Positions 1-41,542 of a stretch of DNA of 41,542 bases are shown here, one piece after another. This stretch comes from Planctomycetales bacterium. Lineage in GTDB: Bacteria; Planctomycetota; Planctomycetia; Isosphaerales; Isosphaeraceae. Made by a program: the position numbers and the translations under genes. The notes beneath the pieces are model-generated. The model did no database searches. It was not told where the DNA came from and worked only from the letters and a program-made list of their open reading frames with translations. Where the stretch lies: contig DAIDKV010000112.1 of assembly GCA_027449865.1 (NCBI GenBank), forward strand, positions 1-41,542. Direction: 5' to 3'. The stretch's first letter is position 1. Each line of letters begins with the position of its first letter.

Positions 1-324
1 CGCTGCTGCCCGCGGGCGCAGCGAGGAGTTCAGAGAGGAGCAAACGGACCCTCCAACGATGGATCGTACCTGGCTCGAACTGGCCAGGTGGCCCACCTTC
101 TACGAGTGTCCGTCATCGAGAGTGCGGAAGAACCACTTTTCGATGATCACTACCACCCTCGATTGGTTTCCTCAAGGAGAACTTACCGAGCGGTCCGAAA
201 TTTGGGGTCCACTGTACGGCGGGTCGGAGGGCGAGGCTGGGGCCGAGCCGGAATGCGAGGCTCGGACGCTCGGACGGACCCTCGCCCTGCCCGAAGATCG
301 AGAATGCGTCGGCGGACGTGGGAA
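1..324. other. Left-edge stretch with no recognised gene
   Basis: This 324-base stretch lies beyond the stop codon of galE. Several reading frames are open on both strands, but none gives a recognisable protein, and their openness is expected at this G+C content. A short inverted repeat, CCTGG/CCAGG, is centred near position 79. It could be the end of a transcript from beyond the window, but I see no T-tract beside it. Confidence 0.4.
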
Positions 325-1317
325 TCAGCGATCGGCGAAGCCGCGAGGGTGGTCGCGGTGCCATTTCCAGGCAGTCTCGACGATCGGGCCAATCTCCAGG
401 TATTCGGGCTGCCAGCCGAGCTCGGTCCGGGCCTTCGAGGCGTCGGCGTAGAGAGCCGGGGGATCACCCTCGCGACGGGGCCCCTCGACAACCGGGACCG
501 GCCGGCCCGTGGCTCGCTCGACAGCCGCGAGAACCTCACGCACCGAGGTGGGAGTCCCGGTCCCGAGGTTGTAAAAGAGCGAGGCGCCTGGAGTCGCCAA
601 AGCCTCGAAAACGGCAAAGTGGGCGCGGCTCAGGTCGTCGACGTGGACGTAGTCGCGAAGGCAGGTGCCGTCGGGGGTGGGATAGTCGGTCCCAAAAAGG
701 TTCAGCGGCGGACCCTGGCCGACCGCGGCCGCGATCGCCAGGGGAATCAGGTGGGTCTCGGGGTGGTGGTCCTCGCCGATCCCGCCCTCGGGAGAGGCGC
801 CGGCGGCGTTGAAGTAGCGGAAGGCGGCGAAGCTCAGACCGTGGGCCTTCGAAAGAGCCTTCAACGCGTTTTCGACGTCGAGCTTGGTCTGGCCGTAGGG
901 GTTGATCGGCGACTGCGGCATCCCCTCAACGATCGGGAGGCCCTGCGGAACGCCGTAGGTCGCGCACGTCGAGGAGAAGACAAACCGGCGGATGCCACGG
1001 CGGAGCATGGCACGGAGAAGGTGCAGCGTCGCCACGCTGTTGTTGAAGTAGTATTTCAGCGGATCGGTCACCGACTCGCCGACGTAGGCGAAGGCCGCAA
1101 AATGCATCACCACGTCGGGCCGATCGGCATCGAGAACGCGGCCGACGGCCTCCTCGTCGCCGAGGTCAACCTGGTAAAAGGGCACCTCGGGCCCGACGGC
1201 GGCCCGGTGGCCGAAAACCAGATTATCCAGGACAGCGGGGCGATGCCCGGCGAGGATGAGCTGGCGGACGCAATGGCTTCCAATATAGCCAGCGCCGCCC
1301 ACAACCAGGACATTCAC
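325..1317 (-). CDS. galE: UDP-glucose 4-epimerase
   Basis: This is a 330-residue extended SDR epimerase that interconverts UDP-glucose and UDP-galactose in the cytoplasm, supplying galactose units to surface polysaccharide or the Leloir pathway. The N terminus carries the NAD-binding GGAGYIGSH motif (residues 7-15), followed by the SSTCATYG segment (115-122) and the catalytic YGQTK motif with Tyr141 and Lys145. The length fits the family. I chose the GTG at 1317 because the Rossmann strand begins right after it and a GGAGG sits about 8 bases upstream. The frame stays open for 72 more codons upstream, but that extension has no family match and contains a repeat also found upstream of the response regulator near 5.2 kb. 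The next gene upstream on the same strand is 529 bases away, so galE probably has its own promoter. Confidence 0.95.
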   Translation of the reverse strand: MNVLVVGGAGYIGSHCVRQLILAGHRPAVLDNLVFGHRAAVGPEVPFYQVDLGDEEAVGRVLDADRPDVVMHFAAFAYVGESVTDPLKYYFNNSVATLHLLRAMLRRGIRRFVFSSTCATYGVPQGLPIVEGMPQSPINPYGQTKLDVENALKALSKAHGLSFAAFRYFNAAGASPEGGIGEDHHPETHLIPLAIAAAVGQGPPLNLFGTDYPTPDGTCLRDYVHVDDLSRAHFAVFEALATPGASLFYNLGTGTPTSVREVLAAVERATGRPVPVVEGPRREGDPPALYADASKARTELGWQPEYLEIGPIVETAWKWHRDHPRGFADR

Positions 1318-1330
1318 AGGGAATCCTCCA

Positions 1331-1454
1331 ACACTCTCGATCGCGGCCGGATGACCAGCCCCGACGATATCCGGAGGACGCCCGATCCCGCCAGACCTAC
1401 CTCGCCCGCCGACGCGACCCAGGGCCGCGAATCGATCGGGTGGAGCGGAGACCA
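1331..1454. repeat. Dispersed intergenic repeat, copy A (upstream of galE)
   Basis: A stretch of about 115-125 bases just upstream of the galE start matches 5169-5291, upstream of the response regulator, at roughly 80% identity by eye and in the same orientation relative to the downstream gene. The best conserved core is GACGATATCCGGAGGACGCC (1361-1380 here). Both copies happen to read as a similar peptide in a minus-strand frame, but neither frame is part of a recognised protein. It could be a shared regulatory leader or a non-autonomous dispersed element. Confidence 0.75.
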
Positions 1455-1571
1455 GGGAAAAACGCGAAGCTAAGGACTCAGTCGCGAGACAACCGGGTAA
1501 ATCCATCGGGCAACACCGCCCTCGGCGATTCATGGGATGGACAACGCCCTCCGAGCGAACCCGATCGAAAA

Positions 1572-1596
1572 CGGGAATTCCCGATGAATCATCGGG
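1572..1596. promoter_or_regulatory. Two overlapping palindromes upstream of galE
   Basis: CGGGAATTCCCG (1572-1583) is a perfect 12-bp palindrome. It overlaps CCCGATGA-A-TCATCGGG (1580-1596), a perfect 17-base palindrome with a one-base centre. They share the CCCG bases, so the two structures are mutually exclusive if formed in RNA, or form a compound operator if bound by protein. No ligand or regulator is identifiable. Confidence 0.5.
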
Positions 1597-1846
1597 TCCC
1601 TCGGTGGGCGCCGCTCATCCAACAAAAAGCTCCGGATGACCGGTGTCCTCGCTGGGGGTCGTCACATCGTCGGCATCAATCGAAAGGGTTTGGAGGCGTC
1701 TCTGGTCGGGGTCTGTTCCGCGGTTCTCGACGTTGGAGCCGACCCTTGACCACTTTCCCAGACACGCAAATCAAACCCGCTGCCCGGCCTCTCTCACACG
1801 GTCAATATTTCCCGGTCGCGGATTCGATCTGAATCCACGCGGGCGA

Positions 1847-2926
1847 TCAGTAGCTGTCCGAGCTGATGACCTCGCCGCCGTTCCGTGTGGAGAGAGCCTG
1901 ATAGACGCCCAGCCTTGTGCCCGGAAGGAGCGTATAGAGGGTCGTCCCGTCGAAGGGATGCATGGTCCCGCCGCCGTCCTTGACGCCGGTCGGGTTACCG
2001 AAGGAATCGACTGGCCAGCTCTGGATCGTCTCCTTGAGGAACCTCACGGAGCCGTCGGCCATCGCAAAGTTGGCCCCGCCCGGGTGGCGGCTCGAGGCCG
2101 AGTTCCAAAGGGCGTTGTCCTCGACGCCCGGCCAGCCGTTGGTGTCGGGTGCGGGGAGCGACCCGATCGCGACGAGTCGCTGCGGGTTCATCGCGGTCAG
2201 GGTGTCGAAGAGCCCGTCGCCAAGCCACCCGCTGAACCACCAGTTGGATTCCGGGCGATAGCGATCGTAGAGCATTCGTTCCCCCAGGAGGATCGTGTTG
2301 CTCATCCCGTCGGTCACGTCGGCAATCCGCGTCCGGCTATTCACGTAGAAGATCCCGTTGTCCTGGGCGACGAGCGCGGCCAGCGGCGGGCGGGATGTGG
2401 GGCTCCAGGTCCAGTGGGACCATGTTCCGGTACAGCCCGCGTAGCTGCCATGAGCCGCGCGGAACCCCGGGAACTCCACCCACATCGTGGGCGCCTCGAC
2501 CTGCCTCGCGGCGGGGTCGCTGGGGCAGAGCAGAGTTTCCACCTGCGCCTGCTGGATCGTCAGGTTCTGCGGCTGGGTGATGTTCACGGAGAAATTCACG
2601 GCGTTGAACAGCGCGGACTGTTCCATCTGGGGCAGCATCGCAACGAAGAGGCTATGCCCAAGATCGTAATCGCCCGCCTGGATCCAGCCCTGGCTGTAGG
2701 TGGCGACCCGGACCGGGGTGCCCATCGGAAAACAGCCGACGGCGGACTCATAGTTGTGGGAAGCCAGGGCGAGTTGCTTGAGGTTGTTCGTGCATCGAGC
2801 GCGTCGGGCCGCCTCGCGGGCGGCCTGGACGGCGGGGAGTAACAGGGCGATGAGCACGGCGATGATCGAGATAACCACCAGAAGCTCAATCAGGGTGAAA
2901 CCACGGGAGTGATCGCGTCGTGTCAT
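1847..2926 (-). CDS. DUF1559 protein with prepilin-type N terminus (pseudopilin-like)
   Basis: This 359-residue protein belongs to the large planctomycete DUF1559 family. Its N terminus has a type IV prepilin methylation motif, GFTLIELLVVISIIAVL (residues 9-25), continuing into a hydrophobic helix, so it is probably cleaved by a prepilin peptidase and inserted in the membrane. The helix is followed by the family's LLPAVQAAREAARRA segment. Near the C terminus is the H-x9-DG motif (HPGGANFAMADGSVRFL). The ATG at 2926 is preceded by AAGGAGA at good spacing. Members occur in many copies per genome and their function is unknown; a role in secretion or surface assembly is inferred from the pilin-like start alone. 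The next gene upstream (the histidine kinase, same strand) ends 80 bases away. Confidence 0.93.
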   Translation of the reverse strand: MTRRDHSRGFTLIELLVVISIIAVLIALLLPAVQAAREAARRARCTNNLKQLALASHNYESAVGCFPMGTPVRVATYSQGWIQAGDYDLGHSLFVAMLPQMEQSALFNAVNFSVNITQPQNLTIQQAQVETLLCPSDPAARQVEAPTMWVEFPGFRAAHGSYAGCTGTWSHWTWSPTSRPPLAALVAQDNGIFYVNSRTRIADVTDGMSNTILLGERMLYDRYRPESNWWFSGWLGDGLFDTLTAMNPQRLVAIGSLPAPDTNGWPGVEDNALWNSASSRHPGGANFAMADGSVRFLKETIQSWPVDSFGNPTGVKDGGGTMHPFDGTTLYTLLPGTRLGVYQALSTRNGGEVISSDSY

Positions 2927-3006
2927 GGTCGGTCTCCTTGACGGGGTCGAACCGAGAGATCAGCGGACGGCCCAGGGAGACTATCCGGTAGCGGATGACG
3001 CGACCG

Positions 3007-4377
3007 TTACGCGGGGATGACGATTTCGTCATGCGCGGGCGAGGGGAAACCCAGGGTGGCCACGCACCCAGCGCCGGGACGGCTGGCGATCGAGGCTCGA
3101 CCGCCGTGCAGCTCGGCGATGGTCCGAACGATCGCCAGACCGAGGCCGACGCCCTGGCCGGAGGGACGGGCCGGATCCGGCCGATAGAACCGGTCGAAGA
3201 GGTGAGGCAGGTGCTCTGGGGCGATCCCGGAGCCGGTATCGGCCACGGAGATTTCCAGGCCGTTGGGTCCGGAGGCGGCGGAAACGGTCACCCGGCCGCC
3301 CGGGGGAGTGTGGGTCAGGGCGTTGGTCAGGAGGTTGCCCAGGGCCCTCTGGAAGAGCGTTCGGTCGAGCCGACAGGCCAGATGGGGAGGGGCGACGACG
3401 ATCAACTCGATCCCTGCCTCGGCCGCGGCCGGTCCGTAGAATTCGCGGACGACCGCAAGCTCGGCCGCCAGATCAAAGGCTTCCAGCTCGAGGACAGTCC
3501 GGGGGTCGGCGGCTCGTGCGAGGAAGAGCAGTCGCTCGATCAGCCGGGTGAGGTGCTCGGCCGAGTCGAGGCAGGCGGCCAGTGCCTCCCGGTCCTCATC
3601 CCGAGTTCGGGAGGTCTCCAGGGCAACCTCGGCGACGTTCCGGATGGCGTGGACGGGCGTCCTGAGCTCGTGGGCGATCTCGGCGGAGAACCGTTCGAGC
3701 CGGCCGAACGACTCCTGAAGCCGGTCGAGCATCACGTTGAAGGTCCGGGCCAGGTCGTCCAGCTCGGCGGGGATCCGGTCGAGAGCGATCCGATCCCCCA
3801 GTCGCTCGGGGCCAATCCGTCGAGCGGTCGCCGCGATCTCGCCCACGGGACGGAGACCGCGGCGGGCGATCACCAGGCCAGCGACGGCCGACGCCGCCAG
3901 TGCCGGAGCCAGTACGAAAGCCATGTAAGACCGGTACCGCCCGAGCAGCTCCAGCTCGTGGGTCCGCTCATAGGAGACCTCGTAGATCCGGCCCCCCGCA
4001 CGCCGCGAGAGGGCACGGAACCATCGTCCCGATGCGGTCCGAAAGTTAAGGCCAGGGGCGCCCGGGACCAGAACCGGCGGAAGCCGATCCTTCGCCGAGG
4101 GCGTCGTGAAGACGATCCGGCCGGTCTCGTCTCGGATGCGAATGTCGTCGGCTGGAGTGTCCTCCGGATCGGGGAGCCGGCCGGTTCGGCGCTCGTAATT
4201 CATCAAGTAGTCAATCGAGTCACCCAGCCATTCGTCGCCGTCGGCGTCGAGGCTGGCCACGATTGTCCCATGCAGGCTCGCCGTTGCGACCACCAGGAGA
4301 ACGGCTGCCGATCCGGCGTACCAGGCGGCCATCCGCCCGCCCATCGACCAGGCCCTAACCCCGGGCTTCGAGGACAT
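3007..4377 (-). CDS. Sensor histidine kinase (heavy-metal-sensor/CusS-like architecture)
   Basis: This 456-residue membrane kinase partners the response regulator just upstream. A first membrane helix lies at about residues 18-36, a periplasmic sensor domain of about 110 residues follows, and a second helix covers roughly 151-172. Next come a HAMP linker, a HisKA domain with the phospho-acceptor His236 in [11 protein letters not shown], an N-box around Asn352 ([14 protein letters not shown]), and G-boxes ([17 protein letters not shown] near 407-417). All catalytic elements are present. The start codon lies inside the end of the regulator gene (23-base overlap), which implies translational coupling. 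The architecture resembles CusS/CopS-type sensors, but no metal-binding motif is evident in the periplasmic part, so the signal is unknown. Confidence 0.92.
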
Positions 4378-5029
4378 ATCCCACCCCGCGAACCGTGTAG
4401 ATCAGCCTCGACGGGAACGGGTCATCCACCTTCGCCCGGAGGCGCCGGATGTGGACGTCGACCACGTTGGAATCACTGTCGAAATTCATGTCCCAGACCT
4501 GCTCGGCGATCCGCGTACGCGAGAGCACCTCGCCTGCTCGCCGGGCGAGCAGCGCGAGCAGGCCAAATTCCTTGGGCGTCAGGTCAAGCTTCCGGCCAGA
4601 CCGGCTCGCGGCGAACCGGATCGTGTCGACCTCGAGGTCGGCGATCCGGAGGACTTCCGTCGGACGCGGGGCGCCCCGTCGGAGAACCGTCCGAACCCGG
4701 GCGAGGAACTCGGAGAAGGCGAACGGCTTGACAAGATAATCGTCGGCCCCCAGTTCCAGGCCGCGCACGCGATCCGGGACCGCGTCCATCGCCGTGAGGA
4801 ACAGGACCGGCGTCTGCCGCCCTGATTTCCTCAGCTCGTCGAGGATGGACCAGCCGTCGCGGCCGGGAAGCATCACGTCGAGCACGATCAAGTCATACTC
4901 GCCGGTCAAGGCCATGTGCAGCCCATCATCGCCGCGGGAGGTGACATCGACGGCGAAGCTCGCCTCGACCAGCCCCTTGCAGAGGTAGGCGGCGGTCTTC
5001 CGGTCGTCCTCCACGAGTAGCAGTTTCAT
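4355..5029 (-). CDS. OmpR/PhoB-family response regulator
   Basis: This 224-residue protein has a receiver domain (residues 1-115) and a C-terminal winged helix that binds DNA. The receiver keeps the acidic pocket (EDD, residues 7-9), phospho-acceptor Asp51 in [14 protein letters not shown], and Lys101 in the VKPF motif. The effector part carries the family signature [14 protein letters not shown] and ends in a wing with [12 protein letters not shown] chose the ATG at 5029 because the receiver begins exactly there (MKLLLVEDD); the open frame upstream only covers intergenic repeat B. It overlaps the kinase gene by 23 bases, so the two form one two-component operon. Its targets cannot be read from the sequence. 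Confidence 0.94.
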
Positions 5030-5448
5030 GCTGGCTTCTTGACGAAGGGTCGCGGAATCAATGCACCCGGATGGCCCCTCTACGAGGCCTGTCGCCCTGT
5101 TCGATAACGAGAGCCTTCCGTTCCCGGAGCGGTCCCACATCGCCCCGGCGCTGATCGGGATCGTTTCCACACTCTCGATCGGGGACGGATAACTCGCTCT
5201 GACGATATCCGGAGGACGCCCAATCCCGCCAGATCCAACTCGCCCACCGACGCAACCCAGGACCACGAATCGGGCGAGTGAAGCGGATGGGAGACGAATG
5301 AATCCACGAGAATCATGAAGGACGCGGAGGATTTCCCCGGCGCGTTTCGACGGCAGGAGCGACCAGGATCGATGCGCGTGCGGGAATCCAGGCTCTCCTT
5401 TTCGTGGGAAGGCGTGTTTTCGTAGTTGCGTTTTCTCGCTGGCCCATC
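5030..5448. other. Intergenic region with repeat B, upstream of the two-component operon
   Basis: These 419 bases separate the regulator start from the xylanase stop on the same strand. They contain the second copy of the dispersed repeat. At 5398-5440 is a run of T-rich motifs (TTTTCGTG, GTTTTCGTAG, GCGTTTTCTCG) just past the xylanase stop. It loosely resembles one arm of the A/T-rich fold-back at 38.56 kb, but has no second arm. No gene is recognised here. Confidence 0.45.
5169..5291. repeat. Dispersed intergenic repeat, copy B (upstream of response regulator)
   Basis: This is the partner of the repeat at 1331-1454. It begins ACACTCTCGATCG and contains the same core, GACGATATCCGGAGGACGCC (5201-5220). 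Similarity fades after the AGCGGA near 5286. It sits about 140 bases upstream of the regulator start, compared with about 15 bases for copy A and galE, so the distance to the gene is not conserved. That argues against a simple operator. Confidence 0.75.
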
Positions 5449-6561
5449 TCAGGGCTTCGACAGAACCTCCAGCACGGCGCCAAGGGCCGGCTTGGGCTTC
5501 AATTCTCGGTCGAAAAGCAGCGGATGATTGGTCCGCCGCGGAACCGGCCAGTTGTTCAGCCAGGTCGCCCCGTCATGCGTTCCCCAGAACGTCACGCGGG
5601 TAACCGTGCCGGGGTGCTTCTGGACGGCCCGGAAGATCCGGGCGTAATAGCGGGCCTGCGCCTCGGCAATCTCGGCGGGAAACCGATCCTGGTAAGGATT
5701 GGCGCCGGTTTGCTCCCGGGCGCCCACGTCGGCGCCCCGGCCCCGTCTCGGCAGGACATCCACATCCAGCTCGGTGATCATCACCTTGACGCCCTCGGCC
5801 GCGTAGGCGGCGATCGCCCGGTCAAGGCGATCGGGCGCCCCGGCGTCATCGAGCCGGTAATGGCCCTGGATACCGACCGCGTCGATCCGGGCGCCTCCGG
5901 CCTTCAGCTCGCGGACCAGCCGGATCGTTTTGGTAAGCTTCTCGGCGGTCTCGTCGTTGTAGTCGTTGTAATACAGTTCAGCACCCGGGTCGGCGGCGTG
6001 AGCCATCTCGAACGCCTTCAGGATGAAGTCGTCTCCGATCGCCCGACGCGCCGGACTCTCGCGCAGGTAAGAATTCTTCGCGTCGGAGATGGCCTCGTTG
6101 ACCACGTCCCAGCCGATGACCTTCCCCTTAAAATGACCGACGACCGTGTCGATGTGCTCCTTGAGGTTACGGATCGCCTCCTCGCGCGGGAGGGGCTTCC
6201 GGTCAGGTCCCTGGAAGAGCCAGGCGGGCGACTGGCTGTGCCAGCAGAGCGTGTGACCCACCACCTTCATCTGATGGGCCTGGGCAAACGCGACGATCCG
6301 GTCAGCCGCCTCGAACCGGAAGACACCCGGCCGCGGATGCACCGAGATCGGCTTGAACTCGTTCTCGCCCGTCAGGCAGTCAAACTGGCTGGCGACCAGC
6401 ACCGAGAATTTCGGGTCGTCGAGCTGCCGAGACATGACCGCCGTCCCGATCAGAAAACGATCGCCGGCGGCACCTCGGAGGGTCGTGGTCGGGGCGCCCG
6501 ACCCGGCGAACGCGGGCCCGGCGAGAAAGAGCATCAGAAGAATCGTTTTTGGGTGTCTCAT
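5449..6561 (-). CDS. Exported endo-1,4-beta-xylanase, glycoside hydrolase family 10
   Basis: This 370-residue enzyme should cleave the beta-1,4-xylan backbone with retention of configuration, outside the cytoplasm. An N-terminal signal peptide covers about residues 1-19 ([19 protein letters not shown]). The TIM-barrel landmarks of GH10 are present in order: [10 protein letters not shown] (103-112), [10 protein letters not shown] with acid/base Glu156, and ITELDVDVL with nucleophile Glu264. There is no carbohydrate-binding module, and the length is that of a single catalytic domain. I chose the ATG at 6561 because the signal peptide starts there and GGAG lies just upstream; a GTG or ATG further upstream would disrupt the signal peptide. 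It is divergent from the methyltransferase fusion and points to plant-polymer degradation. Confidence 0.94.
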
Positions 6562-6747
6562 GGCTCCGAGGATGCGAAAGCGGAAGGGCCAAGTCAAGGC
6601 GGTCGAGGCGGAGATCGATCAAGAATCCAGCGATCACGAAAACGCAAAAGTGGCGAGGCGATCGTCGTCGCAAGGAACGGGCCGACGTATCATCGAGACA
6701 GAGTGTCTCTTCGATCCGATCCCGGTGGCCACTTCCAGGTGATTCGC

Positions 6748-7557
6748 ATGCGGTGTACGACAATGGTAGCGGCGGCCCTGCTCGTTGGTCTGGTTCCCAC
6801 GCTCGCGATCGGGCAGGGAGATCGGCGAACCATCACGGTTGAGGTCTACTGGCCGGAAGGAGCCCGCCTGTTGATCGAGGGGCGCGAGGTTGCCTCGGAC
6901 GGGCCGATGCGACGGTTCGTCTCACCGCCCTTGCCGCCCGGACAGTACACCTACACCATCCAGGCGATCATCCCCGGTCCTGACGGCCCGAAAACGGTCA
7001 CCGAGCGGGTCGACGTCCGACCCGGTGACTTCGAATCGATTGACCTCCGCGAGCCCGGCCGCCGGCCGATCGGCGACGTCGAATACGAGCCAACTCCCCA
7101 GGTGGTCGTCGACGCGGCGCTCCGGATGGCCAGTCTGACTGCACGGGACGTCGTCTGGGACCTTGGGTGTGGCGACGGTCGCATCCCGGTTACGGCCGCA
7201 AAAACGTACGGATGCAAGGCGGTCGGCTTCGATCTCGATCCGGAACGCGTCAAGGATTCCCGCGCCCGTGCTCAAAAGAACGGCGTGGAACGATTGGTCA
7301 GGATCGATCGTCGGGATATCTTCCAGCTCGACCTGAGCCAGGGGCCGACCGTCGTCACACTCTACCTGCTGCCAAGGCTCAACGCCCGGCTCCTGCCGCA
7401 ACTCCGCAAGCTCCCTTCCGGCGCGCGCGTGGTCTCAATCGCACACCGAATGGCCGATATCCCACCCGACCAGCACATCATCATCCCCACCGAACTGGGC
7501 GAGTTCGACGTCTATCTCTGGAAGGCCGAGACGCTCCGCGGTCCAGGTCGGCGTTAG
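6748..7557 (+). CDS. Exported TIGR03000-type domain fused to a class I SAM methyltransferase
   Basis: This 269-residue protein has three parts. Residues 1-22 look like a signal peptide (hydrophobic, ending LAIGQG). Residues about 28-98 match the small planctomycete TIGR03000 domain (GARLLIEGREVASDG, then FVSPPLPPGQYTYTI). Residues about 113-262 form a Rossmann methyltransferase with motif I DLGCGDGRI (138-146), an acidic residue after strand 2 (GFDLDPERV), and a family-typical TLYLLPRLN. The ATG at 6748 follows AGGTGA. A SAM-dependent enzyme with an export signal is odd, because SAM is cytoplasmic. Either the leader is a membrane anchor or misprediction, or the fold has another use. The substrate is unknown. 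The gene is divergent from the xylanase (186-base gap). Confidence 0.85.
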   Translation: MRCTTMVAAALLVGLVPTLAIGQGDRRTITVEVYWPEGARLLIEGREVASDGPMRRFVSPPLPPGQYTYTIQAIIPGPDGPKTVTERVDVRPGDFESIDLREPGRRPIGDVEYEPTPQVVVDAALRMASLTARDVVWDLGCGDGRIPVTAAKTYGCKAVGFDLDPERVKDSRARAQKNGVERLVRIDRRDIFQLDLSQGPTVVTLYLLPRLNARLLPQLRKLPSGARVVSIAHRMADIPPDQHIIIPTELGEFDVYLWKAETLRGPGRR

Positions 7558-7622
7558 CGGTCCGTCTACCTGCATCACTCGGGCCAGACCCGAAGCCTGG
7601 ATGATCCATAATTTTTTCCGGG

Positions 7623-7651
7623 TTCCTTCGGAGAACTCGCTTACATATAAT
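7623..7651 (+). promoter_or_regulatory. Sigma-70-type promoter of the PilZ-like gene
   Basis: A perfect TATAAT (7646-7651) lies 17 bases downstream of a weak TTCCTT (7623-7628). The local sequence is A/T-rich compared with its surroundings. Transcription would start near 7658, about 50 bases before the chosen start codon. Confidence 0.6.
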
Positions 7652-7710
7652 GCTTATCAGATTCAACGAGCGATGCCGGTTTGATGACGAGACACCAGGA
7701 ACCTAGACCG

Positions 7711-8397
7711 ATGAGCGAGCCCGATACCACGAATTCCGAGTCATCCGGATCGCAGCCTGCCCGATCGCCCGACGATCGAGCCGCGCCCGAGGTTCCTCTG
7801 GACGCCATCGAGGCGGAGATCCTTTGGCGGTCGGAGGAGCAAGACGTTTCGAGCCGGGTCGTGATCCTGAAGCTCAGCGGCGCGGGCGCCTCGGTGCTCG
7901 CCGATCGCTCGCCGAGGGTCGGTGAGTCGCTCCGGCTAATCCTCCCACGCGAAGCGGCCTCGCCCGAGCCGATCGAGGCCCGGGTTGTCGAGATCTGGTC
8001 CGACCCCTCGGGCCGGCGCGTCGTTCAGCTCCGGTTCGCCCAGTGGGTCCCACTCGGCCCGTTCATCGCTGCCCGCCGGGAACGCCGGCTCTGGAAGCGT
8101 TACGCGGTTCGAGAATCTCGGGCCAGCCTCTCCTGGCGCGAGCGGGAGGGTGAAAGGTCGGTCGGCGGGGATCTCCTGAATCTTTGCGTGGGGGGCGCTG
8201 CCTTCCGTGCGGACATTCTTCCACCTTCGGGGATCTCGATCTGGCTCCGGCTCGAGTCGGCTGGCGAGGCGGTCGCTCCGGTCGAAGGGCGGCTGCTGAT
8301 GGCCTCGTTCGACCCGAGCGGACGGTGGATCGCGCACATCGAGTTCGTCGCACCGTGTCCGCCCGACTTCTTCAATCGAGCGGTGGGAGGGACCTGA
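7711..8397 (+). CDS. PilZ-like domain protein
   Basis: This cytoplasmic protein of 228 residues has a disordered acidic/Ser-rich N terminus (about 1-35) followed by what look like two PilZ-type beta-barrel segments. Each carries a variant of the D/N-x-S-x-x-G motif: LKLSGAGASV in the first and LLNLCVGGAAFR in the second. The second is preceded by an arginine-rich linker (RRERRLWKRYAVRE) of the kind that contacts cyclic di-GMP. The second motif has Cys where Ser is usual, so ligand binding is uncertain. I preferred the ATG at 7711 because AGGAA lies 9 bases upstream; an in-frame TTG/ATG at 7681/7684 has no ribosome site. It is convergent with katG. A role in c-di-GMP-responsive behaviour is an inference. 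Confidence 0.72.
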   Translation: MSEPDTTNSESSGSQPARSPDDRAAPEVPLDAIEAEILWRSEEQDVSSRVVILKLSGAGASVLADRSPRVGESLRLILPREAASPEPIEARVVEIWSDPSGRRVVQLRFAQWVPLGPFIAARRERRLWKRYAVRESRASLSWREREGERSVGGDLLNLCVGGAAFRADILPPSGISIWLRLESAGEAVAPVEGRLLMASFDPSGRWIAHIEFVAPCPPDFFNRAVGGT

Positions 8398-8436
8398 TCT
8401 CTGGGATCAACTCCCAAAAGCAAAAACGGACCCAGT

Positions 8437-8456
8437 GCCGAGCGTCCTGGCTCGGC
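8437..8456 (-). terminator. Possible terminator of katG
   Basis: A perfect 6-bp stem GCCGAG/CTCGGC with an 8-base loop lies 36-56 bases past the katG stop. On the minus strand a TTTTT run follows about 10 bases later (8422-8426). The gap between stem and T-run makes it a weak candidate. It lies in the short convergent space between the PilZ gene and katG. Confidence 0.3.
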
Positions 8457-8492
8457 CCGGATCCGGGACCGCCGGCAATCGTCGGCGACGGT

Positions 8493-10967
<2,475 letters not shown>

Positions 10968-10995
10968 TCATGCGGCCGGCCCGCCTCGCTCTCGG

Positions 10996-11034
10996 TTGCA
11001 TTGTCTCGTCTCGGCACCAATTCTTCCAATGCAA
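10996..11034. promoter_or_regulatory. Inverted repeat in the katG-oxyR intergenic region, probable OxyR operator
   Basis: TTGCATTG (10996-11003) and CAATGCAA (11027-11034) form a perfect 8-bp inverted repeat. The arm centres are 31 bases apart, close to three helical turns. That suits a tetrameric regulator touching one face of the DNA, as OxyR does. The arms overlap the -10 of katG and the shared -35 boxes. It does not match the enterobacterial ATAG-N7-CTAT pattern closely, so assignment to OxyR rests on position and symmetry. Confidence 0.5.
11000..11029 (-). promoter_or_regulatory. Candidate katG promoter
   Basis: On the minus strand, TTGGAA (complement of 11024-11029) and GACAAT (complement of 11000-11005) are separated by 18 bases. 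Its -35 box is the same DNA as the -35 box proposed for oxyR on the other strand. The -10 lies in the left arm of the TTGCATTG/CAATGCAA repeat. Confidence 0.45.
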
Positions 11035-11052
11035 TCTCCGAATCGGTATCAT
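11024..11052 (+). promoter_or_regulatory. Candidate oxyR promoter
   Basis: TTCCAA (11024-11029) and TATCAT (11047-11052) are separated by 17 bases. A second dyad, ATCA-N6-TGAT (11048-11061), covers the -10 and is LysR-like, which would allow autorepression by OxyR. Confidence 0.45.
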
Positions 11053-11084
11053 AACCGTGATGCATCGATCGCGGGGGAGGCTGG

Positions 11085-11951
11085 ATGCAACTCGACCAGT
11101 TACGGTATTTCTTGCAGATCGCCCGACGGGGGAGCTTCACGAGGGCGGCCGACGACCTGATGATCTCGCAGCCGGCGCTCAGCCGATCGATCCAGCGACT
11201 GGAAGAGGAGCTTGGTCAGCCGGTCTTCGAGCGCAAAACGCGGTCGATCTCGCTGACCGACGCCGGGACGCTGCTTCAGGCCCGAGCCCAGCAGGTGCTC
11301 TCGATCCTCGAGGACACGATGGCCGAGATCGCCGACGACGGCCAGACCGGGCGTGTTCGGGTCGGCGCCATCCCGACGGTCGCCCCGTACTTCCTACCGG
11401 AGATCCTTCGTCGCTTTTCGGCCGCACACCCGAAGGCGACGCTGATCGTCCAGGAGAACACGACCGAGGCGCTTCTGCGGGCCTGCACTCAGGGCGAGAT
11501 CGACCTGGCGATCGTCGCGCTCCCGATCCGGGCGAAGTACCTGGAGGTCGAGGAGCTTTTCGAGGAGGAGTTACTGCTCGTCCTGCCAACGGACCATCCG
11601 CTGGTCGACCGGCCGAGGATCCGGCCGGCCGACGTCGAGCCATATCCGTTTGTTCTGCTGGATGAAGCGCATTGCCTCTCGGAGACCATCCTCTCGTTCT
11701 GCCGGCATCGGTCGATCCAGCCGGTCGCGGTCGAGCGGACGAGCCAGCTCGCCATGGTGCAGGAACTCGTCTCGCTGGCGCACGGGGTCTCCATGATCCC
11801 GGCGATGGCCCGATCGCGAGACCAGAGCGACCGGAGGATCTATCGATCGCTCTCGGGCCCAAAACCGACGCGACGGATCGCGGTCGCCTGGAATCCGTAC
11901 CGCTTCCAGAGCCGGCTGTGGAAGGCGTTTCGCGAGTCCCTTCGCCGATGA
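11085..11951 (+). CDS. oxyR: LysR-family hydrogen peroxide sensor and regulator OxyR
   Basis: This 288-residue transcription factor senses peroxide by forming an intramolecular disulfide and activates antioxidant genes. The N-terminal winged helix is typical of the family (residues 1-60, [20 protein letters not shown], then [10 protein letters not shown]). The effector domain follows from about residue 90. It contains [13 protein letters not shown] with Cys197 and Cys206, nine residues apart, the same spacing as Cys199 and Cys208 of E. coli OxyR in a very similar local sequence. That supports a true OxyR rather than a generic LysR protein. The ATG at 11085 follows GGGGGAGG. The divergent katG is the obvious target. 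Confidence 0.93.
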
Positions 11952-12365
11952 CCCTTGCTGGGAGAGGGCTGCCAACGAACAGGGGTGGGCGTTCGGATCG
12001 TCGACCGTCGGGCCCACCGCCGCGGCGGCGTTCAGGGTACGGTCGGCCGAGGCGAACTCGAACGCTTCGTCGAGGGCCGCGGCCAGTTGAACGGCGCCGC
12101 AGACGCGGAGTTGGTGACGGTTCACCAGATTCCTGGCCACTCGCTCGGTATGGGGACGGGATCGTCGAAGTCGGCGAACTGGTTCATCGGGCCAGGCTCG
12201 ATGAGATGACGATGGGCCGACCTGCGTTTCTGAACATTTGTGGGATCTACCCAGGAGGCTACCAGGCACCGGCGGTCTTCACCGGGGAGAGCAGCCAATC
12301 CCGCTCCGCATCGGGATCGAGATCGGCTGGCGCGGCGAACCCTCTCCATATCGACCATCCCGACT
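11952..12365. other. Region between oxyR and clpX holding a toxin-gene remnant
   Basis: These 414 bases lie between the oxyR stop and the clpX stop (convergent genes). About 160 bases of the minus strand encode a recognisable PIN-domain C terminus (separate entry). The remaining bases, 12141-12365, are open in several frames but give nothing recognisable, and no toxin N terminus or antitoxin gene is evident. Confidence 0.55.
11982..12140 (-). pseudogene. Remnant of a PIN-domain (VapC-like) toxin gene
   Basis: On the minus strand about 53 codons read like the C-terminal half of a PIN-domain ribonuclease. They run from RNLVNRHQLR through VQLAAALDEAF and FASADRTLNAAAA to VDDPNAHP. In intact members the corresponding text is LR-x-x-DAVQLAAAL, with a conserved aspartate before AVQLA; here that position is Gly (CGAVQLA). 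The usual stop just after the DPNAHP-like ending is missing, and the frame runs on into the antisense of oxyR. The N-terminal half, with the first catalytic acidic residue, is not found upstream. I read it as a decayed type II toxin gene left between housekeeping genes. Confidence 0.6.
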
Positions 12366-13649
<1,284 letters not shown>

Positions 13650-13856
13650 GCTGGTCACTCCAGGTCGAGATCACGGGCCGGAAACTGGAACGGAAACACC
13701 CCTCAAGCATACCAGCGGCCGGGACCAGAAGAGACGAGGAGATCCCCAAGCCAGTAACTCCGGCTTTTCCCGTTCGATCCCACCCAACCCGCCTAGCCTC
13801 CCATTACAACCCCTCTTCCTTGGAAAATCGCTACGCGGGACTCCCCACGAGATCGC

Positions 13857-13885
13857 TTGCCGAACGGCACCCGTCGTGGTATATA
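13857..13885 (+). promoter_or_regulatory. Promoter of the padR-monooxygenase unit
   Basis: TTGCCG (13857-13862) and TATATA (13880-13885) are separated by 17 bases. The -10 box lies in the left arm of a perfect dyad, so binding there would block RNA polymerase. The predicted start of transcription is about 20 bases before the GTG start codon. Confidence 0.6.
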
Positions 13886-13901
13886 CGGCGACGGATATAC
13901 C
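13878..13901. promoter_or_regulatory. Probable PadR operator: GGTATAT-N10-ATATACC
   Basis: A perfect 7-bp inverted repeat with a 10-base spacer (13878-13884 and 13895-13901) sits directly in front of the padR gene, over the -10 box, and ends one base before the GGAG ribosome site. PadR proteins are dimers that often repress their own genes through A/T-rich dyads, so this is most simply the autoregulatory operator. Confidence 0.65.
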
Positions 13902-13912
13902 GGAGCGAGTGA

Positions 13913-14539
13913 GTGGTCATGGCCAAGAAACGGCGGTCGAATCCCCTGGCACTGGCGGTGCTGGTACTGCTCTTCGAGCGGCCGATGCACCCTTACGAGA
14001 TGGCGACCACGCTCAAGCATCGACACAAGCAGGACAGCATCAAGATCCGGTTCGGCTCCCTGTATACCGTGATCGACGCGATGGTGGCCGATGGGCTGAT
14101 CGCGTCTCGAGAGACCGTGCGCGAGGGGAAGCGACCCGAGCGAACCGTCTACGAGTTGACGTCCGCTGGCCGGGCCGAGATGAGGGAATGGCTGGCCGAG
14201 CTGATCGAACAGCCGGCCAAGGAGTACACCGACTTCGAGGCGGGCCTTTGCCTGCTCGCCGCCCTGCCACCGGCTGAGGCGATCGAGCTTTTGAAGCGAC
14301 GCGAGGCGAGGATCGGTGAGGCCCGTCGGACCTCTCGGGAGGGGCTCGACCGTGTCCTCGGCCAGGGGCTCCCGCCGCTCTACCTGGTCGAGGCCGAATA
14401 TCGCCTCAGCCGGATGGAGGCCGAGCGCCGGTTCATCCGGGATTTGCTCTGGCGAATCGATGCCGAGGGATGGGCCAACTCCCCGGCCTGGAACGCCCTC
14501 CACCGAGCCCCTGAGAAGGGTCCGGAACCCGAGGGCTGA
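13913..14539 (+). CDS. PadR-family transcriptional regulator
   Basis: This 208-residue regulator has an N-terminal winged helix of the PadR type (about residues 10-85, with LVLLFERPMHPYEMATTL and a FGSLYTVIDAMVADGLI recognition region). A C-terminal helical dimerisation domain (about 100-190) resembles the Vir_act_alpha_C type. PadR proteins are usually repressors released by phenolic or drug-like ligands. The GTG at 13913 has GGAG 7 bases upstream; an ATG two codons later is an alternative. The next gene downstream on the same strand, 193 bases on, is an FAD monooxygenase, a plausible target. Ligand unknown. Confidence 0.9.
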   Translation: MVMAKKRRSNPLALAVLVLLFERPMHPYEMATTLKHRHKQDSIKIRFGSLYTVIDAMVADGLIASRETVREGKRPERTVYELTSAGRAEMREWLAELIEQPAKEYTDFEAGLCLLAALPPAEAIELLKRREARIGEARRTSREGLDRVLGQGLPPLYLVEAEYRLSRMEAERRFIRDLLWRIDAEGWANSPAWNALHRAPEKGPEPEG

Positions 14540-14673
14540 TCGATGGTCGAAGGCCCCCGGCGCGGTGCGTCACCACCGCGCCGGGAGGCAGACTCTGAGC
14601 CGGTCCCGCAGGGCGGAACCTGGGCCTCAAGGCCGGCTAGCCCAGGCTAACAGGCGACGCCCCCAAGGGCCAG

Positions 14674-14687
14674 CCGTGCGCGCGCAC
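14674..14687. promoter_or_regulatory. 14-bp palindrome upstream of the monooxygenase
   Basis: CCGTGCGCGCACGG is a perfect palindrome about 45 bases before the monooxygenase start. A smaller one, TAGCC-CA-GGCTA (14638-14649), lies just upstream. They may be operator or RNA hairpin elements. They do not resemble the A/T-rich dyad in front of padR. Confidence 0.35.
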
Positions 14688-14732
14688 GGGGCCCGGGATC
14701 GGCCCGTTTTGCGTCTCGAAAGGGGTTTCGCG

Positions 14733-16013
14733 ATGGGGGATTCGTCGTTTCGGGTGATGGTGATCGGCGGAGGAATCGGGGGCCTCTGCCTGGCGCAGGG
14801 GCTGAAGAAGGCCGGCGTTTCTGTCTCGCTCTTCGAGCGAGACCAGGCCCCGACCTCTCGGTTGCAGGGCTATCGCATCCACGTGAGCCCGGCAGGAGCC
14901 TCGTCGCTTCGGGAATGCCTGCCAGAAAATCTCTGGACGGCGTTCGAGGCGTCGTGTGGTCGGGCGCCCCATTCCTTTCGCTTCCTCACGCACCGGATGC
15001 AGGAACTGCTCCGGGTCGCGACGCCTGGCGACGCACCAGGCGGCCGGCATTACTCGGCGAGCCGGGCGCGTTTGCGACAGGTCCTGCTGGAGGGGCTCGA
15101 CGGTATCCTCCATTTTGATCGGGCCTTCTCGCGGTACGAGGAGGAACCCGACGGGCCAATCCATGTGTTCTTCGACGACGGACAGACGGACGTGGGGGAC
15201 GTCCTTGTCGGTGCGGACGGCGGGAAATCCCGGGTTCGCAGTCAGTTGCTGCCCGGTGCCCAGAGAGTGGACACGGGAATTCGCGCCATCGGCGGGAAGG
15301 TCATCCTGACGGACGAGGTGCGATCGAAATTGCCTCCGGCCCTGCTTGAAGGGCCGGCGCTGGTCCGGGCGCCCGGCGGACGCGCGATGTTCCTCGCCGT
15401 GCAGGAGATCGGCGATCCAGAGGGATCGGTCCCGGCGGCAGGGGCGGCCCTCCGGTTCGAGGATGAGTCGAATTACCTGATGTGGGCGTTGAGCGCCCGG
15501 GACAATCGGTCGGGCTTCCCCTCGACGAACGGAGAGATGTCAGACGAAGAACTCCAAGCCTTCACGCTGCGGGCCTGCTCGGGCTGGCATCCGGGGTTCT
15601 CAGCCATGATCCAGTCCTCGGATCCGGCATCGCTCAGCGTGATCACGGTCCGGACGTCGGTCCCGGTCTCGCCCTGGCCGACCGGTCGCGTGACCCTGAT
15701 TGGCGACGCGATCCATAGCATGACCCCCTATCGGGGCATCGGCGGGAATGTCGCGCTTCGCGACGCCGCCCTGCTCTCCCGCAAGCTCGCCGCCGCCCAC
15801 CGAGGTGAAATTCCCCTCTCCCTCGCCATCCGCGACTACGAATCGGCGATGCTCGATTACGGCTTCCGCGCGGTCCGGTCCTCGCTCCGGGCCGCCGAAC
15901 AGGCACACTCACCGGGAGCACTCGCCTTCCACATCGGAAACCTGGCCTTCCGCGCCCTTAATGCAATCCCACCCCTGAAGGCCAGTATCCTCCGCCGGGG
16001 CGACGCCGACTGA
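14733..16013 (+). CDS. FAD-dependent monooxygenase (aromatic hydroxylase / TetX-like group)
   Basis: This 426-residue flavoprotein belongs to the group A hydroxylase superfamily, which uses NAD(P)H and oxygen to hydroxylate aromatic or polyketide substrates. The FAD dinucleotide fold is at the N terminus (VMVIGGGIGGLCLAQGL, residues 8-24), the DG motif appears as VGADGGKSRVRSQL, and the GD motif appears as TLIGDAIHSMTPYRGIGGN. Length is normal. The ATG at 14733 has AGGGG 7 bases upstream. Lying next to a PadR regulator, it may detoxify or modify a small molecule that PadR senses. The exact substrate cannot be deduced; tetracycline-type and phenolic substrates are both possible. Confidence 0.85.
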   Translation: MGDSSFRVMVIGGGIGGLCLAQGLKKAGVSVSLFERDQAPTSRLQGYRIHVSPAGASSLRECLPENLWTAFEASCGRAPHSFRFLTHRMQELLRVATPGDAPGGRHYSASRARLRQVLLEGLDGILHFDRAFSRYEEEPDGPIHVFFDDGQTDVGDVLVGADGGKSRVRSQLLPGAQRVDTGIRAIGGKVILTDEVRSKLPPALLEGPALVRAPGGRAMFLAVQEIGDPEGSVPAAGAALRFEDESNYLMWALSARDNRSGFPSTNGEMSDEELQAFTLRACSGWHPGFSAMIQSSDPASLSVITVRTSVPVSPWPTGRVTLIGDAIHSMTPYRGIGGNVALRDAALLSRKLAAAHRGEIPLSLAIRDYESAMLDYGFRAVRSSLRAAEQAHSPGALAFHIGNLAFRALNAIPPLKASILRRGDAD

Positions 16014-16046
16014 TCCGGAAGGCCCCGCCCAGGCTTCGCCATCCAT

Positions 16047-16075
16047 TTGACTATATTCCCGATTGGCAGTATACT
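16047..16075 (+). promoter_or_regulatory. Strong sigma-70-type promoter of the DUF4395 gene
   Basis: TTGACT (16047-16052) and TATACT (16070-16075) are separated by exactly 17 bases, each one base off consensus. Around the -10 is the palindrome AGTATACT (16069-16076). This is the best promoter in the window. It gives an RNA with a leader of about 95 bases. Confidence 0.75.
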
Positions 16076-16081
16076 GAATCA

Positions 16082-16175
16082 GCGTTACGAGAATGCGAAC
16101 GCGTTCGGTAGGGGGCCGGCAGCAGCCGGGCGGCGCGCCAGCCCCTGTCGGGCGGGCCTTAGCGGGAGTCCTGTC
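16082..16175 (+). ncRNA. Structured 5' leader of the DUF4395 gene
   Basis: The leader contains a perfect palindrome CGAACGCGTTCG (16096-16107), then a G-rich tract with a CCGGC-AGCA-GCCGG hairpin (about 16116-16129) that can be enclosed by a GGGG/CCCC pairing, then GGCGCGCC, and a ribosome site GGGAG close to the start. This is enough self-complementarity for a regulatory structure such as an attenuator or riboswitch-like element. It matches no riboswitch class I know, and G+C-rich DNA makes chance folding common. Confidence 0.35.
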
Positions 16176-16724
16176 ATGGAAACGAGCGGCCACGGATTTC
16201 ACACGTTCTTGACCGCGCCCTGGTGGCAGATGGGGCCGGAGATCCCGGATTCGAAGGGCCTGAGCGTGAACGAGACCGCAACCCGGGCTCGCGCCGGCCT
16301 GCTCAACATCATCTCGGCCACGACAATCTTCCTGCTGATCGCGGCGCCTCAGTTCGATCCGGTGATCTACGTCGGACCGCTGGTGATCTTCGATATGTTC
16401 GCCGCCGCCGCGACCGGGCTGACGCCCCTGAGCCCGACGGGTCTCCTCGGCACCCTGCTCACGATGTGGATCCGCCCGACCTGGAAACCCGCGCAGCCGA
16501 AGCGGTTTGCCTGGATCCTCGGTGGATCGCTCGGGGTGCTCTGCCTGGGATTAAGGCTCTCTCACGTCGGCAATCCCTGGATCATCGGCGTGGTCTCGGT
16601 CTGCTTCGTGCTGACCTGGCTGGAGGCGGTGCTGGGATTCTGCGTCGGCTGCTGGATGTACAAGATGCTCTTTGAGTGCGAGGTCTGTGAGGTCCCCTAC
16701 CGGCCCCGTCGACGGACCGCCTGA
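16176..16724 (+). CDS. DUF4395 membrane protein
   Basis: This is a 182-residue integral membrane protein. It has a conserved N-terminal stretch before the first helix (NETATRARAGLLNIISATTIFL), about four hydrophobic segments (roughly residues 42-62, 66-92, 112-132 and 136-160), and a cysteine-bearing signature near the C terminus (LEAVLGFCVGCWMYKML) that is typical of DUF4395. A further CEVC motif follows at about 169-172. The CxxC-type motifs suggest redox or sulfur chemistry, and relatives are often found near thioredoxin-like or sulfurtransferase genes, but nothing of that kind is adjacent here. The ATG at 16176 has GGGAG 8 bases upstream. It is convergent with the SWIM gene. Confidence 0.8.
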   Translation: METSGHGFHTFLTAPWWQMGPEIPDSKGLSVNETATRARAGLLNIISATTIFLLIAAPQFDPVIYVGPLVIFDMFAAAATGLTPLSPTGLLGTLLTMWIRPTWKPAQPKRFAWILGGSLGVLCLGLRLSHVGNPWIIGVVSVCFVLTWLEAVLGFCVGCWMYKMLFECEVCEVPYRPRRRTA

Positions 16725-16800
16725 GCGAGCCCCTGATGAGGCCATCGGGAACCTGTAGGCCCGTTCTCGCGTTCCCTGGAGACGGTCATCCGATCAATCG

Positions 16801-17724
16801 CTAACCCTTTTTCCGGCGCGTGCTTCTCTTGTTCCCGTCGACGAGCGGCGTCCCTGTTCTTGCCTCTGATTTTCGATCGGAGACATCTCCGTCACTGGCA
16901 GTCGATCGGGCCTTTTTCGGCTTTGAAGTTGAAGTGCCCTTCGCGACCTTCTTCTTCGGAGCCGCCTTTCTGGGGATCTGGGTGGCTGCCTTCGCCACGG
17001 GAACATCGTCGATCTCGATACCGAAGATGGCTCCCATGTCCTCGGCCGCGATCGTGGGGGCGGTGCTCTCGGCGGGAACTGGGGCGGTGGGAATCGCCTG
17101 TTCGATCAATTCCTGGTGATCCACGCCTCGAAGCAAGAACAACATCTCGGGCGACCTATCGAGGCGATTGCCGACTCCGTACATCACTGCGGCCACATGC
17201 TTGCACATTCCCGCATAATCCGGGCAACTGCAACGCATCTTGATCTCTTTTGGCTTCGGAAACAGCCCGCGATCCCGATCGGTCACCAGTTCCATGACCG
17301 CTTTCGAGAGCTTGCCTTGCAGCAATTCGACAAGCGTACCGACCTTGCCTCCACATTCTTGCTTCAGAACCTCCCAGGCCGGTTTCGGTAATGCGGCGAT
17401 GTCGATCTGGACCTCGTACAGTTCTGACCCGCTCACGAGGGCCTTGATCTGGCCGCCGTTGATCGCCAGATGCACGACCGAGCCATTTCGGACATAAGTC
17501 CGCCCGCGCGGCAGGCGATTCGCGAAGTCGCTGTAGCTCTCCAGGTTCGTACACCAGGCCTTGCCCCAGAAGGTCGAGGTGATGGTTCGACCCTCGATGC
17601 AAATGGGGGTGGTCACCAGCCCTTTCTTCGCCCGCTTGGCGACCTCCCGCGCGGCCTGAGCACGCCTTTGGGCCACGGGAACATAGGGCTTGTAGCCGTA
17701 ATAACCGCCGTTGTATCTGGCCAT
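16801..17724 (-). CDS. SWIM zinc-finger protein
   Basis: This 307-residue cytoplasmic protein has an N-terminal conserved region (TFWGKAWCTNLESYSDFANRL, about residues 51-71) and a SWIM zinc site, CSC-x6-C-x-H, with Cys165, Cys167, Cys174 and His176. The C-terminal tail is Lys/Arg/Ser-rich and probably disordered, suited to nucleic-acid contact. SWIM domains bind DNA or protein and are commonly encoded beside SNF2-family ATPases. Here the SNF2 gene ends 34 bases upstream on the same strand, so the two almost certainly form an operon and act together. Confidence 0.9.
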   Translation of the reverse strand: MARYNGGYYGYKPYVPVAQRRAQAAREVAKRAKKGLVTTPICIEGRTITSTFWGKAWCTNLESYSDFANRLPRGRTYVRNGSVVHLAINGGQIKALVSGSELYEVQIDIAALPKPAWEVLKQECGGKVGTLVELLQGKLSKAVMELVTDRDRGLFPKPKEIKMRCSCPDYAGMCKHVAAVMYGVGNRLDRSPEMLFLLRGVDHQELIEQAIPTAPVPAESTAPTIAAEDMGAIFGIEIDDVPVAKAATQIPRKAAPKKKVAKGTSTSKPKKARSTASDGDVSDRKSEARTGTPLVDGNKRSTRRKKG

Positions 17725-17758
17725 TGGAGGGCACCTGTTTTCACGTGAATTGCGAACT

Positions 17759-20437
17759 TCAGTCGGCGGTCGCCTGGTTCACGTCCAGTTTCACCAACCG
17801 TAATAACGTATCGTTGTCCATTTCGGTCAACAAGGCTTCTCCTGTGCCTGCCTCTCCGATTGCCTCGCCCGCGACCTGAGTCTTCTCCGTGATCATCGCG
17901 TCGATCCGTTCCTCAACGGTTCCCCGGCAGATGAACTTGTGGACCAGCACGTTTTTCTTCTGTCCGATCCGGAAGGCGCGGTCGGTCGCCTGATTCTCGA
18001 TGGCGGGGTTCCACCAGCGGTCGAAGTGGATGACGTGGGAAGCCGCCGTCAGGTTCAGCCCGGTTCCCCCTGCCTTTATCGATAGGACGAAGAACGGTGG
18101 ACCATCCTCGCGCTGGAACTGGTCGATGAGTTCTTTCCGCTTCTTGATGCTCGTCCCCCCGTGGAGGACCAGACCGGATCGCCCGAAAATCGTGCCGAGA
18201 AACCCGGCTAGCGGGTCCGTGATTTCGCGAAACTGTGTGAAAATCAGAGCCTGCTCCTGCCGCGACGCGATTTCCTCGGCGATTTCGGCCAACCGGCGAA
18301 ACTTGCCGCTCTGCTCAGGCGCGAAGTCATTCGTACCGGCCAACTGAGCCGGATGATTGCAAATCTGCTTCAGACGCATCAGTTGCGCCAGGACGAGCCC
18401 GCGACGCTGTATCCCCTCGGAGTCTTCCAACTGCTCGGCGAGGTCGTCGACGGCCTTCTGATAGAGAACGGCCTGGTGCTTGCTCAGCGAGCAGTAAGCC
18501 TTCACTTCCGTCTTGGCCGGGAGATCGGCGATCACCCGCTTGTCGGTCTTCAGCCGACGGAGGATATAGGGCCGGACGAGATTCCGGAGCGGCTCGAACG
18601 AGGGGACCTCGGCGTTCTGCATTTTCTTGACGAACGTGCTGAATTGCCGGGCCGAGCCGAGTAGTCCGGGATTCAGGAAGTCGAAGAGCGACCATAGGTC
18701 CGACAGGCGATTTTCGACGGGCGTGCCCGTCATCGCAATCCGACCGGCGGCGGTCAACGTCTTCGCGGCCCGGCTTTGCTTCGTCCCGGAGTTCTTGATC
18801 GCCTGGGCCTCATCCAGGATCACGAGCCGCCATCGGTATCGCTTCATCCAGTCCGTGCGAACCAGCATGCCATACGTGGTGATGATCAGGTCATATCGAT
18901 CCGCCAGGGTGAGTCCGATCGCCCCGGCGTTCCCTACTGCCTCGGAAGGATGGGCGACCGCGAACGAGAGACCGGGCGCGAACCGGGTCAGCTCCGATTT
19001 CCAGTTCGCAATCAGCGAGGCCGGCACAACAAGCAGACTTGCGCCCTTCCGCGTCTCGCGTTTCAGGTCGAGCAAAAGGGCGATCACCTGCACGGTCTTA
19101 CCCAGGCCCATGTCGTCAGCCAGGCAACCGCCAAGGCCCAGGCGGACGACGAACCGCAGCCAACCGTAGCCCGTCTGCTGATACGGACGCAACTCCGCCT
19201 TCAATCCGGGCGGAGCCTTCTCCTGCTGGATCTCCGGCGATCGAAGCTGCGTGAGAATCCCGTCCAGCTCGGCGCCCGCGGTCAGGCCCGACCACTCGCG
19301 AATCGCCGCCTGCGCCGGGTCGTCTTCCTCCCGATCGAGATTGGCCCCGGACAGGAGACGCATTCCTTCGTAGAACGAAAGGCCATGCTGGCGCACGTCC
19401 TTCTCGATCGTCTTCCAGTGCTCCAGGGCCTGCTTCAACCGCTCCGGATCCACCTCGACCCACTTCCCCTTCAAGGGAACCAGACCCCCGGTGGATTCCA
19501 GCAACTGGGCGATCTCATCCGGCTCCAGCGTCTCGCCGTCGAGGCTTATCCCCAGCGAGAAATCCATCATCGAGTCGAGACCAACGCTGGACGAGTGTCT
19601 TGAATTGATCTTCACACTGACAACCGGTCTGGGTGGCTTCCGGGTGTTCCACCAGTCCGGCAGCCGCACGATCAAACCGCTGGATTCCAGCAGAGGTATC
19701 GACCTGATGAAATCATAGGCCTGTCTCGCCGTCCACGCCAGCGGATGATAAATCTGCTCGGAATCGACGAGACGTCGAATCAGGTCCGACGATTGGGCGG
19801 CCTTCGAGATGGGGAGCAGAAGGTTCAGCATCGCCGCCCGGTTTTGCTCGCCGGCGTACTGTTGAAGCGCCCGGCTGAGTGGTTCATGCTTCACCTTTCC
19901 CTGGGGCGTCAGGCCGTTGGCAAATGTGGCCAGGAAGGCAAACGGGTAATCCGGATTTCGCTTGTTCTCGGCCAGGTGCAAGGTAACGCGACCGACGAAA
20001 CGCCACTCGGGGTCGCGCTCTCGCAGATAACCCTGAACGCCACCTGAGTGCTTCCCCACCTCGCGCCGGGTGAGCGAATTCAGCTCGTGCCACCAGTTGG
20101 AGAGGACTTCCACCGTCAGGTACTCGAGCCCAATCATGGGAGGCGCCTGCCGGATCATCCGTTCGAGATCGGCCTCGGGCGGCGGGATCTCGGGGAGAAT
20201 CTCGCCGGATTCCCCCGTCCCGACCTTGCAAAGCTCGGTCAGGTAAAGTCGTGCGATCGAGCGCGCCAACTCGAACGACGGCGGGAGCGCCGACTCGGTC
20301 ACGGAGTCGAGCATGCCTCGAGCCGAGCTTTCGTGGTAAGCTTCGAGGATCGCTTTCGAGACATTCCGGTCCGAGGTCTCGGATGCCGCCTCGCGGACCA
20401 GAAGATGCCCCTGCGGCGTGATCGTCAGTTCGTGCAT
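17759..20437 (-). CDS. SNF2/RAD54-family DEAD-box ATPase (helicase)
   Basis: This 892-residue ATP-dependent DNA translocase has an N-terminal region of about 400 residues of the bacterial SNF2-associated type and then a complete motor. Walker A is ADDMGLGKT (440-448), Walker B is LDEAQAIKN (541-549), motif III is MTGTPVENRLSDLW (569-582), and the C-terminal lobe has a GGTGLNL-like motif and the arginine-finger segment DRAFRIGQKK. I chose the ATG at 20437 because conserved sequence begins there; the upstream frame extension of 104 codons covers the divergent HTH gene's start region. It forms an operon with the SWIM gene downstream. The biological role is unknown; chromatin remodelling, repair and phage defence are all possible. 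Confidence 0.92.
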   Translation of the reverse strand: MHELTITPQGHLLVREAASETSDRNVSKAILEAYHESSARGMLDSVTESALPPSFELARSIARLYLTELCKVGTGESGEILPEIPPPEADLERMIRQAPPMIGLEYLTVEVLSNWWHELNSLTRREVGKHSGGVQGYLRERDPEWRFVGRVTLHLAENKRNPDYPFAFLATFANGLTPQGKVKHEPLSRALQQYAGEQNRAAMLNLLLPISKAAQSSDLIRRLVDSEQIYHPLAWTARQAYDFIRSIPLLESSGLIVRLPDWWNTRKPPRPVVSVKINSRHSSSVGLDSMMDFSLGISLDGETLEPDEIAQLLESTGGLVPLKGKWVEVDPERLKQALEHWKTIEKDVRQHGLSFYEGMRLLSGANLDREEDDPAQAAIREWSGLTAGAELDGILTQLRSPEIQQEKAPPGLKAELRPYQQTGYGWLRFVVRLGLGGCLADDMGLGKTVQVIALLLDLKRETRKGASLLVVPASLIANWKSELTRFAPGLSFAVAHPSEAVGNAGAIGLTLADRYDLIITTYGMLVRTDWMKRYRWRLVILDEAQAIKNSGTKQSRAAKTLTAAGRIAMTGTPVENRLSDLWSLFDFLNPGLLGSARQFSTFVKKMQNAEVPSFEPLRNLVRPYILRRLKTDKRVIADLPAKTEVKAYCSLSKHQAVLYQKAVDDLAEQLEDSEGIQRRGLVLAQLMRLKQICNHPAQLAGTNDFAPEQSGKFRRLAEIAEEIASRQEQALIFTQFREITDPLAGFLGTIFGRSGLVLHGGTSIKKRKELIDQFQREDGPPFFVLSIKAGGTGLNLTAASHVIHFDRWWNPAIENQATDRAFRIGQKKNVLVHKFICRGTVEERIDAMITEKTQVAGEAIGEAGTGEALLTEMDNDTLLRLVKLDVNQATAD

Positions 20438-20578
20438 CCTGAGGCCACTCGCGCGGTTTGCAATTTGTCGTGAGAAGTTCGACCATAAAGAATAATCGCC
20501 CGCGGCACAAACGGATCGAGGGGGGAACCGTTCCCTCCTTGATGGCAAACCAGCCATCATCGCAGGAGGAATGCCCCA

Positions 20579-21334
20579 TTGGATTTCACCCCAACCCAGG
20601 GCCGATACCTGGCTTTCATATACAATTATACCAGGAAATACGGCCGTCCTCCCGCCGAATCCGAGATCGCGGCGGCGATGCTCGTCTCGGCCCCCTCGGT
20701 CAATCAGATGGTGAAAATGCTGGAAAAGAAAGGGCTGATCCTGCGACACCCGGGCCAGGCTCGATCACTCCAGCTTCTGATCCCAGCTGAGGAGATGGAA
20801 GCGTGGATCCGCCGCGGAAGGGCAACGACTTCGGCACCCTCGGCCGAACGACCGAGACGCGTTCCCGCCGCCCCGGCATCGCCTCCGATGAATTTATACA
20901 TTCTCTCAACTTTTTTGTTGAGTGGGCCGATCGGTCCTAGGTTCCAGAACAAGGTCATCCAGCGCGTGATTGAGATCCGCGGCGACCAGACACTTGAACA
21001 ACTGCATGAAGCCCTCTTCCAGGCGTACGATCGCCAGGACCAGAAGCCGTACGAATTCCAGCTCGGCAAGCGATCCTTTGATCCCGACGGACCCAACTAT
21101 CGAGGTCCTGCCCCACCCAGGGGACCGGAAGGAACCGGCGATGCCTCGACGACCATGCTGGACGACCTGAATCTGAAGCCCGGTCGTGTCTTTGGCTACT
21201 GGTTCGACTTCCACGACAACTGGTTTCATCGCATTCAAATCGAGCGGATCGAAAATGCGATCCCGACGGTCACCTATCCTCGCGTCATCAAGCGAGTGGG
21301 TAAAGCTCCACCGCAGCATGGTGACGAGTCCTGA
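20579..21334 (+). CDS. LexA-like winged-helix domain fused to a pRiA4b ORF-3-type domain
   Basis: This is a 251-residue protein with two parts. Residues 1-70 are a LexA/MarR-like winged helix (LAFIYNYTRKYGRPPAESEI, then SAPSVNQMVKMLEKKGLI). A Pro/Ala-rich linker (80-102) follows. Residues about 103-245 match the plasmid pRiA4b ORF-3 family, with LHEALFQAYDRQDQKPYEF and the conserved DFHDNWFHRIQIE. No LexA peptidase domain is present, so it is not a classical SOS repressor. The start is TTG at 20579, supported by AGGAGG 9 bases upstream; the nearby ATG at 20571 is out of frame. It diverges from the SNF2 operon over 141 bases and may regulate it. Confidence 0.82.
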   Translation: MDFTPTQGRYLAFIYNYTRKYGRPPAESEIAAAMLVSAPSVNQMVKMLEKKGLILRHPGQARSLQLLIPAEEMEAWIRRGRATTSAPSAERPRRVPAAPASPPMNLYILSTFLLSGPIGPRFQNKVIQRVIEIRGDQTLEQLHEALFQAYDRQDQKPYEFQLGKRSFDPDGPNYRGPAPPRGPEGTGDASTTMLDDLNLKPGRVFGYWFDFHDNWFHRIQIERIENAIPTVTYPRVIKRVGKAPPQHGDES

Positions 21335-21350
21335 GCACAGGATGAGCTCG

Positions 21351-21614
21351 ATGTCGAAATCGAAGAAGAAACGCAAGAAGACCGAGTCGAAGCCCAAATT
21401 GACCGCTGCGCAAAGGCGGGCGAAGCGCGAGCGAAAGCGGAACTTCATGACGATCTTCATCAACGGCAAACAGAAGCGGGTCCGTCGGCCTCAGACGATC
21501 GATGGTTTACCGGTTGAGGAGCACATCGTGAGGAACGCCGACCCAATCTGGCTCCACGAGAACGGACTCTGGGAGTACATCACGCCGGAGGACGGCACCG
21601 GGACGGATGGTTGA
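21351..21614 (+). CDS. Small basic conserved hypothetical protein
   Basis: This 87-residue protein has a strongly basic first third (Lys/Arg-rich, residues 1-32) and then a compact segment containing FINGKQKRVRRPQTIDGL and HIVRNADPIWLHENGLWEYI. The basic half suggests nucleic-acid binding. I recall similar short proteins from other planctomycetes but no named family. The start at 21351 has AGGA 8 bases upstream; an ATG three codons earlier (21342) is possible. It starts 16 bases after the HTH/pRiA4b gene ends, so it is probably co-transcribed. Confidence 0.65.
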   Translation: MSKSKKKRKKTESKPKLTAAQRRAKRERKRNFMTIFINGKQKRVRRPQTIDGLPVEEHIVRNADPIWLHENGLWEYITPEDGTGTDG

Positions 21615-21867
21615 TCCCCTCCCCTGCCGCGGAGCCGTCCTGGTCGGCCTGAGCGAAAAGGAAGCGCCAGATGGCTTCCAGATTTCGCTGCCTCTCCTGG
21701 CGATCGGTCCAGTTCCGGAATCCCAGGACGCATTCGAGGCCCTGGCGCTCAATCGCGACGAGGGCGTGCCTCTTCACCTCAACCTCGATCCGGTCGTCGA
21801 CCAGGTACTGCGCGAAGGCCAGCCCAATGATGACGTCATCTCGGACGAGCCTCTGAAAGGGCGATGA
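21607..21867 (+). CDS. Hypothetical protein, last gene of the HTH/pRiA4b unit
   Basis: This is an 86-residue open frame whose ATG overlaps the end of the preceding small gene by 8 bases, as in a coupled operon. Codons end mostly in G or C, and the translation (for example GFQISLPLLAIGPVPESQDA and LHLNLDPVVDQVL) looks like a folded acidic protein. No family is recognised. The opposite strand is also open here (21580-21930), but that frame gives a less protein-like sequence. Moderate doubt remains as to whether this gene is real. Confidence 0.45.
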   Translation: MVDPLPCRGAVLVGLSEKEAPDGFQISLPLLAIGPVPESQDAFEALALNRDEGVPLHLNLDPVVDQVLREGQPNDDVISDEPLKGR

Positions 21868-21893
21868 CCCCTCCGCGATCGCTGACCGACGTC

Positions 21894-22583
21894 TTACCCC
21901 CAGAAGATGATGGGGAGCCTGTGTCGACAACTCAACTCGGCCGCCTCGCGCATCTGGAGATACGCAGCCTTCACGGCCAGCAAGGGATCCTCGCGCGGGT
22001 AATCATAAGTTGAGGGAACCTGCAATCTCTTTTGCACGAGGTCCAGTTCCCGGAGCAGGCGCACGCTCGATCCGACCGGTCGCGTCGCGGGCCAGTGCCC
22101 GAAGATGGTGTGCGGCTCGACGTGCACCAGTTCCTCGAACTCGCACGGTAGATAATAGCCGTTGAAGCAATCGTGCCAGACGAGGTGGGGGCACGAGACC
22201 TGATGCAACTCCAGCAGCATCACCGGATGCTGATAATAGTCGTTGTCCGGTGGCCGGTTGAACTCGGGGAACTGCGCCTCACAATCGAGCCATTTGGCGA
22301 AGGCTCTCAGAGGCTCGATCCCGCGGGACTGCTCCGCGTAGACAACACCTCCCTCATCTTCCCATCGGATGCGGGCCCGGTGGACAGCTTCGACCGCCCT
22401 CCGAATCGCGGCGACCTGCCTCCTGGCCCGCCATCGCCCCAGCCATCCGACCGGGGCCGGCCCCGGCTCGATGCCGTCGGGTGTCGCGATCTTCGGCCGG
22501 ATGCCGGTGGCGACCTCGATCGGCGAGCGAAAATCCCCGGCCTTGAATCGCCACAACGGCATCACATAGATATCCAGCGCCAT
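21894..22583 (-). CDS. Hypothetical protein, immunity-like context
   Basis: This is a 229-residue soluble protein with no recognised family. It starts MALDIYVMPLWRFKAGDF, has a basic helical stretch (about residues 42-65, RWRARRQVAAIRRAVEAVHR), and then a His/Cys/Trp-rich middle (LLELHQVSCPHLVWHDCFNG). The ATG at 22583 has GGAAGAG at 6 bases. It is the last gene of a run of short minus-strand genes, several of which belong to SUKH-type or other immunity-associated families. A protective role is suggested only by that company. Confidence 0.7.
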   Translation of the reverse strand: MALDIYVMPLWRFKAGDFRSPIEVATGIRPKIATPDGIEPGPAPVGWLGRWRARRQVAAIRRAVEAVHRARIRWEDEGGVVYAEQSRGIEPLRAFAKWLDCEAQFPEFNRPPDNDYYQHPVMLLELHQVSCPHLVWHDCFNGYYLPCEFEELVHVEPHTIFGHWPATRPVGSSVRLLRELDLVQKRLQVPSTYDYPREDPLLAVKAAYLQMREAAELSCRHRLPIIFWG

Positions 22584-22684
22584 GGGAACTCTTCCCGCCA
22601 TCGGCAGGGTTCAACGGCTCGCCGCAGCCGCCACGACGGACGGCCTGAGCGCTCGGGGCCTCGCCGCATTCGCCCGTCACGGAT

Positions 22685-23038
22685 TCAGGCGAGGACCTCG
22701 ATGGTGAACCCGCCGGGGGCGAGGAAATAGAAGGTCCATGACCCATGCTGCCGGCTGAGAGGCGGTACGTCGAATCCGTCGTTCTTCAGTCGCTCGTGGA
22801 TCGCGTTCACCTGCTCCTCGCTCTGCTGAGCGAAGCCGATGTGAAAGGTCCGGGGATACCGGACCTCGTCCTCTCGGGCGAGTTTCAAGCTTGTCAACGT
22901 GAGGACCATTCCGCCCTCGTCCGTCAGGAAGGCGAGGTTCTGGTTTCCTCCCCCGCTTTTCATACCGAAGTACTTCGCGAGGAAAGCCTGTGTTTCGAGG
23001 ACGTCGGTCACTGTCAGGTTGAGGTGGTTCAATCGCAT
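22685..23038 (-). CDS. VOC-family protein (glyoxalase/bleomycin-resistance fold)
   Basis: This 117-residue single-module protein has the vicinal oxygen chelate fold. It starts MRLNHLNLTVTDVLETQAFL, has FHIGFAQQSEEQVNAIHERL in the middle, and ends FYFLAPGGFTIEVLA, where Glu is the usual last metal ligand. With His5 and the central His it could bind a metal. Members include lyases, dioxygenases and drug-binding proteins, and the substrate is not evident. The ATG at 23038 follows AAGGAG at 7 bases and overlaps the stop of the membrane-protein gene upstream by 10 bases, so translation is probably coupled. Confidence 0.88.
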   Translation of the reverse strand: MRLNHLNLTVTDVLETQAFLAKYFGMKSGGGNQNLAFLTDEGGMVLTLTSLKLAREDEVRYPRTFHIGFAQQSEEQVNAIHERLKNDGFDVPPLSRQHGSWTFYFLAPGGFTIEVLA

Positions 23039-23433
23039 CGGCGAGGCTCCTTCGATGAGAGCTTCCGGGCCCCGGTCTGGTCTGGCGGACCCTCTCGTTC
23101 GCCATCATGCCACCGAAACCCGAACGAAAACCAGCCCGCGGACGCCCCGACGCCGGCACCGATGAGACCGGCGACACCCCCGTAGTCATCGGCTCCCGGG
23201 CCAATCATGCAGCCGACGAGCCCGAAGAGGACCGCGAAGACGGTCGCCGGGCCGACCGTCCCCATCACGACCCCACGCCCCAGGATGGCCCCCAGCACCG
23301 CACCCGCCGACGCCCCAAGAGAAATCTCGGTGTGGTGGGTCAGGGCAACGCCGCCCATAAGCCCGCCGACCACCAGCGCGCCGAGGATGCCGGCCACCGC
23401 CCGGCTTCGTGAAGTCCCCCGGAGTCGAGACAT
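23029..23433 (-). CDS. Small glycine-rich membrane protein
   Basis: This is a 134-residue protein with three or four hydrophobic, Gly/Ala-rich segments (about residues 12-32, 40-62, 64-84 and 88-106) and a charged C-terminal tail. No family is recognised with confidence; the composition resembles small glycine-zipper-like proteins. The ATG at 23433 has GGAG 6 bases upstream. The end overlaps the start of the VOC gene by 10 bases. Confidence 0.65.
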   Translation of the reverse strand: MSRLRGTSRSRAVAGILGALVVGGLMGGVALTHHTEISLGASAGAVLGAILGRGVVMGTVGPATVFAVLFGLVGCMIGPGADDYGGVAGLIGAGVGASAGWFSFGFRWHDGEREGPPDQTGARKLSSKEPRRCD

Positions 23434-23548
23434 CGGCCACTCCGCCGACTTCGGCAACAGAACCGCCTCGGATGATGCCGCGCCTGGACCGCCGGGGCCA
23501 ACGGGACTGATCGCCGGACCATCAACCTCGGCGCGGTTCAGGCAGCCG

Positions 23549-23893
23549 CTACAGGACGCTCCCTGATATCGACATACAGGTGCCGATCCAGATGGAGAAC
23601 GAGAGCGGCAGGAGTGCCGCCGTCAGAGACCAGGCCAGCCATCGCGACCGCCTTTCCGAGAAGACCCAGGCCACCGCCACGCAGGCGATGATCGAGAAGA
23701 TGAGATGCGCCACGAAGAGCCCGTTGACCACCGACGGCACCCATCCTGGCGTTTCGATCGACCGATCGGATAGGCGATTGTAGCGGGCCCCGATCACCAT
23801 CAGGGTGGTCGGGCATGCCGAAACCAGCGTCGCCCAGAGGATGAGGGGAAGTCGACCCTTCACGGACGCGGGCCTCCTGTCGATCATCGCCAC
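23549..23893 (-). CDS. Small membrane protein
   Basis: This 114-residue protein has three predicted membrane helices (about residues 16-37, 56-76 and 84-109). The loop between helices 1 and 2 contains DRSIETPGWVPSVVNG, encoded by DNA that recurs in damaged form at 24577-24643. No family is recognised. Start choice is between GTG at 23893 and ATG at 23887, and neither has a strong ribosome site. Confidence 0.6.
   Translation of the reverse strand: MAMIDRRPASVKGRLPLILWATLVSACPTTLMVIGARYNRLSDRSIETPGWVPSVVNGLFVAHLIFSIIACVAVAWVFSERRSRWLAWSLTAALLPLSFSIWIGTCMSISGSVL
23711..23776. repeat. 66-bp repeat, copy 1 (inside the small membrane-protein gene)
   Basis: This segment, coding for part of the loop and second helix of the membrane protein, is about 80% identical to 24577-24643 in the same orientation. 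Similarity stops sharply on both sides. The other copy is frameshifted and fused to a truncated HNH gene, so this one is probably the functional form. Confidence 0.65.
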
Positions 23894-23947
23894 GGATCAC
23901 CGGCCCGGGGAGCTTTGCCTGGTCCCGGTTTTCCTGCCAGGGAGAGG

Positions 23948-24451
23948 TCAGGCGGAGGTTTCGGGGCCGAGCGATCCGAGCAGGAACTCGCCGAGATCCT
24001 CGGAGACGCGCTCGAACTCCGTGCTGTCTTCGCTGTCCCTATCGTGACGGAACAGGACAATCGGATACTCGCCCCGCGCGTCGGGATGTCGAGTATCAAA
24101 GCAGTACTCGTCCCCGTCGTCGGTTCCCTGGACGGCCACCAGGAACGGCGGAAGCGGCGAGGTCGGCCCCCGGTTGACGGAGACGATGTCGGCTCCAAGA
24201 TGGTCGGCCCTGTCGCCCTGAACCCAGTAGATCCCATACTCGGCGTCGGCTGGCTGAACGGTGGTCACCAGTTTCCGGTAGCCAGGAGGCAGAGCGACTC
24301 CCAGCGCCACCTCCGCTTCCGAGACGTGGCGATCCGTCACCCCCGCTGGAGACGGCTCACCAGTCTCCTCGTCGACGCCATGAAGCCGGCGATTGAAGGA
24401 CCGTACGGCGGGGTCAAGCAAACGAGAGAGGTACTGATCCATCGGATCCAT
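23948..24451 (-). CDS. SMI1/KNR4 (SUKH) family protein
   Basis: This 167-residue protein carries the SUKH fold. It has the typical entry VSEAEVALGVALPPGYRKLV (about residues 43-62), an aromatic IYWVQGDRA segment, and the YCFDT / IVLFRHD strands that end the fold. SUKH proteins commonly act as immunity proteins that bind and neutralise nuclease or deaminase toxins of contact-dependent or polymorphic systems. No toxin is adjacent. The ATG at 24451 follows AGAGGA at 7 bases. Confidence 0.82.
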   Translation of the reverse strand: MDPMDQYLSRLLDPAVRSFNRRLHGVDEETGEPSPAGVTDRHVSEAEVALGVALPPGYRKLVTTVQPADAEYGIYWVQGDRADHLGADIVSVNRGPTSPLPPFLVAVQGTDDGDEYCFDTRHPDARGEYPIVLFRHDRDSEDSTEFERVSEDLGEFLLGSLGPETSA

Positions 24452-24546
24452 GCCATGTCCTCTACTATGATCGAGCCGGGCCCGACCGACCGTTCTCTAA
24501 CAACCAGGGCCGAACAGGGTCTCACGAACTGGGTGTCCATTTCGCT

Positions 24547-24744
24547 TCAAAAGCATAGGGACACTTTTTTCCTCTCCGCGAAGAGCTCGTTGACCACCAG
24601 GGGCACCCCGCCCCGGTGTTTCGATTGACCGATCGAATAGGCGGAGGCCGTCTCCTGGCCGGCCTGCGAGAGTCCGCAGTACTCGCATCGATGGCCGGCC
24701 CGCAGCACGACCTGCTCGCGCAAAGGGGCCGGGATGTCGCTCAT
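24547..24744 (-). pseudogene. Truncated HNH endonuclease gene
   Basis: The first 31 codons read MSDIPAPLREQVVLRAGHRC followed by EYCGLSQAGQE, the classic start of a small HNH nuclease, including the first CxxC zinc pair. After position 24652 the sequence no longer matches: the HIDHVxPxxxGG catalytic core is missing, and the DNA becomes a degraded copy of part of the membrane-protein gene at 23.7 kb, running to a stop at 24547. The ATG overlaps the stop of the preceding small gene (ATGA), as in intact pairs. The nuclease is certainly inactive. This looks like a deletion or recombination scar. Confidence 0.8.
24577..24643. repeat. 66-bp repeat, copy 2 (damaged, beside the HNH truncation)
   Basis: This copy begins CGCGAAGAGCTCGTTGACCA and ends ATAGGCG. 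Read on the minus strand, its first half matches the loop of the membrane protein (DRSIETPG) and its second half (VVNELFAE) matches in another frame, so at least one frameshift has occurred. The breakpoint with HNH sequence lies within about 10 bases of its end. Confidence 0.65.
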
Positions 24745-24950
24745 GTCCCCGCCCGCTCGGCCCGCAGCCGCAGGAGGGTCAGAAGGTCGGCCAGATCGGC
24801 CAGTCCCTCGGCCTCGGCCCGCTCGTCGGCGGTCAGAGGATGACCGGAATCCTGACGGTCCAGGAGGCTCTGAAGTCGGGAGGCGACGGCCGTCGGGAGT
24901 CGGAACCGGGCCAGGTCCGCCGGCAGATCGACATCGATGGTCAGGGACAT
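24741..24950 (-). CDS. Small partner protein of the HNH endonuclease (antitoxin-like)
   Basis: This 69-residue protein starts MSLTIDVDLPADLARFRLP and continues with helical text (VASRLQSLLDRQD, LTADERAEAEGLADLADLL). The pattern of a short strand followed by helices and its position just before an HNH gene with an ATGA overlap match a pair I have often seen in planctomycetes and cyanobacteria. It could be an antitoxin or accessory protein. The ribosome site AAAGGAGGTG is nearly perfect, 6 bases from the ATG. Its partner is truncated, so the protein may now be an orphan. Confidence 0.7.
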   Translation of the reverse strand: MSLTIDVDLPADLARFRLPTAVASRLQSLLDRQDSGHPLTADERAEAEGLADLADLLTLLRLRAERAGT

Positions 24951-25137
24951 GCGGCACCTCCTTTCGAGAACGGATACTCTCTAGCTTACCTGACCCGCCT
25001 CGCGCCCGCAGCGCCGACCGAGCCGGACCGCGGCGGGCGGTGGTCGACGCCACACCATCGGCTCGCCTCCGCCGGCCATTGCCATCGATCAGCGCCCCGC
25101 CGCAGGCCGTTCCGCCGGATTCTCTCGTTTGTCCGGA

Positions 25138-25581
25138 TCATGCCTCCTCATCCGCGGCGTCATACAACAGCTTTTCCGACTTCCAGACATCGAGCGGACT
25201 GTCACCGAGCACTTCAAAATCCGTGCCCCATTCGGCGTCCCACTGGATCACCTTGCCGGGCAGATCTCGCTTGATGCCCCATTGCGGTACACAACCATTG
25301 TCTCCAAAAAAGAGACATTGCGAAACCAGTTCCTGAGGGAACAGGTCATTGCTCCGGAAGAACCGATTCATCTCGACCAGCCCCTCCGGGCCGAAGAGGG
25401 GCCAGAAGAAGCCCGCATCCGTGGAACCGAGTAAGCCGTCGAAAGCGAGGTACAACTCGCGAAGCACGGGGGGCAAGGGCTCGCCGAGGAGTATCTCGGC
25501 CCTGTAAAGGTCGGCCTTCGTGCAGGGGGCGCCGAGATGATGGCCGACGAACATCGCCCGGACCTCGTCTGCCTGTCCCAC
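25138..25581 (-). CDS. SMI1/KNR4 (SUKH) family protein
   Basis: This 147-residue SUKH-fold protein has KADLYRAEILLGEPLPPVLR (about residues 22-41), LYLAFDGLLGSTDAGFFWPL, and the closing strands CLFFGDNGCVPQWGIK and KVIQWDAEWGTDFEVLGDS. It differs strongly from the SUKH protein at 23.9 kb, so the two are not a recent duplication and probably bind different partners. The start is GTG at 25581 with GGGG about 8 bases upstream. It starts 18 bases before the end of the DUF6572 gene upstream, suggesting co-transcription. Confidence 0.82.
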   Translation of the reverse strand: MGQADEVRAMFVGHHLGAPCTKADLYRAEILLGEPLPPVLRELYLAFDGLLGSTDAGFFWPLFGPEGLVEMNRFFRSNDLFPQELVSQCLFFGDNGCVPQWGIKRDLPGKVIQWDAEWGTDFEVLGDSPLDVWKSEKLLYDAADEEA

Positions 25582-25599
25582 AGCTCGTCCCCTCGCCTG

Positions 25600-25947
25600 C
25601 TATCGACCGAAATCAAGTGGCCGGCCCGGCCACCAGCGCCAGGTGAGTGACCATCCGGCCTTCTCGAACGTTTCGCTGGCGAGGCGCAGGAATCGCTCGC
25701 CGTCCTCACCAGGCGGATACTTGCAGACAACGTCAACACGGATCGGTCGACCTTCCGCTTCCGGGTACTTCTCCCGTAGTTCACCCGTCTCGATGAATCC
25801 GATGTAGCGGTTGATCTTCTCCTGCAAGATCAGCAAATGCTCGTTACGGTCATCCCAGTCCAGGTGATCGCTGATGGTGAGCACCACCTCGCCGGTCGTC
25901 CGGTCGGTACCGATCGCGTCGATGAGGTTCGGGTTGTCGACCGCCAA
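25600..25947 (-). CDS. DUF6572-family protein
   Basis: This 115-residue protein has the strongly conserved opening VDNPNLIDAIGTDRTTGE, then VVLTISDHLDWDDRNEHLLI and LQEKINRYIGFIETGEL, which I recognise as DUF6572. Function is unknown; members often sit in immunity-type gene arrays. I chose the TTG at 25947, which gives MAVDNPNL and has GGAGG 9 bases upstream. A longer frame from 26019 would add 24 codons of unlikely sequence and lacks a ribosome site. Confidence 0.75.
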   Translation of the reverse strand: MAVDNPNLIDAIGTDRTTGEVVLTISDHLDWDDRNEHLLILQEKINRYIGFIETGELREKYPEAEGRPIRVDVVCKYPPGEDGERFLRLASETFEKAGWSLTWRWWPGRPLDFGR

Positions 25948-26018
25948 CGCAGAAGACCTCCGCCACCGGACGACCAGGGGCAGCCGACGGCCGAAGGCCA
26001 ATCCGCGGCCATGCGGCA

Positions 26019-26360
26019 TTAGCCCCGGTCACTCATGCCCAGTTCCACGACCTCCCGTGCCCAGAACGTGGGGCAACCGCCGTGCGCCTCGAAGCTGGCG
26101 ACTCGGACCCGAAGACCATCAATCTGCCGCTTTGAGACGTCGAGAATACAGAGGCCGGAAGAGTTGGGAAAGATCTCCGTGATCTCGAGGTTTCGGGGGC
26201 CGAGAAACCGGAGGCATCGACGGAGAGGACCCTTCTGAAGGGTCAGATCGAGGGTGGAATCGGCCCACGAGTCGAGGTCGCGGCGGTAGCAGAGGCCGAC
26301 GATCTCGTATTCCCAGGGGCGTTCGATGATCGGATGGTCGGGGTCGCCGTCATAGGGCAT
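26019..26360 (-). CDS. Conserved hypothetical protein of the immunity-like array
   Basis: This 113-residue soluble protein begins MPYDGDPDHPIIERPWEYEI and contains LDLTLQKGPLRRCLRFLGPR and LDVSKRQIDGLRVRVASFEA, the latter ending near a TFWAREV motif. The beta-rich pattern suggests a small barrel or sandwich. I have the impression of similar proteins in other planctomycete genomes but cannot name a family. Upstream is GGCGGAGGTC, identical in its first ten bases to the leader of the DUF6572 gene. Location suggests co-transcription. Confidence 0.65.
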   Translation of the reverse strand: MPYDGDPDHPIIERPWEYEIVGLCYRRDLDSWADSTLDLTLQKGPLRRCLRFLGPRNLEITEIFPNSSGLCILDVSKRQIDGLRVRVASFEAHGGCPTFWAREVVELGMSDRG

Positions 26361-26396
26361 GAGAAGGGACCTCCGCCGGCCAACAAGCGATCAGGA

Positions 26397-26804
26397 TCAA
26401 CGGACCGGCCCGCCGGCCGGATCGTCGATCTGACCATCAGACGCCGGAGCGGGCCGGGGCCGCTGGAGCGCCGGGGTCGGCGGGGCCTGGCTGACATCGA
26501 CCGTGGCCACCATGAACCTCGCCTCCTCGTCGCCGAACAGGAAACGCATCCGCCCCTCAAGGTCCTTGAGAGCCTCCTCCGAGCCGAGCGTCCCGGTCAA
26601 GTAAACCTGTGCCGCGGAGGAATAGTCGGCCGCGACGCCAGCAAACCGAGGCTCGGCGAGTACGGGACGGATACTCATGAGCTTCTGGTTGGTGAGGCTC
26701 TGATAAAGTTGTAACTGGCCGAAGATGGCCCCACCAACGAAGCCGATGAAGCCAACGACAGCGAGCGCCGCGCAGATCCCCAGGCAAACGAGCAGGCGCT
26801 TCAT
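26397..26804 (-). CDS. Hypothetical single-pass membrane or secreted protein
   Basis: This 135-residue protein has an N-terminal hydrophobic segment (about residues 4-29, ending FVGGAIFGQL) that anchors or exports it. A soluble part of about 80 residues follows, then a Pro/Ala-rich C-terminal tail. No recognisable family. The ATG at 26804 lies after a purine-rich AGGGTGGTGG stretch. Confidence 0.55.
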   Translation of the reverse strand: MKRLLVCLGICAALAVVGFIGFVGGAIFGQLQLYQSLTNQKLMSIRPVLAEPRFAGVAADYSSAAQVYLTGTLGSEEALKDLEGRMRFLFGDEEARFMVATVDVSQAPPTPALQRPRPAPASDGQIDDPAGGPVR

Positions 26805-26982
26805 TCACCACCACCCTGGGAATGCTTCGTTCCGCACCTGCTTCGGCCGTGATAGGAGGAGAGGTTGGCGAGCGGGACCGGTGCTGCGGAGCCGTTCCGA
26901 ATCGACGCAGCGTGAAGCATTCCCCAACCGGGAGGCCCGGCGGCGCGTCGGCCAGGGTTCGCCGACTTTCCATCCATACTCG

Positions 26983-27306
26983 TTAGACGCTCTCCTCGCG
27001 ATGCTCGTTGTAGAGCTTCCCTAACCGATCAGACGTCGCACTCTCCATCTCGGCCTCGAACGCCGCGCGCATCCTGACGATCGATTCTTCCGGGCCATGC
27101 CCGTACTCGGCCTGGTGAGCATAGGCGATGTGGTGCATCATATCCGCGAGCACGATGCCCCACGCCGCACGCTCATCGATCCCTCGCTCCTCCCAGAACC
27201 CGATGTTCAGCACGATATGTTGCTGATGATTGGCGAGCCAGACGCGGATCATCTCCACGGAGGGTGATGCGAGCGCCTCGGGAGGTAGTGGAAGCTCGTT
27301 CGCCAT
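26983..27306 (-). CDS. DUF5076-family protein
   Basis: This is a 107-residue protein that starts MANELPLPPEALASPSVEMI, with IRVWLANHQQHIVLNIGFWE and AAWGIVLADMMHHIAYAHQ, the pattern of the DUF5076 family. It is predicted to be a mixed alpha/beta soluble protein of unknown role. The ATG at 27306 has GGGGG about 6 bases upstream; the upstream frame extension is not conserved-looking. Confidence 0.78.
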   Translation of the reverse strand: MANELPLPPEALASPSVEMIRVWLANHQQHIVLNIGFWEERGIDERAAWGIVLADMMHHIAYAHQAEYGHGPEESIVRMRAAFEAEMESATSDRLGKLYNEHREESV

Positions 27307-27377
27307 GGTTACCCCCGTATCGGTAAAACGCCCCAGATCAGCGGGCCGCCGACAAGCGGGTCCGCCGAATCGCCTGG

Positions 27378-27770
27378 TCAGAAGTCTCCGTTCGCTTGCG
27401 TGAGTTCTTCCCAACTCAGAGCCGGGCCATCCAGCAACAACCGGACCCTGTTCAAGACGTTGCGGCCAATGATCCCGATCTCGGAATCAACCGGTAGAAA
27501 TCGACCGCGGAACGTCTTGTTGAGAAAGACGAGGACGGCGTGGACAGACTCCGCCTCCTTGACCGAGCCGTCGAAGGCCTCAAGCCCATACCTGTCGCCC
27601 GTGCCCGCGAGCCCAAGCGAGGCAATGGCGGATTTCGGCAACAAGGTGGCATCCGCCCCCGAGTCGATGAGCATGGGGATATCCGTGATGCACGCCGCGG
27701 TATCCGGATGCTGCAGGCTGACTCTGGCGATCGGCGCCGCGGGGGCGAAGCGTTCATCGTAGGCCGGCAT
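27378..27770 (-). CDS. Retropepsin-like aspartic protease domain protein
   Basis: This is a 130-residue protein with the aspartyl-protease signature LIDSGADATLLPKSAIASL (about residues 34-52). A flap-like region follows, and near the end is IGIIGRNVLNRVRLLLDG, the second hydrophobic-Gly motif of retropepsins. Such single-domain proteins act as homodimers, each chain giving one catalytic Asp. Bacterial members are mostly uncharacterised. The ATG at 27770 overlaps the stop of the upstream gene by 17 bases, so the pair is translationally coupled. The substrate may be the partner protein or a nearby product, but that is a guess. Confidence 0.82.
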   Translation of the reverse strand: MPAYDERFAPAAPIARVSLQHPDTAACITDIPMLIDSGADATLLPKSAIASLGLAGTGDRYGLEAFDGSVKEAESVHAVLVFLNKTFRGRFLPVDSEIGIIGRNVLNRVRLLLDGPALSWEELTQANGDF

Positions 27771-28263
27771 GTGGGAGTTCCTCGGCGACCTCCATCGTAA
27801 AGTCGACCGCACGCTCGGGCTCCGCCAGGCGCGGGCTCCCGACGCGAATCCGCGGTAAACCATCGACTCCGGCGGCCGCCTGCCGCAAGTCCGGATCGGT
27901 GATGGGCACCTGGATGACGCCGTTTGACGGCCGTTCCCGCACTGCAGCCTCGAAGCTCTCCGGCGATGGCCCTCCGTGGGCGAGCCAGTCGTAATCGAAG
28001 ACTTCTTGCTGGGCACGCGGGATATCCTGTGCGGCGATGAACCCGACCCCCGGCATCCCGGTCTTCTCGCTAACGACGAGGATCGTCAGCGGGCTCAGAC
28101 CTTTAACGAGGCAATAAGACTGGATGGGTTCCAGGCATCGGCCGAGACCGACGCGGGCTACCCCGGTGAGCCGAGCGACCATCTCGTAAGTGAGCACCTG
28201 GCGGTTGTGTGCAGCGAGCGCCAGGACCGCCCAGATCTGGGCTGCACGCTCATTCGCGGTCAT
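27754..28263 (-). CDS. Hypothetical protein with an alkyltransferase-like or winged-helix-like N-terminal half
   Basis: This is a 169-residue protein. Residues 1-80 (RAAQIWAVLALAAHNRQVLT, then YEMVARLTGVARVGLGRCLE, LSPLTILVVSEKTGMPGVGF) resemble the DNA-binding fold of O6-alkylguanine alkyltransferase-like proteins. The spacing of TYxxVAxLxG, GLGxxLxPI and GxGF is similar, but no PCHR active site exists. Residues 105-165 form a separate segment (VIQVPITDPDLRQAAAGV, GSPRLAEPERAVDFTMEVAE) that could contact the retropepsin encoded next. GGAG lies 8 bases before the ATG. The fold assignment is an inference. Confidence 0.6.
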   Translation of the reverse strand: MTANERAAQIWAVLALAAHNRQVLTYEMVARLTGVARVGLGRCLEPIQSYCLVKGLSPLTILVVSEKTGMPGVGFIAAQDIPRAQQEVFDYDWLAHGGPSPESFEAAVRERPSNGVIQVPITDPDLRQAAAGVDGLPRIRVGSPRLAEPERAVDFTMEVAEELPHAGLR

Positions 28264-28378
28264 TCTGTTACTCCGCAGGCTAACTTGTCATCCGCTTACG
28301 CAAGCGCAGACTATCAAAGGGACCGATCTGGATGCAATCTATCACGGAATATCCCTGCGAACAAGAGGGATGCGTTGA

Positions 28379-28433
28379 GAGGGCGAGCCTCCCTTCGGGC
28401 CGCGCAAACGGGCTCGGCAGGAGCCTCGCCCTC
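28379..28433. repeat. REP-like imperfect palindrome downstream of the Nfn-like gene
   Basis: GAGGGCGAGCCTCC (28379-28392) pairs with GGAGCCTCGCCCTC (28420-28433) with one mismatch over 14 bases. A smaller CCC-TTC-GGG hairpin and GGC-rich loops lie between the arms, giving a branched structure. It sits about 50 bases past the stop of the oxidoreductase. It resembles extragenic palindromic elements that are scattered in such genomes, and could also stop transcription or protect the mRNA end. No T-tract is adjacent. Confidence 0.55.
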
Positions 28434-28484
28434 CCGGCGCCTCACCCTCCCCTCTCGATCAAACGACGAGACCAGGCTCAAAAA

Positions 28485-31400
28485 TCAGACCTTCGCCGGG
28501 GCCGGCTCGATGGCACCGTCCGAGCCCCGGGCCCGGTAGCCCGACCGGCTCAGGCACTCGTCGATCCAGAGCTTCGTCAGCTTCTCCTGCACGCTGTTCT
28601 GCGAGAGCCGACCGCGGAGGCCGTCGAATCGGACATAGTCCAGCGGCTGGTCCTGGTTGAAGCACGAGAAGACCACCGTCTCCTGCCCCGTCACCGGGTC
28701 TCGGTGAAGTTGCAGGCACTGGGCGCAGATCTCCTTCATCATGCACTGCATCGGCGAGTTGATGCTGCCGATCGCGTGGTGGTCGGGCTTCAGGTACGGG
28801 CGGAGGATCCCGTGCCTCGCCTGCTGAACGCCCCGCATCATCCCGTCCGAGCCGATCACCACCAGGCGGTCGACCTGGTCGAGCGGGATCGGTACGTCGC
28901 CGAGGTCGCCCCGGGCATACGCCGCCATCCCCTCAACGATGTTCCCCACGAAGGCCCGGTCCTGGGTCCGGCCCGGGGTGAACCCGGGCGACTCGTCCGA
29001 GCACCAGACGACCAGGTCGGCCGCCTTCTCGATCTCGTCGACCTTGTAGCGGTCGATCATCTTCTTGTAGCCGGCGAAGTAGATCACCCGGGAACCGAGC
29101 GACCGGAGCTTCTGGCCGATCGAGAAGAGCACCGCGTTCCCCAGCCCGCCGCCGGCCAGAAGCACCGTCTCCTGCGCGGGCGTCTCGGTCGGTGTGCCGG
29201 TCGGACCCATCAGGCAGATCGGCTCGCCCGGCTGGAGCAGGGCACAGAGGTCCGACGAGCCCCCCATCTCCAGGACGATCGTCGAGAGCAGCCCGCGCTC
29301 GGCATCAACGGATGCTCCAGTCAGCGCCAGGGCCTCCATCGCCAGGACGGTTTCCCCCGATCGCTTCGCGAGCGCCTCGAAGTTCTGGAGCCGGTAGAAC
29401 TGCCCCGGCTGAAACGCCCGGGCCGCGATCGGGGCCCGGACCACCACCTCGACGATGTTCGGCGTCAGCCGGATCACCTCGTGGACGACCGGCCTCAGCT
29501 CGTCGTCCAGACGGGCGACCAGCTCGGCGGGCGTCGGGCCGGTCGGCTCGATCCGCGCCAACGCACGGGAGACCACCGGATACCCCTGCTTCGCCCCTCC
29601 CATCGCCTTCACCACGTTCCCGGCGAACGACGGATGCAAATCCCCGAAGAAGCTCATCGATCGACCGTCCGGGCGCTTCGACATCAGGACGCGGACATCC
29701 TTCGGCTTCGCGACCCGCTCCGGACGCGCCGGGTTGCCGTCCTCGTCGAGCGCCTGGAAGTACTTGCCGTCGACCTGGACGTTCAGCTCGTCCTCTCGGG
29801 CGAGGACCGTGTTCGGCTGCGTCCCGGCCGCGACCAGGATCGTCCGCGCCGGAAGGGTGACCACCTCGCCACTCGCGACGGGCGCCCCCTTCTCCGCGTC
29901 CCAGGCGTGCCGGTGGCAGACCAGCGCCTTCGCAGCCCCCAGGTTGTCGACCTCGACCTCCTCGGGGACCAGCATCTCGGCGAACCGAATCCCCTCCTCG
30001 AACGCCTTGTGGATTTCCTCGTGGTTGAGCGTGTAGCTCGGCGAGTCGATCATCCGGCGACGATAGGCGATCGTCACGCCGCCCCACTCGTTCAGCAGTT
30101 CGATCAGCCGGGGCTCTCGGCCCTCGATCGCCGCCTTCTTCCGCTCGGCCCGGATCGCCCGGCCGTGCTGGAGGAACTCGGCCGCGACCTCCGCCTCATC
30201 CCCCATCCACTTGCTCTCGACGTATCCGGCGCCGTGGGTCCGGGTCAGCTCGTCGTAACGTTCGAGGAACTTCTCCACCTGCACGACGTAATAGGCAAGC
30301 GACTCGGTCGCGGTGTCGATCGCCGTCAGACCGCCGCCGATCACCACGATCGGCATCCGAACCTGCAGGTTCGCCAGCGAGGCCACCTTCGCCGCACCGG
30401 TGAGCTGCAACGCCATCAGGAAGTCGGAGGCCTGGCGGACGCCCCTCGACAGCCCATTCTTCATCGGGATCACCGTCGGACGCCCCGCTCCCATGCAGAG
30501 CGCCACGTGGTCGAATCCCATCTCGAACGCATCGTCGACCGTCAGCGTCCCGCCGAACCGGACGCCCCCATACATCGCGAACTCCTCCCGGCGCTCCAGC
30601 AGCAGGCGGATCACCTTGAGGAAGTTCTTGTTCCACCGAACCGTGATCCCATACTCCGCGACCCCGCCGAAGCCGGCCATCACACGCTGGTCGAGCCGCT
30701 CGTAGATCTCGGTGATGTCACGAACCGGCTCGAACGCGTGCCGCTTCCCAAACGCATCGACCCCCGAGAGCGTCGGCGTGAGCGGCTCAATCTTGAGCCC
30801 GTCCACCGCCACCACCGCGTGGCCGTCATTCATCAGGTGATGCGCCAGCGTGAACCCCGCCGGCCCAAGCCCGACCACCAGCACCTTCCGACCCGTCGCC
30901 TCCTTCGGATACGGCCGGGCAAAGTTCAGCGGATTCCACCGCGTCAGCAAACTGTAAAGCTCAAACCCGTACGGCAACTCCAGGACGTCCTTCAACGTCC
31001 GCGTCTCCGCTTGCGGGATGTCCACCGGATCCTGTTTTTGATAGATGCACGCCTTCATACAGTCATTGCAAATACGATGCCCTGTGCCGGCGACCATGGC
31101 GTTGTCGATGACGACGGCGGCAAGGGCGCCGATGGGGTGACCGGCCTCCTTGAGCTCGTGCATCTCGGAGATTTTTTCTTCGAGCGGGCAGCCGTTGAGG
31201 GTGACGCCGAAGGCGGATTTCTTGAAGGAACCATCCTTTTCGCGGAGCCCATGGGAGCAGCTATCCTTCCCCTGATGGTGGCACTTGATGCAATAGCCGG
31301 CCTGATCGAGAGCGCCGGCGAGGTCAGTACCGGGGTCGGTGAGGTGGAAGCCTTCGCGGTGTCGGAGGTGATCCGGGGAGGCGCTGAACTGTTCGGTCCC

Positions 31401-32024
31401 ATGGACGGAGGCGACCGTGTGGGGGACGAGGTGATAGACGTCAATCTTCTTTGGGAGTCGGAAGACGACGCCGCCGTGGTGCCTGTGCTGGCCTTCTGGG
31501 GTGAGAACGGCCCAGAGGGCGTAATCGGCGGCGAGGCGGAGGGGGTCGGCGTGATGGGCCTCGTCCTCCATCCACCGGGCGACGTGTGAGGCGTACGCCA
31601 GTTCGGTGAGCGGCTCCATCAGGTAGGCTTCGAGTTCGGTGGCGACGACGGCGCCGTTGATGGCGTGCGCCTGCTCGGGGGTCTTGCCGACGAGCTTTCG
31701 CATCACGAACTTCCGCTTGGCGGCGCGGAGCGGGGCGAGTTCGGAATGGCGGGCTCGCAGGGCGTTCAGCTCGGCTCCAATTCCGAAAAGGTCGCCGAGG
31801 AAGTCCTCGACAAACGGGGCGAGCTCGACGATCAGTTCCGACTCCGCCTTCGAGGCCAGGGCGAAGGGATCTTTGCGGGCAGCTTCGAGGCGGTCGCGGA
31901 GCGTCGGGTCAGCGCCGGCGAGATGGTCGAGGAATGCGGCATCCAGCCGAACCAGGCCGTCTCGGCGGTAGAGATCTTCAAAGCAGAGTCCGAACGGGAG
32001 GGATAGAGAGGGACCGGTCTGCAT
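28485..32024 (-). CDS. Single-chain NfnAB-like flavo-iron-sulfur oxidoreductase (GltD-like plus PyrK-like)
   Basis: This 1179-residue protein joins modules that are usually separate. Residues 1-235 match nothing I know. Residues 240-330 hold a cysteine-rich 4Fe-4S-type segment (Cys245, Cys248, Cys256, Cys279, Cys319, Cys322, Cys326; GCPLEEKISEM is GltD-like). Residues about 380-830 form an FAD/NAD(P)H disulfide-oxidoreductase fold (VLVVGLGPAGFTLA at 381; VVIGGGLTAID at 560). Residues about 845-1125 are a PyrK-type ferredoxin-reductase domain ending in a 2Fe-2S site (Cys1094, Cys1100, Cys1103, Cys1121). The layout parallels NfnB plus NfnA, the bifurcating ferredoxin:NADP reductase. Codon endings switch near residue 325. 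I chose the ATG at 32024 because sequence before it is low-complexity. Similar fusions are annotated in some other bacteria as FAD-dependent oxidoreductases; the electron partners are unknown. Confidence 0.85.
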   Translation of the reverse strand: MQTGPSLSLPFGLCFEDLYRRDGLVRLDAAFLDHLAGADPTLRDRLEAARKDPFALASKAESELIVELAPFVEDFLGDLFGIGAELNALRARHSELAPLRAAKRKFVMRKLVGKTPEQAHAINGAVVATELEAYLMEPLTELAYASHVARWMEDEAHHADPLRLAADYALWAVLTPEGQHRHHGGVVFRLPKKIDVYHLVPHTVASVHGTEQFSASPDHLRHREGFHLTDPGTDLAGALDQAGYCIKCHHQGKDSCSHGLREKDGSFKKSAFGVTLNGCPLEEKISEMHELKEAGHPIGALAAVVIDNAMVAGTGHRICNDCMKACIYQKQDPVDIPQAETRTLKDVLELPYGFELYSLLTRWNPLNFARPYPKEATGRKVLVVGLGPAGFTLAHHLMNDGHAVVAVDGLKIEPLTPTLSGVDAFGKRHAFEPVRDITEIYERLDQRVMAGFGGVAEYGITVRWNKNFLKVIRLLLERREEFAMYGGVRFGGTLTVDDAFEMGFDHVALCMGAGRPTVIPMKNGLSRGVRQASDFLMALQLTGAAKVASLANLQVRMPIVVIGGGLTAIDTATESLAYYVVQVEKFLERYDELTRTHGAGYVESKWMGDEAEVAAEFLQHGRAIRAERKKAAIEGREPRLIELLNEWGGVTIAYRRRMIDSPSYTLNHEEIHKAFEEGIRFAEMLVPEEVEVDNLGAAKALVCHRHAWDAEKGAPVASGEVVTLPARTILVAAGTQPNTVLAREDELNVQVDGKYFQALDEDGNPARPERVAKPKDVRVLMSKRPDGRSMSFFGDLHPSFAGNVVKAMGGAKQGYPVVSRALARIEPTGPTPAELVARLDDELRPVVHEVIRLTPNIVEVVVRAPIAARAFQPGQFYRLQNFEALAKRSGETVLAMEALALTGASVDAERGLLSTIVLEMGGSSDLCALLQPGEPICLMGPTGTPTETPAQETVLLAGGGLGNAVLFSIGQKLRSLGSRVIYFAGYKKMIDRYKVDEIEKAADLVVWCSDESPGFTPGRTQDRAFVGNIVEGMAAYARGDLGDVPIPLDQVDRLVVIGSDGMMRGVQQARHGILRPYLKPDHHAIGSINSPMQCMMKEICAQCLQLHRDPVTGQETVVFSCFNQDQPLDYVRFDGLRGRLSQNSVQEKLTKLWIDECLSRSGYRARGSDGAIEPAPAKV

Positions 32025-32509
32025 GAGGTTCGCTCGACGTCGCGGGGGAACATTCCGGGCCAGGCGAGGGACGTTGCTTGCGGGTCCGGCGTGGAGGGCC
32101 ATCTTACCGCGCCGAGGGTTCCGGAATCCATCGGAAGTGCCAGCGCCTGGGACGACCCAGGAGAATCCAGATCACCTCCCCATTCTAGGCAACCGAAAAA
32201 GGGCCGGATTTCCTGGAGAGCTTTCCGGGTAAGCCGCCCGCCTGAGAAACAGGGAATTCAAGTCTCGTTGCGGTTCCCGGACGCCCTCGCCGCAAAGGCC
32301 CATCAAAATCCGGCAAGACGATAGGATAGAGGATTGCCAGGCTGATGGGCCCTCGGGGCGGTTTTCTCGATGGAGGTCTTGAACGAGAGAGGCTTAGACC
32401 AGATAATATCGGACTGCGCGGCGATTGGGGTGTCGCGATGGGCGTCGGCTCGGCGTCGGGGCCGGGGGCGGCGAAGACGAACGAGACGCTTGAAACCAGC
32501 GAGTGACCG
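32025..32509. other. Divergent intergenic region between the oxidoreductase and rplY
   Basis: These 485 bases contain the rplY promoter at 32379-32407 with a leader of about 100 bases. For the oxidoreductase there is a possible minus-strand -10 box TAGAAT (complement of 32182-32187) with no clear -35. Open frames here are low-complexity and not recognised as genes. Confidence 0.45.
32379..32407 (+). promoter_or_regulatory. Promoter of the rplY-pth-rpsF operon
   Basis: TTGAAC (32379-32384) and GATAAT (32402-32407) are separated by exactly 17 bases; each box matches at least four of six consensus positions. Transcription would begin near 32414, leaving a leader of about 95 bases before rplY. 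Confidence 0.65.
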
Positions 32510-33157
32510 ATGTCGGAAGCAGTCAGGATCAAGGTGGAGCCTCGGGACGCGAGGAAGAACAAGGGGACAGGGACCCGGGTCTCGCGTCGGCTCCGGAAGA
32601 GCGGGCGGATCCCGGCCGTGATCTACGGTCACAAACAGGCGGTCGTCCCGGTGACGCTCTCACACGACGACGTCCTGCGGATGATCAAGGCGCCGGGACA
32701 CCTGGCGGAACTGGACCTGGGCGGGGCGACCGAAACGGTCCTGATCCGCGATGTCCAGTGGGACCATCTCGGCAAGGAGGTCCTTCACCTGGACTTCGCC
32801 CGGGTCAATGCCGAGGAGGTCATTGAGACCGAAGTAAATGTCGAGCTACGGGGCCAGGTTTCGGCCGCGGCGGCCAGCGGCGTGCTTGAGCACGTGGTTC
32901 ACAGCCTTCGCATCAAGTGCCGGGCCGCCTCGATTCCCGACTCGATCAAGGTGGACATCAGCGATCTGGGACTCGATCAGGGGCTCCACGTCCGCGACCT
33001 GAAGCTGCCGCCGGACGTGACCGTGGACGCCGACGCCGACCTGCTGATCGTCCACATTGTGACGAGATCCGCCGAGCCCGAGCCGTCCGAGGGCGCCGAG
33101 GGCCCGAATCAGCCCGAGGTCATCAAGCCCGAGCGCAAGGAGAAGGAGAAGGACTAG
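32510..33157 (+). CDS. rplY: 50S ribosomal protein L25, Ctc type
   Basis: This 215-residue protein has the two-domain long form of L25 (also called general stress protein Ctc). The N-terminal 5S-rRNA-binding domain begins with VEPRDARKNKGTGTRVSRRL (residues 9-28) and RIPAVIYGHKQAVVPVTL. The C-terminal TL5-type domain (about 100-190) contains RAASIPDSIKVDISDLGLD and the HVRDLKLPPDVTV strand. A charged, disordered tail ends it. The ribosome site is weak. It heads an operon with pth (85 bases downstream), the usual pairing of these two genes. Confidence 0.94.
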   Translation: MSEAVRIKVEPRDARKNKGTGTRVSRRLRKSGRIPAVIYGHKQAVVPVTLSHDDVLRMIKAPGHLAELDLGGATETVLIRDVQWDHLGKEVLHLDFARVNAEEVIETEVNVELRGQVSAAAASGVLEHVVHSLRIKCRAASIPDSIKVDISDLGLDQGLHVRDLKLPPDVTVDADADLLIVHIVTRSAEPEPSEGAEGPNQPEVIKPERKEKEKD

Positions 33158-33241
33158 TGGCCTCCAGCGGCCGGACCCTCGCCTCGGGGATCGATTCCCG
33201 AGGCTGGTCCGTCCCAGGATGGCCCCGACGGAGCCCCGGCG

Positions 33242-33817
33242 TTGTCGACTTGGAAACTCGTGGTCGGCCTGGGGAACCCGGGCCCGAAGTATCAGGGAAC
33301 GCGGCACAACGTCGGGTTCGAGGTGATCGACCGACTGGCCGATGGCGGCGCTCGGCCGACCTTCTCGCGCAAATTCGACGGATTGGTCGCCGAGGCCGAG
33401 ATCGAGTATCGACGCGTCCTGCTACTGAAGCCCGAGACGTTCATGAACCTCAGCGGCCGGTCGGTCGTTCAGGCCCTGCGGTTCTACAAGCTGTCCGCCG
33501 CCGAGTTACTGGTTGTCTGCGACGACCTCAGCCTTCCGCTGGGAAAACTCCGCATCCGGCCGGGTGGATCGGATGGAGGCCAGAAGGGGCTTCGCGACAT
33601 CACCGCCCAGCTCGGCACTGATCAGTTCGCCCGGCTTCGGATTGGAATCGGTGAGCGCGGCGAGGTCGATGCCGCCGACTACGTCCTGGGCCGGTTTCGA
33701 GGAGCCGAGCGGCCGATCATCGATGACGCCCTGATCCTCGCCACCCAGGCTGTTGCCGTCTGGGTGACCCGGGGAATCGATCCCGCCATGAACCAGTTCA
33801 ACGGGTCCGGCGGCTGA
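33242..33817 (+). CDS. pth: Peptidyl-tRNA hydrolase
   Basis: This 191-residue enzyme releases peptides from prematurely dropped peptidyl-tRNA in the cytoplasm. The family signature VVGLGNPGPKYQGTRHNVGF (residues 7-26) carries the catalytic His22 and the substrate-contacting Asn. Further conserved parts are KPETFMNLSG and the loop VVCDDLSLPLGKLRIRPGGS with its Asp. The start codon is TTG at 33242, supported by GGAG about 10 bases upstream and by the family alignment, which leaves no room for a later start. It lies between rplY and rpsF in the same operon. Confidence 0.95.
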   Translation: MSTWKLVVGLGNPGPKYQGTRHNVGFEVIDRLADGGARPTFSRKFDGLVAEAEIEYRRVLLLKPETFMNLSGRSVVQALRFYKLSAAELLVVCDDLSLPLGKLRIRPGGSDGGQKGLRDITAQLGTDQFARLRIGIGERGEVDAADYVLGRFRGAERPIIDDALILATQAVAVWVTRGIDPAMNQFNGSGG

Positions 33818-33901
33818 CCCGGCCCGACGCCGGTCTCCCCGGGCCTCGCCCGACCTGACACAAACCGACCTTGAACCGCTGGATCACGAAGGAGAAGTAC
33901 C

Positions 33902-34315
33902 TTGCCGGTCGCCACTTACGAGGGGATGTTCCTGCTCGACAGCACCAAGGCCGCCGCGGCCTGGGATGACACCGTCAAGCACGTCCACGACATCCTCACC
34001 AAGCACCAGTCGGAGATCGTCGCCTCCCGCCAGTGGGATGAGCGCCGGCTGGCCTACAGCGTCGACGGCCACAAGAAGGGAACGTACCTGCTGACCTACT
34101 TCAAGACAGAGAGCGCGAACCTCAAGGAAATCGTCGCCGACTGCCACCTCAGCGACGTGATCCTCCGCGAACTGGTCCTGAAGGTTCATCCCAAGCTGGC
34201 CGATCATCTGGTCAATCAGGCGATGACCTCGACCCCCAACGTTGACGCCGAGGGCGCCAGCGAGGAGGAAGTCGAAGACCGGCCCCGCCGCCGCCGCCGC
34301 GACGATCGCGACTGA
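33902..34315 (+). CDS. rpsF: 30S ribosomal protein S6
   Basis: This 137-residue protein has the S6 alpha/beta fold in residues 1-97 (YEGMFLLDSTKAAAAWDD, then RQWDERRLAYSVDGHKKGTY with the conserved basic and aromatic pattern). An acidic segment (EGASEEEVED) follows, and then an Arg-rich tail. The start is TTG at 33902 with AAGGAG 8 bases upstream. In most bacteria rpsF is followed by ssb and rpsR; here ssb follows but rpsR is missing. Confidence 0.93.
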   Translation: MPVATYEGMFLLDSTKAAAAWDDTVKHVHDILTKHQSEIVASRQWDERRLAYSVDGHKKGTYLLTYFKTESANLKEIVADCHLSDVILRELVLKVHPKLADHLVNQAMTSTPNVDAEGASEEEVEDRPRRRRRDDRD

Positions 34316-34351
34316 TCCGCCGGATCGTCGCAACCGCCTCAATCGTGCCTC

Positions 34352-34384
34352 AAGGCCGCTCCCCGGGCCGCCTTCGCGTTTTTT
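34352..34384 (+). terminator. Probable intrinsic terminator after rpsF
   Basis: AAGGC (34352-34356) pairs with GCCTT (34370-34374), with extra inner G+C pairing, and a run of six T residues follows at 34379-34384. The ssb promoter starts five bases later, so the operon is split here. Confidence 0.45.
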
Positions 34385-34388
34385 ACTC

Positions 34389-34417
34389 TTGTCGATGCGT
34401 CGAAAATCTGCTAGTCT
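34389..34417 (+). promoter_or_regulatory. Promoter of the ssb-rplI segment
   Basis: TTGTCG (34389-34394) and TAGTCT (34412-34417) are separated by 17 bases in a locally A/T-rich patch. It gives a leader of about 100 bases before ssb. Confidence 0.5.
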
Positions 34418-34525
34418 CCCTTTCGGGGAACAAGCGTCTAGTAGTGCTTCGGCGAAGCCGGCAACCGAAGTCCGGTGGACGCCGCGATCGTCGGGCCGTG
34501 GCGATCGAGGTGGGAGGTCGAGACG

Positions 34526-35107
34526 ATGGCCGACTTGAACAAGGTATTTCTGATGGGCCGGCTCACAGCCGACCCGGTCCTGCGCCGGACGCCGAACGGC
34601 TCGGCGGTGACCGACCTTCGGCTGGCGACCTCGCGGTCCTGGGCGGGCCGAGACGGCGAGCGGCACGAGGAAAAACTCTTCATCGACGTGACCGTCTGGG
34701 AGCGTCAGGCGGAAACTTGCTGCCAGTACCTGAAGAAGGGGCGCGCCGTCCATGTCGAGGGTTACCTCAAGATGGAGACCTGGCCCGACAAGGACACCGG
34801 CCAGCAGCGATCGAAGATCAAGGTCCAGGCCGATCGGGTCCAGTTCCTCGACTCCCAGCGATCCGAAAGCAGTGGTGGCACGGGCGGCGGCTACGGCGGG
34901 ATGGACGACGAGATGTCGCCACCCCCGTCCCACGAATCCGGCCCACGTCGGAATGGTGGCGGCGCCCCGAGCCGAGGCCCTTCCGGCGGGTATGGCCCCG
35001 GCGGCGGGATGAACGGACCAGCCCGGTCCTCCTCCTATCCACCGGCCGCGACCTCAGGCCACGGCCCGATCGACGAGGATCACGAAGAGGACGATATCCC
35101 ATTCTGA
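34526..35107 (+). CDS. ssb: Single-stranded DNA-binding protein
   Basis: This 193-residue protein coats single-stranded DNA during replication and repair. The OB fold occupies residues 1-108 (MADLNKVFLMGRLTADPVLR at the start; LFIDVTVWERQAETCCQYLK in the middle). A Gly/Pro/Ser-rich linker follows, and the acidic tip HEEDDIPF, which recruits partner proteins, ends the chain. The ATG at 34526 has GGGAGG about 9 bases upstream. It lies between rpsF and rplI, as in many bacteria. Confidence 0.95.
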   Translation: MADLNKVFLMGRLTADPVLRRTPNGSAVTDLRLATSRSWAGRDGERHEEKLFIDVTVWERQAETCCQYLKKGRAVHVEGYLKMETWPDKDTGQQRSKIKVQADRVQFLDSQRSESSGGTGGGYGGMDDEMSPPPSHESGPRRNGGGAPSRGPSGGYGPGGGMNGPARSSSYPPAATSGHGPIDEDHEEDDIPF

Positions 35108-35313
35108 TCCATCGCGAGGGACGCCGCACCACCTCCTGTATAAAGATACCCCCTGGTCGGGCCCCCCTCGCCGCGTTAACCTGTTAGCAACCCGTAATCG
35201 GAAGCCGGAAATCTTGAGACCAGACCGAGCCGCGCCGCGGGATGGCGCGGGCACGGCCGCCCTCGTCGCGGTCGATCGTCGGCGAGGTGGGGAAGGACGA
35301 AACGAGCGGAGCC

Positions 35314-35946
35314 ATGGCGAAAACGACCGAGAAGACCCGAGCGAAGTCCGGGGCGGCCAAGGGGAAGGGATCGAGTAAGTCGGCCGATGCGAAGGCGAAG
35401 GGCGCCAAGCCCGAGGGCCCGCCTCGGCAGCCCGGCGTCGAGCGCCGGCGCAACCACCCCGCCCGGGCCAAAAACGGCCACATCCAGCTCATTCTCACTC
35501 AGACCATGCCCCACCTCGGCCAGGCCGGCGACCTGGTCAAGGTGAAGCCCGGTTTCGCTCGAAACTACCTGGTTCCCCAGGGGCTGGCCACCTTCGCCAC
35601 CGCGGCCAACCTCCGCCTCGTCGAAAAACACCGCCAGCGCCAGCGAGAGCTGGAGGAAGCCCGCCGGGCCGACCTTCAGACCCTTGCCGCCCAGATCGCC
35701 CAGCGCTCGCTGACGATCGAGGCCAACGCCAACGCCGAGGGGCACCTCTACGGCTCGGTCAACGACGACCAGATCGCCACCGCCCTTCGCAACGAGGGCT
35801 TCCCGATCCAGGCCGAGAACGTCCGCATCGAGGGCCCGCTCAAGGAACTGGGTCTGTACTCGATCAAGATCCACCTCGCCCAGGACATCGACACCGAGGT
35901 CAAGCTCTGGGTCGTCCCCACGCATACCGACGAACCGGGCGCCTGA
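35314..35946 (+). CDS. rplI: 50S ribosomal protein L9 with a lysine-rich N-terminal extension
   Basis: This is a 210-residue protein in which L9 proper begins near residue 57 (IQLILTQTMPHLGQAGDLVK, then VKPGFARNYLVPQGLA, the family signature) and continues through the long connecting helix to the C-terminal rRNA-binding domain. The first 55 residues are a Lys/Ala/Gly-rich extension (AKTTEKTRAKSGAAKGKGSS), absent from standard L9 of about 150 residues. I chose the ATG at 35314; a further-upstream ATG at 35242 would lengthen the extension. The GGAG before the chosen ATG is close (2 bases), so the start is less sure than the gene. Confidence 0.9.
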   Translation: MAKTTEKTRAKSGAAKGKGSSKSADAKAKGAKPEGPPRQPGVERRRNHPARAKNGHIQLILTQTMPHLGQAGDLVKVKPGFARNYLVPQGLATFATAANLRLVEKHRQRQRELEEARRADLQTLAAQIAQRSLTIEANANAEGHLYGSVNDDQIATALRNEGFPIQAENVRIEGPLKELGLYSIKIHLAQDIDTEVKLWVVPTHTDEPGA

Positions 35947-36290
35947 CCGGCCCCCCTCGTCCCCTGGCCATCCATTGGGGTGGGCCTCGGCTCCCGTCGG
36001 GAAATCTCGGCGGCAGCCGACGCCCACCCCTCGTCATGAACTGGCCTCGACAGAACCCCAATTTTCTGATACAAACGTTCATACAGGAACCAGCGGGCGG
36101 CGGGTCATTGCAATTTCGGCCGGGATCCTGAACTGGGGCGGGATCGAGGCCGAAAGGAAAGATGGCTCGACCCGAGGCCGGCCGAGGTTGGAGCAAGCGT
36201 ACCACGGCGAGAGGCCCCGCGGACCGAGGGCGATCTCACCCCACGAGTCGAGCTGGCCGACGAGGCGATAGCCACGGAGCTTGACGAGCC
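35947..36290. other. Intergenic region between rplI and dnaB
   Basis: These 344 bases contain no recognised gene. They hold a candidate dnaB promoter at 36047-36075 (separate entry). rpsR, which might have been expected nearby, is not here. Confidence 0.5.
36047..36075 (+). promoter_or_regulatory. Candidate dnaB promoter
   Basis: TCGACA (36047-36052) and TACAAA (36070-36075) are separated by 17 bases. The -35 box matches five of six consensus positions and the -10 four of six. It would give a leader of about 210 bases. Confidence 0.4.
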
Positions 36291-37763
36291 ATGGCGGCGG
36301 GATACCAAGGGTCGGGAAATGGCCGGGGCCCCTACAACGGCAACGGAAATGGTCATGGCAACGGTAACGGGTCGGGTCGGGCCACCCGGCCAGATCTCTC
36401 GGTGCTCGGGGATCGGCTTCCGCCCCAAAATCTCGAAGCCGAGCAGAGCGTCCTGGGCAGCATCCTGTGGGACAACGACGTCCTGCACGAAATTGTCCCT
36501 ACCCTGACCGTCTCGGACTTCTACCGAGACATCCACCAGATCATCTACCAGACGATCCGGGAAATGTACGACCAGGGGATGGCGATCGACGCCATCACCC
36601 TGGCCGACGAGCTTCTCCGTCGCGACAAGTTCGAGAAGATCGGCGGCGACGAGACCCTGCGCGAGCTTACGGACAGCGTCCCGCACGCGGCCAATGCCCG
36701 TTATTACGCAGGGATCGTCCGCGAACGCGCGATCACCCGTCAACTGATCGAGAGCGCCACCGAGATCATTCGCGACGGCTACTCCAACCAGTTCACCGCG
36801 CAGCAACTTCTGGAAGCCGCCGAACGCAAGGTCTTCGCGATCGCCGAGGAACAGGTTCAGGGCGACACGATCGAACTCAAGGACGTGATGACTCGTGCGA
36901 TGGACGCCATCGCCGCCCGGGCCGAGAGCGGCGGGCACGCCGTTACGGGTGTCGGGTCGGGACTGATCGACCTCGACGACATCACCGGAGGCTTCCAGCC
37001 CGGCCAGTTGATCGTCCTGGCGGCCCGGCCGAGCATGGGCAAAACCGCTCTGGCGCTGAACATCTGCGACCACGCGGCGATCGAGCTCAAAAAAACCGTT
37101 CTCTGCGTCAGCCTCGAAATGGGGCACCAGGAGATCGCCGAGCGCCTCCTCTGTTCCCGATCCCGGATCGACGGCTACAAGCTCCGAACCGGCATGGGCC
37201 TGGGTCCGCGTGAGATGGGGCAGCTCGGCAAGGCCTTCGGTGAGCTGAGCAAGGGTTCTCCGATCTTCATCGATGACACGCCCGCCCGAAACATGCTGCA
37301 AATCACCGCCTCGGCGCGTCGGTTGAAGCTCCGGAGCAAGCTTGGGCTGATCGTTCTCGACTACATCCAGCTCGTCGACTCCGAGGACGCCCGCGACAGC
37401 CGACAGGAGCAGATCGCCAAGATCAGCCGGCGGCTCAAGACGCTCGCCCGTGAACTGGAGGTTCCGGTCATCGCTCTCTCGCAGCTCAACCGGGCGGTCG
37501 AGAGCCGGGAAGACCGCCGTCCGAGGATGGCCGATCTTCGCGAATCGGGCGCCATCGAGCAGGACGCGGACATCGTCCTGCTCCTCCATCGCCCCGACTA
37601 CTACGACGCGAACGATCAGCCCGGAACCGCGGACCTGATCGTCGCAAAAAACCGAAACGGACGGACCGACGACGTGAAGCTCACCTTCGAGAAGAGCCTG
37701 ATGCGGTTCGAGAACCACTCCACCGTGGCCGAGCCGATCCAGGAAGGTGACCATCCGTTCTGA
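36291..37763 (+). CDS. dnaB: Replicative DNA helicase DnaB
   Basis: This 490-residue hexameric helicase unwinds DNA at the replication fork. After a low-complexity N terminus (residues 5-30, repeated Asn-Gly units) comes the DnaB N-terminal helical domain (about 42-150, PPQNLEAEQSVLGSILWDND). The RecA-like motor follows with Walker A ARPSMGKTAL (245-254), Walker B LGLIVLDYIQLV, and the later motifs VPVIALSQLNRAVESREDRR and LRESGAIEQDADIVLLLHRP. No intein is present. The Asn-Gly-rich leader is unusual for DnaB. The next gene, an SDR, starts 18 bases after the stop. Confidence 0.96.
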   Translation: MAAGYQGSGNGRGPYNGNGNGHGNGNGSGRATRPDLSVLGDRLPPQNLEAEQSVLGSILWDNDVLHEIVPTLTVSDFYRDIHQIIYQTIREMYDQGMAIDAITLADELLRRDKFEKIGGDETLRELTDSVPHAANARYYAGIVRERAITRQLIESATEIIRDGYSNQFTAQQLLEAAERKVFAIAEEQVQGDTIELKDVMTRAMDAIAARAESGGHAVTGVGSGLIDLDDITGGFQPGQLIVLAARPSMGKTALALNICDHAAIELKKTVLCVSLEMGHQEIAERLLCSRSRIDGYKLRTGMGLGPREMGQLGKAFGELSKGSPIFIDDTPARNMLQITASARRLKLRSKLGLIVLDYIQLVDSEDARDSRQEQIAKISRRLKTLARELEVPVIALSQLNRAVESREDRRPRMADLRESGAIEQDADIVLLLHRPDYYDANDQPGTADLIVAKNRNGRTDDVKLTFEKSLMRFENHSTVAEPIQEGDHPF

Positions 37764-37781
37764 CCCCAGGGAGGCCTTCGG

Positions 37782-38558
37782 ATGGCGGATCCGGTGAGCG
37801 TCGAGGGACGAACAGCCATCGTGACGGGAGCCGGTTCGGGAATTGGGAGGGCGACGGCCCTCGCCCTGCTCGCCGAAGGTTACAACGTGGTCCTGGCTGG
37901 CCGAAGACCCGATGCTCTTCAGGCAACGATCGAGTACGCCCGCCCGTCGGGCCACGTATCCCGGGCCCTCGCCGTCCCAACCGATATCGGTGACGAGTCC
38001 GCGGTTCGTACCCTCTTCCAGGCTGCGAAGGACCGATTCGGCCGGCTCGACCTGCTCTTCAACAACGCCGGCACCAGTGCCCCGCCTGTCCCTCTCGAAG
38101 ATCTCTCCCTGGAGGACTGGCGACGGGTGGTCGACGCGAACCTGACCGGGGCGTTCCTCTGCACCCGAGAAGCATTTCGTCTCATGAAGGAGCAGGACCC
38201 GCGAGGGGGCCGAATCATCAACAACGGCTCGATCTCGGCGCACGCCCCGAGGCCCAATTCCGCTCCCTACACGGCGACGAAGCACGCGATCACCGGCCTC
38301 ACAAAATCGACGGCGCTCGACGGCCGCCCGTACGAGATCGCCTGCGGACAGATCGACATCGGCAACGCGGCAACCGAGATGACCGCACGGATGACGAACG
38401 GAGTCCTCCAGCCCGACGGCTCGATGAAGCCCGAACCCAGGATCGACGTGGAACACGTCGCCCGTGCAGTCGTCTACATGGCCAGCCTCCCGCTCGACGC
38501 CAACGTCCTGTTCCTGACCGTCATGGCGACGAAGATGCCGTACGTCGGACGCGGATGA
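37782..38558 (+). CDS. SDR-family NAD(P)-dependent oxidoreductase
   Basis: This 258-residue classical short-chain dehydrogenase has the cofactor motif TGAGSGIG (residues 15-22), NNAG (94-97), and the catalytic set Ser150, Tyr163 and Lys167 (YTATK). An Arg pair after strand 2 (AGRRPDAL) suggests NADPH preference. The substrate is not deducible. It directly follows dnaB (18-base gap), and the weak ribosome site GGAGG fits coupled expression, although a functional link to replication is unlikely. Confidence 0.92.
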
Positions 38559-38561
38559 GTA

Positions 38562-38668
38562 CCGGAGGGACCACAAAAAACACCGAAGGCACGAAAGTAA
38601 GACTGTCTCAAGGAAATTCAGACATTCTCTCTTTTTTGTGTTTTCCGTATGTTTCGTGGTTCCTCCGG
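38562..38668. repeat. A/T-rich fold-back repeat between convergent genes, likely bidirectional terminator
   Basis: The left arm begins CCGGAGGGACCACAAAAAAC (38562-38581) and the right arm ends with the complement of CCGGAGGAACCAC. Over about 37 bases per arm roughly three quarters of the positions pair, with A-runs on one side facing T-runs on the other. It fills the 123-base space between the SDR stop (38558) and the aldo/keto reductase stop (38682). Its A+T richness differs sharply from the flanking genes. Similar ACCAC-GAA-CAC repeats are scattered in several planctomycete and other genomes. Confidence 0.7.
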
Positions 38669-38681
38669 AATCCCTCGGCGA

Positions 38682-39716
38682 TCAACCGGCGGGGAAGGGG
38701 TTACGCTCGACGAATCCGCGCTGGTGCCAGTAGGGATACGCCATCGGAGTCGCGCTCGCGGCGTCGAGGCGGGCGACCTGATCCGGAGTCAGGTTCCAGC
38801 CGACCGCTCCGAGGTTCTCCCGCAATTGCTCCTCGTTCCGCGCCCCAATGATCACGGTCGAGACACTCGGGCGCTGGAGCAGCCAGTTCAGGGCGATCCG
38901 CGGGACCGACTTGCCCGTCTCGGCCGCAATCGCGTCGAGTGTGTCGACGACCCGATAGAGGTACTCTTCGGGGACCTGGGGGCCGATCTCGGTCGCGAGC
39001 TTGCTCTGAAGCCGGCTGGTTGACGGGAGCGGCTGGCCGCGCCGGATCTTACCCGTGAGCCTTCCCCAACCGAGCGGGCTCCAGACCACGGTCCCCACCT
39101 TCTGGTCGACCGCCAACGGCATCAGCTCCCACTCGAAATCGCGGCCGACCAGCGAGTAATACGCCTGATTGGCGACATATCGCGCCCACCCGTACCGCTC
39201 CGAAACCGCCAGCGACTTCATCAGGTGCCAGCCCGAGAAATTGGAGCAGCCGATGTAGCGGATCTTGCCGGCGCGGACGAGGTCGTTCAGCGTGCCGAGC
39301 GTTTCCTCGACTGGGGTCATCGCGTCGAAGCCGTGAAGCTGGTAGAGGTCGATGAAATCGGTTCCAAGGCGTCGGAGGCTCGCCTCGACCGACCGGATCA
39401 GGTGAAACCGCGACGAGCCGACATCGTTCGGGCCGGTCCCGGAGCGAAAGGTCCCCTTGGTCGAGATCTGGACCCGATCGCGCCGTCCCTTGATGGCCGC
39501 TCCCAGAATTTCCTCGGCCCTGCCCTGAGAGTAAATGTCGGCCGAGTCAAACAGGGTCAGGCCCGCGTCGAGGCACAGGTCGACCAGCCGGGTGGCCTCC
39601 GCGACCTCGGTCACGCCCCACGCCTTGAAAAGCTCGCCACCGCCTCCGAAGGTCCCAGTGCCGAGGCTCAAAACCGGGACGCGGAATCCGGAACCGCCCA
39701 GAAATCGGTATTCCAT
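38682..39716 (-). CDS. Aldo/keto reductase
   Basis: This 344-residue TIM-barrel oxidoreductase is NADPH-dependent. It has the catalytic tetrad Asp57 (TLFDSADIYSQGRAEE), Tyr62, Lys87 (VQISTKGTF) and His128 (LYQLHGFD). The cofactor-binding end appears as GARNEEQLRENLGAV. The sequence resembles the group that includes general stress protein 69 and YhdN/IolS-type reductases. The ATG at 39716 opens directly into MEYRFLGGSGFRVPVLSLGT; a GGAG lies about 12 bases upstream. It is convergent with the SDR gene and divergent from the RRM genes. The physiological substrate is unknown. Confidence 0.93.
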   Translation of the reverse strand: MEYRFLGGSGFRVPVLSLGTGTFGGGGELFKAWGVTEVAEATRLVDLCLDAGLTLFDSADIYSQGRAEEILGAAIKGRRDRVQISTKGTFRSGTGPNDVGSSRFHLIRSVEASLRRLGTDFIDLYQLHGFDAMTPVEETLGTLNDLVRAGKIRYIGCSNFSGWHLMKSLAVSERYGWARYVANQAYYSLVGRDFEWELMPLAVDQKVGTVVWSPLGWGRLTGKIRRGQPLPSTSRLQSKLATEIGPQVPEEYLYRVVDTLDAIAAETGKSVPRIALNWLLQRPSVSTVIIGARNEEQLRENLGAVGWNLTPDQVARLDAASATPMAYPYWHQRGFVERNPFPAG

Positions 39717-40059
39717 GGAACGAGGAACTCCTCGCGAAAGGTCCAGATGGGATCTCAACGACACGATATCGTAGAGATCCGGGGCAAGAGAGGATCGGCC
39801 GGGAATTTCTGACCGGCTCGGGAGAGCGCTCGGGGCAAGATGGGAAGCGTCGGGCGGAATGCCCTTTCACCAGGGTCGCGAGCGGGTTATAATCGATGCG
39901 TTGGAATACGAAGGAGCCCGCGACGTCGATCCACGCGATACCGTCCTCGCCTGCCCCTCTCGCCTTCCCTCCGGCCGGGCCGTCCGTGTCGGCCCCCCCC
40001 GTTTCGATGCGACCCGTGAGACGATCGTTGGGTCGGACACCCCTTCGTGGAGCATGATG
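39717..40059. other. Upstream region and long leader of the first RRM gene
   Basis: These 343 bases separate the aldo/keto reductase start from the RRM gene (divergent). The promoter at 39864-39893 implies an untranslated leader of about 155 bases. Long leaders are common for cold-inducible RNA-binding proteins, but no cold-box sequence is recognisable. Confidence 0.45.
39864..39893 (+). promoter_or_regulatory. Promoter of the first RRM gene
   Basis: A perfect TATAAT (39888-39893) lies 18 bases after a weak CTTTCA (39864-39869). Confidence 0.55.
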
Positions 40060-40410
40060 GTGGGCAGGAAATTGTACGTCGGGAACCTCGCTTATCAGGT
40101 CAATGACTCGGACCTGGAGCAGTTGTTCTCGGAGTTCGGGACCGTGCAGAGCGCACAGGTCATCCAGGATCGCGACACGGGTCGTAGCAAGGGGTTCGGC
40201 TTCGTGGAGATGGGCAGCGAGGCCGAGGCGCAGGCCGCCATCCAGGGCCTGCACGACCAGGAGCATAACGGCCGTCGCCTGACGGTGAACGAGGCTCGTC
40301 CCCGTGAGCCTCGGAGCGGCGGTGGTGGCGGCGGCGGCTATGGTGGCGGCGGCGGCTATGGCGGCGGCGGTGGCGGCGGCCGCGGTGGTCGAGGCGGCGG
40401 TCGCTATTGA
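40060..40410 (+). CDS. RRM RNA-binding protein with Gly-Tyr-rich tail (first of tandem pair)
   Basis: This is a protein of about 116 residues with one RNA-recognition motif: RNP2 is KLYVGNL (about residues 3-9) and RNP1 is KGFGFVEM (about 43-50), both intact. A low-complexity tail follows from about residue 83, made of Gly runs with Tyr (GGGGYGGGGGYGGG) and ending RGGRGGGRY. This is the plan of cyanobacterial Rbp and plant GRP proteins. The start is uncertain: ATG at 40054 or 40057, or GTG at 40060. Only the GTG puts GGAG at a normal 7 bases. It probably acts in RNA folding or cold adaptation. Confidence 0.9.
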   Translation: MGRKLYVGNLAYQVNDSDLEQLFSEFGTVQSAQVIQDRDTGRSKGFGFVEMGSEAEAQAAIQGLHDQEHNGRRLTVNEARPREPRSGGGGGGGYGGGGGYGGGGGGGRGGRGGGRY

Positions 40411-40765
40411 TCCGCAAGCGACAGAACCCGGCCGAATCATGCCCCCAGGCTCGTTCGGCCTTTCGCCCGGCGAACTCCCTTCGCCGAGGCACCTGAAATC
40501 CTCTTGCCTTGATCCGTCCCCGCCAGAATTCCTGCCGGCCGACCGATCCGAGCATGGCCGCGAGGTGAGGACGTTCCCTCGCGGCACCCCCCCGGGCAGG
40601 GATCGCCCGCCTCGAGCCGAGACCGGGCCAGCCCCGCGGCGAACTCCTCGCGCCCGCCCTTCTCGTCCCATCCGGCCCGACCGCACGGGCCGCTTCCATC
40701 CCGAGTCACCCAGGGACGACCCGCAGGAGGAGCGGCGGGCCCCGAGTTTTCATGGAGCTGCCGCC
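40411..40765. other. Spacer between the two RRM genes
   Basis: This is a 355-base spacer with no recognised gene. It contains a strong stem-loop at 40557-40585. No clear -35/-10 pair was seen, so the second RRM gene may be read through from the first. Confidence 0.4.
40557..40585. other. Perfect stem-loop between the RRM genes
   Basis: GCCGCGAGG (40557-40565) and CCTCGCGGC (40577-40585) form a perfect 9-bp stem with an 11-base loop. No T-run follows on either side, so it is not a standard terminator. It may be an RNA-processing site or a regulatory hairpin in the leader of the second RRM gene. Confidence 0.5.
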
Positions 40766-41140
40766 ATGGCCACGAGGTTGTTCATCGGGAATCTCCCCCG
40801 GGAAGTGAGTGACGCCGAACTCGAAGGCATCTTCACCGAGTTTGGCACCGTCCAGAGTGTCGAGATCATGCGCGATCGCCAGACCGGGCTCGGAAAGGGT
40901 TTCGGCTATGTCGAAATGGCGAGCGACGCCGAAGCCCAGGCCGCCATCAAGGGAATGCAGGACCGTGAGGTCGTCGGCCGGAAGTTGACGGTCGATAACG
41001 CCAAGCCTCGGAAGTATCGCAGCGGCGGCCTTGACGCCGGTTTCGGCGGCGGATATGGCGGCGGCGGCGGATATGGCGGCGGCGGATACGGTGGTGGCGG
41101 TGGCGGCGGATATCGGAGCGGCGGACGCGGTCGCTATTGA
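40766..41140 (+). CDS. RRM RNA-binding protein with Gly-Tyr-rich tail (second of tandem pair)
   Basis: This 124-residue paralogue of the protein encoded just upstream has RNP2 RLFIGNL (residues 4-10) and RNP1 KGFGYVEM (44-51). A Gly-Tyr-rich tail (from about residue 92) contains repeated YGGGGGYGGGGYG-type units and ends SGGRGRY. The ATG at 40766 has GGAG 8 bases upstream. The RRM regions are clearly related but diverged, so the duplication is not recent. The tails keep the same composition but not the same order. Confidence 0.92.
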   Translation: MATRLFIGNLPREVSDAELEGIFTEFGTVQSVEIMRDRQTGLGKGFGYVEMASDAEAQAAIKGMQDREVVGRKLTVDNAKPRKYRSGGLDAGFGGGYGGGGGYGGGGYGGGGGGGYRSGGRGRY

Positions 41141-41226
41141 TTCCGTGTTCTACATCCCCCACCGAACCAAAATGGCGATCCCCCGGCGATCCCGGGGGCG
41201 CCCCATCTCGAAAGGGGTCTCCGCTC

Positions 41227-41406
41227 GTGGCGCAGAAGCACTGGCACGTCCCGATCTCGACCCGCCCCATCTGCCCCGTCTGCAAAAAAGCCGTCTACTC
41301 CAGAGCCGGCATCCACCCACAGTGCGCCGTCAGCCAATCCGAATCGATTCGCCCCGCTCGACCCGAACCAGCGGATCATGCCACACCCCCTGTCCCGCCG
41401 AAATAA
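41227..41406 (+). CDS. Small zinc-ribbon-like protein
   Basis: This is a 59-residue protein starting with GTG at 41227, with AAAGGGG about 9 bases upstream. The middle reads TRPICPVCKKAVYSRAGIHP, and a QCA follows, giving two Cys (CPVC) plus His and Cys (HPQC) that could bind one zinc ion. The tail is Pro-rich. I have the impression of similar short proteins in related planctomycetes. The function is unknown, perhaps nucleic-acid or ribosome association. Confidence 0.65.
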   Translation: MAQKHWHVPISTRPICPVCKKAVYSRAGIHPQCAVSQSESIRPARPEPADHATPPVPPK

Positions 41407-41466
41407 GCCCGGTATGACCGTGTCCGGCCGGTTCCCCCATCGATGGCGACGGGAGAATCGAGTGCC

Positions 41467-41496
41467 TTGACCCCCGCGCCGGCCCCCCCCTACAAT
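41467..41496 (+). promoter_or_regulatory. Promoter pointing off the right edge
   Basis: TTGACC (41467-41472) and TACAAT (41491-41496) are separated by an 18-base C-rich spacer. Both boxes are one base off consensus. It would drive a plus-strand gene that begins beyond the window. Confidence 0.6.
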
Positions 41497-41542
41497 CAAC
41501 CCCTCGACGGGCATCGGACCCGCTCGTCTTCTCCCTCCCGGC

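Follow-up and report, generated by a model that had tools for sequence, protein, structure and literature searches.

The DNA analysed here, a stretch of 41,542 nucleotides from a Planctomycetales bacterium of the Isosphaeraceae (hereafter the window), carries the same intergenic sequence twice within 4 kb, each time upstream of an unrelated gene. What is this repeat, which we call R, and why are there two copies of it? The answer that we favour, with a probability of about 0.75, is that R is the 5′ leader of galE and that its two copies, R1 and R2, are a direct duplication of this leader around a segment of ~3.84 kb that was added in the lineage of the window, with R1 now decaying. The features of the locus are given in Table 1.

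Table 1. Features of the locus in the window, with their coordinates, strands and main attributes.
Feature	Coordinates	Strand	Attributes
galE, UDP-glucose 4-epimerase-like, 330 aa, GTG start	325..1317	-	Pfam Epimerase 1.9e-53; 97-98% orthologs in G002 and G003 directly after leader
Predicted RNA hairpin, R2 and adjoining galE ribosome-binding site	1323..1379	-	anti-SD CCUCC (1377-1373) pairs with SD GGAGG (1329-1325)
R2, galE leader, retained copy of the 119-bp repeat	1331..1449	-	84% to R1; 95% to the single G003 copy; 97-100% in G002
Spacer DUF1559-R2, inside the insert	1450..1846	.	unlike relatives' xylanase-side flank and the R1-response regulator spacer; no terminal inverted repeat
DUF1559/type IV pilin-like protein, inserted block	1847..2926	-	Pfam PF07596 and N_methyl
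Sensor histidine kinase, inserted block	3007..4377	-	Pfam HAMP, HisKA, HATPase_c
OmpR-type response regulator, inserted block	4355..5029	-	Pfam Response_reg, Trans_reg_C
Spacer R1-response regulator, inside the insert	5030..5168	.	unlike galE 5′ end and upstream region of the G005 regulator
R1, second leader copy	5169..5287	-	140 bp upstream of response regulator; adjoins xylanase-side flank
GH10 xylanase, upstream neighbour of the empty site	5452..6561	-	Pfam Glyco_hydro_10; 92-93% orthologs in G002 and G003 directly before leader

Extent and copy number of the repeat

BLASTN within the window aligned R2 with R1 at 100 of 119 positions (84% identity) without a gap, in the same orientation and with an E-value of 1e-30 to 1e-32. 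A 20-base core, GGGCGTCCTCCGGATATCGTC, is unchanged in both copies and occurs exactly twice in the window, where 0.01 occurrences are expected by chance. All genes neighbouring the two copies are on the minus strand. R2 stops 14 bases short of the galE GTG (1317), R1 stops 140 bases short of the response-regulator ATG (5029), and the distance from R1 to R2 is 3838 bp. The earlier note had described two intergenic copies of ~80% identity, alike in their orientation relative to the genes and different in neighbour and distance, and all of this proved real. It had placed them at 1331-1454 and 5169-5291; the starts hold, and the exact ends are 1449 and 5287. A literature search retrieved no description of R.

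Other repeats in the window include a direct pair at 23710-23776 and 24576-24643 (68 bp, 82% identity, 866 bp apart), possibly a duplicated gene fragment, a direct repeat of ~370 bp at 40061-40411 and 40767-41141 (67% identity), possibly paralogous coding sequence, and an imperfect palindrome of 54 bp at 35977-36030 (81%).

The repeat had been taken to be non-coding, and we came to the same view. In the window the galE frame is open through R2, and that of the regulator through most of R1, which is what an N-terminal coding extension of both proteins would require. However, the differences between R1 and R2 are spread over the three codon positions as 8, 6 and 5, with no excess at the third, and in a relative of the same genus (G003) the galE frame is closed by an upstream stop, with no start codon between this stop and the GTG. 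We rejected the coding extension on these grounds and find it hardly credible.

Two copies in 4 kb had also suggested that the genome would hold many, possibly of an undescribed non-autonomous element. This expectation was wrong, because searches of the genome, of the family and of GTDB r220 found no dispersed copies. The genome itself (8.48 Mb in 278 contigs) has only the two, and the remaining hits are chance similarities of 17-32 bases. With up to two mismatches, the core had one extra match in the whole genome (on C161), which resembles a chance match in coding sequence. Among the 45 genomes of the family scan, R was found in only two others, G002 and G003, both of the same genus as the window, with one copy each at the orthologous site between the GH10 xylanase gene and galE. 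Weak matches of 29-77 bp at the level of the family (G005, G040 and G018) were considered as copies of R and rejected, as they resemble chance matches in coding sequence. In 257 Gb of GTDB r220 genome contigs, the exact core was found outside its own genome in the same two sister MAGs and once in Pseudarthrobacter, a single hit being close to the chance expectation for a 20-base query against a dataset of this size; viral contigs did not match it. Hence, the search of this genome and of related Isosphaeraceae with the core, which the earlier note had proposed, left two copies here and one in each of two relatives. Mapping their ends and neighbours, also proposed there, confirmed that the neighbours differ within the window (galE and the response regulator), while the copies of the relatives are always at the xylanase-galE site.

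The position of two copies, each upstream of an unrelated gene, is what a non-autonomous mobile element or a dispersed intergenic repeat would produce. Yet dispersed repeats and MITE-like elements are expected at multiple non-orthologous sites and with terminal inverted repeats. Here, 8.48 Mb hold no third copy, the single copies of the relatives are orthologous, the weak matches across the family look like coding sequence or chance, and the edges of the insert show neither terminal inverted repeats nor significant inverted similarity. We regard a mobile or dispersed origin of R as very improbable.

The empty site and the probably inserted block

In G003 (locus L017), the xylanase gene, a single R and galE are directly consecutive. 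On its left, this R has a flank that aligns with the one to the left of R1; on its right, it leads into galE in the manner of R2. The gene order of G002 is the same, with R interrupted near its middle by a contig break.

The contig of G002 that carries galE (C304; L018 1-131, the other part being the end of L019) starts with 131 bp of unrelated sequence before R. These match no Pfam family and are absent elsewhere in the five genomes of the genus. They may reflect a separate insertion into this leader or, alternatively, an artefact of the assembly; the k141 in the title suggests contig ends of the size of a k-mer.

The genes between R1 and R2 have a patchy distribution. We compared them with four other members of the genus (G001-G004), one of which is 99% complete. 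The DUF1559 protein has no match at E<=1e-100 in these four, and has orthologs of 80% identity in G005 and G038. The response regulator has nothing at E<=1e-60 in G001-G003 and, within the genus, just a 53% homologue in G004; its identity is 84% in G005 and 79% in G055 and G038. In G005, which belongs to another genus of the same family, the regulator, the kinase and the DUF1559 gene are collinear at 77% nucleotide identity (proteins at 84%, 73% and 80%, respectively), with the kinase adjoining the regulator. Regulator and kinase are also paired in G038 and in G055 (another family). The cluster of G005, the best relative of this one, has no R on either side.

We interpret R1 and R2 as the galE leader, directly duplicated on either side of an insertion, because the relatives hold xylanase gene, R and galE side by side and the block is absent from the other four genomes of the genus and clustered in another genus. 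We infer that the event was a gain. Acquisition of the patchy three-gene cluster into the xylanase-galE interval is the simplest reading. On this view, R serves as the galE leader throughout a small clade of Isosphaeraceae-like planctomycetes. The lineage of the window would have gained, between the xylanase gene and galE, a segment made of a 139-bp spacer, the response regulator, the histidine kinase, the DUF1559 gene, a spacer of ~400 bp and one copy of R, so that the leader now stands as a direct repeat on either side of the insert. The inner copy, R2, would keep serving galE. The outer copy, R1, would have been severed from the ribosome-binding site and start of galE; its fold would not have been kept, and it would be decaying.

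The reverse history deserves serious attention, even if we consider it unlikely: the block and both copies of R would be ancestral, and the lineage of G002 and G003 would have lost the block by recombination between the direct repeats, with one hybrid R left. Direct repeats of 119 bp are natural substrates for deletions, and the R1-type left flank and R2-type body in G003 would be expected after a crossover close to the left edge. Nor is the divergence between R1 and R2 clearly younger than the split of the species. Their Jukes-Cantor (JC) distance is 0.18, compared with 0.22-0.30 at the third positions of galE over the two branches that separate the window from its relatives. The two values are of similar magnitude, the latter being taken as neutral divergence since the split, and the duplication could therefore have about the age of the split. 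However, two more members of the genus, G001 and G004, lack the block too, its occurrence elsewhere is patchy, and a deletion still requires a prior event that made the duplication. Gain of the block is thus the reading that we retain below.

A conserved leader and its probably decaying twin

The two copies differ by 19 substitutions and no indel, and 12 of the 19 are C>T or G>A when read from R2 to R1. At the differing positions, G003 and G002 almost invariably carry the base of R2. A relative-rate comparison assigns ~15 changes to R1 and no more than one to R2 (p ~5e-4). The G+C content is 0.706 in R2 and 0.622 in R1, the latter being close to that of neighbouring intergenic DNA. From these substitutions, R1 appears to be a decaying remnant. 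Alternatively, R1 may stem from a diverged donor and not have decayed in place, which would also account for the slower change of R2.

The leader next to galE is strongly conserved. The 75 bp before the start codon have one difference to each relative (G002 and G003), whereas galE itself differs from theirs at 19-25% of its third codon positions (Fisher p 3e-7 and 1.5e-5, window versus each relative). Within galE, conservation is higher over the first 30 codons (3 of 30 third positions changed) than over the remainder, and the initiation region of translation may therefore be under the same constraint.

Folding the RNA, as had been proposed, gave for R2 and the adjoining ribosome-binding site a stable predicted hairpin that hides the Shine-Dalgarno (SD) sequence of galE, and gave none for R1. 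The 73-nt fold around the galE start has -40.2 kcal/mol and a z-score of about -4.2, with boundaries picked after seeing the fold. When the interval is fixed at -61 to +8, the galE leader scores -2.2, and none of 22 long open reading frames of the window goes beyond -1.5, the most extreme value among them; these frames were chosen by length alone, and several are probably not genes. The counterpart of the fold in R1 (-16.6 kcal/mol, z +0.9) is no better than shuffled sequence, and R1 lacks the GGAGG ribosome-binding site. The predicted structure is identical in the R2 of the window, in G003 and in G002. Pairing between the anti-SD and the ribosome-binding site of galE would probably limit the initiation of translation. 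The three sequences are nearly identical, too similar to display covariation; we infer, reasonably in our view, that the hairpin would sequester the site and that it may act in the cell.

The galE leaders of G001, G004 and G009 have no such hairpin. In these three, similarity to R is borderline or absent; for G001 and G004 the p-values are 0.07-0.10 with R2 and 0.01 with R1. Rfam returned no family match, just chance matches to miRNAs far below the gathering score, none of them in R1 or R2.

The galE leaders of G001, G004 and G009 (L073, L074 and L072, respectively) have in common a motif, GCGTTTTTCTGCGCGA..GCGATCTGG, ~90 bp before the start. It spans two genera and may be a promoter element.

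Is R then a leader shared by two genes, as the earlier note had also suggested? A leader is what R2 is, conserved and lying directly 5′ of galE. That the leader is shared holds in the literal sense only: for R1, shared regulation is conjectural, because this copy is 140 bases away from the start codon, lacks a ribosome-binding site and the predicted fold, and is apparently decaying. If R1 were a working promoter or leader, the duplication would have put the regulator operon under the control of galE's leader. The common orientation of the copies, their 119 columns without an indel and the unchanged core are in line with this, but nearly all changes fall on R1, mostly as C>T or G>A, and a scan that is weak for planctomycetes found no sigma-70-like promoter. 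We find a functional R1 quite doubtful. A more elaborate version combines both elements: the galE leader would be an undescribed cis-regulatory RNA that gates translation through its unusually stable SD-hiding hairpin, and its duplication would have given the two-component operon a transcriptional start that then evolved away from translational control. We offer this as speculation, and think it improbable.

What looked like a repeat family is better read as the scar of a gene acquisition, with a conserved leader, its decaying twin and an empty site in relatives. The explanation is an ordinary one: a two-component cluster was acquired, and the galE leader flanks it on one side and a decaying duplicate of this leader on the other. 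The strongly conserved leader before galE, with its predicted SD-hiding hairpin, is a small, modest regulatory lead in planctomycetes.

Possible routes to the duplication and known systems

Several routes fit a duplicated leader around new genes: single-crossover integration of a circle carrying a homologue of R, homology at one end combined with an illegitimate junction at the other, fill-in repair of a staggered break, and insertion between two copies of R that a previous tandem duplication had produced. Neither a donor nor a circular intermediate with R beside the block was found, and G005, with the best relative of the cluster, lacks R. Such a donor is expected for single-crossover integration only, and its absence leaves the other routes available. 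No residual 5′ end of galE is present next to R1, and no residual xylanase flank next to R2. Integration that adds genes between direct repeats, be it additive, by single crossover or by homology-facilitated illegitimate recombination, is among the events described in bacteria (PMC3240628, PMC3784515), and accounts of one-sided homology with an illegitimate end include E. coli and naturally competent bacteria (PMC3240628).

In its predicted fold, the galE leader resembles RNA thermometers, translational riboswitches and ribosomal-protein leaders in that its anti-SD pairs with the SD. It differs from these SD-sequestering leaders in matching no Rfam family and in its very stable, G+C-rich stem. 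The insert resembles those of transposons and integrative elements, with their target duplications or att repeats, in that direct repeats stand at both of its edges and one of them restores the leader of the target gene. In contrast with these elements, it has no inverted-repeat ends and no integrase, transposase or other recombinase gene detectable with Pfam. Target-site duplications of ordinary transposons are far shorter than 119 bp. Insertions between long direct repeats offer another comparison. The copies in the window depart from these in differing by 16%. As in such insertions, however, the new genes are found between two copies of a sequence that is single at the empty site (in G003, and in G002 in two contigs), and they are absent from close relatives and present elsewhere.
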